DNA of 64,000 bases, taken from Nitrospinae bacterium CG11_big_fil_rev_8_21_14_0_20_45_15 (GTDB lineage: Bacteria > Nitrospinota > Nitrospinia > Nitrospinales > VA-1). Within the stretch, counting starts at the first letter, position 1. Every line of letters begins with the position of its first letter. Where the stretch lies: contig PCWG01000042.1 of the NCBI GenBank assembly GCA_002787235.1, positions 536,957-600,956 of the forward strand, given 5' to 3'. The notes under the pieces were generated by a model. It was given only the letters and a program-made list of their open reading frames with translations. It was not told where the DNA came from and did no database searches. The position numbers were made by a program, and so were the translations under genes. Shown one piece after another: positions 1 through 64,000 of the stretch.

Positions 1-254
1 AATTTATTCGATTTTAATGTAGGGTGGAGCGTTTTCTTTCTTTGTAAAAATGAGTAACCTTCCTGCATATTTCCATTGATTATTCTTCAACTTTTTGTAA
101 TTTAATGACTTATAAGACTATTGTATAAGCCTATACCAATTGATGATCGTTTGAAAAAAATGCAGAGATTGGGTAGAATAAAAAACATACTGGCTCAAAG
201 TGATGGTGTGACTTTGGGAAGTTTTAATTACTTCATTAATTTAAGCGAGGATAT

Positions 255-461
255 ATGCCTACAGAGACTATCAATGTGGACGGGATGAGCTGTGGACACT
301 GCGTGCAAACGATTAAAGACGCTGTGGGGGGTATTTCAGCTGTTAAACGCGTGGAAGTGTTACTGGATGAAAAAGAGGTGATCGTGGATTATGAGGGCGG
401 AGAGGATGTAATAGCTACTGCAAAGGCGGCTATCAAAGAAGCTGGATTTGATATTCTATAA
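255..461 (+). CDS. Heavy-metal-associated (HMA) domain protein, CopZ-like metallochaperone
   Basis: A 68-residue protein that is a single HMA (ferredoxin-like) domain. The metal site GMSCGHC lies at residues 10-16 with the CxxC cysteines at C13 and C16, the pattern of copper chaperones such as CopZ and of the N-terminal domains of Cu+ P-type ATPases. Length matches stand-alone chaperones. It probably binds Cu+ in the cytoplasm and hands it to an exporter, but no copper ATPase or CueR-type regulator is in the window, so the partner is unknown. The ATG is preceded by GCGAGG four bases upstream, a usable ribosome site. Its 3' neighbour converges from the other strand. Confidence 0.9.
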   Translation: MPTETINVDGMSCGHCVQTIKDAVGGISAVKRVEVLLDEKEVIVDYEGGEDVIATAKAAIKEAGFDIL

Positions 462-494
462 AACTATTTGAAAAGGCGGGTCACTCTTCACACA

Positions 495-1676
495 TCAGGA
501 ATAGAGTTTTCCTATTTTCACCCACAAATGTTTTTCTCGTCCTTCACGCATGATATGTATTTTCACGCGTTTCCCGATTTTAGTTTCTGCGACCATGTTT
601 TGAAATTTTTTAGAATCTGGAACTTGATCACCGTCGAACTTGATTATAATATCACCGCGCAGTAAGCCAGCCCTTTCCGCAGGGGTTTTCTTCTGAACAT
701 TATTGACCAGCACACCCGCCACATTTTTGGACAAGCTGAAAGAATCTGCCAATTCAGGGGTCATCGACTGAATTCCGACTCCCAACCATCCGCGATCCAC
801 ATCCCCATATTTTATCAGTTGTTCACCCACTTGCAGGGCAGTCTCTATAGGAATGGCAAAACCGACACCTGAGCCAAGTTCTGCAACGGCTGTATTGATT
901 CCGATGATTTGCCCATCAAGATTGATCAATGGACCGCCACTGTTGCCTGGATTGATAGAGGCATCCGTCTGTATGAAATTTTCATAGGTAGCGATTCCCA
1001 AATCATAGCGACTTTTTCCGCTGACCACACCCACTGTTACCGTTCCCTCCAGTCCGTAGGGATTGCCAATCGCCATCACCCATTCGCCAACCTCAAGATT
1101 TTTTGTCGATCCAAATTGCGGGACCGGAAAATCCCGATAAGATGAAACCTTAATCACTGCGAGATCAGATTTGGCATCGACACCAACGATGTCGCCATAC
1201 AAGCTCCTGCCATCCATAAATTTCACCAGCATTTTGTCACTATCTTCGACCACATGGTAATTCGTCAGGATATGCCCCTCTGCATCCATCAAAAGTCCGG
1301 ACCCCAGATTTTCCATAGAGTATTTTTTCGGGGAAAGCTTCTTAACAACCCATTCCTTAACGGCAAGGTACCAAGGCAACTCAGCCCCTGGCTCTAATGG
1401 TGTCCAGTGGGAATTTTCAACCTGTTCCTGTACGCTATTGATGCTGACCACCAGCGGTTTGACGGCTTTGGCATTTTTTATAAACGAATCTTGCAATGCC
1501 AACAGATTTTTATATTCCTGACGGTTGGCAAAAGGACTCACAGGGGGAGCCGACACTTTTTTTACAGATTTGATCCACGCCATATTCAGCATGTCAATGT
1601 TCGGTGCATGCTGAGAAGCTAATACAAAACCGGCAACAAGGGGTATAATGGCTTTCAAATAAACTTTATTAACCAC
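495..1676 (-). CDS. HtrA/DegP-type serine protease with one PDZ domain
   Basis: A 393-residue S1C-family protease. The catalytic triad is visible: H141 in TNYHVV, D171 in KSDLAVI and S246 in NPGNSGGPL. A single PDZ domain fills about residues 295-390, as in DegS and HtrA proteins with one PDZ. Residues 4-21 form a hydrophobic N-terminal segment, either a signal sequence or a membrane anchor, so the protease acts in the periplasm on misfolded envelope proteins. The start is GTG, overlapping the end of the upstream methyltransferase gene by 8 bases, with AGGAG six bases before it. About 90 residues between anchor and protease domain are unfamiliar. DegP and DegS roles cannot be separated from sequence alone. 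Confidence 0.9.
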   Translation of the reverse strand: MVNKVYLKAIIPLVAGFVLASQHAPNIDMLNMAWIKSVKKVSAPPVSPFANRQEYKNLLALQDSFIKNAKAVKPLVVSINSVQEQVENSHWTPLEPGAELPWYLAVKEWVVKKLSPKKYSMENLGSGLLMDAEGHILTNYHVVEDSDKMLVKFMDGRSLYGDIVGVDAKSDLAVIKVSSYRDFPVPQFGSTKNLEVGEWVMAIGNPYGLEGTVTVGVVSGKSRYDLGIATYENFIQTDASINPGNSGGPLINLDGQIIGINTAVAELGSGVGFAIPIETALQVGEQLIKYGDVDRGWLGVGIQSMTPELADSFSLSKNVAGVLVNNVQKKTPAERAGLLRGDIIIKFDGDQVPDSKKFQNMVAETKIGKRVKIHIMREGREKHLWVKIGKLYS

Positions 1677-2388
1677 TTTTCACTCCTGTGTAAAGCGTAA
1701 CAATCCCAAATGTAAGATTTTGAAAAGACACTTGCTTGAAGCCTGCCAATTCCATCATTTGAGTGAAACCCTCACGTTGAGGAAACTGTGAAACAGACTC
1801 TGGCAAGTATTTATATGCACTTTCATGACGTGAAACAAAACGACCAAATACAGGTAAAATAATATCAAAATAGCTTTTATAAATCCATTTTAGAAGCATG
1901 TTTTCAGGCATTGAAAACTCCAGTACAACCATACGACCCTTGGGTCTCAGAATACGCATCATCTCCTTCAAACCGTTTTCAGGTGAAGAAAAATTGCGCA
2001 ATCCAAAAGCAATACAGGTTCCATCAAATAAATCGTCACCAAAAGGCAGAGCTTCTCCACAACCCGCAACCAGTGATATAGTTTTCTCCCGGTGTTTGCG
2101 TTTGACTTTTTGCATTCCCAAATTCAACATAGGAGTACAAAAATCAACACCATAAACTTTGCAATGCCTGCGTTTGGCAATTTCGAGAGCCAGATCAGCG
2201 GTTCCTGTAGCAACATCCAAATAACAGCATTCTTTTAAAGGTGCCAGAGAATCGATCGCTTTTTTACGCCAATAAATATCCTGTCCAAAACTCAACACCC
2301 GGTTCAGCAAATCGTAACGGGGTGCAATGGCACCAAACATGGATTCAATTTGTTGAGAAAACTGGGCAGAACGATCTGGCAAATTCAT
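1669..2388 (-). CDS. ubiE: Demethylmenaquinone/ubiquinone C-methyltransferase (UbiE/MenG)
   Basis: A 239-residue class I SAM-dependent methyltransferase of the UbiE/MenG family. It shows the family opening with IAPRYDLLNRVLS (about 21-33), the SAM-binding glycine-rich loop DVATGTAD (58-65) and the conserved GLRNF segment. The family C-methylates the quinone ring in the last steps of menaquinone or ubiquinone synthesis. Which quinone this organism makes cannot be decided here. It is the first gene of a two-gene unit with the HtrA protease, with an 8-base overlap. No strong ribosome site is seen before the ATG. Confidence 0.93.
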   Translation of the reverse strand: MNLPDRSAQFSQQIESMFGAIAPRYDLLNRVLSFGQDIYWRKKAIDSLAPLKECCYLDVATGTADLALEIAKRRHCKVYGVDFCTPMLNLGMQKVKRKHREKTISLVAGCGEALPFGDDLFDGTCIAFGLRNFSSPENGLKEMMRILRPKGRMVVLEFSMPENMLLKWIYKSYFDIILPVFGRFVSRHESAYKYLPESVSQFPQREGFTQMMELAGFKQVSFQNLTFGIVTLYTGVKSG

Positions 2389-2550
2389 GCTAACTATTTG
2401 TTTATTGTGAACTCTAATTGTATGCTATCTGTGAACTGTAGACAAGTAATATATCAGGAATATCAGTACTATTCCAAAATAGAGATTTCTACGCAATATT
2501 TAATGTTTTACTTTCAATTATAACTTATAACATATCAAAGTATAAAGATT

Positions 2551-3102
2551 ATGAAAAAAGTAGTGGTGGTGGTTGCCCCTGGATTTGAAGAAATTGAAAC
2601 GATCACATGTGTTGATATTCTCAGGCGGGCGGGTGCACGTCTTACAATGGCTGGTATTGAGAATGGAATCATGGAGGGTTCACGCGGGGTCAAATTACTG
2701 GCTGATTGTTCTTTAGATGAAGTTGACCCCTCAGAATTTGACATGATTGTCCTTCCCGGCGGGCAACCTGGAACCACCCATCTGCAAAATGATCCGAGAG
2801 TGATACGAATTGTCCGCGAAATGAATGCTTCTGGAAAAACAATTGCTGCCATTTGTGCCGCACCATTGATATTGCAAACGGCGGGAATTTTAAGAGGACG
2901 AAGGGTGACCAGCCATCCTTCTGTGCGAGATCAATTGGATGATGTGGAATATTCTGAAAATCGAGTTGAGGTCGATGGCCATATCGTCACCAGCCAAAGT
3001 CCAGGCACCGCAATGGAATTTGCAATGAAGATGATAGAAATATTGTTTGGAATGGACAGGGTCGCAATCGTTAATAAAGGAGTGATTGCCAATATCCAAT
3101 AA
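2551..3102 (+). CDS. DJ-1/PfpI family protein (YajL/ThiJ-like)
   Basis: A 183-residue flavodoxin-like protein of the DJ-1 superfamily. The nucleophile-elbow cysteine is C102 in AAICAAP, and the conserved acidic residue of the GFEEIE segment (11-16) is present, as in YajL and human DJ-1. Members act as protein chaperones, glyoxalases or deglycases, so the substrate is uncertain. It is divergent from ubiE, with a 160-base AT-rich spacer that must carry both promoters. No clear Shine-Dalgarno is visible. The opposite-strand frame in its 5' half is a shadow. Confidence 0.88.
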   Translation: MKKVVVVVAPGFEEIETITCVDILRRAGARLTMAGIENGIMEGSRGVKLLADCSLDEVDPSEFDMIVLPGGQPGTTHLQNDPRVIRIVREMNASGKTIAAICAAPLILQTAGILRGRRVTSHPSVRDQLDDVEYSENRVEVDGHIVTSQSPGTAMEFAMKMIEILFGMDRVAIVNKGVIANIQ

Positions 3103-3217
3103 TCGCAAGAAGGGGAGTGATTGCTTACTTTTAAAGAAATATTTTGTATTGATTCGCTAAAGTTGAAGCCTGTCTAACGGTTAAAACACCAACAAAAACA
3201 GGTCACCTTCCGGCTTA

Positions 3218-3436
3218 TCAGGACCCTTTACTCTTTCTTATGGATTTAATATTTGCCATAAAATACTCATTGCACTGGATGCAAATCCATCCTTCACCAG
3301 AGTAGAGCCAGCATTCATATTCTACCCAATCCCGCGCTTCGTCTTCACTATCACAAAACTCACCCTGTTGAGGGCAATCGGACGCTTCTTTCGTCTGGCA
3401 TTCAACAGCAAATTGATTATTTTTTTTTATAATCAC
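3218..3436 (-). CDS. Small cysteine-rich hypothetical protein
   Basis: A 72-residue acidic protein with six cysteines (about 13, 21, 28, 42, 52, 55); the last two form a CIQC pair, suggesting metal binding or disulfides. The start chosen is GTG at 3436, because AAGGAG (3443-3448) sits six bases before it; the upstream in-frame ATG at 3463 has no such signal. There is no signal peptide or membrane segment. I do not recognise the family. It lies alone between convergent and divergent neighbours. Confidence 0.6.
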   Translation of the reverse strand: MIIKKNNQFAVECQTKEASDCPQQGEFCDSEDEARDWVEYECWLYSGEGWICIQCNEYFMANIKSIRKSKGS

Positions 3437-3800
3437 TAGAAACTCCTTCTGGAAACAAGCCAAAGAATACTTGCTTTAAGGTTACCGGAATAGGGGTTTT
3501 TATGCGAATCAGGTAAATCCATACCTAATATGTATAAATATGTTAACGAACTCAACTTGCTATGAACAGAAATAATTTCCTAAAATATCGGGAACAAATG
3601 CAGAGTTGTTTTTGAGAATTGATAAACTATAGGAACATTCAGAAGAGATTGTGATTTTTAAAATTCCAACTAAAAATTATAAAAATCGTTTTTTTTAAAA
3701 CTTTTTGAGTCCATCTTCATCAAAATTATAACTTTGAAGAATAAATAAGCATTTTAGAAGTTGTCTAACATGCTTTTAGACCATAAAAGGAATAACTAAA
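3437..3800. other. AT-rich intergenic region
   Basis: About 360 bases without a supportable gene. It holds the 5' signals of the Cys-rich gene on the minus strand and those of the zinc-ribbon gene on the plus strand. Homopolymer A/T runs are common. I see no conserved RNA fold or repeat. Confidence 0.6.
3705..3732 (+). promoter_or_regulatory. Candidate sigma70 promoter for the zinc-ribbon gene
   Basis: TTGAGT at 3705-3710 and TATAAC at 3727-3732 are separated by 16 bases and lie about 70 bases upstream of the zinc-ribbon start. Judged by eye only; in AT-rich DNA such matches arise by chance. Confidence 0.35.
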
Positions 3801-4016
3801 ATGAACGTCAATATCTCTAGAAGTAAATTATTGATTAATAAAAAACGTTACACTCCAAGAGTTGCTCCAAAAATGAGCAGGAGACCTTCCAAATGCAATC
3901 ATTGTGGCGGGATCATCAGGGAAAATGAAGGCATGAAATCTTGCCTCATGTGTTCCCGCGATGTCAGCCACAATTGTTCCTCTTGCGGATATGCAACTGC
4001 AGAGGTACAGGTTTAG
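3801..4016 (+). CDS. Small zinc-ribbon protein
   Basis: A 71-residue protein with a basic N-terminus (about residues 7-31) followed by three CxxC knuckles: C32/C35, C48/C51 and C59/C62. The first two would form a zinc ribbon and the third could join a second site. The basic tail suggests nucleic-acid binding, but that is inference. AAAGGA precedes the ATG at good spacing, and a strong terminator follows the stop codon, so it is a single-gene transcript. I do not recognise the family. Confidence 0.72.
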   Translation: MNVNISRSKLLINKKRYTPRVAPKMSRRPSKCNHCGGIIRENEGMKSCLMCSRDVSHNCSSCGYATAEVQV

Positions 4017-4044
4017 AGAGTATATTCCACACTGGAAAAAGATC

Positions 4045-4090
4045 CCCTCATGGTATTCGCAAAGTCATACCATGAGGGTTTTCTTTTTTT
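4045..4090 (+). terminator. Strong intrinsic terminator
   Basis: A perfect 12-bp inverted repeat (CCCTCATGGTAT at 4045-4056 with ATACCATGAGGG at 4067-4078) and 10-base loop, followed by a T-rich tract. It ends the zinc-ribbon transcript. The minus strand has a short T run on its far side, so it may also stop the convergent phzF-like transcript. Confidence 0.93.
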
Positions 4091-4095
4091 TAAAG

Positions 4096-4977
4096 TCACA
4101 CCCCAATTTGACCTTCAAGTATAAAAACGCTTTTCCCTCCCACTTCAATTTTCCACTCAGACGTACTCTTCTTGCTGACCTCTACAAAGATGCAAGAAGG
4201 ACGATTGATCTCATAGCCTTGTTCGATTAAAATTTTTCCTCCTGCAATGATGCCATGGCTCAGTAGATAAGCACCCAATGCGCCTGCCGCACTCCCTGTA
4301 GCCGGATCTTCTGGAATTCCTATCAGTGGGGCGAAGGATCGGGAATGTACGGTTGATTTCACAAGCTCAGTTTCCTGACTGAAAGCATAAATCATATCCA
4401 CACTGGCCTGTTGCAAGACTCTGGCAAAGGGCTCGCTGTTTACTTTCAATCTTTTCATGGCATTCAAACTGTTCAAGGGTACAAACAAACAAGGAAACCC
4501 CGTTGAAACCACCTGCGCGGGAGAAGAGGGCGTTATATCCTCTGAATCGATTCCGAGTGAATCTGCCAAAAGGTCGATATCTTCAAATATATCTAGAAAT
4601 TGCGGTTGCGGTTGTTGCATACAGCTGATCCCATCTTCCTTGAGCGCAACGGAAATCAAACCAATGGGTAATTTCAAGACAAGCTCTTTGATTTCCCGCC
4701 CAAGCCATCTTTTTTCAAATATGGCAAAGGACGTGCCTATCACCGGATGTCCCGCGAATGGGATCTCTTTTTCCGGTGTAAAAATTCTCATTTTGAAATG
4801 TGCGGAAGAATCTTCAGGAGGAAACAAAAATACCGTTTCAGACAAATTCATTTCCCTGGCAATTTTGAGCAAAACCTCATCACTCCAACCCGGAACTTCT
4901 GGAAACAATGCCAAAGGATTGCCTCCCAAAGGAATGTCTGTAAAAACATCTATCTGGTAAAATGGAACTTTCTTCAT
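4096..4977 (-). CDS. PhzF family isomerase/epimerase-like protein
   Basis: A 293-residue protein of the PhzF fold (two diaminopimelate-epimerase-like halves). The catalytic glutamate is E47 in NLSETVF; the GHP motif of the first half and DPATGSAAG of the second match the family. PhzF itself isomerises a phenazine precursor, but no phenazine genes are present, so this is one of the many family members of unknown substrate (YddE-like). It lies downstream of asnB on the same strand, about 80 bases away, and could be cotranscribed. Confidence 0.88.
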   Translation of the reverse strand: MKKVPFYQIDVFTDIPLGGNPLALFPEVPGWSDEVLLKIAREMNLSETVFLFPPEDSSAHFKMRIFTPEKEIPFAGHPVIGTSFAIFEKRWLGREIKELVLKLPIGLISVALKEDGISCMQQPQPQFLDIFEDIDLLADSLGIDSEDITPSSPAQVVSTGFPCLFVPLNSLNAMKRLKVNSEPFARVLQQASVDMIYAFSQETELVKSTVHSRSFAPLIGIPEDPATGSAAGALGAYLLSHGIIAGGKILIEQGYEINRPSCIFVEVSKKSTSEWKIEVGGKSVFILEGQIGV

Positions 4978-5060
4978 AAAGAATTCAGGGAATGCGTCTT
5001 ATTAATAAATACATTAACTGTAAAATGCTACTGTCTGACCATCACACGAAACCATCAATT

Positions 5061-6947
5061 CTATAAATGAAGCAACGCCCATTTTTTCAAGACGTAAAGG
5101 GTCCATGGTCGGGACCAGGAAGTTTTTTCGTCCAGAAATCTTTGCCATATAATTTGAACCCCTTTTTCGTCCAGTAATTCATTCAATGCAGGGACAGGCG
5201 TCTTTAAAACCGATTCAATTTCAGCGCGCATAGAGTGTCTCATCCATGTCTCAAAGGGTAAGGTAAATCCCATTTTTTTTCGATTTACAACTTCCTCTGG
5301 AATCAGTCCTACAAGAGAATTTACTAAAAGTGATTTAGGAACATTGCCAGAGTTTTTAAAATTTGCAGGAAATGAAAAAATGGATTCTACAAGAGGGTGG
5401 TCCATAAAAGGGACACGAATCTCCAAACCATGACTCATCCCCATGACATCCGCATCCTTTAATAAAGTAGGGGCCATGTACTGGGTAATCTCCAAATAGG
5501 ATATTTGATCGAACAAATCCCAATCTTTGATCTTGTCCCGAATGTGAACCGTGTTTTCAAAATGCCTGAGAGATTGCTTTTGAAACATAGATTTGTCGTT
5601 AAAAAGGGATTGCAAGTCATCGGATGAAAAAAGACTTCGGAATAAGTACCAAGCCTGAGCCTCTCCATATTTTTTATCAAGAAGATCAATTAATTTTATA
5701 TATTTATCTGCGTTAAATGAAGTAAATGGTTTAAGTAATTTCAGTGTCTTGGAGAGAACCTTTTGCAGGGATTGAGGCAGATTGAGCAATCGGATTAATT
5801 GGGGAAAGAGCTGGAACGAATTGTAGCCACCAAAAATTTCATCAGATCCCAGTCCAGACAAAGCCACCTTCCAACCCAACTCTTTGGCTCGACGCGAAAT
5901 CATATAAACATTCACACCGTCAACCGTGGGCTGATCCATTGCATTCAAAAAATCTGGCAATGATTGCAGTAATTCACCGTCTGTGATGAGAAATTCACTG
6001 TGATTGGAATTGGTTTGAGACGCCAAAAGACGAGCATAAACAGATTCGTCGTGTGTTTTTTCGCCAAAGACAACAGATAGTGTGCGGTTGTCCTTACTGA
6101 CTTTAGACACCAAGGAAACCAGCGCACTGGAATCAATGCCACCACTCAAAAATGAACCGACTGGAACATCGCTGACCAAATGCGATTGAACGGCCGATTC
6201 GATAGCATTTCTAGCGATTTCCAAAGAGGGGGCGGGGATTGAACCGTTCCGTTTTTTTTCCAGCACCCAGTAGGGTTTCTCAACAACTTCTCCCTCTCGC
6301 CATTCACAATAATGACCCGGCGGCAATTCTTTGATCCCTTGGATCATAGAATTGGGTGCCTGCAATCTGCCAAAAGCAAGGTATTGATACAAACCTTGCG
6401 GATCAATTTTTTTAGCGATAAGACCCGTGGCCAGTAAAGACCGAATCTCTGAAGCAAAAATTAAAGATTTAGAATCATGGTAATAATACAGCGGCTTGAC
6501 GCCAAGACGATCTCGGGCCAAAAAAAGAGATTTTCGCTCAACATCCCAAATCCCAAAAGCAAACATACCTCGAAGGCGATCAAGAGCCTGGGCTCCCCAT
6601 TTTTGAAAAGCATACAAGAGTACTTCAGTATCAGATTGCGACCGGAAATTATATTGAGAACTCAGTTCCTTTCTAAGTTCACGATAATTATAAATTTCGT
6701 TGTTGGAGCTGATCCAAAAAGATTTATCAACGTTTGGCATTGGCTGATGACCAGATTCACTAAGGTCTATCACAGACAATCTTCTATGGCCGAGGGAGAG
6801 GTGCAGATCAGGATAAGTCAGAAAAACTTTTCCACTGCCATCTGGTCCGCGGTGTGCCTGAGAAGACAACATCGCATCCAGAATGTGTTCGGGGGCAAAC
6901 GGTAGTCCGTTTGGGTCCTGGCTTAAAATGCCTGCAATGCCGCACAT
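5061..6947 (-). CDS. asnB: Asparagine synthase, glutamine-hydrolysing (AsnB-like)
   Basis: A 628-residue amidotransferase. The N-terminal Ntn glutaminase domain begins MCGIAGI with nucleophile C2 and keeps RGPDG and GHRRL. The synthetase domain has the PP-loop SGGIDSS at about 268-274. It would amidate aspartate, or another carboxylate, using glutamine and ATP. The usual NGEIYN oxyanion motif reads NNEIYN here (N82-N83), so the glycine is replaced by asparagine. The length and C-terminus resemble the large AsnB group often found in surface-polysaccharide clusters, and surface amidation is an alternative role. It follows the transketolase pair in the same direction. Confidence 0.9.
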   Translation of the reverse strand: MCGIAGILSQDPNGLPFAPEHILDAMLSSQAHRGPDGSGKVFLTYPDLHLSLGHRRLSVIDLSESGHQPMPNVDKSFWISSNNEIYNYRELRKELSSQYNFRSQSDTEVLLYAFQKWGAQALDRLRGMFAFGIWDVERKSLFLARDRLGVKPLYYYHDSKSLIFASEIRSLLATGLIAKKIDPQGLYQYLAFGRLQAPNSMIQGIKELPPGHYCEWREGEVVEKPYWVLEKKRNGSIPAPSLEIARNAIESAVQSHLVSDVPVGSFLSGGIDSSALVSLVSKVSKDNRTLSVVFGEKTHDESVYARLLASQTNSNHSEFLITDGELLQSLPDFLNAMDQPTVDGVNVYMISRRAKELGWKVALSGLGSDEIFGGYNSFQLFPQLIRLLNLPQSLQKVLSKTLKLLKPFTSFNADKYIKLIDLLDKKYGEAQAWYLFRSLFSSDDLQSLFNDKSMFQKQSLRHFENTVHIRDKIKDWDLFDQISYLEITQYMAPTLLKDADVMGMSHGLEIRVPFMDHPLVESIFSFPANFKNSGNVPKSLLVNSLVGLIPEEVVNRKKMGFTLPFETWMRHSMRAEIESVLKTPVPALNELLDEKGVQIIWQRFLDEKTSWSRPWTLYVLKKWALLHL

Positions 6948-6977
6948 TTATAGGACCGTATCCAGAAAGGAGATTTC

Positions 6978-7000
6978 GGGAACCTAAAACTCAAGTTCCC
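6978..7000 (-). promoter_or_regulatory. Short hairpin upstream of asnB
   Basis: GGGAAC at 6978-6983 and GTTCCC at 6995-7000 can pair with an 11-base loop. No T tract follows on the minus strand, so it is not a classic terminator. It lies about 30 bases before the asnB start, in the transcript leader if the transketolase and asnB genes are cotranscribed. Confidence 0.4.
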
Positions 7001-7050
7001 ATAACATATATTATGTCAACTGAGAGAATGAAATATTAAAGCCCTTTTAG

Positions 7051-7983
7051 TTAAGCCTTAACCTCTCGTAAAGCTCGAACAATATGATTTGCAGACAGAC
7101 CATATTTTTCATACAACTCACTCGCCGACCCTGTTTCAGCAAATGTATCATTGACTGCGATGCGTTTGAAGGGTTTGCAAATTTGATGATTCATAAGAAC
7201 TTCGCACACAGCATCGCCCAATCCACCGATTCGGTTATGATCTTCTGCTGTGATTACAATTTTATTTTTACCCACTTGATCGATGATGGTCGCTTCGTCC
7301 AGAGGTTTCAATGTGGAAACATTGACCACTGTGACATTCATTTCCGTCCCCAATTGCTCCAAAGCTTTCATGGTTTCCTCAACCATTGATCCCGTGGCAA
7401 ATACAACAGCATCACTGCCTTGTTTGATCACACTGGCTTTGCCAATTTCAAACTTGTAGGTTTTCGGATCATAGATGCCTTTAACATTGGATCGTCCCAA
7501 ACGCATATAAGCCGGGCCTTTGTAATTTGCCAGCGCGATCGTTGCCTGACGCGCTTCTTCCCAGTCTGCCGGTTGAATAACCGTCATATTTGGAATCGCT
7601 CTTGTGTACGCGATGTCTACAATCATTTGTGCGCTGGGCCCATCTTCACCAACGGCCAAACCTGAGTGTGTGCCAACGAGTTTCACATTGGTATTGGAAT
7701 AAGCCACACTGACAAGCGTTTGATCCATGCTTCGTCCCAACAGAAAACAAGCGAAACTGGTTGCAAAGGGAATTTTACCGGCCTGCGCCAATCCTGCCGC
7801 CGTACAGACCATGTCGCCTTCACTGATTCCCATATTGAAAAATCTGTCAGGGAATTTATCCCCGAATTTTTTAGAACGTGTGCTGTCACTCACGCCAGAA
7901 TCCAATACAACAACATTAGGATTACTGGTTCCCAGCTCTACCAGCCCCGCCCCATAACCATCTCTTGTTGCTCCGTCTACCAT
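7051..7983 (-). CDS. Transketolase, C-terminal subunit (pyrimidine-binding and C-terminal domains)
   Basis: A 310-residue protein matching the second half of transketolase. The pyrimidine-binding domain carries the cofactor-activating glutamate in GISEGDM and the family sequences FATSFACF and GSMVEETMKALE; the C-terminal transketolase domain follows. Together with the separate N-terminal subunit just upstream it would make the thiamine-diphosphate enzyme that moves two-carbon units in the pentose phosphate and Calvin pathways. Split transketolases are known in many bacteria and archaea. ATG at 7983 is preferred over the GTG at 7986 because AAAGG lies six bases before it. Confidence 0.93.
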   Translation of the reverse strand: MVDGATRDGYGAGLVELGTSNPNVVVLDSGVSDSTRSKKFGDKFPDRFFNMGISEGDMVCTAAGLAQAGKIPFATSFACFLLGRSMDQTLVSVAYSNTNVKLVGTHSGLAVGEDGPSAQMIVDIAYTRAIPNMTVIQPADWEEARQATIALANYKGPAYMRLGRSNVKGIYDPKTYKFEIGKASVIKQGSDAVVFATGSMVEETMKALEQLGTEMNVTVVNVSTLKPLDEATIIDQVGKNKIVITAEDHNRIGGLGDAVCEVLMNHQICKPFKRIAVNDTFAETGSASELYEKYGLSANHIVRALREVKA

Positions 7984-8029
7984 CACAGACCTTTCAAATT
8001 AACAAAAAGAATTTATTTCAAAACTTTAA

Positions 8030-8062
8030 AGCTATAAAAGCCAAGCGCAGGTTTTTATAGCT
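8030..8062 (-). promoter_or_regulatory. Hairpin between the two transketolase subunit genes
   Basis: AGCTATAAAA (8030-8039) pairs with TTTTATAGCT (8053-8062) around a 13-base loop. On the minus strand it falls between the N- and C-subunit genes and is followed by a weak T-rich stretch. It may attenuate or protect the transcript, setting the ratio of the two subunits. This is inference from the fold alone. Confidence 0.45.
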
Positions 8063-8082
8063 CATATTTTTAGAATTTCGTT

Positions 8083-8904
8083 TTACGCCAGTTCTTTCAG
8101 AGCCGCTTCTAGCTTTTCATCGTTTGGAGCCACCCCATGCCAGGCCGTTTGCCCTTCCATAAAACTAACGCCCTTGCCTTTAATCGTATCAGCAATGATG
8201 ACCCGTGGTTTTTCTTTACCCACTGGCTTTTGCAGAGCATCCATGATTTGCGACATATCATGACCGTCGATCCGTAAGGTTTCCCATCCAAAAGCTCTCC
8301 ATTTATCTTCCAGAGGTTCAATATCTTTCAAGTCTTTGGTCAAATTATCCTGCGCAACCTTATTGTTGTCGACGATGGCAATCAAATTTGTACTTTTGAA
8401 TTTTGCCGCAGACATAGCGGCTTCCCAAACTTGCCCTTCTTGAAGCTCTCCGTCACCCATAACAACATATACCCGTGCAGACGGAAACTCATTTCTAATA
8501 CCCAACGCAATCCCGTGAGCAACGCTCAACCCCTGCCCCAGACTCCCCGACGCAATCTCGACACCCGGTGTTTTGGGGTGCGGATGGCCTGATAAAAACA
8601 GCTTGCTATTGATCTTTCTATAATCCGCTAAATCTTCTTCGGGAAAATATCCAGCTTCAGCAAGAGTGCAGTACAACAAAGCCGATGCGTGACCTTTACT
8701 CAGCAAAAAGCGATCTCGTCCTGGTTTATGAGGATCTTTTGAGTCATATTGCAAAATATCCCCAAAATAAAGAGCTGTCAGCAAATCTGTTGCTGACAAG
8801 CTTCCTCCAGGGTGCCCTGAGCCTGCTTTATGAATCAATTTTAAAATTTTTCGTCGGAGTTGTTTCGCCCTGTTTTCCAAGTGGGCAACTTTTGAGTTAT
8901 TCAA
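8083..8904 (-). CDS. Transketolase, N-terminal (TPP-binding) subunit
   Basis: A 273-residue thiamine-diphosphate-binding subunit. It has the substrate-binding KAGSGHPGGSLS segment (26-37), the cofactor motif that begins GDGELQEG (150-157) and ends DNN (179-181), and GHPHP (106-110). It pairs with the C-terminal subunit 99 bases downstream. The start is read as TTG at 8904, giving a normal N-terminus for split subunits, but no good ribosome site is seen, so the exact start is uncertain. Confidence 0.93.
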   Translation of the reverse strand: MNNSKVAHLENRAKQLRRKILKLIHKAGSGHPGGSLSATDLLTALYFGDILQYDSKDPHKPGRDRFLLSKGHASALLYCTLAEAGYFPEEDLADYRKINSKLFLSGHPHPKTPGVEIASGSLGQGLSVAHGIALGIRNEFPSARVYVVMGDGELQEGQVWEAAMSAAKFKSTNLIAIVDNNKVAQDNLTKDLKDIEPLEDKWRAFGWETLRIDGHDMSQIMDALQKPVGKEKPRVIIADTIKGKGVSFMEGQTAWHGVAPNDEKLEAALKELA

Positions 8905-9019
8905 AGGGAATAGCCGAAAATTAAAGTTTTAAATAGATGGTGGCTTAAAATTGCCAGATACGGCAGACTTTACCATAAAAACCGAAAGGTTCCAATAGGA
9001 AGGAATCTATGAATACCTA

Positions 9020-9652
9020 TTATTCCTCTGGAACGCTGACATACTCTTCACAAACTTCCAGAAGCTTTACAAAATCGACCGGTTTGGGGAAATATTGATC
9101 CGCACCGGCAGAATGAACATCACCTTCACTGAATCGTAAATCCCCTGACACAACGATAATTTTTACATCCTTGATGCCACTGTTTTGTTTGATATTTTTA
9201 CAAACATTGATCCCGCTCAACCCGGGTAATGCCAAATCAAGAATGACAATCGCGGGTGAGAACTGAACTACTTTCAACCCAGCCTCTAATCCATCGTAAG
9301 CCACTTCAGTTAAAAAATCATGTTTATTGAAGTAACCTCTCAAAATATCAGCAAATTTTTTCTCGTCATCAACGATCAACACTTTCCTTGTGGATTTTTC
9401 AGTCAGCTCGACCCGGATATAATCCTGGATCATTTTTATGGTGTAGCCTTGCCTTTGAAGTGCATATATTTTCTGACAACGTTCTTTTACCCAGGCAGGA
9501 TAATAACCGACGATGCCCTTGCCACCGGGATGAGCTTCTTTTTGAGGGTCCGGAAAAAAGAGATATTTTTTCTGCCAAAGCCACAATGTTTTTCTTGTGA
9601 TAGGAACAACTTTTAAAATTTCGGCCGCAGTTACTCTGGCGTTTTTATCCAT
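9020..9652 (-). CDS. MerR-type DNA-binding domain fused to a response-regulator receiver domain
   Basis: A 210-residue regulator. Residues 5-82 resemble a MerR/BldC winged helix: a helix-turn-helix (about 7-30), a wing region rich in Gly/Pro and a second helical element. Residues 88-205 are a CheY-like receiver with the acidic pair D95/D96, phospho-acceptor D139 in VILDLALPG, S169 and K190 in FPKP. In ordinary response regulators the receiver comes first; here DNA binding precedes it. AGGAGG lies five bases before the ATG. No kinase is adjacent; the only histidine kinase in the window is at 53.0-54.8 kb. Target genes are unknown. Confidence 0.82.
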   Translation of the reverse strand: MDKNARVTAAEILKVVPITRKTLWLWQKKYLFFPDPQKEAHPGGKGIVGYYPAWVKERCQKIYALQRQGYTIKMIQDYIRVELTEKSTRKVLIVDDEKKFADILRGYFNKHDFLTEVAYDGLEAGLKVVQFSPAIVILDLALPGLSGINVCKNIKQNSGIKDVKIIVVSGDLRFSEGDVHSAGADQYFPKPVDFVKLLEVCEEYVSVPEE

Positions 9653-9900
9653 AATGACCTCCTGATAAGACCTTTTCTAATACTGCATTTTGCTAATCTT
9701 ATGAAAATTTTGACCTTTAAACTGTGAATGTAACCTTTTAATAATTTATTTGCAACTTTTACTTGGATATGTCTGTGCAACAGTTGAAGTAAAGCAATGT
9801 TTCAATCACAGAAACAATAATAATTGACAATATCTTTAAAGCATCAGCTTCCTTGATTATTACTTTTACACCCGTGATTGTATTGCAGAGTTTAAAACAG

Positions 9901-11670
9901 CTATCTATCTGCCTGCATTTTATACAAGTTATAAAAAATCCCCTTTTTACGTAGTAATTCTTTACGCAAACCCCATTCTACAATTTCTCCGTTTTTCAAG
10001 ACAAGGGCCTTGTCTGCATGTTTGATAGTAGAAAGTCTGTGAGCAATGATGATGCTGGTTCGTCCATGCGTCAATTCGCCCACGGCTTTTTGCAAAAGGA
10101 TTTCTGTCTCTGAATCAACGCTTGAGGTCGCTTCATCCAGGACGAGTATTCCGGGATTTACTGCCAGTGCTCTCGCAAAGGACAGCAGTTGTCTTTGCCC
10201 CAGAGACAAGCCTTTACCGCCCTCCCCTATTTGATAGTCAAATTTATCAGTCAGGCTTTCTATAAATTCCTGAGCGTGTACCGCATCGACCACGGCGGTC
10301 ACTTCTTCCATTTCCTTTGAGGTATTTCCGAGTCGTATGTTGTCTAATATTGAACCACTGAACAGAAATACATCTTGTGGAACCAGTGCCAGTTGACGAC
10401 GTAAATCGTACTTATTCATATCTTTTATGGAGCATCCGTCGATCAGAATATCACCTTTTTCCACATCATAAAATCTGAACAAAGCATTTATTATTGTTGA
10501 TTTACCCGATCCCGTGGCCCCTACGATTGCTAAGGTCTCACCCGGTTCGAGAGTAAAGGAGATATCTTTCAGAATGTAATCGCCCTCATTGTAAGCGAAC
10601 CATACATTTTTGAATTCAACGCGTCCTTGAACAGGTTTTACTCTTGTTTCTATCTGGGAATGGATGATTTCTACGGGAGTATCGAGCAATTCAAAAATTC
10701 GCTCGGATGAAGCCATTGCGGTCTGAATGATGTTAAATTTTTCCGCCAGATCTCGTACAGGTTCAAAGAATTTTTGCAGATATTGAAGAAAGGCTACCAA
10801 TACTCCGAGTGGAATTTCTTCCTGCACGAAACGTCCCCCGCCATACCAGATAATCAACCCAACGGCGATGGAACTGAACAGATCAATTGAAGGCATAAAA
10901 ACCGAGCTGTAGTGAAGCGCGCGCATGTCTTCATGCAACTTATCTTCATTGGCATCTGAAAATTTTTTATAAAATTCATTCTGTCTGCCAAACAACTGGA
11001 GGAGAGTCATGCCCGATAAATTTTCCTCCAATGCGGAATTGATTCGACTGACATGCGAGCGGTTTTTTCTCACTGCATCACGCGCCCTCACTCGATAGGC
11101 TTTAGCCGCCATCACTAAAAATGGGAAGATCAGACAAACAACCAGAGCCAGTCGCCAGTCGAGAAACAACAGAACACAAAAAATTCCTACAAGTGTGAAC
11201 ACGTCGTTAAAGACAAGTATCAGACCCGAGGTCAGCATCTCGTTCAATGACTCCACATCGTTGACAACCCTTGTCACAATTTTTCCGATGGGATTTTTGT
11301 CAAAGTAGCGAAACGGCAATCGATGCATATGTGTGAAAATTTCAGTCCGCATTCCGTACATGACACGTTGTCCAATCCACTGCAAAAGCCATATCTGTGC
11401 GAATTGACAAGCAAAGGCCGCAACCAGTATCCCGAAATACAACAGGGCAATTTTATCCAGTCCTTCTATCTTATTGACTGAAATATGATCATCTATAGCT
11501 ATTTTCGTCAGGTAGGGGCCGGCAAGATTCAGAACTGAAACGACCAGCAACAGAAGAATTGATAAAATCACCCAATTTTTAAACGCCAATAAATAAGAAA
11601 GGATACGGCGAAACAAAGCCCAATCCAGATATCTGTCTTCTAAGGATTCTCCTTGCGGTTTATTTTTCAT
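9901..11670 (-). CDS. Heterodimeric ABC exporter subunit with canonical catalytic glutamate
   Basis: A 589-residue half-transporter: six-helix membrane domain (about 30-320) then ATPase domain. Walker A GATGSGKST is at 384-392, Walker B ILVLDE ends in the catalytic E513, but the signature reads LSLGQ (488-492) instead of LSGGQ. With the upstream 585-residue partner (ATGA overlap, 4 bases) it forms a BmrCD/TM287-288-like heterodimer that exports drugs, lipids or peptides. The altered signature matches the partner's altered Walker B, so one ATP site should be non-hydrolytic. The substrate is unknown. Confidence 0.92.
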   Translation of the reverse strand: MKNKPQGESLEDRYLDWALFRRILSYLLAFKNWVILSILLLLVVSVLNLAGPYLTKIAIDDHISVNKIEGLDKIALLYFGILVAAFACQFAQIWLLQWIGQRVMYGMRTEIFTHMHRLPFRYFDKNPIGKIVTRVVNDVESLNEMLTSGLILVFNDVFTLVGIFCVLLFLDWRLALVVCLIFPFLVMAAKAYRVRARDAVRKNRSHVSRINSALEENLSGMTLLQLFGRQNEFYKKFSDANEDKLHEDMRALHYSSVFMPSIDLFSSIAVGLIIWYGGGRFVQEEIPLGVLVAFLQYLQKFFEPVRDLAEKFNIIQTAMASSERIFELLDTPVEIIHSQIETRVKPVQGRVEFKNVWFAYNEGDYILKDISFTLEPGETLAIVGATGSGKSTIINALFRFYDVEKGDILIDGCSIKDMNKYDLRRQLALVPQDVFLFSGSILDNIRLGNTSKEMEEVTAVVDAVHAQEFIESLTDKFDYQIGEGGKGLSLGQRQLLSFARALAVNPGILVLDEATSSVDSETEILLQKAVGELTHGRTSIIIAHRLSTIKHADKALVLKNGEIVEWGLRKELLRKKGIFYNLYKMQADR

Positions 11671-13424
11671 TGCAAGGTGATCTCCATATCCATTGCCAAT
11701 TCCTGATTGCGATAGGTATGGGCGTATTTCCCATTCGTTTGCATCAGTTCATTGTGCGTTCCTTGCTCCAGAATTCTTCCATCTTCCATGAAAACTATAA
11801 AATCCATTTTGCGGGCGGTCTGCAGTTTTTGTGTGACAAGGATCAAGGTGACATTGTCCAATCTGGACAAAATTTCGGTCAACACCTGCGACTCTGTGTC
11901 TCCATCCAAAGCAGAGAAAGCATCGTCTAAAATGAGAACTTTGGGGCCTGCCAATAAAGCTCGCGCCAAAGCCACTCTTTGTTTTTGCCCTCCTGAAAGA
12001 GATACGCCGCGCTCACCGATGAGCGTGTCCAACCCATTGGGAAGCCGTTCGATATCATCCTGTAATCCAGCAGAATGAACCACTGAAAGGATTTGGGAAT
12101 CATCTGCGGAAGAATCACCCAGAGCAATGTTGTCACGAATGGACATCGAAAAAAGGAACGGTTCCTGCTCAACCCGAACCACATTTTTGCGCAATACATC
12201 GAGGGGAATTTGATTGATAGGCAAACCATCTATTTCCACAACACCCGATTCCGGATCATACAAACGCAATATCAAATTGATCAGGCTGGTTTTTCCTGCA
12301 CCGACTCTCCCAACAATTCCCAGTCTCTGTCCCTTAGGGATGAGCAAATCAACATCGTTCAGGCTGGTCTTGTTCGCATTTGGATAAGAAAATGTTACGG
12401 ATTTAAATGCAACACTTCCCCGAATTAAAAAATTCCTGTCGTTCTGCACCAACGAATCGTTCACCAAGGGCTCCGCATTGAGTATTTCCAGCAGACGTCC
12501 CATCGCAACGCGACCCTTTTGCCCCAAATTGATCACATACCCCAATCCCATCATGGGCCAGGAGAGCATGAGCAGGTAGCCATTGAAGGCAACAAACTCC
12601 CCTAAAGTCATCTCACCCGCCAATGTCGCATTGCCGCCGATCCAAAGTGAGACCAATGCCGAAATACCCAGGGTAAAAATATACGAGGGACTGAATATGC
12701 CGTAGAGCTTGGCGACACGAAGGTTCTTGTCAATGTACTCACGGTTGAGTTTGTCAAATAACTTCTTTTGATGTTCTTCCTGAACAAAGGTATGAAGGGT
12801 GCGAATGCCCGCAACATTCTCCTGAACCTGAGAAGTTATTTTTGACAAATGCACCTGCACCGCCGCATGCCCCTCACCAATTTTTTTAATAAAATTAAAA
12901 AACAGTAAAGAAACAATGGGAAGGGGTAACAAAACCCAAAAGGTAACCACCGGATGAATCCAGAACATCAATCCCAGAGCCGAAACGATCACCACCACCG
13001 CATCCACCCAAATGAGCAGGCCAAGGCCAACAAATTCTCTCACCGCTCGCAAATCGTTGGTCGCGCGAGACATCATATCGCCAACAGAATGCGTTTGATA
13101 AAAGGGGGTGTCTAAAGAAAGAAAATGTCGAAACAGATGATTTAAAAGATCACGCTCAATCAGTCTGGCAGGCCCAAACAAACATTTTCGCCAGCCAAAA
13201 CGAGAAGCCGCCTGTATGCAGGACAGAAAAAATATCAGCCCTGCCATGGACAGCAATGCTCCTGTTTGTGGCTTCGATGAGAGAGAGTCTATGACTGATT
13301 TGAGTGCCCAGGGGATCGCCAGTCCAGCGGCATCAGTGAGTAATAAGGCAACAATACCGATTGTCATTTGACGCCGGTATTTCAGGAAAAATGGAAGAAA
13401 GAATTTTATTTCGGGAAACTTCAT
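11667..13424 (-). CDS. Heterodimeric ABC exporter subunit with degenerate Walker B
   Basis: A 585-residue membrane-ATPase half-transporter. The membrane domain spans roughly residues 20-310. Walker A GRVGAGKTS is at 372-380 and a canonical LSGGQ at 476-480, but Walker B is VLILDDAFSALD, so the catalytic glutamate is aspartate (D501). This is the known hallmark of the degenerate-site subunit in heterodimeric exporters. It is translated first and coupled to the 589-residue partner by a 4-base overlap. No substrate clue comes from the neighbours (a ZIP transporter lies upstream). Confidence 0.92.
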   Translation of the reverse strand: MKFPEIKFFLPFFLKYRRQMTIGIVALLLTDAAGLAIPWALKSVIDSLSSKPQTGALLSMAGLIFFLSCIQAASRFGWRKCLFGPARLIERDLLNHLFRHFLSLDTPFYQTHSVGDMMSRATNDLRAVREFVGLGLLIWVDAVVVIVSALGLMFWIHPVVTFWVLLPLPIVSLLFFNFIKKIGEGHAAVQVHLSKITSQVQENVAGIRTLHTFVQEEHQKKLFDKLNREYIDKNLRVAKLYGIFSPSYIFTLGISALVSLWIGGNATLAGEMTLGEFVAFNGYLLMLSWPMMGLGYVINLGQKGRVAMGRLLEILNAEPLVNDSLVQNDRNFLIRGSVAFKSVTFSYPNANKTSLNDVDLLIPKGQRLGIVGRVGAGKTSLINLILRLYDPESGVVEIDGLPINQIPLDVLRKNVVRVEQEPFLFSMSIRDNIALGDSSADDSQILSVVHSAGLQDDIERLPNGLDTLIGERGVSLSGGQKQRVALARALLAGPKVLILDDAFSALDGDTESQVLTEILSRLDNVTLILVTQKLQTARKMDFIVFMEDGRILEQGTHNELMQTNGKYAHTYRNQELAMDMEITLQ

Positions 13425-13493
13425 AAGCGTGGAAAGATAATTTCGACCAATATGAGGTAGGAAGAGCGCAGAAAACGAATGGTACAGAAATCG

Positions 13494-14216
13494 CTACAGA
13501 ACGCCCTTGGTTACAACCATCATCAAGATACCTATTCCAAGACATAACAGGTTTTTGAACCCCCCTCGGTGTTCCTCATAAACTGTAGGAAGAAGGTCTC
13601 CAACGGATATAAATAAAAAGGTCCCAGCAGAAATACCAATGGCGACAGATACGTAAAACTCATTCATGCTATGCAAAACTGAGGTCGCAATGATTGCGGC
13701 TATGGGTGTTGTCAAAGCAAACAGAAACATTGAAGACAGAATCTTATTTTTTGAATACTCGCCCCCTTTCACCAGCATACCGCTCAATGCGAGTGCCGCA
13801 GGAAACTTATGAATGGCAACAGCTATAAAAATAATCAGACTCAAATTCATCATACTCCCGGCACCAATGGCGACCCCTTCCAAAAGGCTATGAAAACCAA
13901 TGCCAAAATAGGCCGCCATCCCTACCTTATGGAAGTCGCATTCGCCTTCTTCACAAGGATGAACCATGATGAATTTTTCCATGAGGAAAATCGTTAAAAA
14001 TCCCACCATGATGGGTGTGCCTAAGTGATCTCCCAATACAGGAGCAATCTCAGGCAACATATGGAAAAAAACCGCGCCGAGAAGAATCCCTGCACAAAAA
14101 CTGATAACAGAGCTGAATGTCTTTTTGGACCAAATTCTGATTGTAGGCAACCACCCTCCCAACATAGTGATTGCAAAAACAAAAACCAGAAACAGGTAAA
14201 ACGATGATTGATCCAT
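13494..14216 (-). CDS. ZIP family divalent metal transporter
   Basis: A 240-residue membrane protein with about eight hydrophobic segments. The metal-translocating signature of the ZIP family is present: H109-SLLEG with E113 in TM4 and H136-KFP in TM5. The loop after TM3 holds HPCEEGECDFH, a short Cys/His/acidic cluster that may sense or bind metal. It would move zinc, iron or manganese across the inner membrane. It may be cotranscribed with the ABC exporter 69 bases downstream. A separate zinc importer is found at 57.5-59.3 kb. Confidence 0.88.
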   Translation of the reverse strand: MDQSSFYLFLVFVFAITMLGGWLPTIRIWSKKTFSSVISFCAGILLGAVFFHMLPEIAPVLGDHLGTPIMVGFLTIFLMEKFIMVHPCEEGECDFHKVGMAAYFGIGFHSLLEGVAIGAGSMMNLSLIIFIAVAIHKFPAALALSGMLVKGGEYSKNKILSSMFLFALTTPIAAIIATSVLHSMNEFYVSVAIGISAGTFLFISVGDLLPTVYEEHRGGFKNLLCLGIGILMMVVTKGVL

Positions 14217-14466
14217 AACTCAAAAACACTCCTAACACAGCATTAAATATGAAGAAATTAATTGAGAACAATAAAACCTCAATTTGCTAGTCCTTTGATG
14301 AAAATTGAGCTAGAATGGTTCAGAAATTTGTTAGATCGCCCAACCACTGCATCCAAATTGACGTTGAAAGCGAATTGGGAAAGCTAACACAAATAATTCC
14401 AATAATCTATTAGATAAAGACCCTTTATTACTGGTCTTCTTGCCCCTCTGTTAAAACAATTCCGAA

Positions 14467-15903
14467 ATGTTTTTTAATATCATCCTAGCCGGAGGTAGCG
14501 GTTCTCGATTTTGGCCTAGAAGTCGCGAGAACAATCCCAAGCAACTATTGAATATCGGTGGCGGTTCCACTTTAATTCAACGAACTCTCCAACGTTTAAA
14601 ATCGATCGCTCCTGTTGATCAAACTCTGGTTATCTCAAATCAGAATCACGCTGACGAGACTTGCCGACAATTGGCAGAGATGGATTTCCCTCCGGGTAAT
14701 TTGTTTGCCGAGCCCGAAGGAAAGAATACCGCTGCGGCCATTGGCCTTGCGGCCAAGTGGATCTCCCGCACTCATCCGTCAGCAATCATGGGCATTTTCC
14801 CGGCCGACCATTTCATAGGTAATGAAGCAGCTTTTCAAAAAGTGGTGCAAGAAGCTCGGCATCTTGCTGAACAAGGATTCATGGTCACGCTTGGTATTTG
14901 TCCCAAACACCCCGAAACCGGCTACGGTTATATCAAGCAAGGTGAAAGCCTGAGCGAAACTGCTTTTCGTATTGAGCGGTTTACAGAAAAACCCAATATC
15001 ATTCTGGCTCAACAATTTCTTGACGAAGGGGGTTATTTCTGGAACAGCGGTATGTTCTTCTGGAAAGCCTCTGTCTTTCTCGAATCCATGAAAGAATTCA
15101 TGCCGGAAAGTTACAAAATAATTGAAAATATTGATTCCTGTATTGGCGAGAACAAGGGGAAATTTTCATATAAGATTTTCTCAGATGAAGGTGAAGCCCT
15201 TTACGCATCTCTGCCCTCAATCTCTGTTGACCATGGCATCATGGAAAAATCCAGCCAATCGGTTGTGGTCCCTGCCGATATCTCATGGAACGACGTTGGG
15301 GCCTGGAGTGCTCTTGAGGAAATTTTACAAAAAGATGCTCAGGGCAATATCATTTCAGGTGATGTACTCGCGATCGATTGCGAGGATTCAATTTTGCAGG
15401 GCAATCACCGTCTGGTCGCCGTGCTGGGTATGAAAGATACTCTCGTCGTTGACAGTGAAGACGCTTTGCTCATTTGCGACAAAAATCGGGCTCAGGAAGT
15501 CAAAAAAATCACTGAAAAGTTGAAAAAGGACAAACGTCTTGAATCTGTCACGGCTTCTCATGTTGTCCGCCCCTGGGGAACCTATACCGTTTTAGAAGAG
15601 CGGGAAAATTATCTGGTCAAACGCATTGAGGTTTTTTCCGGGGAAAAGCTGAGCCTGCAGTCACACGCCTGCCGAAGCGAAAACTGGACCGTCGTGCAAG
15701 GTCAGGCCTGTGCGGAAAAAGACGGTGAAAATTTTTATCTAAACGTAAACGAATCCATCTTCATCCCGCAAGGGGCTCGCCATAGATTGAGCAATCCCGG
15801 TAAGGAATTACTTGTTTTGATTGAAATACAAAGCGGGTCCAAACTGGACGAAAATGATATCATCCGTTATCAGGATATCTACGGCAGAGTTTCCGAAGAA
15901 TAA
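14467..15903 (+). CDS. manC: Mannose-1-phosphate guanylyltransferase / mannose-6-phosphate isomerase (ManC/AlgA type)
   Basis: A 478-residue bifunctional-type enzyme. The N-terminal nucleotidyltransferase has GGSGSRFWPRS near residue 10 and the FTEKP and WNSGMF motifs; it makes GDP-mannose. The C-terminal cupin (about 360-470) corresponds to the type II phosphomannose isomerase, but the metal-site sequence usually read QxHHHRAEHW is QSHACRSENW here, so the second His of HxH and the His after Glu are lost. The guanylyltransferase activity is likely intact and the isomerase doubtful. It is divergent from the ZIP gene. Confidence 0.9.
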   Translation: MFFNIILAGGSGSRFWPRSRENNPKQLLNIGGGSTLIQRTLQRLKSIAPVDQTLVISNQNHADETCRQLAEMDFPPGNLFAEPEGKNTAAAIGLAAKWISRTHPSAIMGIFPADHFIGNEAAFQKVVQEARHLAEQGFMVTLGICPKHPETGYGYIKQGESLSETAFRIERFTEKPNIILAQQFLDEGGYFWNSGMFFWKASVFLESMKEFMPESYKIIENIDSCIGENKGKFSYKIFSDEGEALYASLPSISVDHGIMEKSSQSVVVPADISWNDVGAWSALEEILQKDAQGNIISGDVLAIDCEDSILQGNHRLVAVLGMKDTLVVDSEDALLICDKNRAQEVKKITEKLKKDKRLESVTASHVVRPWGTYTVLEERENYLVKRIEVFSGEKLSLQSHACRSENWTVVQGQACAEKDGENFYLNVNESIFIPQGARHRLSNPGKELLVLIEIQSGSKLDENDIIRYQDIYGRVSEE

Positions 15904-15909
15904 CAAAAA

Positions 15910-17040
15910 CTACTTTAATATTCTTAGAAGATTTCCTGCCGCATAAGCCCGTACCGCCTTATTTTCATCATTCAAAAGTTGGATGAGTAGTGGAAAGGCA
16001 TCGGCCCCTCCCATCATGCCAATTGCCCTTGTTGCCGCTGTACGAACGCGTGTGTTCGAATCCTGTGCCGCCTTTGCCAGCAATTGAACTCTGTCACTCA
16101 AATAGGTTTCACCCAGAGCCCGCGCCGCCGCGCTACGGATCCCAAAATCAGGATCGACCAGTACCTCAGCAAATACGCCATCGCATGCCGTTTGATTGAA
16201 TCGTTTGAGGGCCACAGCGGAAGCGATCCGGACCATGCCATCGGTATCGTTGCAAAGTTGCTTCAATCGGTCGCGAGTAAAATGGGACGGCAATTTTCCC
16301 AACTCCAGAGCGGCCTGATGACGAATGGAAGGATTGGGCGAACGGCTCAATTCGGTCAATCGAGGAATCATGTCCGCACGAACGTTTTCACCAATTGCCT
16401 TGAGACCATAAAATACGATTTCGACTTCGGCATTGTCCAGCAAAGGTATCAAGTAAGAACGTGCTTCCTTGCTCCCTATCTTACCCAGGTAACCAATCGC
16501 ATGATAGATGTAAACCGAGTCTGAGTGCTTCAAAGGTTCCAATAGGTATTCATATTTATCGGTTTCACCCATTTTGATCAAAGCCGCAGATGCCGAAAGC
16601 CTCACCGCTGGATCGTCTGATTTCAAATACGGTCGTATTTGTTCTTTGTACTGAGGCCCTCCCAAATCGCCTAACATTTCTATCGCGGCGGCCTTGACCC
16701 ATATATTGGTGTCATCTTTGAGTTTTTCTGCCAAAGACACCGCTTCCTTTGTGGAAATATTTTTCATTCCCTGCAAGGCAAACAATCGTGTGTTGTGATA
16801 AACATCTTCAGCCGCCTTTTGCAATAGCGGTATCAATGCAGGATTTTCTGATTCGCCGATAGCACGTGCGGAAGCACTGCGCACGTAGGAATTTTCGTCG
16901 TGACTGGTCGCCTCAAGAATAGCAATGCATTGATCTCTCAACTTACTCAAGGCAAACAACGGTTTCTTTTCTCCCAATGCGGTTTGTGCCCATAAAAGAA
17001 CCATCAGGCAAACCAGAAACTTACCAACGATCTTCAACAT
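15910..17040 (-). CDS. Exported HEAT-repeat protein
   Basis: A 376-residue protein with an N-terminal signal peptide (basic residues, then a hydrophobic stretch at about 7-17, likely cut near ALG). The rest is a row of roughly ten HEAT repeats of about 31 residues, recognisable by recurring VRxxAAxALG-like helices. Such solenoids bind proteins; no catalytic domain is present. It is translationally overlapped by 7 bases with the upstream glycosyltransferase. A scaffold in the periplasm is the best guess. Confidence 0.85.
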   Translation of the reverse strand: MLKIVGKFLVCLMVLLWAQTALGEKKPLFALSKLRDQCIAILEATSHDENSYVRSASARAIGESENPALIPLLQKAAEDVYHNTRLFALQGMKNISTKEAVSLAEKLKDDTNIWVKAAAIEMLGDLGGPQYKEQIRPYLKSDDPAVRLSASAALIKMGETDKYEYLLEPLKHSDSVYIYHAIGYLGKIGSKEARSYLIPLLDNAEVEIVFYGLKAIGENVRADMIPRLTELSRSPNPSIRHQAALELGKLPSHFTRDRLKQLCNDTDGMVRIASAVALKRFNQTACDGVFAEVLVDPDFGIRSAAARALGETYLSDRVQLLAKAAQDSNTRVRTAATRAIGMMGGADAFPLLIQLLNDENKAVRAYAAGNLLRILK

Positions 17041-17900
17041 TCTTCCTCCAAACCTGCTAAAATTGCATATTTTCCCATGATTTCTCTGTATTCACTGACC
17101 GCGTCGGTTTTGTCTCTTTTTGTGAAACCCAATATCAGGATACGACATTTTTCCAGTAACATTTGAGCCGTCACCCTTTTTTGGCGCGAATCCAAAATTC
17201 CTGATTCCAGAAGATTGACGAGGGAATGGACTCTGAATCGATCCATCCCCCAATATTTTCGTGACAATTGATCTTCGTGTCCACCCCGCTTCACCGTCAG
17301 TTTATCGCTGAAATAATGAAATGGATAGCGAGCCGCAATCCTCAGCCAAAGATCGTAATCTTCACAAGCGGGCAAAGATTCATCGAACAAGCCCACCTCT
17401 TCCAACAATGTGGCCCTCAGCATAACTGAAGAAGGACTGACAACGCAAAGCGGGAGACAGTGATCGAAAATATAGCCGCCCTGTTTTGCGTGCCGATTCA
17501 TTGGGTTTACCCGTTTGCCCTTGCGAATCCAGATCTCATCGGTGTGGATCGCCATACATTCTGGATGTGCATCCATCCATTGAGCCTGAATCTTCAATTT
17601 TTCTTTCAGCCACAAATCGTCTGAATCCAGAAAGCAGATATACTGTCCTCTGGCAAGCTGTATCCCCACATTTCTCGCTTTTGAAACTCCCTGATTCTGT
17701 TGAAGTCGAATGTATTGAGTGAGAGGTCTGGATTGGAGGAACGCTTCTGTTTCGTCTGAAGATGCATCATCGACGATAATGAGCTCAAAATCCCGGAAAG
17801 TCTGATCGTCTATAGATTGCAGGCATTCTTTCAAAAAATCGATCCGATTATAGGTCGGAACAACGATTGAAACTTTGGGTTTGTTGTTTTGATCGGCCAC
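17034..17900 (-). CDS. Family 2 glycosyltransferase
   Basis: A 288-residue GT-A fold enzyme. It begins VSIVVPTYNRIDFLKECL, has VDDASSDET and the metal-binding DSDDLW motif, and the ED of the acceptor region (CEDYDLWLR). It would add a sugar from a nucleotide donor to a surface glycan or lipid carrier; there is no large membrane domain, so it is cytoplasmic or peripheral. The start read is GTG at 17900. Its nearness to the manC gene fits polysaccharide synthesis, but the acceptor is unknown. Confidence 0.9.
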   Translation of the reverse strand: MADQNNKPKVSIVVPTYNRIDFLKECLQSIDDQTFRDFELIIVDDASSDETEAFLQSRPLTQYIRLQQNQGVSKARNVGIQLARGQYICFLDSDDLWLKEKLKIQAQWMDAHPECMAIHTDEIWIRKGKRVNPMNRHAKQGGYIFDHCLPLCVVSPSSVMLRATLLEEVGLFDESLPACEDYDLWLRIAARYPFHYFSDKLTVKRGGHEDQLSRKYWGMDRFRVHSLVNLLESGILDSRQKRVTAQMLLEKCRILILGFTKRDKTDAVSEYREIMGKYAILAGLEEEC

Positions 17901-18046
17901 ACAGAAATTCTATCCTAGAAGCGTCCTGATCGCCACACCCATTGTCAAATCAGAAGCTATCAAAATCGGATGAGCTGTGACTCTAAAGGGATATCAGGCA
18001 GGTGAAATTTATCAATCCTTGTTACTTTGATCGTGCCGAATGTTAG

Positions 18047-18838
18047 TCAGGCGAGGCGTTTTTGGATTTCCAGAGCGCGACAATGCTCTTCATCCAAACT
18101 GAGGAAACCTTTTTTCAAATCATTTTTCAACATCAATAATTCAAATCGCAAAGCTTCTTCAACGGCAGACTTGAAGGTCTCCCGGCCGTCACAGGCAAAA
18201 GCCACGATACGAGTATTGAACTTGGAAGGTTGCGCGTCGTGTAATATCTGATCGATGGTATTGGGCTGAATACCCCCGCCCAGCGAGACAGAAAAACCGA
18301 ATTTTTGGATACGAAGAATGGTCGAACGTACAAGATGAATAAAGTCTGCATCACGGCGTTTGGCACCCAAGGACTGTAGTAAATCGCTCGAACCGATGGT
18401 GACTTCGTCAATGTCTTTTGCGAAAGGGGAATCCAGTATTTCATCCAAATGCCGGATGGCAAAGGCCGTCTCGATGTTCACACATTTTTTTATGCGCCGA
18501 TATTGCAGGGGCGAACAGAAGTCACGAACCGCACCGATGAAATTTTCCAGCGCATAAGGCGATTCGATCATAGGGCCAATAACACCGTCCACATCCATAG
18601 GCAGAATGCTCCTGATGTCATACCTCGCATTGGGTCCCCCTATTTTGACATGAACCGGTAAAATCCCTCGCGCCATTTTCACCCATTCTTCAATTTGGGC
18701 ATGACTCATGGCCGAGTCTTCGGTAGACAATTTGATACCGATTGCCCCCTGTTCCACTTTCAACCGTTGCAATTCAGATGAAGGTGTATCCGGTTGCACA
18801 AGCTTCAACAATTGCTTTGGAGTTCTTTTACCAGTCAT
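18047..18838 (-). CDS. HpcH/HpaI-like aldolase (citrate lyase beta superfamily)
   Basis: A 263-residue TIM-barrel protein of the HpcH/HpaI/CitE superfamily, judged from the strand order HVKIGGPNA, DGVIGPMIES, CVNIETAFAI and EVTIGSSDLL; the glutamates in IES and IET fit the divalent-metal site. These enzymes cleave or form C-C bonds of 2-oxo or acyl substrates. The start is ATG at 18838, forming an ATGA overlap with the stop of the upstream fusion gene and having AAGGGG seven bases before it; the ATG at 18844 is too close to that site. Coupling implies a shared pathway. Exact family assignment is moderate. Confidence 0.75.
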   Translation of the reverse strand: MTGKRTPKQLLKLVQPDTPSSELQRLKVEQGAIGIKLSTEDSAMSHAQIEEWVKMARGILPVHVKIGGPNARYDIRSILPMDVDGVIGPMIESPYALENFIGAVRDFCSPLQYRRIKKCVNIETAFAIRHLDEILDSPFAKDIDEVTIGSSDLLQSLGAKRRDADFIHLVRSTILRIQKFGFSVSLGGGIQPNTIDQILHDAQPSKFNTRIVAFACDGRETFKSAVEEALRFELLMLKNDLKKGFLSLDEEHCRALEIQKRLA

Positions 18839-21093
18839 CGCCATTCCCCTTTAGAATTTCTGGCAATCGTCGAAGGCTCGATCTGAGTCACACGGGCATT
18901 GCCCGTTAATATCATCGCTTTGCGCAATTCTTCCCGTAACTGATTCAAATAAAACTCGACACCTTCCTGCCCGGCTCCAAAAGCCGCAATGCAAATCGGT
19001 CGTCCTATCAGTACCGCATCCGCTCCCAGAGCGAGCATCTTCAAGACATCGATGCCTTCCCGAATGCCGCCATCGACCAATACTTTGGCTCGGCCGCCAA
19101 CGGCATTGGCAATTTCCGGTAATACTTCAGCCGTACCCGGCATCGTGTCCATCACCCTTCCGCCATGATTGGAAACCACGATCGCGTCGGCACCAGCTTC
19201 TATCGCCGCCATTGCCGATTCGACATTCATGATCCCTTTCAAAATAAAGGGAACCGACAAATAACTTTTCAACTCACGCAACTCGTCAATCGTCTTGGGA
19301 GCCACCCGTTGAGATTTCAAGGCCATCGTCTTGAACGATGCCGCATCAATATCTATACCGACCGCTATCGCACCCGCATCTTCCGCCGCCTTGAATCGTT
19401 TGATGATGTCCAGATTGTATTCGCGTGGCTTGAAAATCGGGATGCCCAAACCACCGCGTTCGCGAATGGATTCCAAACCGATCAAATATTTTTGTGGGCT
19501 GGCACCGTCCCCCACCATCCCCATAGAGCCGCAACTGAGGCAACCGTCGAGCACGGCGTCGGCATAATCTTTTTCACCCATACCTCCCGCCAGATTGGTT
19601 TCCATGCCCGTGATCGGGGCGGCAAGAATGGGCAGGGACAGCTTGTGTCCGAAAAGCTGGATACTGAGATCGGGCTCCCGTACATTGTGAATGGTACGCA
19701 GATTGATTTTGTAACGCGCCAAAGCCCGGAGATTTTCTGTGAACGACTCGCCACTGCCGATCCCTCCTATTCCCGGTACTTTTCCCGCACATTCCACCCC
19801 ATCACATATAATGCAAGCCTTGCAGGCCGCGTAGAATTTTTTTCGCGCATTATTGCGGATGATGTCCCAGGTCAACTGAGTGGGCGAACCCATCTCGATG
19901 GTGATACAGGCCCGCGCCTGATCATTGATACGAATCGCTTCCTCGCGTGTTTTTGCTACTGTGATGACGTGTCCCATCTTGCCCAGATTGCTATTCAACT
20001 CCTCAACACGATCGCCCGCTTCCTTCATCAGGATCACTTCTTTAACCCCGCGAATTTTTCGCGCTTCCTCCACCCCTTGAACAGAAAGAATTTTACCCGG
20101 TGGAGGGATCAAAGCCCGCTCAGCCGCAAACAAATGGAGATGAGGTTTCAGATTCGTCGGTGTATCGCCGAGAGCCACCTGAATAGCCGCCTTGACCAAG
20201 TCCACTCCTGTAGCAAGCGGGTAAGTGTAACTCGACATCCAGCCACCGCTCAAACGCGCGGCGATCTCAACCACCTTCGGTCCCTCGGATGTGAGCTTGA
20301 TGTCTCCCTTCGCCGCTCCTACATTGATTCCCAAAGTACGAATGGCTTTGATAAAGATATCTTCAACCGCCTTCACATCCGCTTCTGGCAAGGCTGAAGG
20401 CAAAGTGTGCCCCGTTTCAACAAAACAGGGAGAACGTTCGATGATACGGTCCGCCACACCCGTGATAAAGATTTTTCCATCAAAAACCAGAGCGTCCAGA
20501 CTCAGCTCCGTCCCCTCCATAAAATCTTCGAGAACCAGCTTGCCGCTGATAGAGGCTTCCTTCGCTTCCCGGAACGCTTGCCGAAAATCAGATCGGCTTA
20601 AAATCTTGCGGACACCGCGCGCACCCATATTGTCACAAGGCTTGATGACCAACGGCAGAGGCATTTCATTCATCGCCTGCTCGCCCTCATCTAAAGTCCA
20701 GATCGGGCGGAAATCAGGGACGGGAACGCCTCCCGCCTTCAAACATTGGCGCATCTTGATTTTATCCGTAGCACGCTCAGCCACTTCAAAAGGAATTCCC
20801 GGCAAATTCAACGCATTGGCGACAGCCGCCACGGTTTGCGAAGCGTCCGTTCCGATGGTCATCACCCCATCGAGAAGGCACGACGTGTGGAACTGCTTCG
20901 CCGCATTGACCGTCAAATTGATATTGCGAGTACTGACCACCAGCGGATAGTCTGCCAGCAACATCCCCTCAGCTTCACGATTGTAATCCGTAACAACGAC
21001 CTTCAATCCCAAAGCCTTTGCTGTCTTGATCGCAGGAACCTGGAAAGGTCCCCCACCAATGACCATCAAATGTCGAATGCGTCCAGAACTCAA
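18835..21093 (-). CDS. Fusion of an ATP-grasp ligase and an FMN-dependent alpha-hydroxy-acid oxidase-like domain
   Basis: A 752-residue two-enzyme protein. Residues 8-400 are an ATP-grasp carboxylate-amine ligase: Rossmann-like start VIGGGPFQ, ATP-binding VIKPCDNMGARG (149-160) and metal site KVVEIAARLSGG (273-284). Residues 420-735 are an alpha-hydroxy-acid oxidase-type FMN barrel: K619 in FILKG, SNHGGR (641-646) with catalytic H643 and R646, DGGIR (674-678) and GRP. Between them lies a cysteine cluster C424, C427, C430, C435. The start is TTG at 21093 with AAGGGG five bases upstream. It is coupled to the HpcH-like gene. Substrate unknown; oxidation of a hydroxy acid and ATP-driven amide formation are expected. 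Confidence 0.88.
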   Translation of the reverse strand: MSSGRIRHLMVIGGGPFQVPAIKTAKALGLKVVVTDYNREAEGMLLADYPLVVSTRNINLTVNAAKQFHTSCLLDGVMTIGTDASQTVAAVANALNLPGIPFEVAERATDKIKMRQCLKAGGVPVPDFRPIWTLDEGEQAMNEMPLPLVIKPCDNMGARGVRKILSRSDFRQAFREAKEASISGKLVLEDFMEGTELSLDALVFDGKIFITGVADRIIERSPCFVETGHTLPSALPEADVKAVEDIFIKAIRTLGINVGAAKGDIKLTSEGPKVVEIAARLSGGWMSSYTYPLATGVDLVKAAIQVALGDTPTNLKPHLHLFAAERALIPPPGKILSVQGVEEARKIRGVKEVILMKEAGDRVEELNSNLGKMGHVITVAKTREEAIRINDQARACITIEMGSPTQLTWDIIRNNARKKFYAACKACIICDGVECAGKVPGIGGIGSGESFTENLRALARYKINLRTIHNVREPDLSIQLFGHKLSLPILAAPITGMETNLAGGMGEKDYADAVLDGCLSCGSMGMVGDGASPQKYLIGLESIRERGGLGIPIFKPREYNLDIIKRFKAAEDAGAIAVGIDIDAASFKTMALKSQRVAPKTIDELRELKSYLSVPFILKGIMNVESAMAAIEAGADAIVVSNHGGRVMDTMPGTAEVLPEIANAVGGRAKVLVDGGIREGIDVLKMLALGADAVLIGRPICIAAFGAGQEGVEFYLNQLREELRKAMILTGNARVTQIEPSTIARNSKGEWR

Positions 21094-21446
21094 AGTATCC
21101 CCTTAAGTAAAATTCAGCCAAATCCAGAACTATCTTCCTCTATTATCGACTAAAACGAAACCCCTCTTGATAAAATTATTTTATCTCCCTGAAAGTGCCT
21201 GTTTGATAACAAAAACAGCGTCAGCACAAACACCCACTTCCAAGTCCTGATTTTATATAAAAGTTATGGATAGATGCTCTGAAAATAAAAATTTTCTTTA
21301 AAAAACAACACATTAACACTTGACAGATAGAAGGAAACTCGTATATTCTCTATAAAGATACACACTGATATATTATTTTGAATTTATTAGCTTTATTTTA
21401 TTTATTTTAAGAAATTCAAGTAATATTTACACCGATAAAAAGAGAT
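21094..21446. other. AT-rich intergenic region between divergent genes
   Basis: About 350 bases with no gene I can support. The left part carries the ribosome site and leader of the fusion gene (minus strand), the right part a good sigma70-like promoter for the small plus-strand genes. Confidence 0.6.
21320..21347 (+). promoter_or_regulatory. Sigma70-type promoter
   Basis: A perfect -35 TTGACA (21320-21325) and TATATT (21342-21347) with a 16-base spacer, about 100 bases upstream of the first small membrane-protein gene. This is the clearest promoter by eye in the window. Confidence 0.6.
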
Positions 21447-21698
21447 ATGCTCCAATATTTGGCAAAAAGGACAGGCGGCCCAACATGGAAAGATATGGCA
21501 GTGATCTTTCTAGTTGCAAGTTGTTTTGTATTGCCCGATTTATTCAGCTACGGCCCCGTGCCCCAGCCCACAGAACACATCGCATCCAATCAAACTACAG
21601 TTTCCATTTCTGAAAAAATTGACCAAGCTCGCGCTCCCATTCAAGATCAAATGATTGATGATTCTGAAGTGCATGACACCCCACCCATGTCAAATTAG
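21447..21698 (+). CDS. Small single-pass membrane protein, unknown
   Basis: An 83-residue protein with one hydrophobic segment (about 17-33) after a short basic N-terminus, followed by a polar, acidic tail ending in PPMSN. The tail would lie in the periplasm if the positive-inside rule holds. It is preceded by a promoter-like sequence and a weak AAAAAGAG ribosome site. No family recognised; the following gene is also a membrane-anchored orphan. Confidence 0.55.
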   Translation: MLQYLAKRTGGPTWKDMAVIFLVASCFVLPDLFSYGPVPQPTEHIASNQTTVSISEKIDQARAPIQDQMIDDSEVHDTPPMSN

Positions 21699-21847
21699 CT
21701 CAGTCCATTTCGTGCCTTGTAAAAAATTCAGCGTAAATTTCCTTTTTCTTATCCTGCACCCCTGAAGTTCAACATAGCCTGACCGTTTGCTTGATAAACA
21801 CGCAATATTTTTGCATAATACTCTCAAGGAATGGGGGGGCTTACGCA

Positions 21848-22330
21848 ATGAAGGCAAATAAGCTGTCAATTTGGATAGGCACAGGTTTTTTGCTGATGTT
21901 ACCCCTCTTTTATATCGATTACAGCGACACCGAGTATCCCGCCCTGCAAAAAGCCGAACAAGTGGTGCGCCATGTTTCCTCCCAACGACACTTGAAACAT
22001 TCCTCCTTTTATGCACTGGATGGAGAGAAGACCCCCTCCCGCTTCGTGCAATGGATGTTCTCTACCTTGGCTCATGCAGAATGGTATCTGGTAGATGCGC
22101 CCGGAGAGTTCAATGCAGAAGAACTGAAAATGATAAAAAAGAGTGGGATTCCTCTCATCCCGCCAGAAGTTGCCATCGTTCCCTACAAACCCGACCTCGA
22201 ACGAGGAAAACAAGTCGTCGTGAAAGCAGACAACACCAGGAACATCCTGGTTGTCGAGAGTTATATAGACCCACAAATGCTCCCAGTTCGCACCCGCGAA
22301 TGGGAATTTTCAATCTCAGACAAAGAATAG
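21848..22330 (+). CDS. Membrane-anchored or exported hypothetical protein
   Basis: A 160-residue protein with an N-terminal hydrophobic segment (about 7-20, after MKANK) and a soluble remainder with no cysteines or known catalytic motif. The ATG at 21848 is chosen because AAGGA followed by a G run lies just upstream and because it leaves a normal signal-anchor; a longer frame from 21791 would put 19 odd residues before it. I do not recognise a family. Downstream is the CorC/HlyC-type gene after a 170-base gap. Confidence 0.6.
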   Translation: MKANKLSIWIGTGFLLMLPLFYIDYSDTEYPALQKAEQVVRHVSSQRHLKHSSFYALDGEKTPSRFVQWMFSTLAHAEWYLVDAPGEFNAEELKMIKKSGIPLIPPEVAIVPYKPDLERGKQVVVKADNTRNILVVESYIDPQMLPVRTREWEFSISDKE

Positions 22331-22501
22331 ACCGCACCCAAATGAAAATTGTAGCTTTAGGTTGCTTCCAAGTTTAGGTCTTTTAGGATGTGCGAAATAA
22401 GTCGATTGATGTCATAATATTTTCTTTTTGCTAAACCTGAAAGTCCAATAACGGCAAGTTTTCCGTAAGTCAAAAACAATCCATACTCATAAATTAACTC
22501 A

Positions 22502-23779
22502 ATGATTGATTGGTCCAACATTTTTATTCTTTTTTTGCTTATTCTTCTTTCAGGAATTTTTTCAGGATCCGAGACCGCCCTGGTTTCACTCCATGCGGCC
22601 CAAGTCCGAAATCTGGTTCAGACGAATAGAAAAAGGGCCAAGATAGTTGAAAAGCTGAAAGAAAAGCCCCAACGATTGTTGATCACTATCCTTATTGGAA
22701 ACAACGTGGTGAATATCGGAACCTCTGTGTTTGCCACCGTTGTAGCCACAGAGGCCTTTGGAAATCACGTCATTGGTTGGGTGACAGGGATATTAACCCT
22801 TCTTATTCTGGTGTTTGGTGAAATCATACCGAAGACCTTTTCTCACAAGCATGCTATAGAATTTTCTCTGTTCATTGCCTACCCCATTTATTTTCTTCAA
22901 GAGTTGCTTCTCCCTTTAATCTGGTTATTAGAGAAACTGATTTTGTTAATCAATAAAATATTGAGAATTGAAAATCATTCTAACCAGGTGGTTTCTGAAC
23001 AAGATCTCCGGGCCATGGTGAATTTAAGCTCGGAAGAAGGTTCCATAGAAGCATCCGAAGCAGAGTTGATAGATAACGTAATTGATTTCAGCACCATTTT
23101 GGTAGAAGAAGTGATGACCCCCCGTTCCGCAATATGTGCCGTCGATGATACCAAGACGGTTAAAGAAACGATGGAGTTGATGGTACATCAAGGATTGCAT
23201 TCCCGACTGCCGGTCTATCATGAAACCTTGGAAAATCCAACGGGAGTGGTCGCTTTAAGAGAGATGGCTAAATTGTACTTTGATCAATCTCAGGCCAACA
23301 GGACCCTCGCCGATTTGAAACTGTTGGCACCTATCGTGGTCCCCATAACCCAACCCATCAAGCTACTGTTCAATGAGTTTCGCTGGAAACAACGGCATCT
23401 CGCGCTCGTGGTGGATGAGCATGGGAGTGTTGTAGGCCTTGTGACAATGGAAGATATCCTTGAAGAAATTATGGGAGAAATTCGAGACGAAACAGACTCT
23501 GAAGAGTTTACGGATATTGTTAAAAATGGTGAAAATTCCTGGTCTGTCAGCGGCAGAACAGAATTAAAAAACGTCCGTAATCAAATTGGTATTTGGCTTG
23601 GAGGCACCGATGAACAAGAATCAGAGGATGAAAGGAAGACGCTCAGTTTATTGCTGATTGAGAACTTTCAAAAAATTCCCAAGGTAGGTAAATCCGTGAT
23701 CATAAATAATTGCGAATTGACCGTAGAAAAAGTCGAAAACTTTTCAATCAAACGCGTTCGACTAAAAGCAATTGCCTAG
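22502..23779 (+). CDS. CorC/HlyC (CNNM) family membrane protein with CBS pair
   Basis: A 425-residue protein with the standard order: DUF21/CNNM membrane domain (about 1-185, opening with SGIFSGSETAL), CBS pair (about 200-325, containing MTPR and VVDEHGSVVGLVTMEDILEEI) and a C-terminal CorC_HlyC domain (about 340-425). Relatives export Mg2+ or take part in metal-ion homeostasis; the old name hemolysin is misleading. It is a single gene with promoters unknown. Confidence 0.92.
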   Translation: MIDWSNIFILFLLILLSGIFSGSETALVSLHAAQVRNLVQTNRKRAKIVEKLKEKPQRLLITILIGNNVVNIGTSVFATVVATEAFGNHVIGWVTGILTLLILVFGEIIPKTFSHKHAIEFSLFIAYPIYFLQELLLPLIWLLEKLILLINKILRIENHSNQVVSEQDLRAMVNLSSEEGSIEASEAELIDNVIDFSTILVEEVMTPRSAICAVDDTKTVKETMELMVHQGLHSRLPVYHETLENPTGVVALREMAKLYFDQSQANRTLADLKLLAPIVVPITQPIKLLFNEFRWKQRHLALVVDEHGSVVGLVTMEDILEEIMGEIRDETDSEEFTDIVKNGENSWSVSGRTELKNVRNQIGIWLGGTDEQESEDERKTLSLLLIENFQKIPKVGKSVIINNCELTVEKVENFSIKRVRLKAIA

Positions 23780-23856
23780 TATAAAATTATCTGTTTACTT
23801 ATTTGGTAAATCTGAAATAATGCTTTCAATACTAATCATCAGCACCTATAGGCTCA

Positions 23857-24360
23857 ATGGACACGTATCAAATCAGAGATTGTTGTGAGGAAGCACTGGA
23901 TATTTCAGCAAATCATGGAGTTTTTGCGGGAATGTCTTTTCTTATCGGGGAAAAATTTTGCGCGGAGTATCAGAAACTGCGTTTGCTGAGCAGGAAACTG
24001 CGTTACCTCTATCCGGCCAATACCCAAAATGTAGCAGGCAGTCCTTTGAGCATCCGCCCGTTTCAGATCAGCTATTCTTTGACGATTCAGGAAAATTACA
24101 GGGGGATTTTCGACCGTATTCAGTTTCTGGAAAACACTCTCAAACATTTTGTTGAGGAAATTGAGAACTGTTTTCTGCCTGATGACATCAAAGAATTTCT
24201 AAACACCTATCCCCGTTTGGAATTTAAGAACAGTTCGGGGGAGGATTATACCGGCTCGGTTTTGCAGGAAATGACAGGTCAGGATCTTCTATCGGAAGCG
24301 GAAGACATTTTGATCATTGAAGATTTAAAAAGAATGTTCTTTTCTAAATCGGAAAATTAA
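23857..24360 (+). CDS. Hypothetical protein, mostly helical
   Basis: A 167-residue soluble protein with no signal sequence. It is predicted by eye to be largely helical, with a well-conserved-looking basic segment (YQKLRLLSRKLRYLYP). No family recognised. A taggctca stretch precedes the ATG. The next small membrane-protein gene starts six bases after its stop, so both are likely cotranscribed. Confidence 0.65.
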   Translation: MDTYQIRDCCEEALDISANHGVFAGMSFLIGEKFCAEYQKLRLLSRKLRYLYPANTQNVAGSPLSIRPFQISYSLTIQENYRGIFDRIQFLENTLKHFVEEIENCFLPDDIKEFLNTYPRLEFKNSSGEDYTGSVLQEMTGQDLLSEAEDILIIEDLKRMFFSKSEN

Positions 24361-24365
24361 TTCAA

Positions 24366-24560
24366 GTGCCCAATACTCAGCCACACAATAAAAAAGAAGT
24401 GTCCTCTGTCCTCAGTCAGCGGACGCGCCTCGTTCTTGCATTTTTGATTCTTTGTGCCGCGACGTTTTTAATTCTGTTCACGGGCCCAGGATTCAATTTC
24501 GTGTTGCAGGTCATTCTGTCCTTCATTTTGCTGTTTTTTCTGTTTTGGCTGATCACCTGA
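24366..24560 (+). CDS. Small two-helix membrane protein
   Basis: A 64-residue protein started by GTG at 24366. A polar N-terminus (1-20) is followed by two hydrophobic helices (about 21-40 and 44-62) joined by GPGFN. It directly follows the helical hypothetical gene and converges on a coiled-coil membrane-protein gene. No family recognised. Confidence 0.55.
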   Translation: MPNTQPHNKKEVSSVLSQRTRLVLAFLILCAATFLILFTGPGFNFVLQVILSFILLFFLFWLIT

Positions 24561-24584
24561 TTTTTTCAGAGGATCGCTTTCAAA

Positions 24585-25130
24585 CTATCCACGTAGCAAA
24601 ACCAGCACCAGTGTGAGGAAAACCCCGGTCAGGGCTCCACAGCTGAGCAAAAGTGTCAGTTTGATCTTTTGTTCGAGTTGCAGACGCAGTTCCTGAGCTT
24701 TTGTTTCCAGTTCCTGCTTCATTTGACCCGCCAGTTTCTCTTCCGCCGATTTGATTTTCAGGATCAGCATGGAGTCGGCCTGTTGCATCAGAGATTTCAT
24801 CAAGGCCGGGCTGGCTTTTTCGATTTCCGCTTGCACGGCATCGACATTTTCCTCTTTTAATTTATCCATTTTTTTCTGGACGGTTTCCAGACGTTCGCTT
24901 ATCAAATTGCCCAGCTTTGGCTCAAGCGATTCGGCGATCCGCTCCAGGCAATCTTTGCCATTTTGAATCGCTTCGTGCAAGGATTCTTCAATTTCTTCAT
25001 CTAGGGCTTCTTTTCTTCCCGATACATGTTCGGTCAGGATTTCCAGTTTTTCCCGCAAATCCGACAATCGCTCAAAGTCGTCCTGTGCACGCCTGATATT
25101 TCCTTCAATCTCTTCTTTAGGTACTGTCAT
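24585..25130 (-). CDS. Coiled-coil protein with C-terminal membrane anchor
   Basis: A 181-residue protein dominated by charged heptad-like helices (about 5-155) and ending in one transmembrane helix (about 158-179), so it is tail-anchored with the coiled coil in the cytoplasm. The start is ATG at 25130, with GAGG eight bases before it; a TTG at 25193 would extend it by 21 residues but lacks a ribosome site. Family unknown; resembles in style membrane-tethered structural proteins. Divergent from xerC. Confidence 0.7.
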   Translation of the reverse strand: MTVPKEEIEGNIRRAQDDFERLSDLREKLEILTEHVSGRKEALDEEIEESLHEAIQNGKDCLERIAESLEPKLGNLISERLETVQKKMDKLKEENVDAVQAEIEKASPALMKSLMQQADSMLILKIKSAEEKLAGQMKQELETKAQELRLQLEQKIKLTLLLSCGALTGVFLTLVLVLLRG

Positions 25131-25224
25131 GGTCCAATCCTCAAATGTATGATTAACAAAGCTCCGGCTTTTCCTTGACCCTTTAAAATTCAAATAGTAT
25201 ATTGTTTTTAAAGGATTTATTATT

Positions 25225-26151
25225 ATGAAAAATGCAATTCAGGAATTCAGTGTTTATTTGAAAGTGGAAAAGAATGTTTCCATCCATACTTTCTCGAATT
25301 ACCTGCACGACATCAACCAGTTTGTTGAATTCCTGAAAAAAACCGGACACGGAATAGAAAACGGTGAGGTAAAACCCGAAAAAGTCGATCGTCTGGCCAT
25401 CCGTTCCTTCTTAGGATATCTGCATCAAGCCGCCAATTCTTCTGCGACCATGACCCGAAAGTTATCCTCCCTGAGCACTTTTTTCAAATTTTTATGCCGC
25501 GAAGGCCGGATCGAAGAAAACGTTGTGAAGTCCGTACCACGTCCACAAAAAACCAACAAGCTCCCTACCTTTCTATCTGTAGATGAAATGTTCCGGCTTT
25601 TGGATTTGCCCAATCCCAGAAGTTTTATAGGGGCACGCGATCGGGCGATCCTCGAATTGTTTTATTCTACAGGAATGCGTATCAGTGAACTTTCTCAATT
25701 GATGCAGGAAGATATTGACGTCAAGCGAGGAACCGTCAAGGTGTTCGGTAAAGGTTCCAAAGAGAGACTGATCCCCGTCGGACAGAAGGCAATTGAGGCG
25801 ATTCATAAATACCTCCCTTTTCGCAAGGACAGAATCAAAGATCAGAATCCTGATCCTGTGCCGGAGGTCTTGTTTCTTAATTTCAGGGCTTCCGCGCTCT
25901 CGATCCGGGGCATAAGAAAAATTTTAGAGAAGTATATCAAAGGCAATGCCTTTCCTGCGAACATATCACCTCATTCCCTGCGTCATTCTTTCGCAACGCA
26001 TTTGCTTTCAGCAGGGGCCGACTTGAGAACCATTCAGGAAATGCTGGGTCACTCCAGCTTGTCGACAACACAAAAATATACGCATCTATCCATTGACAAA
26101 CTCACAGAAGTATACGATAAAACACATCCTAGGGCGCGTCAAAAGCGGTAG
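25225..26151 (+). CDS. xerC: Tyrosine recombinase XerC
   Basis: A 308-residue site-specific recombinase. SAM-like N-terminal domain (about 1-100), then the catalytic domain with R152, K176, H250, R253, H276 and nucleophile Y285. It resolves chromosome dimers at dif together with XerD. The position directly before hslV-hslU is the order seen in Bacillus and many other bacteria, which supports xerC rather than a mobile-element integrase. AAAGGA precedes the ATG. Confidence 0.93.
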   Translation: MKNAIQEFSVYLKVEKNVSIHTFSNYLHDINQFVEFLKKTGHGIENGEVKPEKVDRLAIRSFLGYLHQAANSSATMTRKLSSLSTFFKFLCREGRIEENVVKSVPRPQKTNKLPTFLSVDEMFRLLDLPNPRSFIGARDRAILELFYSTGMRISELSQLMQEDIDVKRGTVKVFGKGSKERLIPVGQKAIEAIHKYLPFRKDRIKDQNPDPVPEVLFLNFRASALSIRGIRKILEKYIKGNAFPANISPHSLRHSFATHLLSAGADLRTIQEMLGHSSLSTTQKYTHLSIDKLTEVYDKTHPRARQKR

Positions 26152-26273
26152 GAATCCCCCTCCCTTTTATGTTAGTCTTTCTTGAACACAACAAAATCCG
26201 GTTGATGCGAGAAAAATCATTTTACTCGTTCTACTTCCACTGGTTTCATTCTAGTTTATAAAAACATAATACC

Positions 26274-26804
26274 ATGACATTTCACGCAACAACCATTCTT
26301 GCCGTTAGAAGAAATGGCCATGTCGCCCTTGGTGGCGATGGTCAGGTCACGCTCGGTAATACAGTGATGAAACACACAGCCAACAAAGTTCGACGCATGT
26401 ACAATAATAAAGTCATTGGAGGCTTTGCAGGCTCTACGGCAGATGCATTTTCTCTGTTCGGACGATTTGAAGAAAAGCTGGAAAAATTCCAGGGCAATCT
26501 GGCCCGATCCGCTGTCGAGCTGGCTAAGGATTGGCGCACGGACAAAATGTTAAGACGTCTCGAAGCCATGCTCATTGTCGTGGATAAAGAAAGCTCTTTC
26601 CTCATTTCAGGGACGGGCGATGTCATTGAGCCTGAAGACGGGACACTGGCCATAGGTTCCGGTGGCATGTATGCCGTCTCTGCGGCCAAGGCTTTATTGC
26701 GGAATACTGAAATGTCCGCGAAAGAAATTGTTAAGGAAGCGATGGATATCACCCAGACCATCTGCATATATACCAACTCAAACATAACCATTGAGGAGCT
26801 TTGA
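26274..26804 (+). CDS. hslV: ATP-dependent protease subunit HslV (ClpQ)
   Basis: A 176-residue proteasome-related peptidase. The processed N-terminal threonine follows a short leader (MTFHA, then TT at 6-7), and GGDGQVTLG and the GSGGMYA segment are intact. Twelve subunits form the peptidase core driven by HslU. The hslU start is three bases after its stop, a typical coupled pair. Confidence 0.96.
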
Positions 26805-26807
26805 TCA

Positions 26808-28214
26808 ATGGAGCAATCTATTTCTGTAGTAGAAGAGGTTGAAACCAAACCGGAAGATTTATCCGGCTCTCTCACCCCTAAAAAAATTGTACTCGAACTC
26901 GACAAATACATTGTCGGACAAAATAAAGCCAAGAAAGCCGTTGCAATCGCGTTGCGAAATCGATGGCGACGACAGCAATTGAGCGATGATTTGCGCGATG
27001 AGGTAGCCCCAAAAAATATTTTAATGATCGGTCCCACAGGTGTTGGGAAAACGGAAATTGCCCGCAGGCTGGCAAAACTTTCCAACTCCCCCTTCATAAA
27101 AGTTGAAGCTTCGAAGTACACCGAAGTGGGATATGTGGGACGCGATGTGGAATCGATGGTCCGTGATCTGGTTGAATTGAGCAAGGGCATGGTTCAGGAA
27201 GAGCAAAAGCTTGAAGTCGCTCAACAAGCCCGTGCCGCCGCAAAGGAAAAGTTGCTCGATCTGCTTCTCCCTCCCCCACCCGGATTTTCGATCAACAAGG
27301 AAAATTCCGGTCTGGACTCGCTGGGGCAACAGCATTACCAGAAGACGCGGGAAAAATTTGAGGCTTACCTGAAGGAAGGGCGTTTCGATGATCGTGAAGT
27401 CGAAATAGAAATACAAGACAAGCAAGCCAGCCATATCGATGTCATGGGGACTGGAATGGATGATATGAATGCCAACATCAAAGATATGTTGAGCAATATC
27501 ATGCCTAAAAAAACCAAGCGACGGAAGATGAAAGCTCCTGAAGCGTTCAAAATACTGGTTCAGGAAGAAGCTGAAAAACTGCTGGATCAGGAGAAAGTTG
27601 TTCAATGTGCGCTCGAACGGGCTCAGAACAACGGCATCATTTTTATTGATGAAGTTGACAAGATATGCGGTCGCCAAAGCACTCAGGGGCCAGATGTTTC
27701 AAGAGAGGGAGTTCAGCGCGATCTTTTACCCATCGTTGAAGGGGCATCCGTCAACACGCGTTATGGCATCATCAAAACAGATCATATTCTTTTCATTTCC
27801 GCCGGAGCGTTTCACTCTGCGAAACCTTCAGATCTGATTCCAGAATTTCAGGGGCGCTTCCCCATTCGCGTCGAGCTGGACTCATTGACAGAGCAGGATT
27901 TTGAAAGAATATTGACCGAACCGGACAATGCTCTAGTCAAACAATATGCTGAATTGATGAAGACAGAAGGCCTCGAACTGAGCTTTAGCGAAAGTGCCAT
28001 TAAGGAAATCGCATCCATGTCTGCAATCGTCAATGAGAGGACCGAAAACATCGGAGCCCGCCGCCTGCAAACAATCATGGAAAAATTACTGGAAGACATT
28101 TCATACGAAGCCCCTGAAATGGAAAACCAGAGCATTGTTCTTACTGCAGAGGATGTCCGTAAAAAGCTTTCCGACATCATAGAAGACGAGGATCTGAGTC
28201 GTTATATCCTTTAA
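26808..28214 (+). CDS. hslU: ATP-dependent protease ATPase subunit HslU (ClpY)
   Basis: A 468-residue AAA+ unfoldase. Walker A GPTGVGKT is at 75-82, Walker [11 protein letters not shown] follows the inserted I domain, and the C-terminal end SRYIL is the tail that docks into HslV. It unfolds substrates and feeds them to HslV. GAGGAG precedes the ATG nine bases upstream. A strong terminator follows. Confidence 0.97.
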
Positions 28215-28221
28215 GTTATTT

Positions 28222-28280
28222 CCTGCAAATGGGAACCTCTGGAAATCGTGCCAGAGACTTCCAGCAGGTTTTCATTTTTT
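28222..28280 (+). terminator. Intrinsic terminator after hslU
   Basis: Nested pairing: CCTGC (28222-28226) with GCAGG (28264-28268), and inside it CTCTGG with CCAGAG; a TTTTCATTTTTT tract follows. It would separate xerC-hslVU from argB onward. Confidence 0.8.
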
Positions 28281-28324
28281 AATGTGTCCAACCACAAAGA
28301 GCAACACCCACCACTGGGATCGAA

Positions 28325-29209
28325 ATGAAAAAAGGCCTGGAAAAAGCGGAAGTTCTTCTTGAAGCACTTCCCTTCATTAAATCATTTTTCGGAAAAACCA
28401 TCGTCATAAAATACGGTGGTGCGGCTATGGTATCCGAGGAACTGAAAACCAACTTTGCGCTCGACGTTGTCATGCTAAAATACGTTGGCATCAATCCGGT
28501 GATCGTGCATGGAGGCGGCCCGCAGATAAGTAAAACACTTGAGGCACTGGGGATCAAATCCAAATTCATTGATGGTCAACGCGTCACTTGTGAAGATACG
28601 ATCGATGTGGTTGAAATGGTGCTTGGCGGCAAAGTAAATAAGGAGATCGTTTCCCTCATCAGTCGCCATGGCGGAAATGCCGTCGGCATTTCTGGAAAAG
28701 ATGGCGACCTTATAACAGCACGACGTCACAGCCAAAAACGACCTTCACCGGAAACGGAGCGTCCTGAAATAATTGATCTGGGACTTGTTGGAGAAGTCAC
28801 TCGAATCAATCCAAAGATATTGACGGCTTTGGATCAAAACGGCTTCATTCCCGTCATTGCCCCGACAGGAAAAGGCGAAGAAGGCGAAACACTCAATATC
28901 AATGCAGATTTTGTTGCATCAGCAATTGCGATTGCTCTCAAAGCAGAAAAATTAATCTTGATGACAGATGCGCCCGGTGTTCTTGATGGCGATGGAAATC
29001 TGATTTCTGAAATGAATCCTGCGAAAGCTAATCGCTACATAAAAGACAAAGTCATCAAAGGCGGGATGTTGCCAAAAGTCAATTGCTGTCTGAGCGCACT
29101 TAAAAATGGTGTTAGTAAAACACATATCATAGACGGCCGGCAGAAACATGCGGCTCTATTGGAAATCTTTACGGACAAAGGCATAGGAACACAGATCATC
29201 AGTGAATAG
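28325..29209 (+). CDS. argB: Acetylglutamate kinase
   Basis: A 294-residue amino-acid kinase. The glycine-rich VIKYGGAAM near the start, VHGGGPQI and the C-terminal KGGMLPKV are diagnostic of ArgB. It phosphorylates N-acetylglutamate in arginine synthesis. The N-terminal extension ([18 protein letters not shown]) resembles that of arginine-sensitive hexameric enzymes. It starts a new unit after the hslU terminator; no other arg genes are near. Confidence 0.96.
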
Positions 29210-29276
29210 TTTCTGTGGGTTTTATTTTTAACAGAACCTGAAACCAACTTCAGCATCATAAGGAAATCTAAAAATT

Positions 29277-30341
29277 ATGACTTCCGCCGATCTGGACGAC
29301 CGAAGTAAAGCCATTTTGCTCGAAATCGTGCAAGACTACATTCAATTCGGCGAACCTGTAGGTTCACGCACCGTTTCTAAAAACATACGCGAAACCTTGA
29401 GCCCTGCCAGCATACGAAATGTTATGGCAGATCTTTCGGATCAGGGCTATATACGGCAACCACATAAATCCGCAGGGAGAACCCCCACGGACAAGGGTTA
29501 TCGTTTTTTTGTCAATCATTTGATGGAAAAAGAAAACCATCTAATGATGACCCCCTCAAAACCGTCAAAGACGTTCAACCGAAGCGTACAATCGCTTCAA
29601 GACACCTTGGAAAATGCCTGCGCCGACTTGTCTCATTCATCCAATCAAACCGGACTGGTCATGTTTCCCAGTTTTTCCAACGCTCTCTTCAAGCACATTG
29701 AATTCATCAAGGTTGGACCACGAGAAGCACTGGCAGTTTTCTATTCCGAATTGGGCATCCTGCAAAATAAAATCATTCCCATCGAACAAAAGATGACGCA
29801 GGAGGAACTCACTTCCATTTCAGCGTATATCAACAAAGAATTTGCAGGCCAGTCCATCAAAAATATTCGTAAAGAAGCTTTGAGACGAATTCGAAGCGAA
29901 AAGGAACATTACGATCGCCTCAAAAAAAAGGCACTCGAATTTTCAACTCAAATTCTTGAGGATCCAGATAAGGCCGAGCTGTTGATAGAAGGTGCGTTCC
30001 ACTTTCTGGATTCACCTGAATTCGGAACCAATGTTGAAAGAATGAAATCACTGCTCCGGACCGTTGAAGAAAAGACAAAGCTTATCACCCTGCTCGACCA
30101 CTGTCTGGAACAAGACGGTGCCATGATTTTTATCGGGGGTGAAGATTTCGATGAAGAAATGGAAGACTGTAGCCTGATAGCAGAAAATTATGGATGCAAC
30201 GGTGAAAATTTGGGAACCGTTGCTATTTTTGGTCCGCGGCGAATGGACTACAGTAAAATGATCTCTCTAGTAAAACAAACAGCCCAAGCGGTTTCTAAAA
30301 ACCTATCAACTTTGAAAAAGGACGTTTCCATTTATGAGTAA
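29277..30341 (+). CDS. hrcA: Heat-inducible transcription repressor HrcA
   Basis: A 354-residue repressor with the N-terminal winged helix (SKTVS-like GSRTVSKN and SPASIRNVMADLSDQGYI, with the HKSAGRTPTDKGYR motif) and the C-terminal GAF-like domain. HrcA binds CIRCE operators of chaperone genes. I find no CIRCE inverted repeat in the 67 bases upstream of this gene. grpE overlaps its end by 8 bases. Confidence 0.95.
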   Translation: MTSADLDDRSKAILLEIVQDYIQFGEPVGSRTVSKNIRETLSPASIRNVMADLSDQGYIRQPHKSAGRTPTDKGYRFFVNHLMEKENHLMMTPSKPSKTFNRSVQSLQDTLENACADLSHSSNQTGLVMFPSFSNALFKHIEFIKVGPREALAVFYSELGILQNKIIPIEQKMTQEELTSISAYINKEFAGQSIKNIRKEALRRIRSEKEHYDRLKKKALEFSTQILEDPDKAELLIEGAFHFLDSPEFGTNVERMKSLLRTVEEKTKLITLLDHCLEQDGAMIFIGGEDFDEEMEDCSLIAENYGCNGENLGTVAIFGPRRMDYSKMISLVKQTAQAVSKNLSTLKKDVSIYE

Positions 30342-30942
30342 GAAGCCAACTGACGATCTTGAAGATTTCGACATGAAATCCTCTGATGACATAGAAAATA
30401 ATTCTCTTGACGAAGAGACATCCGACCTGACGGATGATATAGAAGTCGATGCCGTTGCCACACTTCAAGAACAACTGAACCAAAAGGATGCTCAAATAAG
30501 TGAGCTTGAATCAGAAATACTACGCGTAAAAGCTGACACTCAAAACTACAAAAAACGTCTGGATAAAGAAAAGTCGGACATGAGAAAATATGGCTCCGAA
30601 CGTGTCTTCAAGGAATTATTGACGATTCAAGACAACTTTGAGCGTGCACTTTCTGTTTCAAATGTCACCGTAGAAACACTCAGAGAAGGCGTGGAAATGA
30701 TCCAGAAGGAATTGGCAAAACTTCTGGACAAGGAGAATGTAACCGCCTTGACAGCTGTTGGTAAAGCGTTTGATCCAACCATTCACGAAGTATTGAGCCA
30801 GGTAGAATCGAATGAACATGATGAGAACACTGTTATCCAGGAGCATATTAAAGGCTATTTGCTTCATGATAGAATTCTCAGACCCGCTCAGGTCATCATC
30901 GCTAAAGCACCTGCCAAATCTGAGGATGAAGAAAGCGCATAA
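30334..30942 (+). CDS. grpE: Nucleotide exchange factor GrpE
   Basis: A 202-residue cochaperone: acidic disordered N-terminus (1-45), long coiled coil (about 45-115), then the beta domain with TALTAVGKAFDPTIHEV and the closing HDRILRPAQVIIAK. It releases ADP from DnaK. AAAGGA upstream lies within hrcA, so translation is coupled. dnaK does not follow; mutM does. Confidence 0.95.
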   Translation: MSKKPTDDLEDFDMKSSDDIENNSLDEETSDLTDDIEVDAVATLQEQLNQKDAQISELESEILRVKADTQNYKKRLDKEKSDMRKYGSERVFKELLTIQDNFERALSVSNVTVETLREGVEMIQKELAKLLDKENVTALTAVGKAFDPTIHEVLSQVESNEHDENTVIQEHIKGYLLHDRILRPAQVIIAKAPAKSEDEESA

Positions 30943-30998
30943 ATTCACCAACAACAATACGTTCACCCAACTGAGGAAGCCCTGCACTTCTACCCCTT

Positions 30999-31814
30999 AT
31001 GCCTGAGCTTCCCGAAGTAGAAACATTGAAAAATGCACTTCTCCCGTTGATCAAAAATCAAGTTCTGGAGGAGATGATTTTTCATCGTGCCGATCTGCGA
31101 TTTCCTATCCCCATAGGGCTACTCGATCAGAAAATGACCGGACAGCGTGTGGCTGATGTTGCCCGCAAAGGAAAGTATCTTTTGTGGGAAGTGGCAGAGG
31201 GAGCAATGGTCCTCCATTTGGGAATGAGTGGTCGTGTTGTGCAACGACCCTCTCCACAACCTGTGGAAAAACACTGTCACGCTGTATTTAAATTTTCATC
31301 AAATGTTTTTTTGCATTTTATCGACCCACGGCGATTTGGTTGTATCGTGTGGGCACCCCGTGAAAGCGGTCACCCTCTTCTCAATCACTTGGGACCAGAC
31401 CCTTTGACAGCCGATGCATCGCCAGAGCGAATGAAACAATTTGCTCAGAATCGTAAAACATCCATTAAAGCCTTCCTCATGGACGCTCACCAATTGGCCG
31501 GTGTCGGGAATATATATGCTTGCGAATCTCTTTTCAGATCGGGCATTCATCCATTGAGACAAGCGGGTCGCCTTTCCTTGAAACGATGGGGAAAATTGAT
31601 GACAGAATTGAAGACGGTTTTGCAGGAAAGCATCAAAGCAGGAGGTTCCACACTGCGCGACTTTTATGGAGCCGACGGCTCGCCGGGCTATTATTCGACG
31701 CGCTTCACCGTTTACGGTAGAGAACATCAGCCCTGCATGAACTGCCAAGAATCTATTTCCCGTCTTGTTCAAACCGGACGATCCACTTTTTACTGCAAAC
31801 ATTGCCAAAAATAG
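30999..31814 (+). CDS. mutM: Formamidopyrimidine-DNA glycosylase (MutM/Fpg)
   Basis: A 271-residue base-excision repair enzyme. The catalytic N-terminus MPELPEVE (P2, E3) is intact, as are the H2TH region (GVGNIYACE) and the C-terminal zinc finger CMNC...CKHC. It removes 8-oxoguanine. It lies 56 bases after grpE and seven bases before the radical SAM gene. Confidence 0.96.
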   Translation: MPELPEVETLKNALLPLIKNQVLEEMIFHRADLRFPIPIGLLDQKMTGQRVADVARKGKYLLWEVAEGAMVLHLGMSGRVVQRPSPQPVEKHCHAVFKFSSNVFLHFIDPRRFGCIVWAPRESGHPLLNHLGPDPLTADASPERMKQFAQNRKTSIKAFLMDAHQLAGVGNIYACESLFRSGIHPLRQAGRLSLKRWGKLMTELKTVLQESIKAGGSTLRDFYGADGSPGYYSTRFTVYGREHQPCMNCQESISRLVQTGRSTFYCKHCQK

Positions 31815-31821
31815 ACTGCAA

Positions 31822-33468
31822 ATGACATCCATCGGAATCATCACCATCAACGCCAAATACATCCACAGCTCCCTGAGCCTGCGTTATCTTAGAAATGCGG
31901 CACGAGCGGCAGGCCATACCGATGTGTGGATTCAGGAATTTGCATTGGGCCAACCCATCTGGAAAATATCAGCTGAAATTTTAAAGAAAAAACCCAAAGT
32001 TTTAGGTATCGGAGTCTATATCTGGAACCGAGCCCAATCTTTTGAACTCATCGAGCGAATCAAGAAACAGGCACCCGGAATCGAGATCGTCATTGGCGGC
32101 CCAGAAGTCTCTTTCGACACACCACTCGCAGAAGAAAATCCGCTATACACTCTCATCTCCGGTGAAGGTGAAAAGAAATGGGTCGAGGTATTGGACCATA
32201 TCCAGCAGCAGAAACAACCATCACCGGAAACCGTAAAAAAATGGGCCAGTTATGGAGAGGACTTGCCCTCCCTTGAAATACCTTACTTGGAAGAAGATCT
32301 TCCTGAGTTAAAAAACCGGATTGTATATCTCGAAACTTCTCGCGGTTGCCCCTACCTCTGCTCCTTCTGTTTGTCCGCACTCGATCGCACCGTGCGCTAC
32401 TTCAATGACGATCAAACGGAACAACAGATCGAATTTTTACTGAGCGGAGGTGTCAATCAAATCAAATTTGTAGATAGAACTTTCAATCTGAAGCCTCAAC
32501 GAATGAAGGAATTGATCGCACGCCTGAGTCGGTTTCAGGGAGCTTCTTTTCATTTTGAAGTCGTTGGCGATATTTTAACCACAGATTTGACCGACTTCCT
32601 CAAAACAGTCCCAGATGGCATGTTCCAATTTGAGATAGGAATTCAAACAACGACAGAGGAAGTGCAGACGACCATACAACGCAAACAGGATAATGAAAAA
32701 CTTTTCACTAATTTGCGACGTTTGATTGAGATGGGAACTGTCCACCTGCATTGTGATCTGATTTTTGGATTACCGGGAGAGACCCTCACAGAAATCCTTC
32801 AGTCTTTTGAGAAAATAGCCAAACTGAAACCGCATGAATTGCAATTGGGATTTTTAAAATTTCTACCCGGCGCACCGGTACGTAAAGAAATTGAAAAACA
32901 TGAATACCAGTATCAATCGTTGCCACCCTACGAGTTCATCTCACACAAAAATTTGAGCGCGCTGGAAACACTCTATTTAAAAAACTTTGCGGAAATTTTT
33001 GAGCTGTTTTACAACTCCAAACGATTCACCTTCAGCTTGAATCACCTGACTGAAACGCTTTCCATGGTCGAAATCATAAACAGCCTGTTGTTTCATATGG
33101 AGTCTCGAAATCAACTCATGACACCCCATTCGCTGGAAAATCAGTACAAAATTTTTTACGAAACATTCGATATCGGGAAAGATATTCTTTCATTCGATCT
33201 TCTGCGTTTGGATTATCTTTTTGCGCAACGTGTGTTTCGATTGCCTGAATTTCTTAAGCAATGGGACCCTGCTTTAAAAGATGAAAAATTCAAAACATGG
33301 CCGGGAGATCGTCAAACACCACTCATTCCCTTTAGTCACGAAATAGTATATTCGGAAAACGATCTGCAAATGCTGCCATCCCCCTACCCTACGCACTATG
33401 CAATCACGCACAGTAAAAAAGGGGATGGTTACATACAAAAACCCGAAATCATAAAATACGCTCCATAA
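31822..33468 (+). CDS. B12-binding-domain radical SAM protein
   Basis: A 548-residue enzyme. Residues 1-140 resemble the cobalamin-binding fold seen in many radical SAM proteins, although the DxHxxG cobalamin-ligand motif is not visible. The radical SAM cluster motif is CPYLCSFC with C176, C180 and C183, followed by the barrel and a C-terminal helical domain (about 370-548, DUF4080-like). ATG at 31822 is preferred over the overlapping frame start at 31765 because it begins a typical TSIGIITINAKYIHSSL N-terminus. The reaction is unknown. It is cotranscribed with mutM. Confidence 0.88.
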   Translation: MTSIGIITINAKYIHSSLSLRYLRNAARAAGHTDVWIQEFALGQPIWKISAEILKKKPKVLGIGVYIWNRAQSFELIERIKKQAPGIEIVIGGPEVSFDTPLAEENPLYTLISGEGEKKWVEVLDHIQQQKQPSPETVKKWASYGEDLPSLEIPYLEEDLPELKNRIVYLETSRGCPYLCSFCLSALDRTVRYFNDDQTEQQIEFLLSGGVNQIKFVDRTFNLKPQRMKELIARLSRFQGASFHFEVVGDILTTDLTDFLKTVPDGMFQFEIGIQTTTEEVQTTIQRKQDNEKLFTNLRRLIEMGTVHLHCDLIFGLPGETLTEILQSFEKIAKLKPHELQLGFLKFLPGAPVRKEIEKHEYQYQSLPPYEFISHKNLSALETLYLKNFAEIFELFYNSKRFTFSLNHLTETLSMVEIINSLLFHMESRNQLMTPHSLENQYKIFYETFDIGKDILSFDLLRLDYLFAQRVFRLPEFLKQWDPALKDEKFKTWPGDRQTPLIPFSHEIVYSENDLQMLPSPYPTHYAITHSKKGDGYIQKPEIIKYAP

Positions 33469-33549
33469 AAAAATTTGGCACTACCGGCTAATCGAATTAT
33501 AATAGAGGGCTGTATTACCCTCAGAAAAAATAAACATCAGGAGAACCAC

Positions 33550-35244
33550 TTGAGCGAGCAAGGAAAGATACGACTGAATCGAAAAAGTCAGATTGTAACG
33601 CAAGGCGACAAACGGGCACCCAATCGTGCGATGTTACGTGCTGTTGGTTTTCAGGACGACGATTTTGAAAAACCTATCATTGGGATAGCAAACGGACAAA
33701 GTGATATCACACCCTGTAATGCGGGACTGGGACGTCTGGCAGATGTCGCCAGTGCACAAATCAAAGCCAGCGGAGGTATGCCGCAAACTTTTGGAACTAT
33801 CACCGTCAGCGACGGAATTTCCATGGGAACAGAGGGAATGAAATGTTCGCTGATCAGCCGCGAAGTCATTGCCGATTCAATAGAAACCGTTTGTCGTGGT
33901 GCCAATATGGATGCAGTGCTCTGCATTGGTGGTTGCGATAAAAATATGCCCGGTGCCATGATCGCTATGTCCCGACTCGACATCCCCGGAATTTTTGTTT
34001 ATGGAGGCACCATCAAACCCGGAAAACTTGGCGATCGTGACCTGACCGTCGTCAGTGTTTTTGAAGCGGTTGGACAACACAGCTCAGGAAATATTGAGCA
34101 CGATTATTTGACTGAAATAGAGAAACATGCCTGCCCTGGTTTAGGGTCTTGCGGGGGAATGTATACAGCGAATACCATGTCCTCTGCTTTTGAAGCCCTC
34201 GGCATGAGTCTGCCCTACAGCTCTACAATGGCCAATGAAGATAAAGAAAAAGAATTGAGTACGGGCGAGTGTGCCAAAGCCCTCATCGGGTTGATCGAAA
34301 AAAATATTTTGCCGCGCGACATCATGACTCGCAAAGCTTTTGAGAATGCGATTACGGTTATCATGGCAATCGGTGGCTCCACCAATGCCGTACTGCACTT
34401 TCTAGCCATCGCACATTCGGTTGGAGTAAAGTTGGATATTGATGATTTTGAAACCATTCGACAACGGTCACCACGTTTTTGCGATCTGCGTCCTTCCGGG
34501 AAATATGTAGCCGTTGATCTTCATCAGGTGGGTGGCATTCCTCAAGTCATGAAAATGCTTTTGAACAAGGGATTGTTGCACGGCGATTGCATGACCGTAA
34601 CAGGCAAAACCATTGCGGAGAATTTGGCCAATGTGCCCGACCATCCATCACTCGATCAGGACGTTATTCTTCCAATTGATATGCCCATCGAGCCTCACGG
34701 TCATCTTGCTATTCTTAAAGGAAATCTCAGTCCTGAAGGTTCCGTAGCAAAAACCTCAGGAGTCAAAAGACGTCGCATCGAAGGTCCTGCCCGGATTTTT
34801 GAATCGGAAGAGGAATGTCTGGACGCCATCATGGCCAACCAAATCGTAGCCGGAGACATTGTCGTTATCCGCTATGAAGGCCCCAAGGGAGGACCTGGAA
34901 TGCGGGAAATGCTGGCTCCTACTTCGGCCATCATTGGTCAGGGTCTTGGCGACAGTGTGGGGCTCATCACCGATGGTCGCTTCTCTGGCGGAACCCACGG
35001 TCTGGTAGTGGGTCACGTCGCTCCCGAAGCGCAGGAAGGTGGATTGATTGGATTGATAGAGGAAGGCGATCGCATCGTCATTGATCTTGATGAACGCAAA
35101 CTGGAGGCGTTGATTGATGCTGACATTATCGAATCCAGAAGAGCGAAGTGGAAGCCAAAACCTATAAAATACAAAAATGGTGTTCTTGCCAAGTACGCAA
35201 AGCTCGTTTCTTCGGCATCACTGGGTGCCGTAACCGATTTATAA
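33550..35244 (+). CDS. ilvD: Dihydroxy-acid dehydratase
   Basis: A 564-residue enzyme that dehydrates dihydroxy acids in valine, leucine and isoleucine synthesis. The Fe-S cysteines are seen in [11 protein letters not shown] and [10 protein letters not shown], and the C-terminal GRFSGGTHG and APEAQEGG segments are intact. The start is TTG at 33550, with AGGAG (33539-33543) six bases before it; a longer frame from TTG 33475 lacks a ribosome site. A terminator follows. Confidence 0.97.
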
Positions 35245-35548
35245 TTTTAATTACGAGTTGATCTTTGCAAATATTTCCAAAAGAGTCGAGTTTCGTATAC
35301 GAATACTAAATTAGAACTACGGTTTACTTAGAACAATAAAAGACTATTTTGAACACACATGTCCTTCATAACCAGGTTATGAGGGACATGTGCTTTGTTT
35401 TGTAGTGTGAATTCGCCTTCCGTTATCCTGCTTGGCAGATCGATGGGTTGTGCGGTTGCATCGAATGCCTCTTCTCAGTTGGTGCCTTTGCAGTTCAATT
35501 CACTATAAAAATATAAACGTCAAGCAATGTATTTATTTATATAATGCA
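35245..35548. other. Intergenic region containing the ilvD terminator
   Basis: About 300 bases. It contains the ilvD terminator at 35356-35400 and otherwise nothing I can support as a gene. The frame running from 35432 into the next gene has no ribosome site. Confidence 0.5.
35356..35400 (+). terminator. Intrinsic terminator after ilvD
   Basis: A 16-bp stem (one G-U pair): CACATGTCC TTCATAA at 35356-35371 pairs with TTATGAG GGACATGTG at 35377-35392 around a 5-base CCAGG loop, followed by a T-rich tail with interrupting G. Confidence 0.85.
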
Positions 35549-36496
35549 ATGATTCAAAACACTTCTAATATTTCAGCAAAATTTCTTGACTCCAACGGAC
35601 GCTTCAATCTTTATTACCTGCATCAACTGTACAATCACATTAGCAATACCGTTGCGCGTCGTTTATTCGAAGAACATTATATAGATGTCACGTTAACAGC
35701 AGGCATGTGGGGTGGTTCTTACCTGGTTGCGAATGACAACGGCATCGCACGTTCCAATGTCGTACGCCTGTACAGTCTGGTCAATTTGCCACAAAATAGC
35801 CCTTTAGAGGATCCTCAACATTTTGAAACACTGATGAAACTTTACGAACAAACATTGAGATCAACTTTTTCTCCTTACAATCTCCAACTGCAAGATCCTC
35901 GTTGGGGTGAAAAGATACCCTACAGCAACAAGCACAAACCGACGACAGCACTGCAAATGTGGGATCAAACCAGAAGAGTTAATTATCTGCGCGTTTTCTT
36001 TGTTTGGAATTCAGCGACATGGGAAGAATCCATTATCTACGACACCATCCGCAATATCAAGGTCGTCAAAGAATTGCTTGACCTGAATCACCGCCCCCCG
36101 CGCAAGGATATGGCAGAAATAAAATTTCTCCTGCAAGATGTATTGATTATCTATTTTACCTTGCACTCCGCATTGTCAGAGGAATTCGTCGAGCATGGGG
36201 AACCTATTGTGAAAGATCTATTGAAAGCCTTTTTAAAGGGAATCCGGGAGGAAGAGGAAGCTCAGGATTGGTACCACAAAGTATACTCTAGCGCACTCAT
36301 CTATGGACTTGAGGAAAGTCTGGAAAAACCATACAAAGACAAGGGGCTGAATATTCATAAAGTAGAAGACTGGCCCATCGAAAAAATAAATTATGTGCCA
36401 CCTGAATTACTGGAAAAACTAGGACCACCTTTAAAAAACCAATTTCTAAAATTCAAAAACAATATGGAAAAAGTAAATTTTCCGACGGCAAATTGA
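35549..36496 (+). CDS. Hypothetical protein of unknown family
   Basis: A 315-residue soluble protein with many aromatic and charged residues and no signal peptide, cysteine cluster or recognised catalytic motif. A long helical C-terminal half is apparent. The start is placed at ATG 35549 (M-I-Q-N) because upstream residues in the open frame look non-coding, but ATG 35544, two codons out of frame, and no clear Shine-Dalgarno leave it uncertain. It sits alone between the ilvD terminator and a convergent gene. Confidence 0.7.
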   Translation: MIQNTSNISAKFLDSNGRFNLYYLHQLYNHISNTVARRLFEEHYIDVTLTAGMWGGSYLVANDNGIARSNVVRLYSLVNLPQNSPLEDPQHFETLMKLYEQTLRSTFSPYNLQLQDPRWGEKIPYSNKHKPTTALQMWDQTRRVNYLRVFFVWNSATWEESIIYDTIRNIKVVKELLDLNHRPPRKDMAEIKFLLQDVLIIYFTLHSALSEEFVEHGEPIVKDLLKAFLKGIREEEEAQDWYHKVYSSALIYGLEESLEKPYKDKGLNIHKVEDWPIEKINYVPPELLEKLGPPLKNQFLKFKNNMEKVNFPTAN

Positions 36497-36514
36497 ATTA
36501 AAAAAATAAGCTAT

Positions 36515-37354
36515 TCAAGCGAGCTTCAACAATAACCAGCCTGCCAGACCTTTTTGTCCATTGCGCTCTTTATTTGATCCATTCCAAACAGCTACTGCCA
36601 TTAGAGATGATTTCTCGAACTGGACGTCATTTTCGTCTTTCGTTTTCAAATTTCGTTTGAGCACCAATTTCCACTTATTATCTGCCCAAAATCCTTTTCC
36701 TGTTACGTCCTGATGGTCTTGAGTCGTAAGCGTACTGAAGCCTTCTGCATTGAGATCTTCAATACCGGGGTCTGACAATCTCTGGGAATCACTCTTATTT
36801 TTAAAACCCATAATATTGCCGTTCGCCTGCACGTCTTTCCATTGCCAGATGTTCACCATGTCACCATCATTCCCCATCGTGATTGCAGGAGGCTCGCCTT
36901 GTGACTTCAAGGGAAACATAACGGCCGCCATATCAAGATACATGGCGGAGACACCATAACTTTTATCTTTAGTGGCATCCTCCCATTCCAATGCAATGGC
37001 CAGCTCGGTATCGTTACGGACCGCAGACACGTTAACAAAACGTATGGATGGATTCGGCCATTTGGGATTGGTGATCATCTGCGGCTCCAACTCCACTCTC
37101 ACCTGGCGAGGTGCATTTGGAGAGTTCCATAGAGGATCGGTGGGATCGATGGGTAAATCGCCGGAGATTCTAAGAACCTCAATGGCAGGACCGCAGGTCT
37201 CGTCTTTCAAGCATTGTTCAACACCCCCTGAATTACAGGCAGACAAAAGAAAAATCGAAACACTACTGACCAGCAGGGTCTTTAATGGACAAAACTTAAA
37301 TCCATAAATAAAACGAAATAATTTGATCATTTTGAATTTAGTAAGCATTGACAA
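36515..37354 (-). CDS. Lipoprotein with ethylbenzene-dehydrogenase/NxrC-like heme b domain
   Basis: A protein of up to 279 residues. An N-terminal signal ends in the lipobox LLSAC with the lipidated C40. The rest matches the heme b-binding gamma subunit of type II DMSO-reductase-family enzymes (EbdC, NxrC): W-rich strands, PPAITMGN with candidate heme ligand M160, then VNIWQWK, and a C-terminal W-N-G-S-N-K-E-R-N-G-Q-K segment. It lies in the outer leaflet or on the inner membrane facing the periplasm. No alpha or beta subunit is adjacent. The start is uncertain (residue 1, 3 or 9; residue 9 avoids the 17-base overlap with the M16 gene). Confidence 0.8.
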   Translation of the reverse strand: MSMLTKFKMIKLFRFIYGFKFCPLKTLLVSSVSIFLLSACNSGGVEQCLKDETCGPAIEVLRISGDLPIDPTDPLWNSPNAPRQVRVELEPQMITNPKWPNPSIRFVNVSAVRNDTELAIALEWEDATKDKSYGVSAMYLDMAAVMFPLKSQGEPPAITMGNDGDMVNIWQWKDVQANGNIMGFKNKSDSQRLSDPGIEDLNAEGFSTLTTQDHQDVTGKGFWADNKWKLVLKRNLKTKDENDVQFEKSSLMAVAVWNGSNKERNGQKGLAGWLLLKLA

Positions 37355-38657
37355 TGCGTTCTATTTTTTCTTTGACCGCTTCTGTGTAAGGACCAACAAC
37401 GATGACATTTAGTTTTTCAGAAAGTAAAATTCTTTTTGCGACATCCCAGATTTTCTCAGTGGTAATCGCACCCACCCTCTTCCACTCCTCCTCGGGGCCA
37501 ATATCCTCGGAATAAAGCTTGGTAAAACCATAACGAAGGTTTTGTTTGTATGGATCATCGAGATCAAAATCAAGTTCATAAAAATAACGCTGTTTGACGT
37601 GCTCCAATTCTTCCGAAGAGGGCCCTTCGTGCAAAAAGGTATTAATTTCCCGAAAGATGACCTGACACACTTCAATCAGTTTATCAACACTGACACAAAC
37701 GTCAAAATCTAGAGTGCCCGTATCGGATGAACTGGTAGCACGGCATTCAACCGCGTACGCCAAACCTCTATCTTCACGTAAAGCCTGTTGCAGCCGTGAT
37801 GTGATTCCATCATCGAATATTCGTTGAATCATACAAATGGCGTAGTAATCGGGATCGTTATAAGAATAGGCTCGGAAACAAATCTGCATCTGAACTTGAC
37901 TGTCCGCATCGTACTGAAACCTAAAAGCGGGACGAACCTGATTTTCATTCAAAGTCCCGACAAAATAATTTGGGGAAATGGTTTTGCCACGAACAGGAAT
38001 TTGAGAAAAATACTTCTCTGTATATGCAACGATATCCTCATGCAAAATAGGCCCTGCCACTGAGAGGATCATATTTCCGGGACAATAATAAGTCTCGAAA
38101 TATTCCTCTAGCATTTTTTTATCTATCAAACCGATGGTTTTTTCATTGCCAATGGTGGGCCATGAAAGTGATGATCCGGGATACAACAACTCGCAAGCCT
38201 GGTTGTCAATATCCACATTGACCCCGTCGGAGTTCATTTCTTCCAATTGTTCTTCGAGGATAATTTGTCGCTCCAGCTCAATGTCCGGAAACGTTGGCTG
38301 GTTAAAAAAATCGGCAAATATTTCTATGCCTCTCTCCAACTTTGAAATATGAGGGTTGAATCCGTAATAAGTATATTCGGTCAAGGTAGAGGCTCGCAGT
38401 TCGCGACCAATGACCTCAAATTCCCTGTTGAGTGCGATAGAATTAGGAAATTTCTGATTGCCTCGGAAAAGCATGTGCTCAAGAAAATGGGAAATTCCAT
38501 TATTGTGTTTTTTTTCAAATCGCAGTCCAGCTCGAACAAACATCGCTACTTCGGCCACATGAACATGCGGCATTTGAATCGTCACAACAGTCAAGCCATT
38601 ACTCAATGTGGTTTGACTGTGATGAATATTGGTATTAAAATTTGGGCTTTGGCTCAC
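37338..38657 (-). CDS. M16 family zinc metallopeptidase (processing peptidase-like)
   Basis: A 439-residue peptidase of the pitrilysin/mitochondrial processing peptidase family. The inverted zinc motif HFLEH is at 57-61 (H57, E60, H61) and the downstream acidic ligand region follows in the usual place. Two homologous halves are apparent. It starts with GTG at 38657 behind AGAGGA. No signal peptide is seen, so it is probably cytoplasmic. It is cotranscribed with the heme-b lipoprotein gene, which it overlaps. Confidence 0.92.
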   Translation of the reverse strand: MSQSPNFNTNIHHSQTTLSNGLTVVTIQMPHVHVAEVAMFVRAGLRFEKKHNNGISHFLEHMLFRGNQKFPNSIALNREFEVIGRELRASTLTEYTYYGFNPHISKLERGIEIFADFFNQPTFPDIELERQIILEEQLEEMNSDGVNVDIDNQACELLYPGSSLSWPTIGNEKTIGLIDKKMLEEYFETYYCPGNMILSVAGPILHEDIVAYTEKYFSQIPVRGKTISPNYFVGTLNENQVRPAFRFQYDADSQVQMQICFRAYSYNDPDYYAICMIQRIFDDGITSRLQQALREDRGLAYAVECRATSSSDTGTLDFDVCVSVDKLIEVCQVIFREINTFLHEGPSSEELEHVKQRYFYELDFDLDDPYKQNLRYGFTKLYSEDIGPEEEWKRVGAITTEKIWDVAKRILLSEKLNVIVVGPYTEAVKEKIERIVNAY

Positions 38658-38877
38658 AAAAATAACATTCCTCTTAAGGCTCCCTTAAAAAAGAAGCCGA
38701 TTTTAATTGATATTTAACTTGAATTTCACACCTCTACTAAGTCCCTGTGATCACAAAATTCACGTCAAGGAGAGCTGGTGGTAGAGATAAAGATAAAGAT
38801 TATTTCCCCTTTTAGCAACCGATTTGATAAAACATTGCATTTGATATTGTGTTCAATATTTTCAGGAAATAACATTC

Positions 38878-39510
38878 ATGCCACAATTGAATTGGGCTGA
38901 TCGCGATTATGAAGTGGGCTACGATGCACTGCTTGACTATAGCGATCCCGAAACTCCAACTCTGTTTAATGCCAAGGAAACTCTGCAACTCATACTTCCT
39001 GAAGGATTACCGGTATTTGGTCTGCACTGGATAGGAGCCGTCATGATCGCTCCCATTCTCGTTTTTATTTCGATCCTTGTATTACTCCCCATCATTATCA
39101 TTGCAGGGTCTCATGCAACCTGGATAAATGGAATCGTTACTACTGGCATGTGTCTGATTTTACTTTGGGGATTTTCTTTCGTCTTAAAATTGATGATTCT
39201 AAATCGGGATATTTTTCCACGACGATATTTTTCATTTTTTGGGAGTGATGGCATCGCCGTACGTTTTTCTCGTCTGCATTTCCCCATGCAAAATCCTAAA
39301 ATGGAACTGGCCTGGAATGAAATAAAATCTTTACACATAGTGAGAAGGTTTTTTCTTCCCGGCTTGCTGGTAGCCAACCCCTTTATATTTTTCATAGAAG
39401 CGCAAGCCGGAGGGGATCGCAATATCGCCATCCCCATTTCACCAAAGGAAAATAACATGCAGTTTTTAGTGAGCGAAATCGAAAAACGAAGCGGAAAATC
39501 ATTTTCTTGA
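38878..39510 (+). CDS. Hypothetical two-helix membrane protein
   Basis: A 210-residue protein with two long hydrophobic helices (about 50-75 and 82-105) between soluble ends; the C-terminal part after RRYFSFFGSDGI looks like a PH-like or YcxB-type beta domain. AGGA lies 10 bases before the ATG. No family recognised with certainty. It converges on dnaE. Confidence 0.68.
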   Translation: MPQLNWADRDYEVGYDALLDYSDPETPTLFNAKETLQLILPEGLPVFGLHWIGAVMIAPILVFISILVLLPIIIIAGSHATWINGIVTTGMCLILLWGFSFVLKLMILNRDIFPRRYFSFFGSDGIAVRFSRLHFPMQNPKMELAWNEIKSLHIVRRFFLPGLLVANPFIFFIEAQAGGDRNIAIPISPKENNMQFLVSEIEKRSGKSFS

Positions 39511-39534
39511 AGGCAAATAAGATCGATCCTTTCA

Positions 39535-42500
39535 TCATTCGAAATGAATGGCATCTTCTCCCAGTATTTTTTCAATTCGAGAGACCACTTCGTCCGATGG
39601 AGACACTCTAAGATGTGAGCCTACTGTTACAACTTTTTCCTTATTGTCGGGAAACAAGAAATGGATTTCCACTTCATTATTGCCATGATTGCTTGCCAAT
39701 ATATCACGTACAGCCAGCATCACGGATCTTTCCAGTCCTGGAGTTCGAATATGAATATGAAGGGTTCCCTTCCAGTTTTTCTTCGCATCCTCCAATGAAC
39801 AGATCTGATCCACAATCACCTTGGGAGTGTTCCCTTCTGCATCGACCTTGCCGCAAATCCATATAGGAGAATCATCAGATAGCAGTGACTCTGAGGTTGC
39901 AAAAATTTCAGGCCATAAAATAACTTCGATTGAGCCTTGCAAATCCTCAAGGACAATGATCCCCATTTTATCTCCCTTCTTTGTGGTTTTGACCGAAACT
40001 TTTGCAGGGAGACCGATCATATGAACCGTCTGGTTTTTGTGATCGCTGACTGTCGCGGAGGATGCGTCTGCGAATCGATGAATTTCCTTTTGATATTTAT
40101 CCAAAGGGTGTCCAGACACATAAAATCCTATGGTTTCTTTTTCAAATTTCAAACGATCTTCATCACTCAACTGCTCTTCATTGTCCTGTGGACCGGCATC
40201 ATTCTCTTCTTCGTCAAAAGTATCAAACATACTGCTTTGTCCCAACAACAGATCTCTCTGTTTGGCTTGTGCCTTTTCCATTGTTTCCTGAAGATATTTC
40301 ATCATATAGGCTCTGCTGTGGCCCAGGGAATCGCAAGCACCACTCTTGATCAGACTTTCGATGACACGTTTGTTAGCCACTCGCAAATCCACCGTTTCAC
40401 AGAAATCTTTGAGTGATTTGAATCCGCCGTTGCTCTCTCGCACCTTTAAGACGGCTTCAATCGCGGCGGTACCCACATTTTTTATAGCTCCCAGACCGAA
40501 TAACAACTTCCCGTGGGCAACGGAGAAACTCCACGAACTTTCATTGATATCGGGTGGCCGTACCTCTACATTATTTTCCCTGCAATCATGAATATAGCGG
40601 ATCACTTTGTCGGTGTTATCCATATCGCTGGTGATCAAGGCACCAAAAAACTGCAGTGGATAATGTGCTTTTAAATAGGCTGTTTGATAGGAGACCAGAG
40701 CATATGCGGCACTGTGAGATTTATTGAAGCCGTAGCCTGCAAATTTGTCTATCAAGGCAAATATCTTCTCCGCCTTTTCAGGTGGAATTTGATTTTCCCT
40801 GGCACCCTCCATGAAACGTTTGCCCTGGGCGGCCATCTCTTCTGCCTTCTTTTTTCCCATTGCACGACGGAGCAAATCGGCCTCGCCCAAGCTGTATCCA
40901 GATAATACTGCGGCTATTTTCATAACCTGCTCTTGATACAGGATGACTCCGTGCGTTTCTTTCAAAACTTCTTCCAGTTGAGGAACTTCATATTTTGATT
41001 CCAGTGTCCCGTGCTTGCGTTTGACATAATCATCCACCATTCCACTTTCCAGTGGACCCGGTCGATACAAGGCCAACAAGGCAATGATGTCTTCGAAGCA
41101 GTCCGGTTTCATTTTTTTCAACAAATCACGCATGCCACCGCTTTCCAACTGAAACACACCCAATGTCCGAGCGTCGCACAAAAGCTCATAGGTTTTGGGG
41201 TCGGTGATGGGAATGCGTTCAATGTCCAGCTCTTCGCCGGTGGACTCTTTAATCAGGCGCAATGCATTGTCGATCACCGTTAATGTGCGCAATCCTAGAA
41301 AATCCATTTTCAACAAACCCAGTTTTTCCACATTTCCCATGGAGAACTGGGTGACAACTTCGTCGTTTGCGCCTTTGTATAAAGGTAAAAACTGCGTCAG
41401 TGGGACCGATGAAATGACCACGCCCGCCGCATGCGTGGAACAGTGTCGGGGCAAACCTTCCAGATTGACCGCAATATCGAGTAATTCAGCCACCTTCTCG
41501 TTTTCTTTGCGTAATTTCGTGAACTGTGGCTCTTCCTTAAAAGCATCTGCCAAAGTGACATTCAAACGATCGGGAACCATTTTGGCAATCTTATCGACTT
41601 CCCCATAGGACATATCTAACGCACGTCCAACGTCACGGATGACTCCCTTGGCATTCATGCTTCCAAAGGTGATGATCTGCGTCACGTTGCGATTGCCGCC
41701 ATATTTATGTGTCACGTAATCAATGACTTTTTCTCGACCGTTCATACAAAAGTCGATATCGATATCGGGCATGCTCACACGTTCGGGATTTAAAAACCGC
41801 TCAAACATGAGACCAAACTGCAATGGGTCAATATCAGTGATTCTCAGCGCGTAGGCAACGATACTACCAGCGGCGGAGCCTCGCCCCGGACCCACGGGTA
41901 TCTTTTGTTCGCGTGCATAATGAATGAAGTCCCAAACGATTAAAAAATAACCGGGATATCCCATACGATTGATGATTTTTAATTCTTCGTCCAAACGTGC
42001 TACGTAAATGCTTTTGTCAGGAGTCCTGCCGCATTCTTCCATCACCTTCAGTCGCTCGGTCAACCCTTCTCTCGCTTTGTACTCAAGATAACTTTCAAGA
42101 TTGTAAGTCTCTGGAATGGGATATTCCGGGAAGTTGAGCTGGTTGCAGTCCAGATTGATATTGCACCGCTCTGCAATTTCGAGCGTATTTGTTATCGCAT
42201 CGGGAACATGACGAAACAGGGCAATCATTTCCTGGGGAGATTTGAAGTAAAACTCATCCGACTTGTATTGCATACGATAGGGATCGTCTATGGTCTTTCC
42301 TGTTTGCAGACAAAGCAGGATTTCATGCGCACGAAAATCCATACGATCCATATAATGGCAGTTGTTGGTTGCCACGACGGGAATGGAAAGTTTGTCCCCG
42401 ATCTGTATCATTTCTTTGTTGATGCGTTCCTGATTTTCCAGTTTATGATATTGCAATTCCAGAAAGAAATTGCCCGCGCCCATGATTTCATTGTATTGAG

Positions 42501-42990
42501 CGGCCATTTTAATGGCACGAGGAACGTTCTCTCTATAAAGATTGTGCCCGATCTCACCACGACTGCACGAGCTCAACGCAATCAATCCTTCGGCATGTTC
42601 GGCAAGCATTTCCTTGTCGATACGTGGCTTGTAATAAAACCCTTCCAGATAACCGGCCGTCACCAGTTTGAGCAGGTTTTTGTAGCCTTTGTCACTTTCA
42701 GCCAGCAAGATCAAATGATAGGAAGCATCCCGTAAATCGTGTTTGGAGCCTCTTTCGAGGCGGCTTTCCGGGGCAACGTATACTTCACAACCAATGATGG
42801 GTTTGATACCTCTTTTTTTAGCACCATTGTAGAATTCCAACGCACCGAACAAATTTCCATGATCGGTCATTGCCACAGCAGGCATATTGAATTCTTCAGC
42901 ACGCTTAAAAAGAGCTTCGTGCCGAATCGAAGAATCCAGCAGGCTGTATAAGGTGTGTACGTGAAGATGTACAAAATTATTTAACGACAT
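39535..42990 (-). CDS. dnaE: DNA polymerase III alpha subunit
   Basis: A 1151-residue replicative polymerase of the DnaE1 type. The N-terminal PHP domain opens FVHLHVHTLYSLLDS; the palm carries PDIDIDF with the catalytic aspartates; the helix-hairpin-helix and OB-fold regions follow. Length is typical. It is 56 bases downstream of ald on the same strand. Confidence 0.98.
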   Translation of the reverse strand: MSLNNFVHLHVHTLYSLLDSSIRHEALFKRAEEFNMPAVAMTDHGNLFGALEFYNGAKKRGIKPIIGCEVYVAPESRLERGSKHDLRDASYHLILLAESDKGYKNLLKLVTAGYLEGFYYKPRIDKEMLAEHAEGLIALSSCSRGEIGHNLYRENVPRAIKMAAQYNEIMGAGNFFLELQYHKLENQERINKEMIQIGDKLSIPVVATNNCHYMDRMDFRAHEILLCLQTGKTIDDPYRMQYKSDEFYFKSPQEMIALFRHVPDAITNTLEIAERCNINLDCNQLNFPEYPIPETYNLESYLEYKAREGLTERLKVMEECGRTPDKSIYVARLDEELKIINRMGYPGYFLIVWDFIHYAREQKIPVGPGRGSAAGSIVAYALRITDIDPLQFGLMFERFLNPERVSMPDIDIDFCMNGREKVIDYVTHKYGGNRNVTQIITFGSMNAKGVIRDVGRALDMSYGEVDKIAKMVPDRLNVTLADAFKEEPQFTKLRKENEKVAELLDIAVNLEGLPRHCSTHAAGVVISSVPLTQFLPLYKGANDEVVTQFSMGNVEKLGLLKMDFLGLRTLTVIDNALRLIKESTGEELDIERIPITDPKTYELLCDARTLGVFQLESGGMRDLLKKMKPDCFEDIIALLALYRPGPLESGMVDDYVKRKHGTLESKYEVPQLEEVLKETHGVILYQEQVMKIAAVLSGYSLGEADLLRRAMGKKKAEEMAAQGKRFMEGARENQIPPEKAEKIFALIDKFAGYGFNKSHSAAYALVSYQTAYLKAHYPLQFFGALITSDMDNTDKVIRYIHDCRENNVEVRPPDINESSWSFSVAHGKLLFGLGAIKNVGTAAIEAVLKVRESNGGFKSLKDFCETVDLRVANKRVIESLIKSGACDSLGHSRAYMMKYLQETMEKAQAKQRDLLLGQSSMFDTFDEEENDAGPQDNEEQLSDEDRLKFEKETIGFYVSGHPLDKYQKEIHRFADASSATVSDHKNQTVHMIGLPAKVSVKTTKKGDKMGIIVLEDLQGSIEVILWPEIFATSESLLSDDSPIWICGKVDAEGNTPKVIVDQICSLEDAKKNWKGTLHIHIRTPGLERSVMLAVRDILASNHGNNEVEIHFLFPDNKEKVVTVGSHLRVSPSDEVVSRIEKILGEDAIHFE

Positions 42991-43046
42991 TTCAAAACAA
43001 GTTAGTTTGTGTTTTTCGATTGAAACAATACGACCCCATTGTATCG

Positions 43047-44162
43047 TCAGTCATTCAGCAAGCTTTCGGGATCGATGTAAACTTTATCTAAGGCATTTGC
43101 AACAGCAGGATGTGTCACACAACCTTTGTAAATATTTAGACCTCTTTTCAATGCGGGATCTTCTTGTAAAGCCTTTTTCAATCCCTTGTTCGCCAATGCC
43201 AAAGCATATGGAAAAGTTGCATTAGTCAAAGCAAAAGTGGCTGTTCTTGCGACCGCACCGGGCATGTTAGCAACACAATAATGCACAATGCCATCCACAT
43301 TAAAAATAGGATCACTATGGGTTGTGGGGCGGGATGTTTCCAGAATACCCCCCTGATCGATCCCCACATCGACAATCACCGCTCCCGGCTTCATCAGCGA
43401 TAACATATCACGCGTGATCAATTTAGGGGCTTTTGCGCCGGGCAATAATACGGCTCCTACGACGAGATCGGCATGGCGCAACGATTCTCTCAAATTCAGA
43501 CGATTGGACATCAATGTTTTGAGACGGCCTGAAAAAATGTCATCAAGATATCGAAGGCGTGGCAAATGAACATCCAGTAAAGTCACCCTGGCACCTGTTC
43601 CAAGTGCCATTTTAGCGGCATTGGCACCAACGATACCACCGCCGATGATGACAACCGTTCCAGGATCGACACCGGGAACGCCGCCCAATAAAATGCCGCG
43701 CCCGCCGTTTTCCCGTTCCAGATACTTAGAGCCTTCATGAATCGACATACGCCCTGCGACCTCGCTCATCGGCACCAATAAAGGCAATGAGCCATCTGCC
43801 AGCTGAACAGTTTCATAGGCAATCCCCGCAACCTTCTTTTGAAGCAGGACGTCGGTCAATTCAGGTGCCGGTGCCAAATGCAAATAGGTGTAAAGAATTT
43901 GATTCTCACGAAGCAAATCAAATTCTTCTGCAATCGGTTCCTTCACTTTAACAACCATATCTGCCCGCTCAAACAATTCATTCCTCGTGACGATTTCAGC
44001 CCCTTCATTTTCAAAGAAATTATCCTCAATGCCACTGCCTTGCCCTGCATCTGTTTCAACCAGAACGGTGTGACCGTGAGCACGTAAATCGTGAACTCCG
44101 GCAGGGGTCATTGCTATACGATACTCATCCTTTTTAACTTCCTTGGGAATGCCGACTATCAT
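43047..44162 (-). CDS. ald: Alanine dehydrogenase
   Basis: A 371-residue enzyme. GIPKEVKKDEYR near the start with the catalytic lysine region, PLLVPMSEVAGRMS, and the NAD-binding GGGIVGANAAKMA loop are diagnostic. It interconverts alanine and pyruvate with NAD and ammonia. GAGG lies about 11 bases before the ATG. No pyridine-nucleotide transhydrogenase subunit is present, so PntA is unlikely. Confidence 0.96.
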   Translation of the reverse strand: MIVGIPKEVKKDEYRIAMTPAGVHDLRAHGHTVLVETDAGQGSGIEDNFFENEGAEIVTRNELFERADMVVKVKEPIAEEFDLLRENQILYTYLHLAPAPELTDVLLQKKVAGIAYETVQLADGSLPLLVPMSEVAGRMSIHEGSKYLERENGGRGILLGGVPGVDPGTVVIIGGGIVGANAAKMALGTGARVTLLDVHLPRLRYLDDIFSGRLKTLMSNRLNLRESLRHADLVVGAVLLPGAKAPKLITRDMLSLMKPGAVIVDVGIDQGGILETSRPTTHSDPIFNVDGIVHYCVANMPGAVARTATFALTNATFPYALALANKGLKKALQEDPALKRGLNIYKGCVTHPAVANALDKVYIDPESLLND

Positions 44163-44337
44163 TTTTATGTGATCCTCTATTGGAATGGAGAGTTATATTC
44201 AATCAGTTTCCTTGACTAACGAGCTATTGTCATTACTCAATCATAGATGAGTTCATGCTCAAGGGGAATTTGAAATTTTAAAAAAAATAAGATAGATTGT
44301 AGAGTCATTATTATCAATGTAACGTATTGAGGCTTTT

Positions 44338-45150
44338 TTGGAAAATAACCTGATTGAAAAATTATCTGCTCTTGCTAAATCAAGATTTCAAGACTCCGAC
44401 CAATCTCTGGATTTGGAAAACAGAGTCGCCAATAATGAAACACTTAAAATTTTATGTTTGACTGAAGAATTCCAAAATGCCCGCCAGATATTTTTAAGCG
44501 AAAATAATCTGGATGATTCTGCGATTGAAGTCCTTTGCGAGCATTTAAAGGGAGAGAAGCTGGAGTCACTTTATCTGAATAATAATAAGATAACCGACCG
44601 AGGCGTTGAGTTATTGTCTCAATCCGCTTTGAGCAAAAATCTGACTTGCCTGATGTTGGAAGCAAATAAGATCGGCCCTGTGGGAGCCAAATTCATTGCA
44701 GAATCCGCTTCCTTTCACAATCTGGAAACTCTGTTTTTGGATAACAATCCCATTACAGCCGAAGGCGTGGAAAGCGTTGCAAATTCCAAACAATTAGCAA
44801 GGTTGAAAAATTTGCATCTAGACAGTACCGGCATGGGAGATAAAGGGGTGCTGGCGATCGCTAACTCCCCAGCCATGGAAAGGTTGGAAAAATTATATTT
44901 GTGTTCCAACCATATTGGAGACGAGGGGGCCATTGCGCTTTGCAGTTCCCCTTATATCAAAAATCTAAAGGCTTTGAGTGTCTGGAGAAATGAAATTCGG
45001 GATGAAGGAGGCAAGGCCATTGCGGAATCCCAAAATTTCGGGAAGCTGGAACGGCTTTATATGAGCTTGAATCTGATCGACCGCCCGGTCAGAAAAATAA
45101 TTCGCCAATCGGAGTTGAGCGCGCGATTAAAAACACTGGTAATGGATTAA
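44338..45150 (+). CDS. Leucine-rich-repeat protein (ribonuclease-inhibitor type)
   Basis: A 270-residue soluble protein made of about seven LRRs of roughly 28 residues (LxxLxLxxNxI with GA-type helices), the RNI-like class common in plant and animal proteins and scattered in bacteria. No signal peptide is seen. The start is read as TTG at 44338 because GAGG lies five bases upstream and the in-frame TAA at 44320 limits it. A binding role is likely; the partner is unknown. A tiny membrane-peptide gene follows 18 bases after it. Confidence 0.75.
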   Translation: MENNLIEKLSALAKSRFQDSDQSLDLENRVANNETLKILCLTEEFQNARQIFLSENNLDDSAIEVLCEHLKGEKLESLYLNNNKITDRGVELLSQSALSKNLTCLMLEANKIGPVGAKFIAESASFHNLETLFLDNNPITAEGVESVANSKQLARLKNLHLDSTGMGDKGVLAIANSPAMERLEKLYLCSNHIGDEGAIALCSSPYIKNLKALSVWRNEIRDEGGKAIAESQNFGKLERLYMSLNLIDRPVRKIIRQSELSARLKTLVMD

Positions 45151-45168
45151 TAATATCAAGGGAATACC

Positions 45169-45282
45169 ATGGACTACAAATTCACTTACAGCAAATTCTT
45201 CAACATCATCTTTCATGTGGGCGTTGCTTTTAACGTCATTCTCGTTACCTGGCTTTATTTGATCTTCTTCGAGATCATTTAG
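45169..45282 (+). CDS. 37-residue single-pass membrane microprotein
   Basis: ATG at 45169 with AAGGGA seven bases before it; TAG ends at 45282. The peptide has a short polar and basic N-terminus (MDYKFTYSKF) and one hydrophobic helix (about 11-35). It starts 18 bases after the LRR gene, so it is likely cotranscribed and could be its membrane partner. Too short for routine gene finding; conservation is untested. Confidence 0.55.
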   Translation: MDYKFTYSKFFNIIFHVGVAFNVILVTWLYLIFFEII

Positions 45283-45319
45283 ATCCGGAAACGGACTTTC
45301 GTCAAGCCAATCCCGATGC

Positions 45320-46096
45320 CTAGTCAATCTTGGGAGCCGCTCGAACCAGAAATTCGCTGTTTTTCCAGGCCAATTGTGTATCGGCAACCAGTTTGTCACC
45401 TTTGGAATTTCTAAAGGGCCGCCAAATACCATCAAGATAGACCTCATTTGGACGAAAACTAGCTTTGTACATGAGTGATTTATTCTCTGAAATATAGTAA
45501 CCGAGATAAAAATACTTGATCTTGTGCTCCAGGCAGAACTGCAATTGCCGAATCACAGAGAACGTACCCAAGCTGATTTTTTCGGCCGTGCTTGAATAAA
45601 AAGTGTAGATTGCTGAAAATGCATTTTGCGTGATATCTCCTAACGCAATTCCCGCCAGCTGTCCATCAACGTAATATTCAAATTCAATCCCGAACGCACT
45701 TTTGGAGTAAAAAGACATACGAAAGTTTTTCTGGTCTTCCACATCGTCTACCAGAGATTGAAACCTCTTTTTGTGCTCCAGATATAGTACAAACTTCTCT
45801 TCAGAGAATTCAGGAGGACCTATCCTTACGCTAACTTCTTTGCAGGCCTTGAGTGCTCGTTTTTGACTGCGGGTGATTTTAAAATCGGGGACCCGGACAC
45901 GTATTGGAATACAGCGGTAACAGTTTTTACACCTTGGACGAAAATAATAATCTCCAAAATGACGCATCCCATGCGCTAAAAGATAGTCGAATTCAATCTC
46001 GGAGATATCCTCTAAAAGGTATTCTTCAAAAAGGGACATGCGATCATCAAAGTAACCGCATTGAAAAGATTTAGAATCTATAAAGTGTGCCAGCAT
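45320..46096 (-). CDS. bpt: Aspartate/glutamate leucyltransferase (Bpt/ATE1 type)
   Basis: A 258-residue aminoacyl-tRNA-protein transferase. The family core MRHFGDYYFRPRCKNCYRCIPIRV is present with its CxxCxxC cysteines, and the GNAT-like C-terminal part contains YLGYYISENKSLMYKASFRPNE. It adds leucine to N-terminal Asp or Glu of proteins, marking them for ClpAP-type degradation by the N-end rule. It is divergent from the TIGR04283-like transferase gene. Confidence 0.9.
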   Translation of the reverse strand: MLAHFIDSKSFQCGYFDDRMSLFEEYLLEDISEIEFDYLLAHGMRHFGDYYFRPRCKNCYRCIPIRVRVPDFKITRSQKRALKACKEVSVRIGPPEFSEEKFVLYLEHKKRFQSLVDDVEDQKNFRMSFYSKSAFGIEFEYYVDGQLAGIALGDITQNAFSAIYTFYSSTAEKISLGTFSVIRQLQFCLEHKIKYFYLGYYISENKSLMYKASFRPNEVYLDGIWRPFRNSKGDKLVADTQLAWKNSEFLVRAAPKID

Positions 46097-46392
46097 ATCT
46101 GTTTTTCAGCCAATCCAATGGCATGTCATTAATAAAAAATTGACTATTTTACGATAGAAAACGCTACTCTTAAACAGGAAATATTTTGTGAAATTTTCTA
46201 TCCAATGTAACGTAAGGAAAAGGACTCTGAATATACAACACTCATCTGAAATTCTCGCTTATTTATAGTGTGTGGCTACAAGTGACAAACAGCAAACGGA
46301 GTGATGCATAAAGAATCAAATCACAATACAGTTTATCTTATTCGTTTCCAACTTGGCAAACAACAACGCTTATTTTTCGATACTCTTGCATT

Positions 46393-47070
46393 ATGAAAGT
46401 CTCGGTCATCATACCCGCTCTGAATGAAGCGGGAGTTTTGGTAGAAAATCTCAAAAACATCAGAGAATTAGCTCCCCATGAAATCATTGTCGTTGATGGG
46501 GAAAGTCAGGATAACACTCAAATGATCGCAAAACATTTGGCGGACAAAACTGTTACATCGTCCCCTGGCAGAGCGGCACAAATGAACGCCGGTGCACAAT
46601 CGGCCGAAGGCGATTTGCTTGTTTTCCTGCATGCAGACAGCCTCATTAGCAAGGAAGGTTATCACTCCATGCTCCGCGTTATGGTGAATGAACATATTGC
46701 AGGCGGAGCGTTTGGACTTAAAATCGATTCAAACAGCTCAGCTTTGAAATTCATTGCTTTCTCAGCCACCTTGCGAGCCAAATATTTTGGTTTGGTCTAT
46801 GGCGATCAGGCCATTTTTGTTCGCCGTAAAGTTTTTGAAGAAATTAAAGGTTACTCATCGCTGCCTATCTGTGAGGACCTTGAATTCTATAGACGCCTGC
46901 AAAAAAAAGGGCAAACCGTCCTACTGAAAGAAGAAGCCATCACTTCAGCCCGACGCTGGGAAAAAGAGGGCATTGCTTTTACTACGGCCCGAAATATATT
47001 GATAGTCTGTTTGTTCCTGCTAAAATTTCCACCTCGGATATTGAGCAAATGGTATTTGTCCATCCGGTAA
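46393..47070 (+). CDS. Family 2 glycosyltransferase, TIGR04283-like
   Basis: A 225-residue GT-A enzyme: KVSVIIPALNEAGVL, VVDGESQDNT, and PGRAAQMNAGAQSAEGD followed by FLHADS match the TIGR04283 group (selenodomain-associated transferase 2), whose acceptor is unknown. The C-terminus is basic with a hydrophobic stretch. It is the first gene on the plus strand before the redox cluster, 100 bases upstream of it. Confidence 0.85.
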   Translation: MKVSVIIPALNEAGVLVENLKNIRELAPHEIIVVDGESQDNTQMIAKHLADKTVTSSPGRAAQMNAGAQSAEGDLLVFLHADSLISKEGYHSMLRVMVNEHIAGGAFGLKIDSNSSALKFIAFSATLRAKYFGLVYGDQAIFVRRKVFEEIKGYSSLPICEDLEFYRRLQKKGQTVLLKEEAITSARRWEKEGIAFTTARNILIVCLFLLKFPPRILSKWYLSIR

Positions 47071-47171
47071 TCGAAGAAACTTCCAGCATCTCTACTTGAA
47101 ACCCGTCTGCACAGTAAATATAATGAAATACAGACTCTACTAATAATTTTGAAATTATCCCCTTTTGACCC

Positions 47172-47660
47172 ATGACTCAAAAAAAAAAATCCGGTTCTAA
47201 AAAACAATCTTCTACTATAAAAAATTCGAGTGGGAAAAAATCCGCTTTAAAAAAACCGGCTCTTGGCGCATCGGCTTTATTTTTGGCGGGAGGACTGCTC
47301 TGGGCCTTCCAATCATCACGCAAAAGAACGCCGGTTGCACCTGCTACCGGCAATTTGATAGAAACACGGCCCATACTCTCCCCCGCTATATTCACGGGAA
47401 AAGTTTCTCAGGCTTACAGCATTGCCCAGGAAATTCCCAAAGTACTCGATAGCCAGTTCTGCTACTGCTACTGCAAAAAAGAACACAATCACAAAAACCT
47501 GCTCACCTGTTACACTAGCAAACATGGTGCAAAATGCAGTATTTGTCTCAACGAAGTATTTTATTCTTATGAACTTTACAATCAAGGCAAGACACTGGAC
47601 GAAATCGTCACCAGAATAGACGATAAATTTTACAGACCTTACCAACCACGCCGGATCTAA
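47172..47660 (+). CDS. PCYCGC-motif membrane-anchored protein
   Basis: A 162-residue protein with a very basic N-terminus (1-30), one hydrophobic helix (about 31-47) and a periplasmic domain carrying C97, C99 and C101 in FCYCYC, then NLLTC (C113) and KCSIC (C122, C125). This matches the PCYCGC motif proteins, which occur in membrane redox clusters; metal binding or thiol chemistry is likely but not established. It opens a five-gene unit with TlpA four bases downstream. Confidence 0.82.
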   Translation: MTQKKKSGSKKQSSTIKNSSGKKSALKKPALGASALFLAGGLLWAFQSSRKRTPVAPATGNLIETRPILSPAIFTGKVSQAYSIAQEIPKVLDSQFCYCYCKKEHNHKNLLTCYTSKHGAKCSICLNEVFYSYELYNQGKTLDEIVTRIDDKFYRPYQPRRI

Positions 47661-47663
47661 TTA

Positions 47664-48227
47664 ATGAACTCTGAAAACACGAACAGACCTTTTCAAAACT
47701 ATATTCCCTACGCTCTATTAACGGGCTCTATGGTTTGGATTTTCTTCACCTTTTTAAACAAAGTTGAACTGGAACCCTTCAAGGTAGAGTATCCAGCAGA
47801 GGCATTCCTTGCCCCCTCTTTTTCAGCTCCCTCTCTTAAGGGAGGAAATATCAAACTTTCGGACTATCGGGGAAAAGTTGTTTTTATCAACTTCTGGGCC
47901 ACCTGGTGTGGAACGTGTAAGGTTGAAATGCCTTCTATGGAGAAACTTTATCAACGTTTCAAGGATTTTGATTTTGAGATGTTGACCATCAGTGTCGACA
48001 AGGACCAAAGTTTGATCGAACCATTTATGAAGGAATACAAGCTGACGTTTCCGGTTGTACTCGATCCGAAAGAAGAAATTGCTAAAAAACTCTACAAAAC
48101 CACCGGTGTTCCCGAAACTTTCATCGTCGATAAAGAAGGCATCATTCGATTCAAGGCAGTCGGACCCGACAACTGGGCCACCGATGAGTACATGGAAGCT
48201 TTTGCTCAATTGATAAAAGGCACCTGA
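47664..48227 (+). CDS. TlpA-like membrane-anchored thioredoxin
   Basis: A 187-residue redoxin: N-terminal anchor helix (about 15-31) and a periplasmic thioredoxin fold. The active site is WATWCGTC with C82 and C85, so the usual proline of CxPC is replaced by threonine. TlpA and ResA proteins reduce apocytochromes or copper chaperones. The next start codon overlaps its stop (TGATG), so it is translationally coupled to the Met/His-rich protein. Confidence 0.88.
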   Translation: MNSENTNRPFQNYIPYALLTGSMVWIFFTFLNKVELEPFKVEYPAEAFLAPSFSAPSLKGGNIKLSDYRGKVVFINFWATWCGTCKVEMPSMEKLYQRFKDFDFEMLTISVDKDQSLIEPFMKEYKLTFPVVLDPKEEIAKKLYKTTGVPETFIVDKEGIIRFKAVGPDNWATDEYMEAFAQLIKGT

Positions 48228-48640
48228 TGATAAAAACTCCTCCAATCTTTTCGATTTTGTGCGGGCTTGTTTTCATGACAATAGCATCCCCTCAATTTTC
48301 TCTGGCACACAGTGGCCATAAAAAAGAAGCTCCTGTTGTGATGGAACCTGAAGCTACAGATCCAACGGATTCCATTTACACCATCGACAAGCCAGACCAT
48401 GCGGAATCATTGTCATTACCGGGAGCGAAAGATTTATTTGGACGAGAAGACATGATTATGCCTGACATGCCTGGTATGACGGGTATGTCACATGAAGGAC
48501 ATGAAGCCATGCCCAAAGTCGTGCATGCAAAACGTGAATGGAATTCATCGGATAGAAGCGGGTATGGTGTGGCTTGGGGAATGACTTTATTATCTGCCGG
48601 ACTGTTTGCTTTTTTGGTTCGCAAACCGTCTGGAAAATAA
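48227..48640 (+). CDS. Met/His-rich exported protein with C-terminal membrane helix
   Basis: A 137-residue protein: signal peptide (about 1-27, ending SLA), a polar segment, a methionine/histidine-rich motif at 76-95 (repeats like MPDMPGM and SHEGHEAM), and a C-terminal transmembrane helix (about 113-131). The motif recalls periplasmic copper-binding sites. Overlaps the tlpA-like stop by one base. Copper handling is inferred from composition only; no known family is recognised. Confidence 0.75.
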   Translation: MIKTPPIFSILCGLVFMTIASPQFSLAHSGHKKEAPVVMEPEATDPTDSIYTIDKPDHAESLSLPGAKDLFGREDMIMPDMPGMTGMSHEGHEAMPKVVHAKREWNSSDRSGYGVAWGMTLLSAGLFAFLVRKPSGK

Positions 48641-48661
48641 GAATCCAGGAAATATACCTTC

Positions 48662-49687
48662 ATGTCAAAAATAAGCAACATCCTCAAAGAGCGACTGGGT
48701 CTCCAGCTTTTAGAGTACCCGGTACCTGCCCATTCAAACAGCATTCCCTATTCCTTAGGAGGCATGACGGCGGCATCTTTCGGTCTCCTTGTCATCAGTG
48801 GAATTCTCCTGGCACAATTTTTTATTCCCGATCCTGAACGAGCGAACAGCAGTGTTCATTACCTAATGGACCAGATTTATTTAGGATGGTTTCTACGCGG
48901 CGTACACTTTTGGGCAGGTGAAGTTCTGAGTGTTACGATTTTCCTGCACATGATTCGTGTTTTCGTTACCGCATCCTATAAAAAACCCAGAGAAATTAAC
49001 TGGTTGGTTGGAGTGGCCCTGTTGGGCTTGATGGTGGGTTTGCTGTTTACCGGAACTGTTTTAAAATGGGATCAGGAAGCTTACGAGGCACTCGATCATT
49101 TTGTCTGGGTTACCGGAGAAATGGGCATCCTGGGCTTGCCGCTCACCGAAAAATTCACACCGGGTGTGCCTTTGCTCACGCGAGTTTATATGGCCCATAT
49201 CTCGCTACTTCCGCTCGTCACCATGCTGGCTTTAGGCTTGCACCTTTTTTATGTCAAATACCATAAGCTGTCACCGATACCCCCATCACGGGAGCCGGGA
49301 GAAAAAGCGTCTATAGAAGCGATCCCTTTCACCCATCATATCCTCTATCTGCAACGCGCAGGAATTGGAATCATTGCAGTGATTTTTTTATTGGCGACAT
49401 TGATTGCCCCCCCTTTAGGAGAACAACCCATCCTGGGCCTGGAAGTCACCAAACCGCCATGGCAATTTGTCTGGATTTATGCGCTTGAAAATCTTTGGGT
49501 TCCATCCTTGATCGCCGCACCTTTTGTCATAGGCCTGGGATTGGCTTCCATTCCCTTTGTCGACAGAAGCAGTGAAACCTATTGGAAACGACGACCTATA
49601 GCAATGGCATTGTTGGTTGGTTTTATCGTGTTGCTCGCGGGTCTCATCATTTGGGGCTCTGTGACCACCATGTCTCATACAATGTGA
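48662..49687 (+). CDS. Cytochrome b/b6-type diheme membrane protein
   Basis: A 341-residue quinol-cytochrome oxidoreductase core. Bis-histidine ligands appear as H82/H96 in helix B and H179/H194 in helix D; the 14 residues between the second pair match the b6 rather than bc1 spacing. The C-terminal half corresponds to subunit IV, but its Qo-site PEWY motif is PPWQ. About seven or eight helices. AGGA precedes the ATG. There is no Rieske protein or cytochrome c nearby, so electron acceptor and complex are unclear. Confidence 0.9.
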
Positions 49688-49971
49688 TGAAACAAACCAA
49701 CGAGACTCCCATAACCCTGGAGATTTTTAGCAAAACCGATTGTAGCCTCTGCGACATTGCTAAAGAAATCGTGGATCAAACGTCAAAGGATTTTAACTGC
49801 AACGTTGTATTGATAGATATCGAGTCAAACCCGCAACTGTACGAAGAATATTGCGAGAAAATCCCCGTCGTAAAAATCAACGGCGAGCAGGCCTTCGTAT
49901 ACAAAGTTCATCCCATAACATTGCGAAAAAAATTAGAGCAAATTTCTTCTCAAAGAAGGCAGGAGTCTTAA
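49687..49971 (+). CDS. Glutaredoxin-like (DUF836) protein
   Basis: A 94-residue thioredoxin-fold protein with the CSLC active site in its first helix and the cis-proline IPVV segment. ATG 49687 overlaps the cytochrome b stop by one base (TGATG), which supports it over the longer open frame inside cytochrome b. It is the last gene of the redox unit. Function in thiol-disulfide exchange is likely; cytoplasmic location since no signal is seen. Confidence 0.85.
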   Translation: MKQTNETPITLEIFSKTDCSLCDIAKEIVDQTSKDFNCNVVLIDIESNPQLYEEYCEKIPVVKINGEQAFVYKVHPITLRKKLEQISSQRRQES

Positions 49972-50399
49972 GCTTTATTCAACTGCTTGGATCTTTCCTT
50001 GACAATGGCCTGCATACGGGTTTTGAAGAAAGGATTTTTATTGACCGTGTATTGGAAGCTTGATTTGAACAAAACAAAACAGGATGTAGTTTCCTGCGCG
50101 ACCAAAGTGGCGCGTCTTTTGGAGTGAGTCAAAAGTGCCATCTCCCCAAAAAAATCTCCCGACGTCAAAGTATTCACTTCCTTATTCATCAGGAACTTTT
50201 TCACAAGTACTTTGACAACGCCCTCATGGACAACAAAAAAGAAATCGGAAGGTTCACCCTGTTTGATGATGGTCTGCCCTTTTTTAAATTGATAGTAAGC
50301 CATTTGAGCGACCAGATCTTCCAATTCATCATCTTCCAGAGTGGTAAATATATCAATTTTACGAAGTATTTCTTTTACCCACTGTGTTTCATTTTCCAT
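49968..50399 (-). CDS. Cyclic-nucleotide-binding domain protein
   Basis: A 143-residue protein made of one cNMP-binding beta barrel: FFFVVHEGVVKVLV, GDFFGEMALLTHSKRRATL with the phosphate-binding loop RRATL, and a helical tail. There is no DNA-binding helix-turn-helix, so it is not a complete Crp-type regulator; a ligand-sensing or scaffold role is more likely. It converges on the glutaredoxin gene with a 4-base overlap. Confidence 0.88.
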   Translation of the reverse strand: MENETQWVKEILRKIDIFTTLEDDELEDLVAQMAYYQFKKGQTIIKQGEPSDFFFVVHEGVVKVLVKKFLMNKEVNTLTSGDFFGEMALLTHSKRRATLVAQETTSCFVLFKSSFQYTVNKNPFFKTRMQAIVKERSKQLNKA

Positions 50400-50600
50400 A
50401 AGCGTTTTTTAAATCCATATTGATGTCAACAATTGATATGAGTAATTATACAAACACCATAGAAAGTTCAATAATGTCGGCAACTATTCGTTTCTAATGA
50501 TACCATAAATGTTCATTTTACCCTTTTAATTGGCATAAAAGTGTAAAATAGTTATTCAAATTCTAAACCATATAGAATTTTTATTAAAGGAAAAAGACAA

Positions 50601-50909
50601 ATGCTTGAAAAAAAATCCCTCAGCCCTGAAGAGTTGTCAATAAATATAAACCAAATGATTCCAAAATGGAAATCTGGAGTCAATGAAAAAGGGATTAAGT
50701 TTATTGAGCGGGTTCACCATGCAAAAAAATTCATGGAAGGCATCGAATTTGTACAAAAAGTAGCTCAAATGGCCGAAGACAACAATCATCACCCTGATAT
50801 TTTCATAAACTACAAGCGCATCACTGTACGATACTGGACACACTCAGCCGGTGGTGTCACCCTGGCCGATGTTCAAATGGCTCAAAAAATAGATGTTTTA
50901 TTTGAGTGA
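50601..50909 (+). CDS. phhB: Pterin-4a-carbinolamine dehydratase
   Basis: A 102-residue enzyme of the PCD family: HHPDI, WTHSAGGVT and LADVQMAQKID are the core motifs. It dehydrates 4a-hydroxytetrahydropterin. No phenylalanine hydroxylase gene is in the window, so it may serve folate or molybdopterin metabolism. AAAGGA precedes the ATG. Confidence 0.92.
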   Translation: MLEKKSLSPEELSININQMIPKWKSGVNEKGIKFIERVHHAKKFMEGIEFVQKVAQMAEDNNHHPDIFINYKRITVRYWTHSAGGVTLADVQMAQKIDVLFE

Positions 50910-50922
50910 TTGAACAAGCCCG

Positions 50923-52170
50923 TTACGCATTGGTCGTGATTTCTTCTCTTAAAATATCATCCAGATTTTGTCTGCGGCGAACCACTTCCCAATGGTCGCC
51001 ATCCACAATCACCTCTGCAATAAGTGGCTGTGTATTATAATTAGACGACATCGAATACCCATACGCACCTGCACCGCCAACAATGACTGTGGACCCGACT
51101 TTGGGCATGGGCAGTTTACGTGGCACAGGTTCGTCATTTTTTTGAGTCAAAACATCGCCTGATTCGCAAACCGGTCCCGCCACAATCAAATCTTTTTCCT
51201 CACCCAAAACATCGTCATCAAACCAGATGGGATGATACGAACCGTAAGCCATGGGACGCAATAGATGGCAAAACCCGATATTTGTCAAAACATAATCCAA
51301 ACGCTTGCCTTCTTCGTCGAAAGTGTGATTCAGCGCACGAACTTCTCCTAGTAAGTAACCGCACCCTGCCACAAAACGTCTGCCAGGCTCAATTTCACAA
51401 GTGATTCTGCGACCAAAATGTTTGCTCAAACGTTCGGTTCTTTCCTCAAGAATCGCACGATAACCCGAAATATCGGCCTGTGGCAGACTCGGGTCGTATT
51501 GATAAGGCAACCCACCTCCAAAATTGATAATTTTCACCTTGTCAAATTGCTTTGCAAATTCGACCAACTTTCCAGTGATGCGCTGAAGGTGTTCCATATC
51601 GCCACCAGAACCAATGTGCATATGAACTCCATCGATCACTAAATTGTATTCCTTTGCGATTGCCTTTACTTCGTCCAGATTTTCATGCCAGATGCCGTGT
51701 TTGCTGTAAGGGCCCCCTGTATTGGTCTTTTTTGAGTGTCCGGCCCCTTCTCCAGGGTTGATACGAATTGAGATTCTCTGCGTTCCTTGTTTGCGATCAC
51801 GTGCAATTTTTCCGTACTCTTCCACCATTCCAAGCGAACCACAATTGACGTAAATTCCATTGTCCAAACAAAAATCAACATCGCTGGTATTAAAGAACAC
51901 ATCACTTGTGAAACAAATTTCTTCTGGTTCGAATCCGGCACGCATCGCGCGTTCTACTTCAAAGATACTCACCGCATCGATATGAATCCCATGTGCCTTC
52001 ATCTCCTTAAGGATATGACCATTGGAGCAAGCTTTCATTGCATAACGAGTTACAGGTGCCAATGCTTTAATTTCGGCAATGGCATCGCGTAAATATTTCA
52101 TGCTGTATACATAAACGGGCGAACCTACTTTGGCTGTGATTTCACGGACTTCAACATCTTCAATTTTCAT
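50923..52170 (-). CDS. lysA: Diaminopimelate decarboxylase
   Basis: A 415-residue PLP enzyme. The PLP lysine is K46 in YAMKACSN, the glycine-rich HMHIGSGG and GGGLPYQYDP bind phosphate, and CESGDVL carries the C-terminal catalytic cysteine. It makes lysine from meso-diaminopimelate. Converges on phhB. No lysine riboswitch is recognisable upstream. Confidence 0.95.
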   Translation of the reverse strand: MKIEDVEVREITAKVGSPVYVYSMKYLRDAIAEIKALAPVTRYAMKACSNGHILKEMKAHGIHIDAVSIFEVERAMRAGFEPEEICFTSDVFFNTSDVDFCLDNGIYVNCGSLGMVEEYGKIARDRKQGTQRISIRINPGEGAGHSKKTNTGGPYSKHGIWHENLDEVKAIAKEYNLVIDGVHMHIGSGGDMEHLQRITGKLVEFAKQFDKVKIINFGGGLPYQYDPSLPQADISGYRAILEERTERLSKHFGRRITCEIEPGRRFVAGCGYLLGEVRALNHTFDEEGKRLDYVLTNIGFCHLLRPMAYGSYHPIWFDDDVLGEEKDLIVAGPVCESGDVLTQKNDEPVPRKLPMPKVGSTVIVGGAGAYGYSMSSNYNTQPLIAEVIVDGDHWEVVRRRQNLDDILREEITTNA

Positions 52171-52466
52171 AAAAATCCCAAAAATATAACTTCAATTAAA
52201 CATTACCAGCGAAAAATAATGTATTCGCTAAAAATATTCAAATCAGGAAATAGACAGACTTCCCAACTAAAATGTTTGAAAAATAAAGCATCCAACAATA
52301 AAACCATCAATTTTACAGAAAAATAAATAGAATAAAAGGGAAAAGACTATCTAAAATGCACAAACAAAACAGGTATTTGAACTTGTCCTTGTTTTCTCTT
52401 TTCCCCGTTCAGAGCAATGTTATAATTGAGCCATAGTTTTTAGATTATTTTTACAGGAGAAATTCT

Positions 52467-52961
52467 TTGTCCAAACATTCACAACGGGTGGTATTTGTGG
52501 GTGGACCCATTACCTTTGCCCGATCCAATCAAAATGGCTATCACCCCAAGCTAAAACTGGATTTAGAGCAGGTCATTCAAGTTTTGGAAGCTGAAGGGAT
52601 GACCGTACATTCGGCTCACCGAGTTGAAAATTTTGGGACGGTGGATATTACAGGACAATCTCAGGCAATCACCCTAAGGGATTATGCATGGATGAAAAGT
52701 TGCGACATTTTTGTGGCGTTTCTACCGGATCAGAATGGAGAAATACTCAGGACAGATGGAACCTGTGTGGAACTTGGTTGGGCATCCAGCATGGGAAGAC
52801 CCATTATTCTATTACGTGATGGATCTCAGGCTCGCCCACTGATAGATGGACTGGAAGCAATAGCCTGTGTAAAAACTATTTTAATTGACGATTTTTTAAA
52901 AAATCCGCGTCTATTGATTGAAAAAATTTCGGAAATCCAAAGTCGGTCCACTCCAATATAA
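52467..52961 (+). CDS. Nucleoside 2-deoxyribosyltransferase-like protein
   Basis: A 164-residue protein with the fold order of the nucleoside deoxyribosyltransferase superfamily: FVGGPITF at the start, DYAWMKSCDIFVAFLPDQNG and GTCVELGWASSMGRPIILL. The start is TTG with AGGAG upstream. Members salvage nucleosides or act as DNMP hydrolases; the substrate here is unknown. Single gene. Confidence 0.75.
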   Translation: MSKHSQRVVFVGGPITFARSNQNGYHPKLKLDLEQVIQVLEAEGMTVHSAHRVENFGTVDITGQSQAITLRDYAWMKSCDIFVAFLPDQNGEILRTDGTCVELGWASSMGRPIILLRDGSQARPLIDGLEAIACVKTILIDDFLKNPRLLIEKISEIQSRSTPI

Positions 52962-53027
52962 ACAGATCGTCCAGTGATTATAGCTTTACTGCAAAGTCAA
53001 AGAATCCCGCATCCCCGAGAACTGGGA

Positions 53028-54770
53028 CTAAAGCATCGGCAATCTCATAGTAAAGGTTGTCCCTTTGCCCTCTTCACTTGCAACGGAAATACTTCCACCA
53101 TGCTCCTCAATGATCCCATGTATTACGGATAACCCCATACCAGTGCCCTCTCCCTCCGGCTTTGTGGTGAAAAAAGGATCAAATACTTTTGATTGAATCT
53201 CTTTACTGATTCCCACTCCCGTGTCAGAAAATATCAATTCTAAAAAGTTTTTACCTTCGACTTCGATGGGTTTGCAACCGACAGTAATCGTGCCGCCTGC
53301 TGGCATCGCATATTTGGCGTTATGGATTAAATTCAAATACACCTGTCGAATCTTATCTTTATCATAGGATACTGTGAAGGCTTCATCACACCACTGTCTT
53401 ACAATCTCAATTTTGTCCAACTTGTATTCTTCTTCAACCAGGTTCAATAAGTTCTCTACATCACTTATAAAATCACCCTGCTCAAATTTCACACTATTCA
53501 TTCTTGAAAATGCCAAGAGTGAACTTATAATTTTCTGGATGCGATTTACTTCATGTGTCAGACTGGAGCAAAATTTCTGCAGTTCTGGATTATCTTTATT
53601 TTTTCTTTGTAACAACTGATTGTGTACAGAAATAATATTTACAGGATTCAGAACTTCATGACTGACACCCGCCACAAGCTGACCCACTGCGGCCAATTTT
53701 TCGGAAGCCATCACTTGTTTTTGGATTTGCATCAGTTGCAAATCTTTCTCTTTTTCCTGAGTGATATCATCACGTAACGCAATGAAATGAGATATTTGCA
53801 TTTTATCGTTGCGAACAGGGCTGATAACAACAGATTCCCAGTAAAATTCTCCTTTTTTATTTTTATTATAAAGCTCCCCACGCCACGATCTGCCACTCGT
53901 AATACATGACCATAGCTTTTCATAAAATTCAGGCGTCTGTTTGCCTGACTTTAAAATATTGGGATTCATTCCAACAACTTCGTTCAAGGAATAACCTGTA
54001 ATTCTTTCAAAAGAAGGATTGGCAAAAGTAATGAATCCATCGCGATCGGTCATCAATACTGCCTGAGGAAGCTGGTCCAGGGTATGAGTCAACTTATTCA
54101 TATCCTTTTCTCCAAGCTCAAGTTGCTTGTCCAGCAAACGTAAAGAAAAATAATGACTGATTTCTCCAATCGCATTTTTAAGTGGGGATATCTGCAGATA
54201 TTCCAAATAAAACGTACCGTTTTTTCTACGATTGATAATGTTTCCAGTCCAAATATTGCCTGAAGATATGGTAATCCAAAGGTCGCGATAAAAGTCCGCT
54301 GAGTTTTTTCCCGACTTTAATATCCTTGGATTATTACCAATCAATTCATCTTCCCTGTATCCGGACTTCTGAATGAAAGCACGGTTGACATATTCAATTT
54401 TTCCATCTTTGTCAGTCAACGCAACAGAGTTCGGGCTTTGATTGATGGCCTCTGTCAGAATGTGCAATTTATCTTTCTTTGTTTGGTTTTTAAGACAGGA
54501 AATAGCAACAACCCAGATCGCAAACAATGCCAGCATACGATTGCTGATAACCTTCCACAATTCACCACCGGGAGGAGATAAGAAAAATGCCAGAACAGTT
54601 AAGACAGAACCTAAAACAGCGAAAAAATAGATAGCCCTTTTATTTTCCAACCTATAGGAGAGAATCACAGGAAGAATGTAAGGAACCCCGCCAGCAACAC
54701 CCAAGGGGATAGCTAAATCCAATAAAAAAATTACAATAGAGGTTCCAATTATCGGAAGATATTTCTTCAT
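53028..54770 (-). CDS. Membrane histidine kinase with two PAS domains
   Basis: A 580-residue sensor kinase: three or four N-terminal membrane helices (about 8-92), PAS1 (104-215), PAS2 (228-340), dimerisation domain with H371 in GVSHEVLNP, and HATPase domain with the N, G1 and G2 boxes (about 480-578). The start is ATG 54770, because it leaves the first membrane helix intact; the upstream 22 residues look like non-coding sequence. No response regulator is adjacent, so the partner is unknown (the MerR-receiver fusion at 9 kb is the only receiver in the window). Confidence 0.9.
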   Translation of the reverse strand: MKKYLPIIGTSIVIFLLDLAIPLGVAGGVPYILPVILSYRLENKRAIYFFAVLGSVLTVLAFFLSPPGGELWKVISNRMLALFAIWVVAISCLKNQTKKDKLHILTEAINQSPNSVALTDKDGKIEYVNRAFIQKSGYREDELIGNNPRILKSGKNSADFYRDLWITISSGNIWTGNIINRRKNGTFYLEYLQISPLKNAIGEISHYFSLRLLDKQLELGEKDMNKLTHTLDQLPQAVLMTDRDGFITFANPSFERITGYSLNEVVGMNPNILKSGKQTPEFYEKLWSCITSGRSWRGELYNKNKKGEFYWESVVISPVRNDKMQISHFIALRDDITQEKEKDLQLMQIQKQVMASEKLAAVGQLVAGVSHEVLNPVNIISVHNQLLQRKNKDNPELQKFCSSLTHEVNRIQKIISSLLAFSRMNSVKFEQGDFISDVENLLNLVEEEYKLDKIEIVRQWCDEAFTVSYDKDKIRQVYLNLIHNAKYAMPAGGTITVGCKPIEVEGKNFLELIFSDTGVGISKEIQSKVFDPFFTTKPEGEGTGMGLSVIHGIIEEHGGSISVASEEGKGTTFTMRLPML

Positions 54771-55079
54771 AGAGCGGTCTCGGTAAAATAGAATAGCCAA
54801 ACTTTTACAAATTTCAAAAATGTAGGGAAACTGCAACTACATTTGCCAATCTAAAAAATATCGGAATATGTAATTTTCAAACAAAGCCTGGATAGCATTA
54901 TGCTCCACGTTATTAAATCCAACAATGTAATTTTAAATATATTATTCCCCCTTGCCGATATTTTTCAAGGGCAACAAACACTATTTACAAATAAATTAAG
55001 CGTGCCAGGGTATATTTGCAATTCAAGAGAAATAAAATTAAATTACCAGAAACAACTGGCTATGTGAGAAATTAACAAA
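54771..55079. other. AT-rich intergenic region
   Basis: About 310 bases between divergent genes. A weak hairpin of CCCTTG with CAAGGG lies around 54950-54970; otherwise nothing supportable. Confidence 0.4.
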
Positions 55080-55448
55080 ATGAAATCGATCCAAGCCTAT
55101 TGGAATCCACTTTCCATTAAAAATTATGATGACTGGGAAATTATTGAGGGTTCCGAGGGCAACCTTTCCCAGTTAACGCTAGCTGAAGATCCGCAAACGG
55201 GTGACTACACAAGATTGACCCGATTCAAAAGTGGATATTCCAGCAAATCATTTGGTCCGAAAAGCCATACTTATCCTGAGGAAATATTCGTCGTTTCTGG
55301 AAGATTGTACGACGAAGCTTTTGACATCTGGTTAGAACCAGGACATTACGCAAGTCGACCGCCAGGTGAAATTCATGGCCCGTTTATTGCCAACGGTGAT
55401 GTTGTTATTCTGGAAATTTCCTACCCGAGCCAGTCAATTAGAAGCTAG
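55080..55448 (+). CDS. Cupin-domain protein (ChrR-like)
   Basis: A 122-residue single cupin: G-P-K-S-H-T-Y-P-E-E-I-F-V-V-S-G is motif 1 and PPGEIHGPF motif 2, giving a likely metal site from the His and Glu residues. ChrR/anti-sigma-like cupins and dioxygenases share this shape, but no catalytic role is assigned. No ribosome site of note. It precedes the zinc cluster by 130 bases. Confidence 0.8.
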   Translation: MKSIQAYWNPLSIKNYDDWEIIEGSEGNLSQLTLAEDPQTGDYTRLTRFKSGYSSKSFGPKSHTYPEEIFVVSGRLYDEAFDIWLEPGHYASRPPGEIHGPFIANGDVVILEISYPSQSIRS

Positions 55449-55575
55449 ACGCCTGCCAGAAAATGATTTATAAGTATAAATATCAATAAAACACTTGATA
55501 AGTCAGAATTGACCTTTATTTATCATCTAAAATAATTGCACCTTTTTCGAAGACGATGAATCTTATTCAACTATT

Positions 55576-55863
55576 ATGAAATTTCGTCAAATACTTACAG
55601 TTTGCGTGCTGATCTTGAGTCTGGGATTTTTATCTGGGTTCAGCCCGGTTCTGCACAATCACGATCTCGATTTGCAAAACAATCATGAAGATTGTTTCAG
55701 TTGCGAATGGAATCATGTGAGTATGGACCCAAACACAGCTCAACCGGTTCTTGAGTTTCAGTTTTTTAAACAGGAATACAACTCCCCTCTTTATATTTCC
55801 AAACATTTAATCGCTACATCTTCCTTTCTGGGTCGTGCGCCTCCCTTTGCATCAAGTAACTGA
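55576..55863 (+). CDS. Small exported His/Cys protein, DUF2946-like, copy 1
   Basis: A 95-residue protein with a signal peptide or anchor (1-20), then PVLHNHDL, C40 and C43 in CFSCEW, and a C-terminal GRAPPF. This is the architecture of DUF2946-type proteins that accompany metal-uptake clusters. It is paralogous to the next gene (same LHNHD, CxSCxWxH and RAPP). A role in zinc binding at the cell surface is plausible. Confidence 0.72.
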   Translation: MKFRQILTVCVLILSLGFLSGFSPVLHNHDLDLQNNHEDCFSCEWNHVSMDPNTAQPVLEFQFFKQEYNSPLYISKHLIATSSFLGRAPPFASSN

Positions 55864-55972
55864 CTTTTGATTCACACCTTTTCCCCTCACCGGGAATTTA
55901 TCTAACCCAAACATACAATCAGTGCCCGATAAAACTGCGGGTAGTTTGTATGTGAATCAGTGCTTGAAGTAA

Positions 55973-56272
55973 ATGAAGTTAAAAAATCTAAGAAGTCATC
56001 AATGGTTTTCTGTGCCGATCTGCCTGTTGATCCTGTCTCTGGCCTTCCTGACAGGTTTTGAGCCCGTTCTGCACAACCATGATCTGAACGAAACACAGCA
56101 AGATTGTGCCTCTTGTACCTGGTCGCATTCAAAGGTTTCAGAACCTCTTCCTGATTTCGAACAGGCTTTGTTTTTTGACAATCAATCTATTGTCCATGTT
56201 CCTACTTCAAATCTATTTTGTATCACAAGCTCACCATACTCGAGCAGGGCTCCCCCTCTTTCCGCTTCATAG
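55973..56272 (+). CDS. Small exported His/Cys protein, DUF2946-like, copy 2
   Basis: A 99-residue paralogue of the preceding gene: signal helix (about 15-29), PVLHNHDL, C45 and C48 in CASCTW, and SRAPP at the end. The shared motifs imply tandem duplication. A 70-base gap separates it from the porin gene. Confidence 0.72.
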   Translation: MKLKNLRSHQWFSVPICLLILSLAFLTGFEPVLHNHDLNETQQDCASCTWSHSKVSEPLPDFEQALFFDNQSIVHVPTSNLFCITSSPYSSRAPPLSAS

Positions 56273-56344
56273 CTAAAAATTATTCCATATTAAATAATTT
56301 TCAAAAAAGTCTTTTTAGAAAGGTTTTTTTTGAGCGGAGATCCT

Positions 56345-57556
56345 ATGCAATTAAAATTCTATTTTATGCTGTCTTTATTCCTGTTTTTTATCCCTGCGAG
56401 TGCATGGTCTGCAAGCCAATTGGAAGTGCTTGAAGAACGAATTCGCGCATTGGAAAATGAAAAAAAGGACAGCTCATCAGAAAAAAAAGAAGAAAACACA
56501 GATACGGCAAGCGGTAACGACCGATCGCAAAATTTTTGGAAATATGACAACTCAACACAAAGCACAAGTACCGCAACCGGGATTTCCCGGCGTTTCAATC
56601 CTGCCATCAGCGTCAATGGATTGTTTCTGGGAACATACAATAGTGCAGGCAATTACGATGCGACTAAAAGCGACCGCACCGGTCTGAAAGTGCAGGAAGC
56701 CGAAGTGCAATTAACATCTTCTATAGATAACTGGCTCACAGGCAATGTCGTTTTGTCCATAGAAGGAACGACTGGTATCGAAATAGAGGAAATCATTACA
56801 GAAGCATTGCTCACCCGGAATTTGAACTTGCGTGCCGGAAAATTTTTCGTACCTTTTGGCAAACACAATCAACTACATACTCACGCTTACGCCTTCATTG
56901 ATCGTCCGGTCATCAATCAGGAAATTTTTGGTGAAGAAGGCTTGAATGAACAGGGAATTGGCTTTAGCTATTTGATCCCGGTCGACTGGTTTTCTCAGCT
57001 CACTTTTCAGGTATTGGAAGGCAACAATCCTCTTCAATTCAATGGACCCGCTGGGTCAGATTTTGCTTATTTAATCAGGGAAAATAACTTTTGGGATATG
57101 AATGATGAGACCACTCTGGAGCTTGGTGGAACTTACGTCTATGGTAAAAATTCTCTTGCTGGTCCGAGTGATTTTGACAACGAAACGCATCTGGCAGGTA
57201 TGGACCTGACCCTGAAGTGGCAACCTGCAGGCCGGGAAAATTATAAAACTTTCATCTGGCAGACCGAAATTATGGGTTCTTTCCGCGAACAAACCCAAGA
57301 GGGATGGTACACCCAGGTCCAGCATCAATTTGCCAAGGAATGGTGGATTCAAGGGCGCTATAGTGGCTACAAGATAGCAAACGGACCCAACCGGCAGGAC
57401 AAAAATCAATGGAGTGCCTTGCTGGCTTGGGAATCGAGTGAATTTTCTGCGATACGCCTGCAATACAATCATCTCAATCAAGCCGCGACAGATGAAGATC
57501 AAGTACTCTTGCAACTGAATTTTACTCTCGGGTCACACCCTGCCCATAACTATTAA
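56345..57556 (+). CDS. Porin-like outer membrane protein of the zinc cluster
   Basis: A 403-residue protein: signal peptide (1-22, ending ASA), a coiled-coil segment (about 23-50, LEERIRALE), then a beta-barrel with alternating aromatic residues and a C-terminal strand that ends in LQLNFTLGSHPAHNY rather than a terminal F. Its position between small His/Cys proteins and ZnuA is that of zinc-regulated outer membrane proteins. Start ATG 56345, because GGAG lies five bases before it; the frame start at 56330 has none. It probably admits zinc across the outer membrane. Confidence 0.8.
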   Translation: MQLKFYFMLSLFLFFIPASAWSASQLEVLEERIRALENEKKDSSSEKKEENTDTASGNDRSQNFWKYDNSTQSTSTATGISRRFNPAISVNGLFLGTYNSAGNYDATKSDRTGLKVQEAEVQLTSSIDNWLTGNVVLSIEGTTGIEIEEIITEALLTRNLNLRAGKFFVPFGKHNQLHTHAYAFIDRPVINQEIFGEEGLNEQGIGFSYLIPVDWFSQLTFQVLEGNNPLQFNGPAGSDFAYLIRENNFWDMNDETTLELGGTYVYGKNSLAGPSDFDNETHLAGMDLTLKWQPAGRENYKTFIWQTEIMGSFREQTQEGWYTQVQHQFAKEWWIQGRYSGYKIANGPNRQDKNQWSALLAWESSEFSAIRLQYNHLNQAATDEDQVLLQLNFTLGSHPAHNY

Positions 57557-57563
57557 ACAGACA

Positions 57564-58496
57564 ATGCAATCAATGAAAAAAAATGTATTTGTTTCTATCT
57601 TATCCGTTTGGATTTTTCTATTTACAACAGTCCCGTCATGGGCAACTTTAAACGTGGTAACAACCACTCCCGATCTGGCATCCATCGCCAAAGAAATTGG
57701 CGGAACTTTTATTCAAACAGATTCACTGGTGAAGGGGTATCAGGACGCTCATTTCATGCAACCAAAACCAAGCTATCTGGTGAAAATGAATCGCGCCGAC
57801 CTGCTCATATATCAGGGGCTGGAATTGGAAATCGGCTGGCTTCCTGTGTTATTGAATGGGGCAAGAAATCCCGATATCCGACCGGGACAGCCGGGTCATC
57901 TCAATGCTTCGGACAGGATTGCCGCGTTAGAGATACCAAAGGGCGAGGTCGATCGCTCGATGGGCGATGTTCATCCCTACGGCAATCCCCACTACAACCT
58001 CGATCCAGAAAATGGGTTCATCCTCGCACGGGTCATAGGTGACAAACTTTCTGAATTGGACCCGGAAAATGCGTCACAATACAAACTTAATCTGGATAGT
58101 TTTAACAAAAAACTTCAGGAAAAACTGGCTCAGTGGAAAAATCAAATGTCCCCGTTTCAAGGTAAAGAGATCGTTACCTACCATAAGCACTGGAGTTATT
58201 TTTCCAAGCGGTTTGGTTTGTCGGTAATAGACACGATTGAATTGAAACCGGGGGTATCCCCTTCCGTCAAACACCTTTCAGCCCTTACGGAAACTATGAT
58301 TCGTCAAAAAATCAAACTCATCCTGCAAGCGAATTACATAGATTCCAAATTTTCCAACATCGTTGCTGAAAAAACAGGAGCCACGGTCCTTCCCCTGCCC
58401 GTTTTCGTGGGTGGAACTCCTGATGCTAAAGATTATTTTTCATTGTTTGATACAATCATCGAAAAAATCAGCCATGTTCTGCAATCAAATTCCTAA
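57564..58496 (+). CDS. Metal ABC transporter substrate-binding protein (ZnuA-like)
   Basis: A 310-residue cluster 9 solute-binding protein: signal peptide (about 1-27, ending WA), then DAHFMQPKPSYL, DVHPYGNPHYNLDP and YHKHWSYF with histidines suited to zinc. Starts seven bases after the porin stop. It captures Zn2+ (or Mn2+) in the periplasm for the permease that follows. Confidence 0.9.
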   Translation: MQSMKKNVFVSILSVWIFLFTTVPSWATLNVVTTTPDLASIAKEIGGTFIQTDSLVKGYQDAHFMQPKPSYLVKMNRADLLIYQGLELEIGWLPVLLNGARNPDIRPGQPGHLNASDRIAALEIPKGEVDRSMGDVHPYGNPHYNLDPENGFILARVIGDKLSELDPENASQYKLNLDSFNKKLQEKLAQWKNQMSPFQGKEIVTYHKHWSYFSKRFGLSVIDTIELKPGVSPSVKHLSALTETMIRQKIKLILQANYIDSKFSNIVAEKTGATVLPLPVFVGGTPDAKDYFSLFDTIIEKISHVLQSNS

Positions 58497-58505
58497 GGTG
58501 AAACT

Positions 58506-59327
58506 ATGTCGGATTTTATAACCTTCATGGCCGCTCCAGCAGTAGCCTGCCTGATATTCTCTGGCGTATTCACTTATTTTGGTTGCCATGTTTTGAAAAG
58601 AGAAATCATTTTTGTAGATATCGCTCTGGCCCAGCTTGCGGCTCTCGGTGTCACACTTGCCGAAACCATCGGGCATCCCCACGGCGATGCCGAAACCTGG
58701 ATTTTTTCCTTGCTTGCCGTACTCGCAGGATCTGTGTTTTTTTCCTACACACGGAGGTGGACGCATCGAATCCCGCAGGAAGCCATCATCGGAATCGTTT
58801 ACGTAGTGGGGGCTTCTGTCGCATTACTGGTCGCAAGCCAATCGGCTCATGGAGCAGAACATCTGCGCAGTATTATGAATGGCTCCATTCTGTGGGTGAC
58901 CTGGCCCTGGGTCGGCACTCTGGTCTTGGTTGTGATGGGAGTTGCTATTCCGCACTGGATTTACCGCAAGCAATTCTGGAAACTTTCAAATCAATATAGA
59001 AAATCAGACAAAGAACAGACCGTAAATTTTTTATGGGATTTTTTGTTTTATCTGACACTCGGTATCATCATCGTCAATTCGATAGAAACTGCAGGAATAT
59101 TCCTGATATTTGCATTTTTAATTGTTCCAGCTGTTGTGGGAACCCTGTTTTCCAATCAACTCTTATTGCAATGGATGATTGGCGGGTCGGTAAGCGCGAT
59201 GATCAGCCTATTGGGACTGGTATTATCTTTCAAGTTGGACCTCCCCACAGGGGCCACTCTGGTCTGTTGCTTTGGAGTGGTATTTGTCCTTGCACTGCTT
59301 TTCAGTAAAAAACAGCTACCGGGATAG
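58506..59327 (+). CDS. Metal ABC transporter permease (ZnuB-like)
   Basis: A 273-residue membrane protein with about eight hydrophobic helices of the ABC-3 (ZnuB/TroC) family; motifs DIALAQLAALGV and FLIFAFLIVPAVVGTLF are typical. AAGG precedes the ATG. No ATP-binding subunit (ZnuC) follows or precedes it in the window, so the ATPase must be encoded elsewhere. Confidence 0.9.
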   Translation: MSDFITFMAAPAVACLIFSGVFTYFGCHVLKREIIFVDIALAQLAALGVTLAETIGHPHGDAETWIFSLLAVLAGSVFFSYTRRWTHRIPQEAIIGIVYVVGASVALLVASQSAHGAEHLRSIMNGSILWVTWPWVGTLVLVVMGVAIPHWIYRKQFWKLSNQYRKSDKEQTVNFLWDFLFYLTLGIIIVNSIETAGIFLIFAFLIVPAVVGTLFSNQLLLQWMIGGSVSAMISLLGLVLSFKLDLPTGATLVCCFGVVFVLALLFSKKQLPG

Positions 59328-59365
59328 GTGGGGAGATGCCGAGAGATAATCAAAAGAAAGGAATT

Positions 59366-59893
59366 TTAATGCCCAGGGGGTTTACTGCTCAAATGAACCA
59401 CATAATCTTCACTATTCTCACTTTCAGGTTCATCATCTTTTACCGATGAAGGAATCCTATCTGGAGGAGTAAAGGTGGGAGAGCTTTGAGGCACGCTCTT
59501 TTCAGTGGTACCTTCATTGAAATTGTTGCCCGATCGAATGACAAAATTGTCCCCTTCTTTCCAAGGGTTTTGTTGACCCGGTTTTCTAGCCACCGCAATC
59601 ACAAGAATATCGTGTGTATCGGGACTCCAACCAACGTATGGCTTTCGATTCTGGAAACAACGACGCTCTGGATTTTCATGCAAATAAGTTTCGTCTTCAA
59701 TTTTCTTTCGACGCTCCGCCATTCTGCGGTTTCCCACCCTGAGAACTTTACCCTGTTCAGAATGATTCGTTTTCGGATATGGAGAGAAACTTTTCCCTCG
59801 ATCAATGGGCATTGTCCAAAAAGGTGATAAAATACGACTCACCTGCTTTTCAGGTTCCGTTGCCTTATTGTGATCGACTCCGGCAAGTAGCAT
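59366..59893 (-). CDS. Hypothetical basic protein
   Basis: A 175-residue soluble protein, Arg/Lys and Pro rich, with a GNRRMAERRKKIEDE core and an acidic C-terminal tail; largely disordered by eye. A perfect AAGGAGG lies five bases before the ATG, which supports it as a real gene against the overlapping frame on the plus strand (59486). No family recognised. Confidence 0.55.
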   Translation of the reverse strand: MLLAGVDHNKATEPEKQVSRILSPFWTMPIDRGKSFSPYPKTNHSEQGKVLRVGNRRMAERRKKIEDETYLHENPERRCFQNRKPYVGWSPDTHDILVIAVARKPGQQNPWKEGDNFVIRSGNNFNEGTTEKSVPQSSPTFTPPDRIPSSVKDDEPESENSEDYVVHLSSKPPGH

Positions 59894-60085
59894 TTTTTCC
59901 TCCTTTAAAATGGTCAGAATATATCTATAGTTTATTCCTTATCGTCAAAAAAAGCCTTCAAAATAATGTTTTTAAAATATTTTTTAGTAATATAGATCTG
60001 TTAATGACCAATTTACAGAAGTTAAAATATGTACCAACTGGTATTTTTATGACTTTGCTAAGACCCTATACGAAAGAGGTTCGTA

Positions 60086-60517
60086 ATGCAAAACGAGCTT
60101 GAAGACAGACGATCCACTGAAAATGATGAAGTCAGATTTTATATGACGCGAGACATAATTAGCGTTGTCAGAAATGCCTCTGTGACCGAAGCCTCCCAAA
60201 CGATGTTCGACTACAACACAGGTTCCTTGTTGATCGAACAAGATGGGGAATATGTAGGAATTGTAACCGAAGGAGACATATCAAAAAGAGTCATTGCTCA
60301 AATCAAGCATCCGATAGATGTTCAAGTTGAAGCTATTATGTCCAAACCAATTATTTCCATAGAAGCAAATCAATTGATGATCACAGCATTTTTAATCATG
60401 GAGAAACATGGGCTACGTCACATCGCAGTCAAAGAAAATAATAAAATCATAGGCATGCTTTCTATCAGAGACTTCTCAAAATATTATATTAGGAAGTTTA
60501 GCAAGCGGAAAAAATAA
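60086..60517 (+). CDS. CBS-domain pair protein
   Basis: A 143-residue protein that is a single Bateman module: two CBS motifs (MTRDIISV...EGDIS and MSKPIIS...RDFS). These bind adenine nucleotides and usually regulate partner proteins; no partner is visible. GAGG six bases before the ATG is a good ribosome site. Confidence 0.85.
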   Translation: MQNELEDRRSTENDEVRFYMTRDIISVVRNASVTEASQTMFDYNTGSLLIEQDGEYVGIVTEGDISKRVIAQIKHPIDVQVEAIMSKPIISIEANQLMITAFLIMEKHGLRHIAVKENNKIIGMLSIRDFSKYYIRKFSKRKK

Positions 60518-60851
60518 GGAACAACAACTCTGGTATTGTCTACCACAAAATATCAAATCTCTAAGAACAGAACTCGCCCCAAAAGTGGACTTTCCTCCAT
60601 TTTCCAAATGATCTAAAAGATCAAGGTCACAACAATTGCAAAAACCAACTATCGGATTTGACGCCCTTCAATTTCCATAACCTATTATGTAAAGTCTGCT
60701 ACAATGTATCTAGTGGGGGAAGCCGACATATAACCGGGTGGGAAACCGATATATAAGTAAGAAGGATTCCTACCACATATTGAGCCCCCCCTAGGTATTT
60801 TCTGCGCCGAAGGGTTTAGCTTCCTTATTCATTTAAAAGGAGTACGGCGTT
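60518..60851. other. Intergenic region with short imperfect repeats
   Basis: About 330 bases without a supportable gene. Around 60717-60760 the sequence shows two imperfect copies of a short motif (AGCCGACATATAA and AACCGATATATAA) flanked by GGGGGA and by a C7 run at about 60785. It could be a leader or operator of the BON gene; no known element recognised. Confidence 0.4.
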
Positions 60852-61163
60852 ATGAAACAAATGAAGCATTTTTCCGCATTTTTCTCAACCATCCTGTTGT
60901 TTTTTTTCATGGGTTGCGCATCTACACCACAGCAGGAGGGGACCGGGGAATATTTCGATGACTCTATCATCACCACAAAAGTCAAAGCCGCAATTTTCGA
61001 TGAACCCTCCCTGAAGTCAAGCGAGATAAACATCGAAACCTTCAAGGGTGTCGTTCAACTGAGCGGTTTCGTCAATTCACGAGACAGCATCAACAAGGCG
61101 GTTGAGGTTGCAGGCAAGGTTGGAGGGGTGAAGTCGGTCAACAATGACATGCGGGTAAAGTGA
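60852..61163 (+). CDS. BON-domain lipoprotein
   Basis: A 103-residue protein: signal peptide ending in the lipobox FMGC with the lipidated cysteine at 21, then one BON domain (about 36-100, containing ITTKVKAAI and VVQLSGFV). It is OsmY-like and likely tethered to a membrane to bind phospholipid. AAGGAG lies nine bases before the ATG. It precedes a YihY-type gene. Confidence 0.9.
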   Translation: MKQMKHFSAFFSTILLFFFMGCASTPQQEGTGEYFDDSIITTKVKAAIFDEPSLKSSEINIETFKGVVQLSGFVNSRDSINKAVEVAGKVGGVKSVNNDMRVK

Positions 61164-61224
61164 TAGTGGATCGGCCCCAGACCATCCGGTCAATACCTTT
61201 AACGAACCAGGAGGGTTTTTTACA

Positions 61225-61341
61225 ATGAAGCACTGGACAGCAACGAGGCATTGGACAGGGGTATCCGGCTGTTCGCGGTCACTGTATTTTGTCACACCTT
61301 GGTGCTGTCCGGTGGCGGAAATCCCAAAGCTTCTTTCTTAA
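61225..61341 (+). CDS. Possible 38-residue ORF with strong ribosome site
   Basis: ATG at 61225 follows AGGAGG with a 10-base spacer and runs to TAA at 61341. The peptide has three Cys and four Trp and no recognised fold. It may be a real short protein or a remnant of a lost gene; it overlaps the upstream part of the open frame of the YihY-like gene. Confidence 0.25.
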   Translation: MKHWTATRHWTGVSGCSRSLYFVTPWCCPVAEIPKLLS

Positions 61342-61358
61342 TTCATTTAACTACTCCT

Positions 61359-62204
61359 ATGCCCGGCAAGCTTGAAAAAATTATATTCGGGATCGGGTCG
61401 AGTCTTTTTCTTGCCGCTAAAAAATTCTCCCAGATTGATGGGGCTCAGCGAGCTGGTGCCTTCGCTTTCTATGCATTTTTCGCCTTGTTTCCTTTCGTCG
61501 TTCTCCTGGTAACGGTGGCCTCGGTCTTTATTGACCAAAGCATGGCCGAAACCAATGTGATTGCCTACGTGGAAAGCTACATTCCTATAAGCGGCGAAAT
61601 GCAGCATTTAATATTTGATACTGTCGAGGGAGTTATTCAGGCACGTAATGAAGCAGGCGTTGTTGCTACTCTGATGTTGGTATGGGCGACAATTCAATTT
61701 TTCACAACTGTTATCTCCACCACCAACCGGGCTTGGGCTACGAAAGTTCAGAACTGGTGGCAACTACCGCTTAAAAGCCTGTTACTGCTTGGGATCATGA
61801 TTTGCACTGTCTTCGTTGGCATTGCCATGCCAATGCTGGCGCGAATTGCCAAAAATTGGTTTTCCTCATTACAAGAATTCCGTTTTTCCTATGATTTATG
61901 GAATTTTTTCATCCCCTTGGTTGTTGTATTCCTCAGTCTGAGTCTGTTTTACAAATTGGCTCCCAGACGACTCACAGGGTTTTCCGAAGTGTGGGTCCCA
62001 GCCCTTAGTGCTACAGTTCTCCTGAGGGTGGGAGAAATTCTATTTGTGGTTTACCTGGAACACTTTGCCACGCTGAATGCCATCTATGGAGCGTTCGGCG
62101 GGATCATGGCATTGTTGCTTTGGATTTATCTATCTGGATGTATTATCATTTTTGGTGTTTGTCTTTGCGCCGCTCAGGCTGAAACTCTTAGGGATCAGCA
62201 GTAA
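61359..62204 (+). CDS. YihY/UPF0761 family membrane protein (BrkB-like)
   Basis: A 281-residue protein with about six hydrophobic helices; the family FYAFFALFPFVVLL helix and AFGGIMALLLWIYLSGCIIIFG end are visible. YihY proteins were once called ribonuclease BN; their role is in the envelope and not established. ATG 61359 (MPGKLEK) is preferred over the open-frame TTG at 61251, although no strong ribosome site is seen. Confidence 0.85.
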   Translation: MPGKLEKIIFGIGSSLFLAAKKFSQIDGAQRAGAFAFYAFFALFPFVVLLVTVASVFIDQSMAETNVIAYVESYIPISGEMQHLIFDTVEGVIQARNEAGVVATLMLVWATIQFFTTVISTTNRAWATKVQNWWQLPLKSLLLLGIMICTVFVGIAMPMLARIAKNWFSSLQEFRFSYDLWNFFIPLVVVFLSLSLFYKLAPRRLTGFSEVWVPALSATVLLRVGEILFVVYLEHFATLNAIYGAFGGIMALLLWIYLSGCIIIFGVCLCAAQAETLRDQQ

Positions 62205-62353
62205 ACCGGGGAAGTCCAAGACAAAATCGGGTCTTTCAAGTCTTGGTGCAGAGTTCTGTACAGAGTTAACTGCAAACACATCACCCATAAAAGCTGAAAA
62301 TAAATACAATACAACTTGACTTGAAAAGGCATTTTTTCCATTAATGGGAATAC

Positions 62354-62512
62354 TTATTTATTGCCATCCCTATCTCTGATATAAGTTCTTTGGTCGATTT
62401 TCCTGCGCTCATCATCCTTGCGCTGTTCGTTTTCGACAGGCAAATTATCTTGCCTTCTTTCACCCAACCTGCGACTCCAAGGGTTTCGTCGATCCCCTTC
62501 TCTCTTCTTCAT
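62354..62512 (-). CDS. 52-residue charged small protein
   Basis: ATG at 62512 with GGAGG nine bases before it, ending TAA at 62354. The peptide is dominated by Arg, Asp, Glu and Lys, with repeated RR pairs (RRNPWSRRLGERRQ). No hydrophobic helix, so it is soluble and probably disordered or binds nucleic acid. Too short for common gene finders; coding is supported by the ribosome site only. Confidence 0.4.
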   Translation of the reverse strand: MKKREGDRRNPWSRRLGERRQDNLPVENEQRKDDERRKIDQRTYIRDRDGNK

Positions 62513-62879
62513 TGGCAAAATCCTCCAGTTGATTTTATACCCTCACCGTAAATTATAACACTCCTGTCCAGAACGTTGCCATAGACGATTCGGTCAGAAT
62601 TTTTTGTTACTCAAGAGTAAAAAATAGAAAAATGAAAATCCATTTCTCGCTTAATTTTTTTGGATGAACTGATTTGTTTCAATGGCAGGCATCGTTTTCT
62701 GAAAAAGAAAACCAGAAATTCAAAATACAACATCAGGATGTTTGCATTTCAAAGGAAATTGGCGGACTATTTTCTATTCAATTCAGTGCCAAACTTTTAT
62801 GGCACTCAGATAGAGAAACTTCGAACCGAACCAGATTTATCTTCTGGCTTCGGCCAATCCTCCCTCCGACGGGAGTGGG
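62513..62879. other. Intergenic region
   Basis: About 370 bases between the small protein and tRNA-Arg. It contains a short palindrome TTACT-CAAG-AGTAA (62607-62620) flanked by T and A runs and, near 62820-62860, an imperfect hairpin in CCGAAGCCAGA/TCTGGTTCGG. Neither is followed by a T tract in a useful direction. Open frames here cross into the tRNA and are not supported. Confidence 0.5.
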
Positions 62880-62956
62880 TGGCGCGCCCGAGAGGATTCG
62901 AACCTCCGACCTACGGTACCGGAAACCGCCACTCTATCCAGCTGAGCTACGGGCGC
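62880..62956 (-). tRNA. tRNA-Arg, anticodon CCG
   Basis: A complete cloverleaf on the minus strand: acceptor GCGCCCG (5' end at 62956) with CGGGCGC, D arm GCTCAGCTGGATAGAG, anticodon loop TTCCGGT with CCG, T loop TTCGAAT, discriminator G and an encoded CCA (62880-62882). It decodes CGG. Confidence 0.97.
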
Positions 62957-63170
62957 ATAATGAAATAATTTATAATATCTTTTGCTGGCAAACAAGGAAA
63001 ATCCTTTACATCGGTTATAGCCAAACTGGAACCATTATTTTGTTTTTTGAACCCGACATTTGATGCATAATAAACAACTTATTTAGATTATTAGACGTTT
63101 TAAAAACTTCCTGTCTGCAGTCAATCATCTCTGCTTAGCAACTCAAATAACATTTTATACATATATATCA

Positions 63171-64000
63171 ATGGAATCCTGGATTTTAGACATCATAAAA
63201 ATCATTGCGGGACTGACCGCACTCTATTATGGAGGGGAACTTTTGGTAGCGGCGAGCGTACGCATCGCTCGAAGCTTAAAATTAAGTTCCTTTGTCATTG
63301 GAGCAACGGTGATCGGATTTGGGACCTCCTCGCCCGAGCTGTCCGTATCCGTTTTAGCCGCTTTGGAGGGAGCCCCCGAACTGGCCATGGGAAACGTGAT
63401 AGGAAGCAATATCGCAAATATGGGCCTCGTATTGGGAATCACTGCTTTGGTTGTCCCTCTCACCATTCGACGAAGTTTATTCCGGATCGAATCTCCTCCC
63501 CTTATAATAGCAAGCCTGCTGGTCCTGTTTTTGGCTTGGGACAACATCTTGCAACGCTGGGAAGGGATGCTGATGGTTTTTCTCCTTGCCTGCCACCTGT
63601 TTATTTCCCTGCGTAAGGCAAACGGAGATGAGATTGAAATCGAGGAAGATGAGGAAGTTTCTCTATTTGCAGGAAGAACCCTGCCCTGGCAAGCGGCTCT
63701 CGCTTTGGTTGGATTGAGCATGCTAGTGACAGGTGCGCATTATCTCGTAGAAGGGGGCGTTAGCATTGCCCGAAGTTTCGGTATCAGCGAATGGTTCATA
63801 GGTATTTCTATCATTGCCGTTGGTACCAGCCTGCCTGAAATTTCATCCTCACTCATTGCCGCTAAAAGAGGACATGGAGAAATGGCCATCGGCAATATTT
63901 TCGGAAGCAATATTTTTAATATCCTGATGGTGTTAGGAGCCACAGCAACCATCGCTCCACTGAATATTAAGGAAAATATCCACGCGGATATCCTGTACGC
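63171..64000 (+). CDS. Calcium/sodium antiporter, YrbG-type (partial)
   Basis: Starts with ATG at 63171 and stays open to the window edge, about 277 codons seen. Two alpha-repeats of the CaCA family are clear: GATVIGFGTSSPELSVS with GNVIGSNIANMGLVLG, and ISIIAVGTSLPEISSS with GNIFGSNIFNILMVLG. An acidic cytoplasmic loop (EIEIEEDEEV) lies between. It exchanges Na+ or K+ for Ca2+ at the inner membrane. The 3' end is missing. Confidence 0.93.
   Translation, partial: MESWILDIIKIIAGLTALYYGGELLVAASVRIARSLKLSSFVIGATVIGFGTSSPELSVSVLAALEGAPELAMGNVIGSNIANMGLVLGITALVVPLTIRRSLFRIESPPLIIASLLVLFLAWDNILQRWEGMLMVFLLACHLFISLRKANGDEIEIEEDEEVSLFAGRTLPWQAALALVGLSMLVTGAHYLVEGGVSIARSFGISEWFIGISIIAVGTSLPEISSSLIAAKRGHGEMAIGNIFGSNIFNILMVLGATATIAPLNIKENIHADILY

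Follow-up and report, generated by a model that had tools for sequence, protein, structure and literature searches.

Within a 64,000-nucleotide stretch of a Nitrospinae bacterium genome (the window), we identified a single gene that joins an ATP-grasp ligase to a flavin barrel of the FMN_dh family, adjoined by a gene for an HpcH/HpaI-like aldolase. This architecture we regard as practically beyond doubt; as far as we have searched, the fusion is confined to one order of Nitrospinota, and on present evidence what is new is the joining of known families, with no new kind of enzyme implied. Our preferred reading of its role, to which we give a probability of roughly one in three for the pathway as a whole, is that the module makes or N-acylates an unusual cell-surface building block of amino-sugar or ulosonic-acid-like type.

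The fusion gene and its partner

The module lies on the minus strand, a strand that the first-pass annotation did not give, and comprises the following features:

18835..21093, minus strand: ATP-grasp/FMN_dh fusion gene, 752 amino acids, TTG start at 21093, stop at 18837-18835
21099..21104, minus strand: Shine-Dalgarno-like AAGGGG, 5 nt 5' of the fusion's TTG start, found by eye
19894..21093, minus strand: ATP-grasp ligase half, residues 1-400, with LAL_C2 at its C-terminal end (Pfam, PDB alignment, fold match to 3vot)
18838..19881, minus strand: FMN_dh half, residues 405-752 (Pfam, alignment, fold match)
19789..19824, minus strand: C424-x2-C427-x2-C430-x4-C435 motif at the start of the FMN half (alignment of 33 full-length copies)
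18835..18838, minus strand: ATGA stop/start overlap of fusion and aldolase, read from the sequence
18047..18838, minus strand: HpcH/HpaI-fold aldolase-like protein, 263 amino acids, ATG at 18838 (Pfam, model fold match, alignment)

That one protein of 752 residues combines the two enzymes was the central claim of the first-pass annotation, and Pfam, fold matches and orthologues agree on it. The Pfam search, which had been proposed as a check on each half, places ATPgrasp_N (residues 24-99), ATP-grasp_4 (145-287) and LAL_C2 (326-401), each above its cut-off, in the first half; FMN_dh follows in the second, with its best stretch at 597-744 and another, weaker one N-terminal to that. The predicted structure best matches 3vot, an L-amino acid ligase, along with alpha-hydroxy-acid oxidases; the model is of middling quality (pLDDT 70, built from only 11 sequences, below 50 in the cysteine region). 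The motifs quoted earlier for both halves (IKPCDNMGARG and EIAARLSGG; K619, SNHGGR, DGGIR and GRP) are all present. The fusion is neither a chance event nor a frame artefact: one and the same full-length frame recurs in at least 30 genomes, and across 33 aligned copies 324 of the 752 positions never vary (ligase half 148, FMN half 176).

The reported overlap of the fusion's stop with the aldolase start is likewise real (ATGA, 18838-18835, minus strand) and suggests translational coupling; an AGGGG at 18850-18846 suits the ATG at 18838, and another possible ATG, at 18844, less well. The encoded protein matches PF03328 barely above threshold (26.1 bits against a cut-off of 25), and the best fold matches of its predicted structure are the TIM-barrel proteins HpcH, HpaI, YfaU and SbnG.

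Distribution in Nitrospinota

Of 77 Nitrospinota genomes, 37 carry the fusion when full-length or contig-truncated copies at more than 60% identity are counted; every one of these belongs to the window's order, and the identities are 69-94%. The first-pass annotation would have been refuted by neighbourhoods in which the aldolase never accompanies the fusion, and the mapped neighbourhoods of homologues show otherwise: the aldolase directly follows at 32 of the 36 loci whose downstream side can be judged (these counts were made by hand from search tables). The four fusion loci without it all come from one genus (g6), and no close aldolase (>40% identity) was seen apart from a fusion except at contig ends. 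Two further loci merit description. A short fusion fragment with an internal TAG, apparently a decayed copy, lies just upstream of aclB in one genome (G059:C60:4325-4600), and another genome, G063, carries two differing fusion-aldolase-acl regions on contigs 20 and 30 (L132, L088), reflecting either a real duplication or mixed strains.

Searches beyond Nitrospinota returned the parts and not the whole. Among 200 genomes of the phylum of a Glassbacteria relative the fusion is absent and the standalone ATP-grasp protein alone was found; a plasmid search likewise recovered no fusion, and the halves only as separate proteins. The aldolase found no match as a query against a name-bearing genome collection, nor did its alignment against a viral collection. 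A literature search on an ATP-grasp/FMN_dh fusion yielded no study, as judged from titles and the opening lines of abstracts.

Relatives, neighbourhoods and proposed function

Judged by alignment to PDB sequences, the ligase half retains the putative Mg and catalytic positions of the L-amino acid ligase type: its D264, E276 and R280 align with BacD E311, E324 and R328, the Mg-binding acidic pair and catalytic Arg of that enzyme. Its best PDB sequence match is the L-amino acid ligase 3vot, and its best NCBIfam match is PRK02186 (NF002563), at 142.7 bits far under the cut-off of 625. The nearest standalone ATP-grasp relatives found, at 50-55% identity in genomes of the Glassbacteria phylum, abut NeuB with a cytidylyltransferase nearby, and further standalone relatives lie in capsule or pseudaminic-acid loci.

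The aldolase points in a similar, less exclusive direction. Its metal-ligand-like E123 and D152, invariant in the 33 close and 7 distant relatives aligned, are putatively the metal-binding Glu and Asp of the HpcH/HpaI type; no clear equivalents of HpaI His45/Asp42 and Arg70 were seen by sequence, and E40, D41, K65 and R72 are conserved nearby. The signature KIGGPNAR stands where the 7 distant relatives have KIGG-x-EA, and N70 and N208 where all 7 have E. Distant relatives (about 29-34% identity) occupy glycan-type loci, one of them with NeuB and CTP_transf_3; in Ilyobacter, one lies beside aconitase and isocitrate/isopropylmalate dehydrogenase-type genes, so that this distant family is not restricted to glycans. 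Nitrospinota themselves hold a distinct KIGG-x-EA HpcH/HpaI-like subfamily in surface-glycan-type loci (L122:8914-9687, L119:5516-6298 and L123:5478-6263).

In the window's family, among genomes at least 90% complete, NeuB is found in 13 of 14 with the fusion versus 0 of 5 without it (Fisher p 0.0005), and, as a weaker contrast, in the whole order in 17 of 18 versus 3 of 9 (p 0.0017). Both p-values are too favourable, since the family subset was picked because it was striking, the genomes are related and those without the fusion tend to be smaller. The association may reflect genome streamlining alone. Four fusion-bearing genomes have no detected NeuB, and the neighbourhoods examined have no glycan gene cluster around the module itself. 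A NeuB remnant with several stops was also seen at G007:C43:6364-6678, in a genome with no detected fusion.

From the observed architecture, conservation, co-occurrence and residues we infer a route in which every reaction step, the step order and the link to glycans are conditional. The N-terminal half would be a carboxylate-amine ligase, as its family and intact residues suggest, using ATP to form an acyl-phosphate, which an amine then captures. The C-terminal half would be an FMN_dh-superfamily flavin enzyme with a remodelled pocket, probably acting on the same small molecule, by oxidation or reduction, either ahead of the ligation or following it. The carbon skeleton would likely come from the HpcH/HpaI-type protein, whose translation is probably coupled to that of the fusion, through an aldol reaction that depends on a metal and uses a 2-oxo acid, pyruvate for example. 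Between them, the three activities would most likely make or N-acylate an amino-sugar or ulosonic-acid-like precursor for the cell surface.

A doubtful alternative is a diffusible small molecule (a siderophore, a dipeptide or pseudopeptide, or a redox cofactor), for which the aldolase would make a hydroxy or oxo acid, the flavin half oxidise it and the ligase add an amine. The ligase half matches BL00235, BacD and RizA, and members of the L-amino acid ligase family produce dipeptides and antibiotic precursors; the aldolase model matches the HpcH-fold structure of SbnG, which produces citrate for staphyloferrin B; and the FMN_dh member MftD makes a redox cofactor, its NCBIfam match here lying far below cut-off. 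The closest ATP-grasp relatives found are, however, linked to glycans and not to natural products, and in the relatives examined no conserved transporter, regulator, receptor or other biosynthetic gene lies beside the module. Where the first-pass annotation had proposed a route to a natural product or redox cofactor, the neighbourhoods of relatives weakly favour surface-glycan or nonulosonic-acid chemistry instead.

The neighbourhood of the module raises a different idea. In most fusion-bearing relatives aclB (identified by Pfam) and aclA lie downstream in the same orientation, in many cases no more than about 300 bp away, and the aldolase belongs to the citrate-lyase/HpcH superfamily; the module might assist reductive TCA cycle CO2 fixation by working with ATP-citrate lyase, for example in repair or salvage of a side product. 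We consider this improbable. The acl genes are nearly universal across the order whereas the module is patchy, so the neighbourhood is one of synteny, not a proven functional link; no acl block adjoins the module in the window species or in its sister, the window species having kept the module in place, and in another genome (G027) the two are several kb apart. An ATP-citrate lyase operon as an obligate link was rejected, the acl block being on another contig in the window species. There the module lies on contig 37, and contig 26:220167-221426 (L127) carries the block aclB-aclA-(unknown)-AMMECR1-like-prenyl synthase that adjoins the module in many relatives. A GT2 gene adjoining the module is likewise a matter of general synteny.

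The FMN half and known systems

L-lactate oxidase and HAO1 are the best PDB matches of the flavin half, and its D583, K619, H643 and R646 align with FMN-binding and catalytic residues of HAO1. By sequence alignment only, equivalents of three residues (spinach glycolate oxidase numbering) are missing: G550-I-P552 occupies the place of HAO1 Q130-L-Y132, leaving no equivalent of Tyr129, and there is no Tyr in residues 430-445, where Tyr24 is expected, and no Arg at the place expected for Arg164 after D583. In p-hydroxymandelate oxidase, the R163A variant, altered at the position of glycolate oxidase Arg164, loses activity (PMC6677016), and Y128F gains a four-electron oxidative decarboxylation (PMC6778850).

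With these equivalents missing, the flavin half probably acts on something other than a plain 2-hydroxy acid, and plain oxidation of such an acid is unlikely. The label 'alpha-hydroxy-acid oxidase' given at first pass is thus not supported, although Lys, His, Arg and Asp are retained; of the chemistry then proposed, ATP-driven ligation has support in the amide-ligase residues of the ATP-grasp half. We accordingly give little credence to a plain lactate- or glycolate-type oxidase fused by chance to an amino-acid ligase: the strong PF01070 match (234 bits), the best PDB matches and the retained catalytic His643 and Arg646, with Lys619 and Asp583, speak for it, but the three missing equivalents, that of Tyr129 being absent from two standalone clostridial relatives as well, and the behaviour of the p-hydroxymandelate oxidase variants speak against it.

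The CxxCxxCxxxxC motif (424-435), which does not vary among the 33 full-length copies aligned and recurs in both clostridial relatives, is a possible, putative Fe-S or Zn site. That the FMN half might carry out no oxidation chemistry and serve for binding, sensing or structure, possibly with an Fe-S cluster at this motif, would suit the invariant cysteines (in a region of low model confidence) and the altered pocket, but is hard to credit given that the catalytic His and Arg are invariant in 33 copies and that unvarying positions are slightly more numerous here than in the ligase half (176 versus 148).

Returning to a biosynthetic role, such as the cell-surface precursor we prefer, we tentatively raise the prospect, itself rather unlikely, of a new bifunctional enzyme class whose single chain couples ligation to an unusual flavin reaction, perhaps Fe-S-assisted, on a shared substrate, with a product special to marine nitrite oxidisers; that product, if the class is real, would belong to the cell surface or be a small molecule. 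Nitrospinota, of which few members are in culture, count among the major nitrite oxidisers of the sea, and a conserved, order-specific bifunctional enzyme with two defined halves and a coupled partner would offer a tractable way into their surface or small-molecule chemistry. The module could also hint at the function of those clostridial FMN_dh proteins that carry the annotation 'alpha-hydroxy-acid oxidizing', the two members read appearing to be without that pocket.

Among known systems, L-amino acid ligases (BL00235/3vot, RizA, BacD) share the ATP-grasp plus LAL_C2 layout of the fusion at about 18-23% identity in structural alignments, with no FMN barrel attached; these dipeptide synthases are not its nearest sequence relatives, which are the glycan-locus ligases. 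PRK02186 (NF002563), an L-amino acid ligase-type ATP-grasp protein fused N-terminally to an unrelated enzyme, is a comparable fusion, although its partner is argininosuccinate lyase and not FMN_dh. HpcH/HpaI class II pyruvate aldolases and SbnG have the fold of the window's aldolase and the metal-ligand-like E123/D152, at identities of just 16-18%. Unlike the fusion, the ATP-grasp ligases that stand alone in NeuB, capsule and flagellin-modification loci have no FMN domain attached; Shewanella SfmE, an ATP-grasp_4 protein of a NeuB operon required for full flagellin modification (PMC3765264), is possibly of the same kind as the NeuB-locus ligases, a likeness drawn from description, not sequence. 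The clostridial 'alpha-hydroxy-acid oxidizing' proteins of Acetoanaerobium (L113) and Vescimonas (L114) match the whole FMN half at 41-47% identity, with the same cysteine motif and the same altered pocket at the Tyr129 position, as standalone proteins whose neighbouring genes are unrelated to the fusion-aldolase module.
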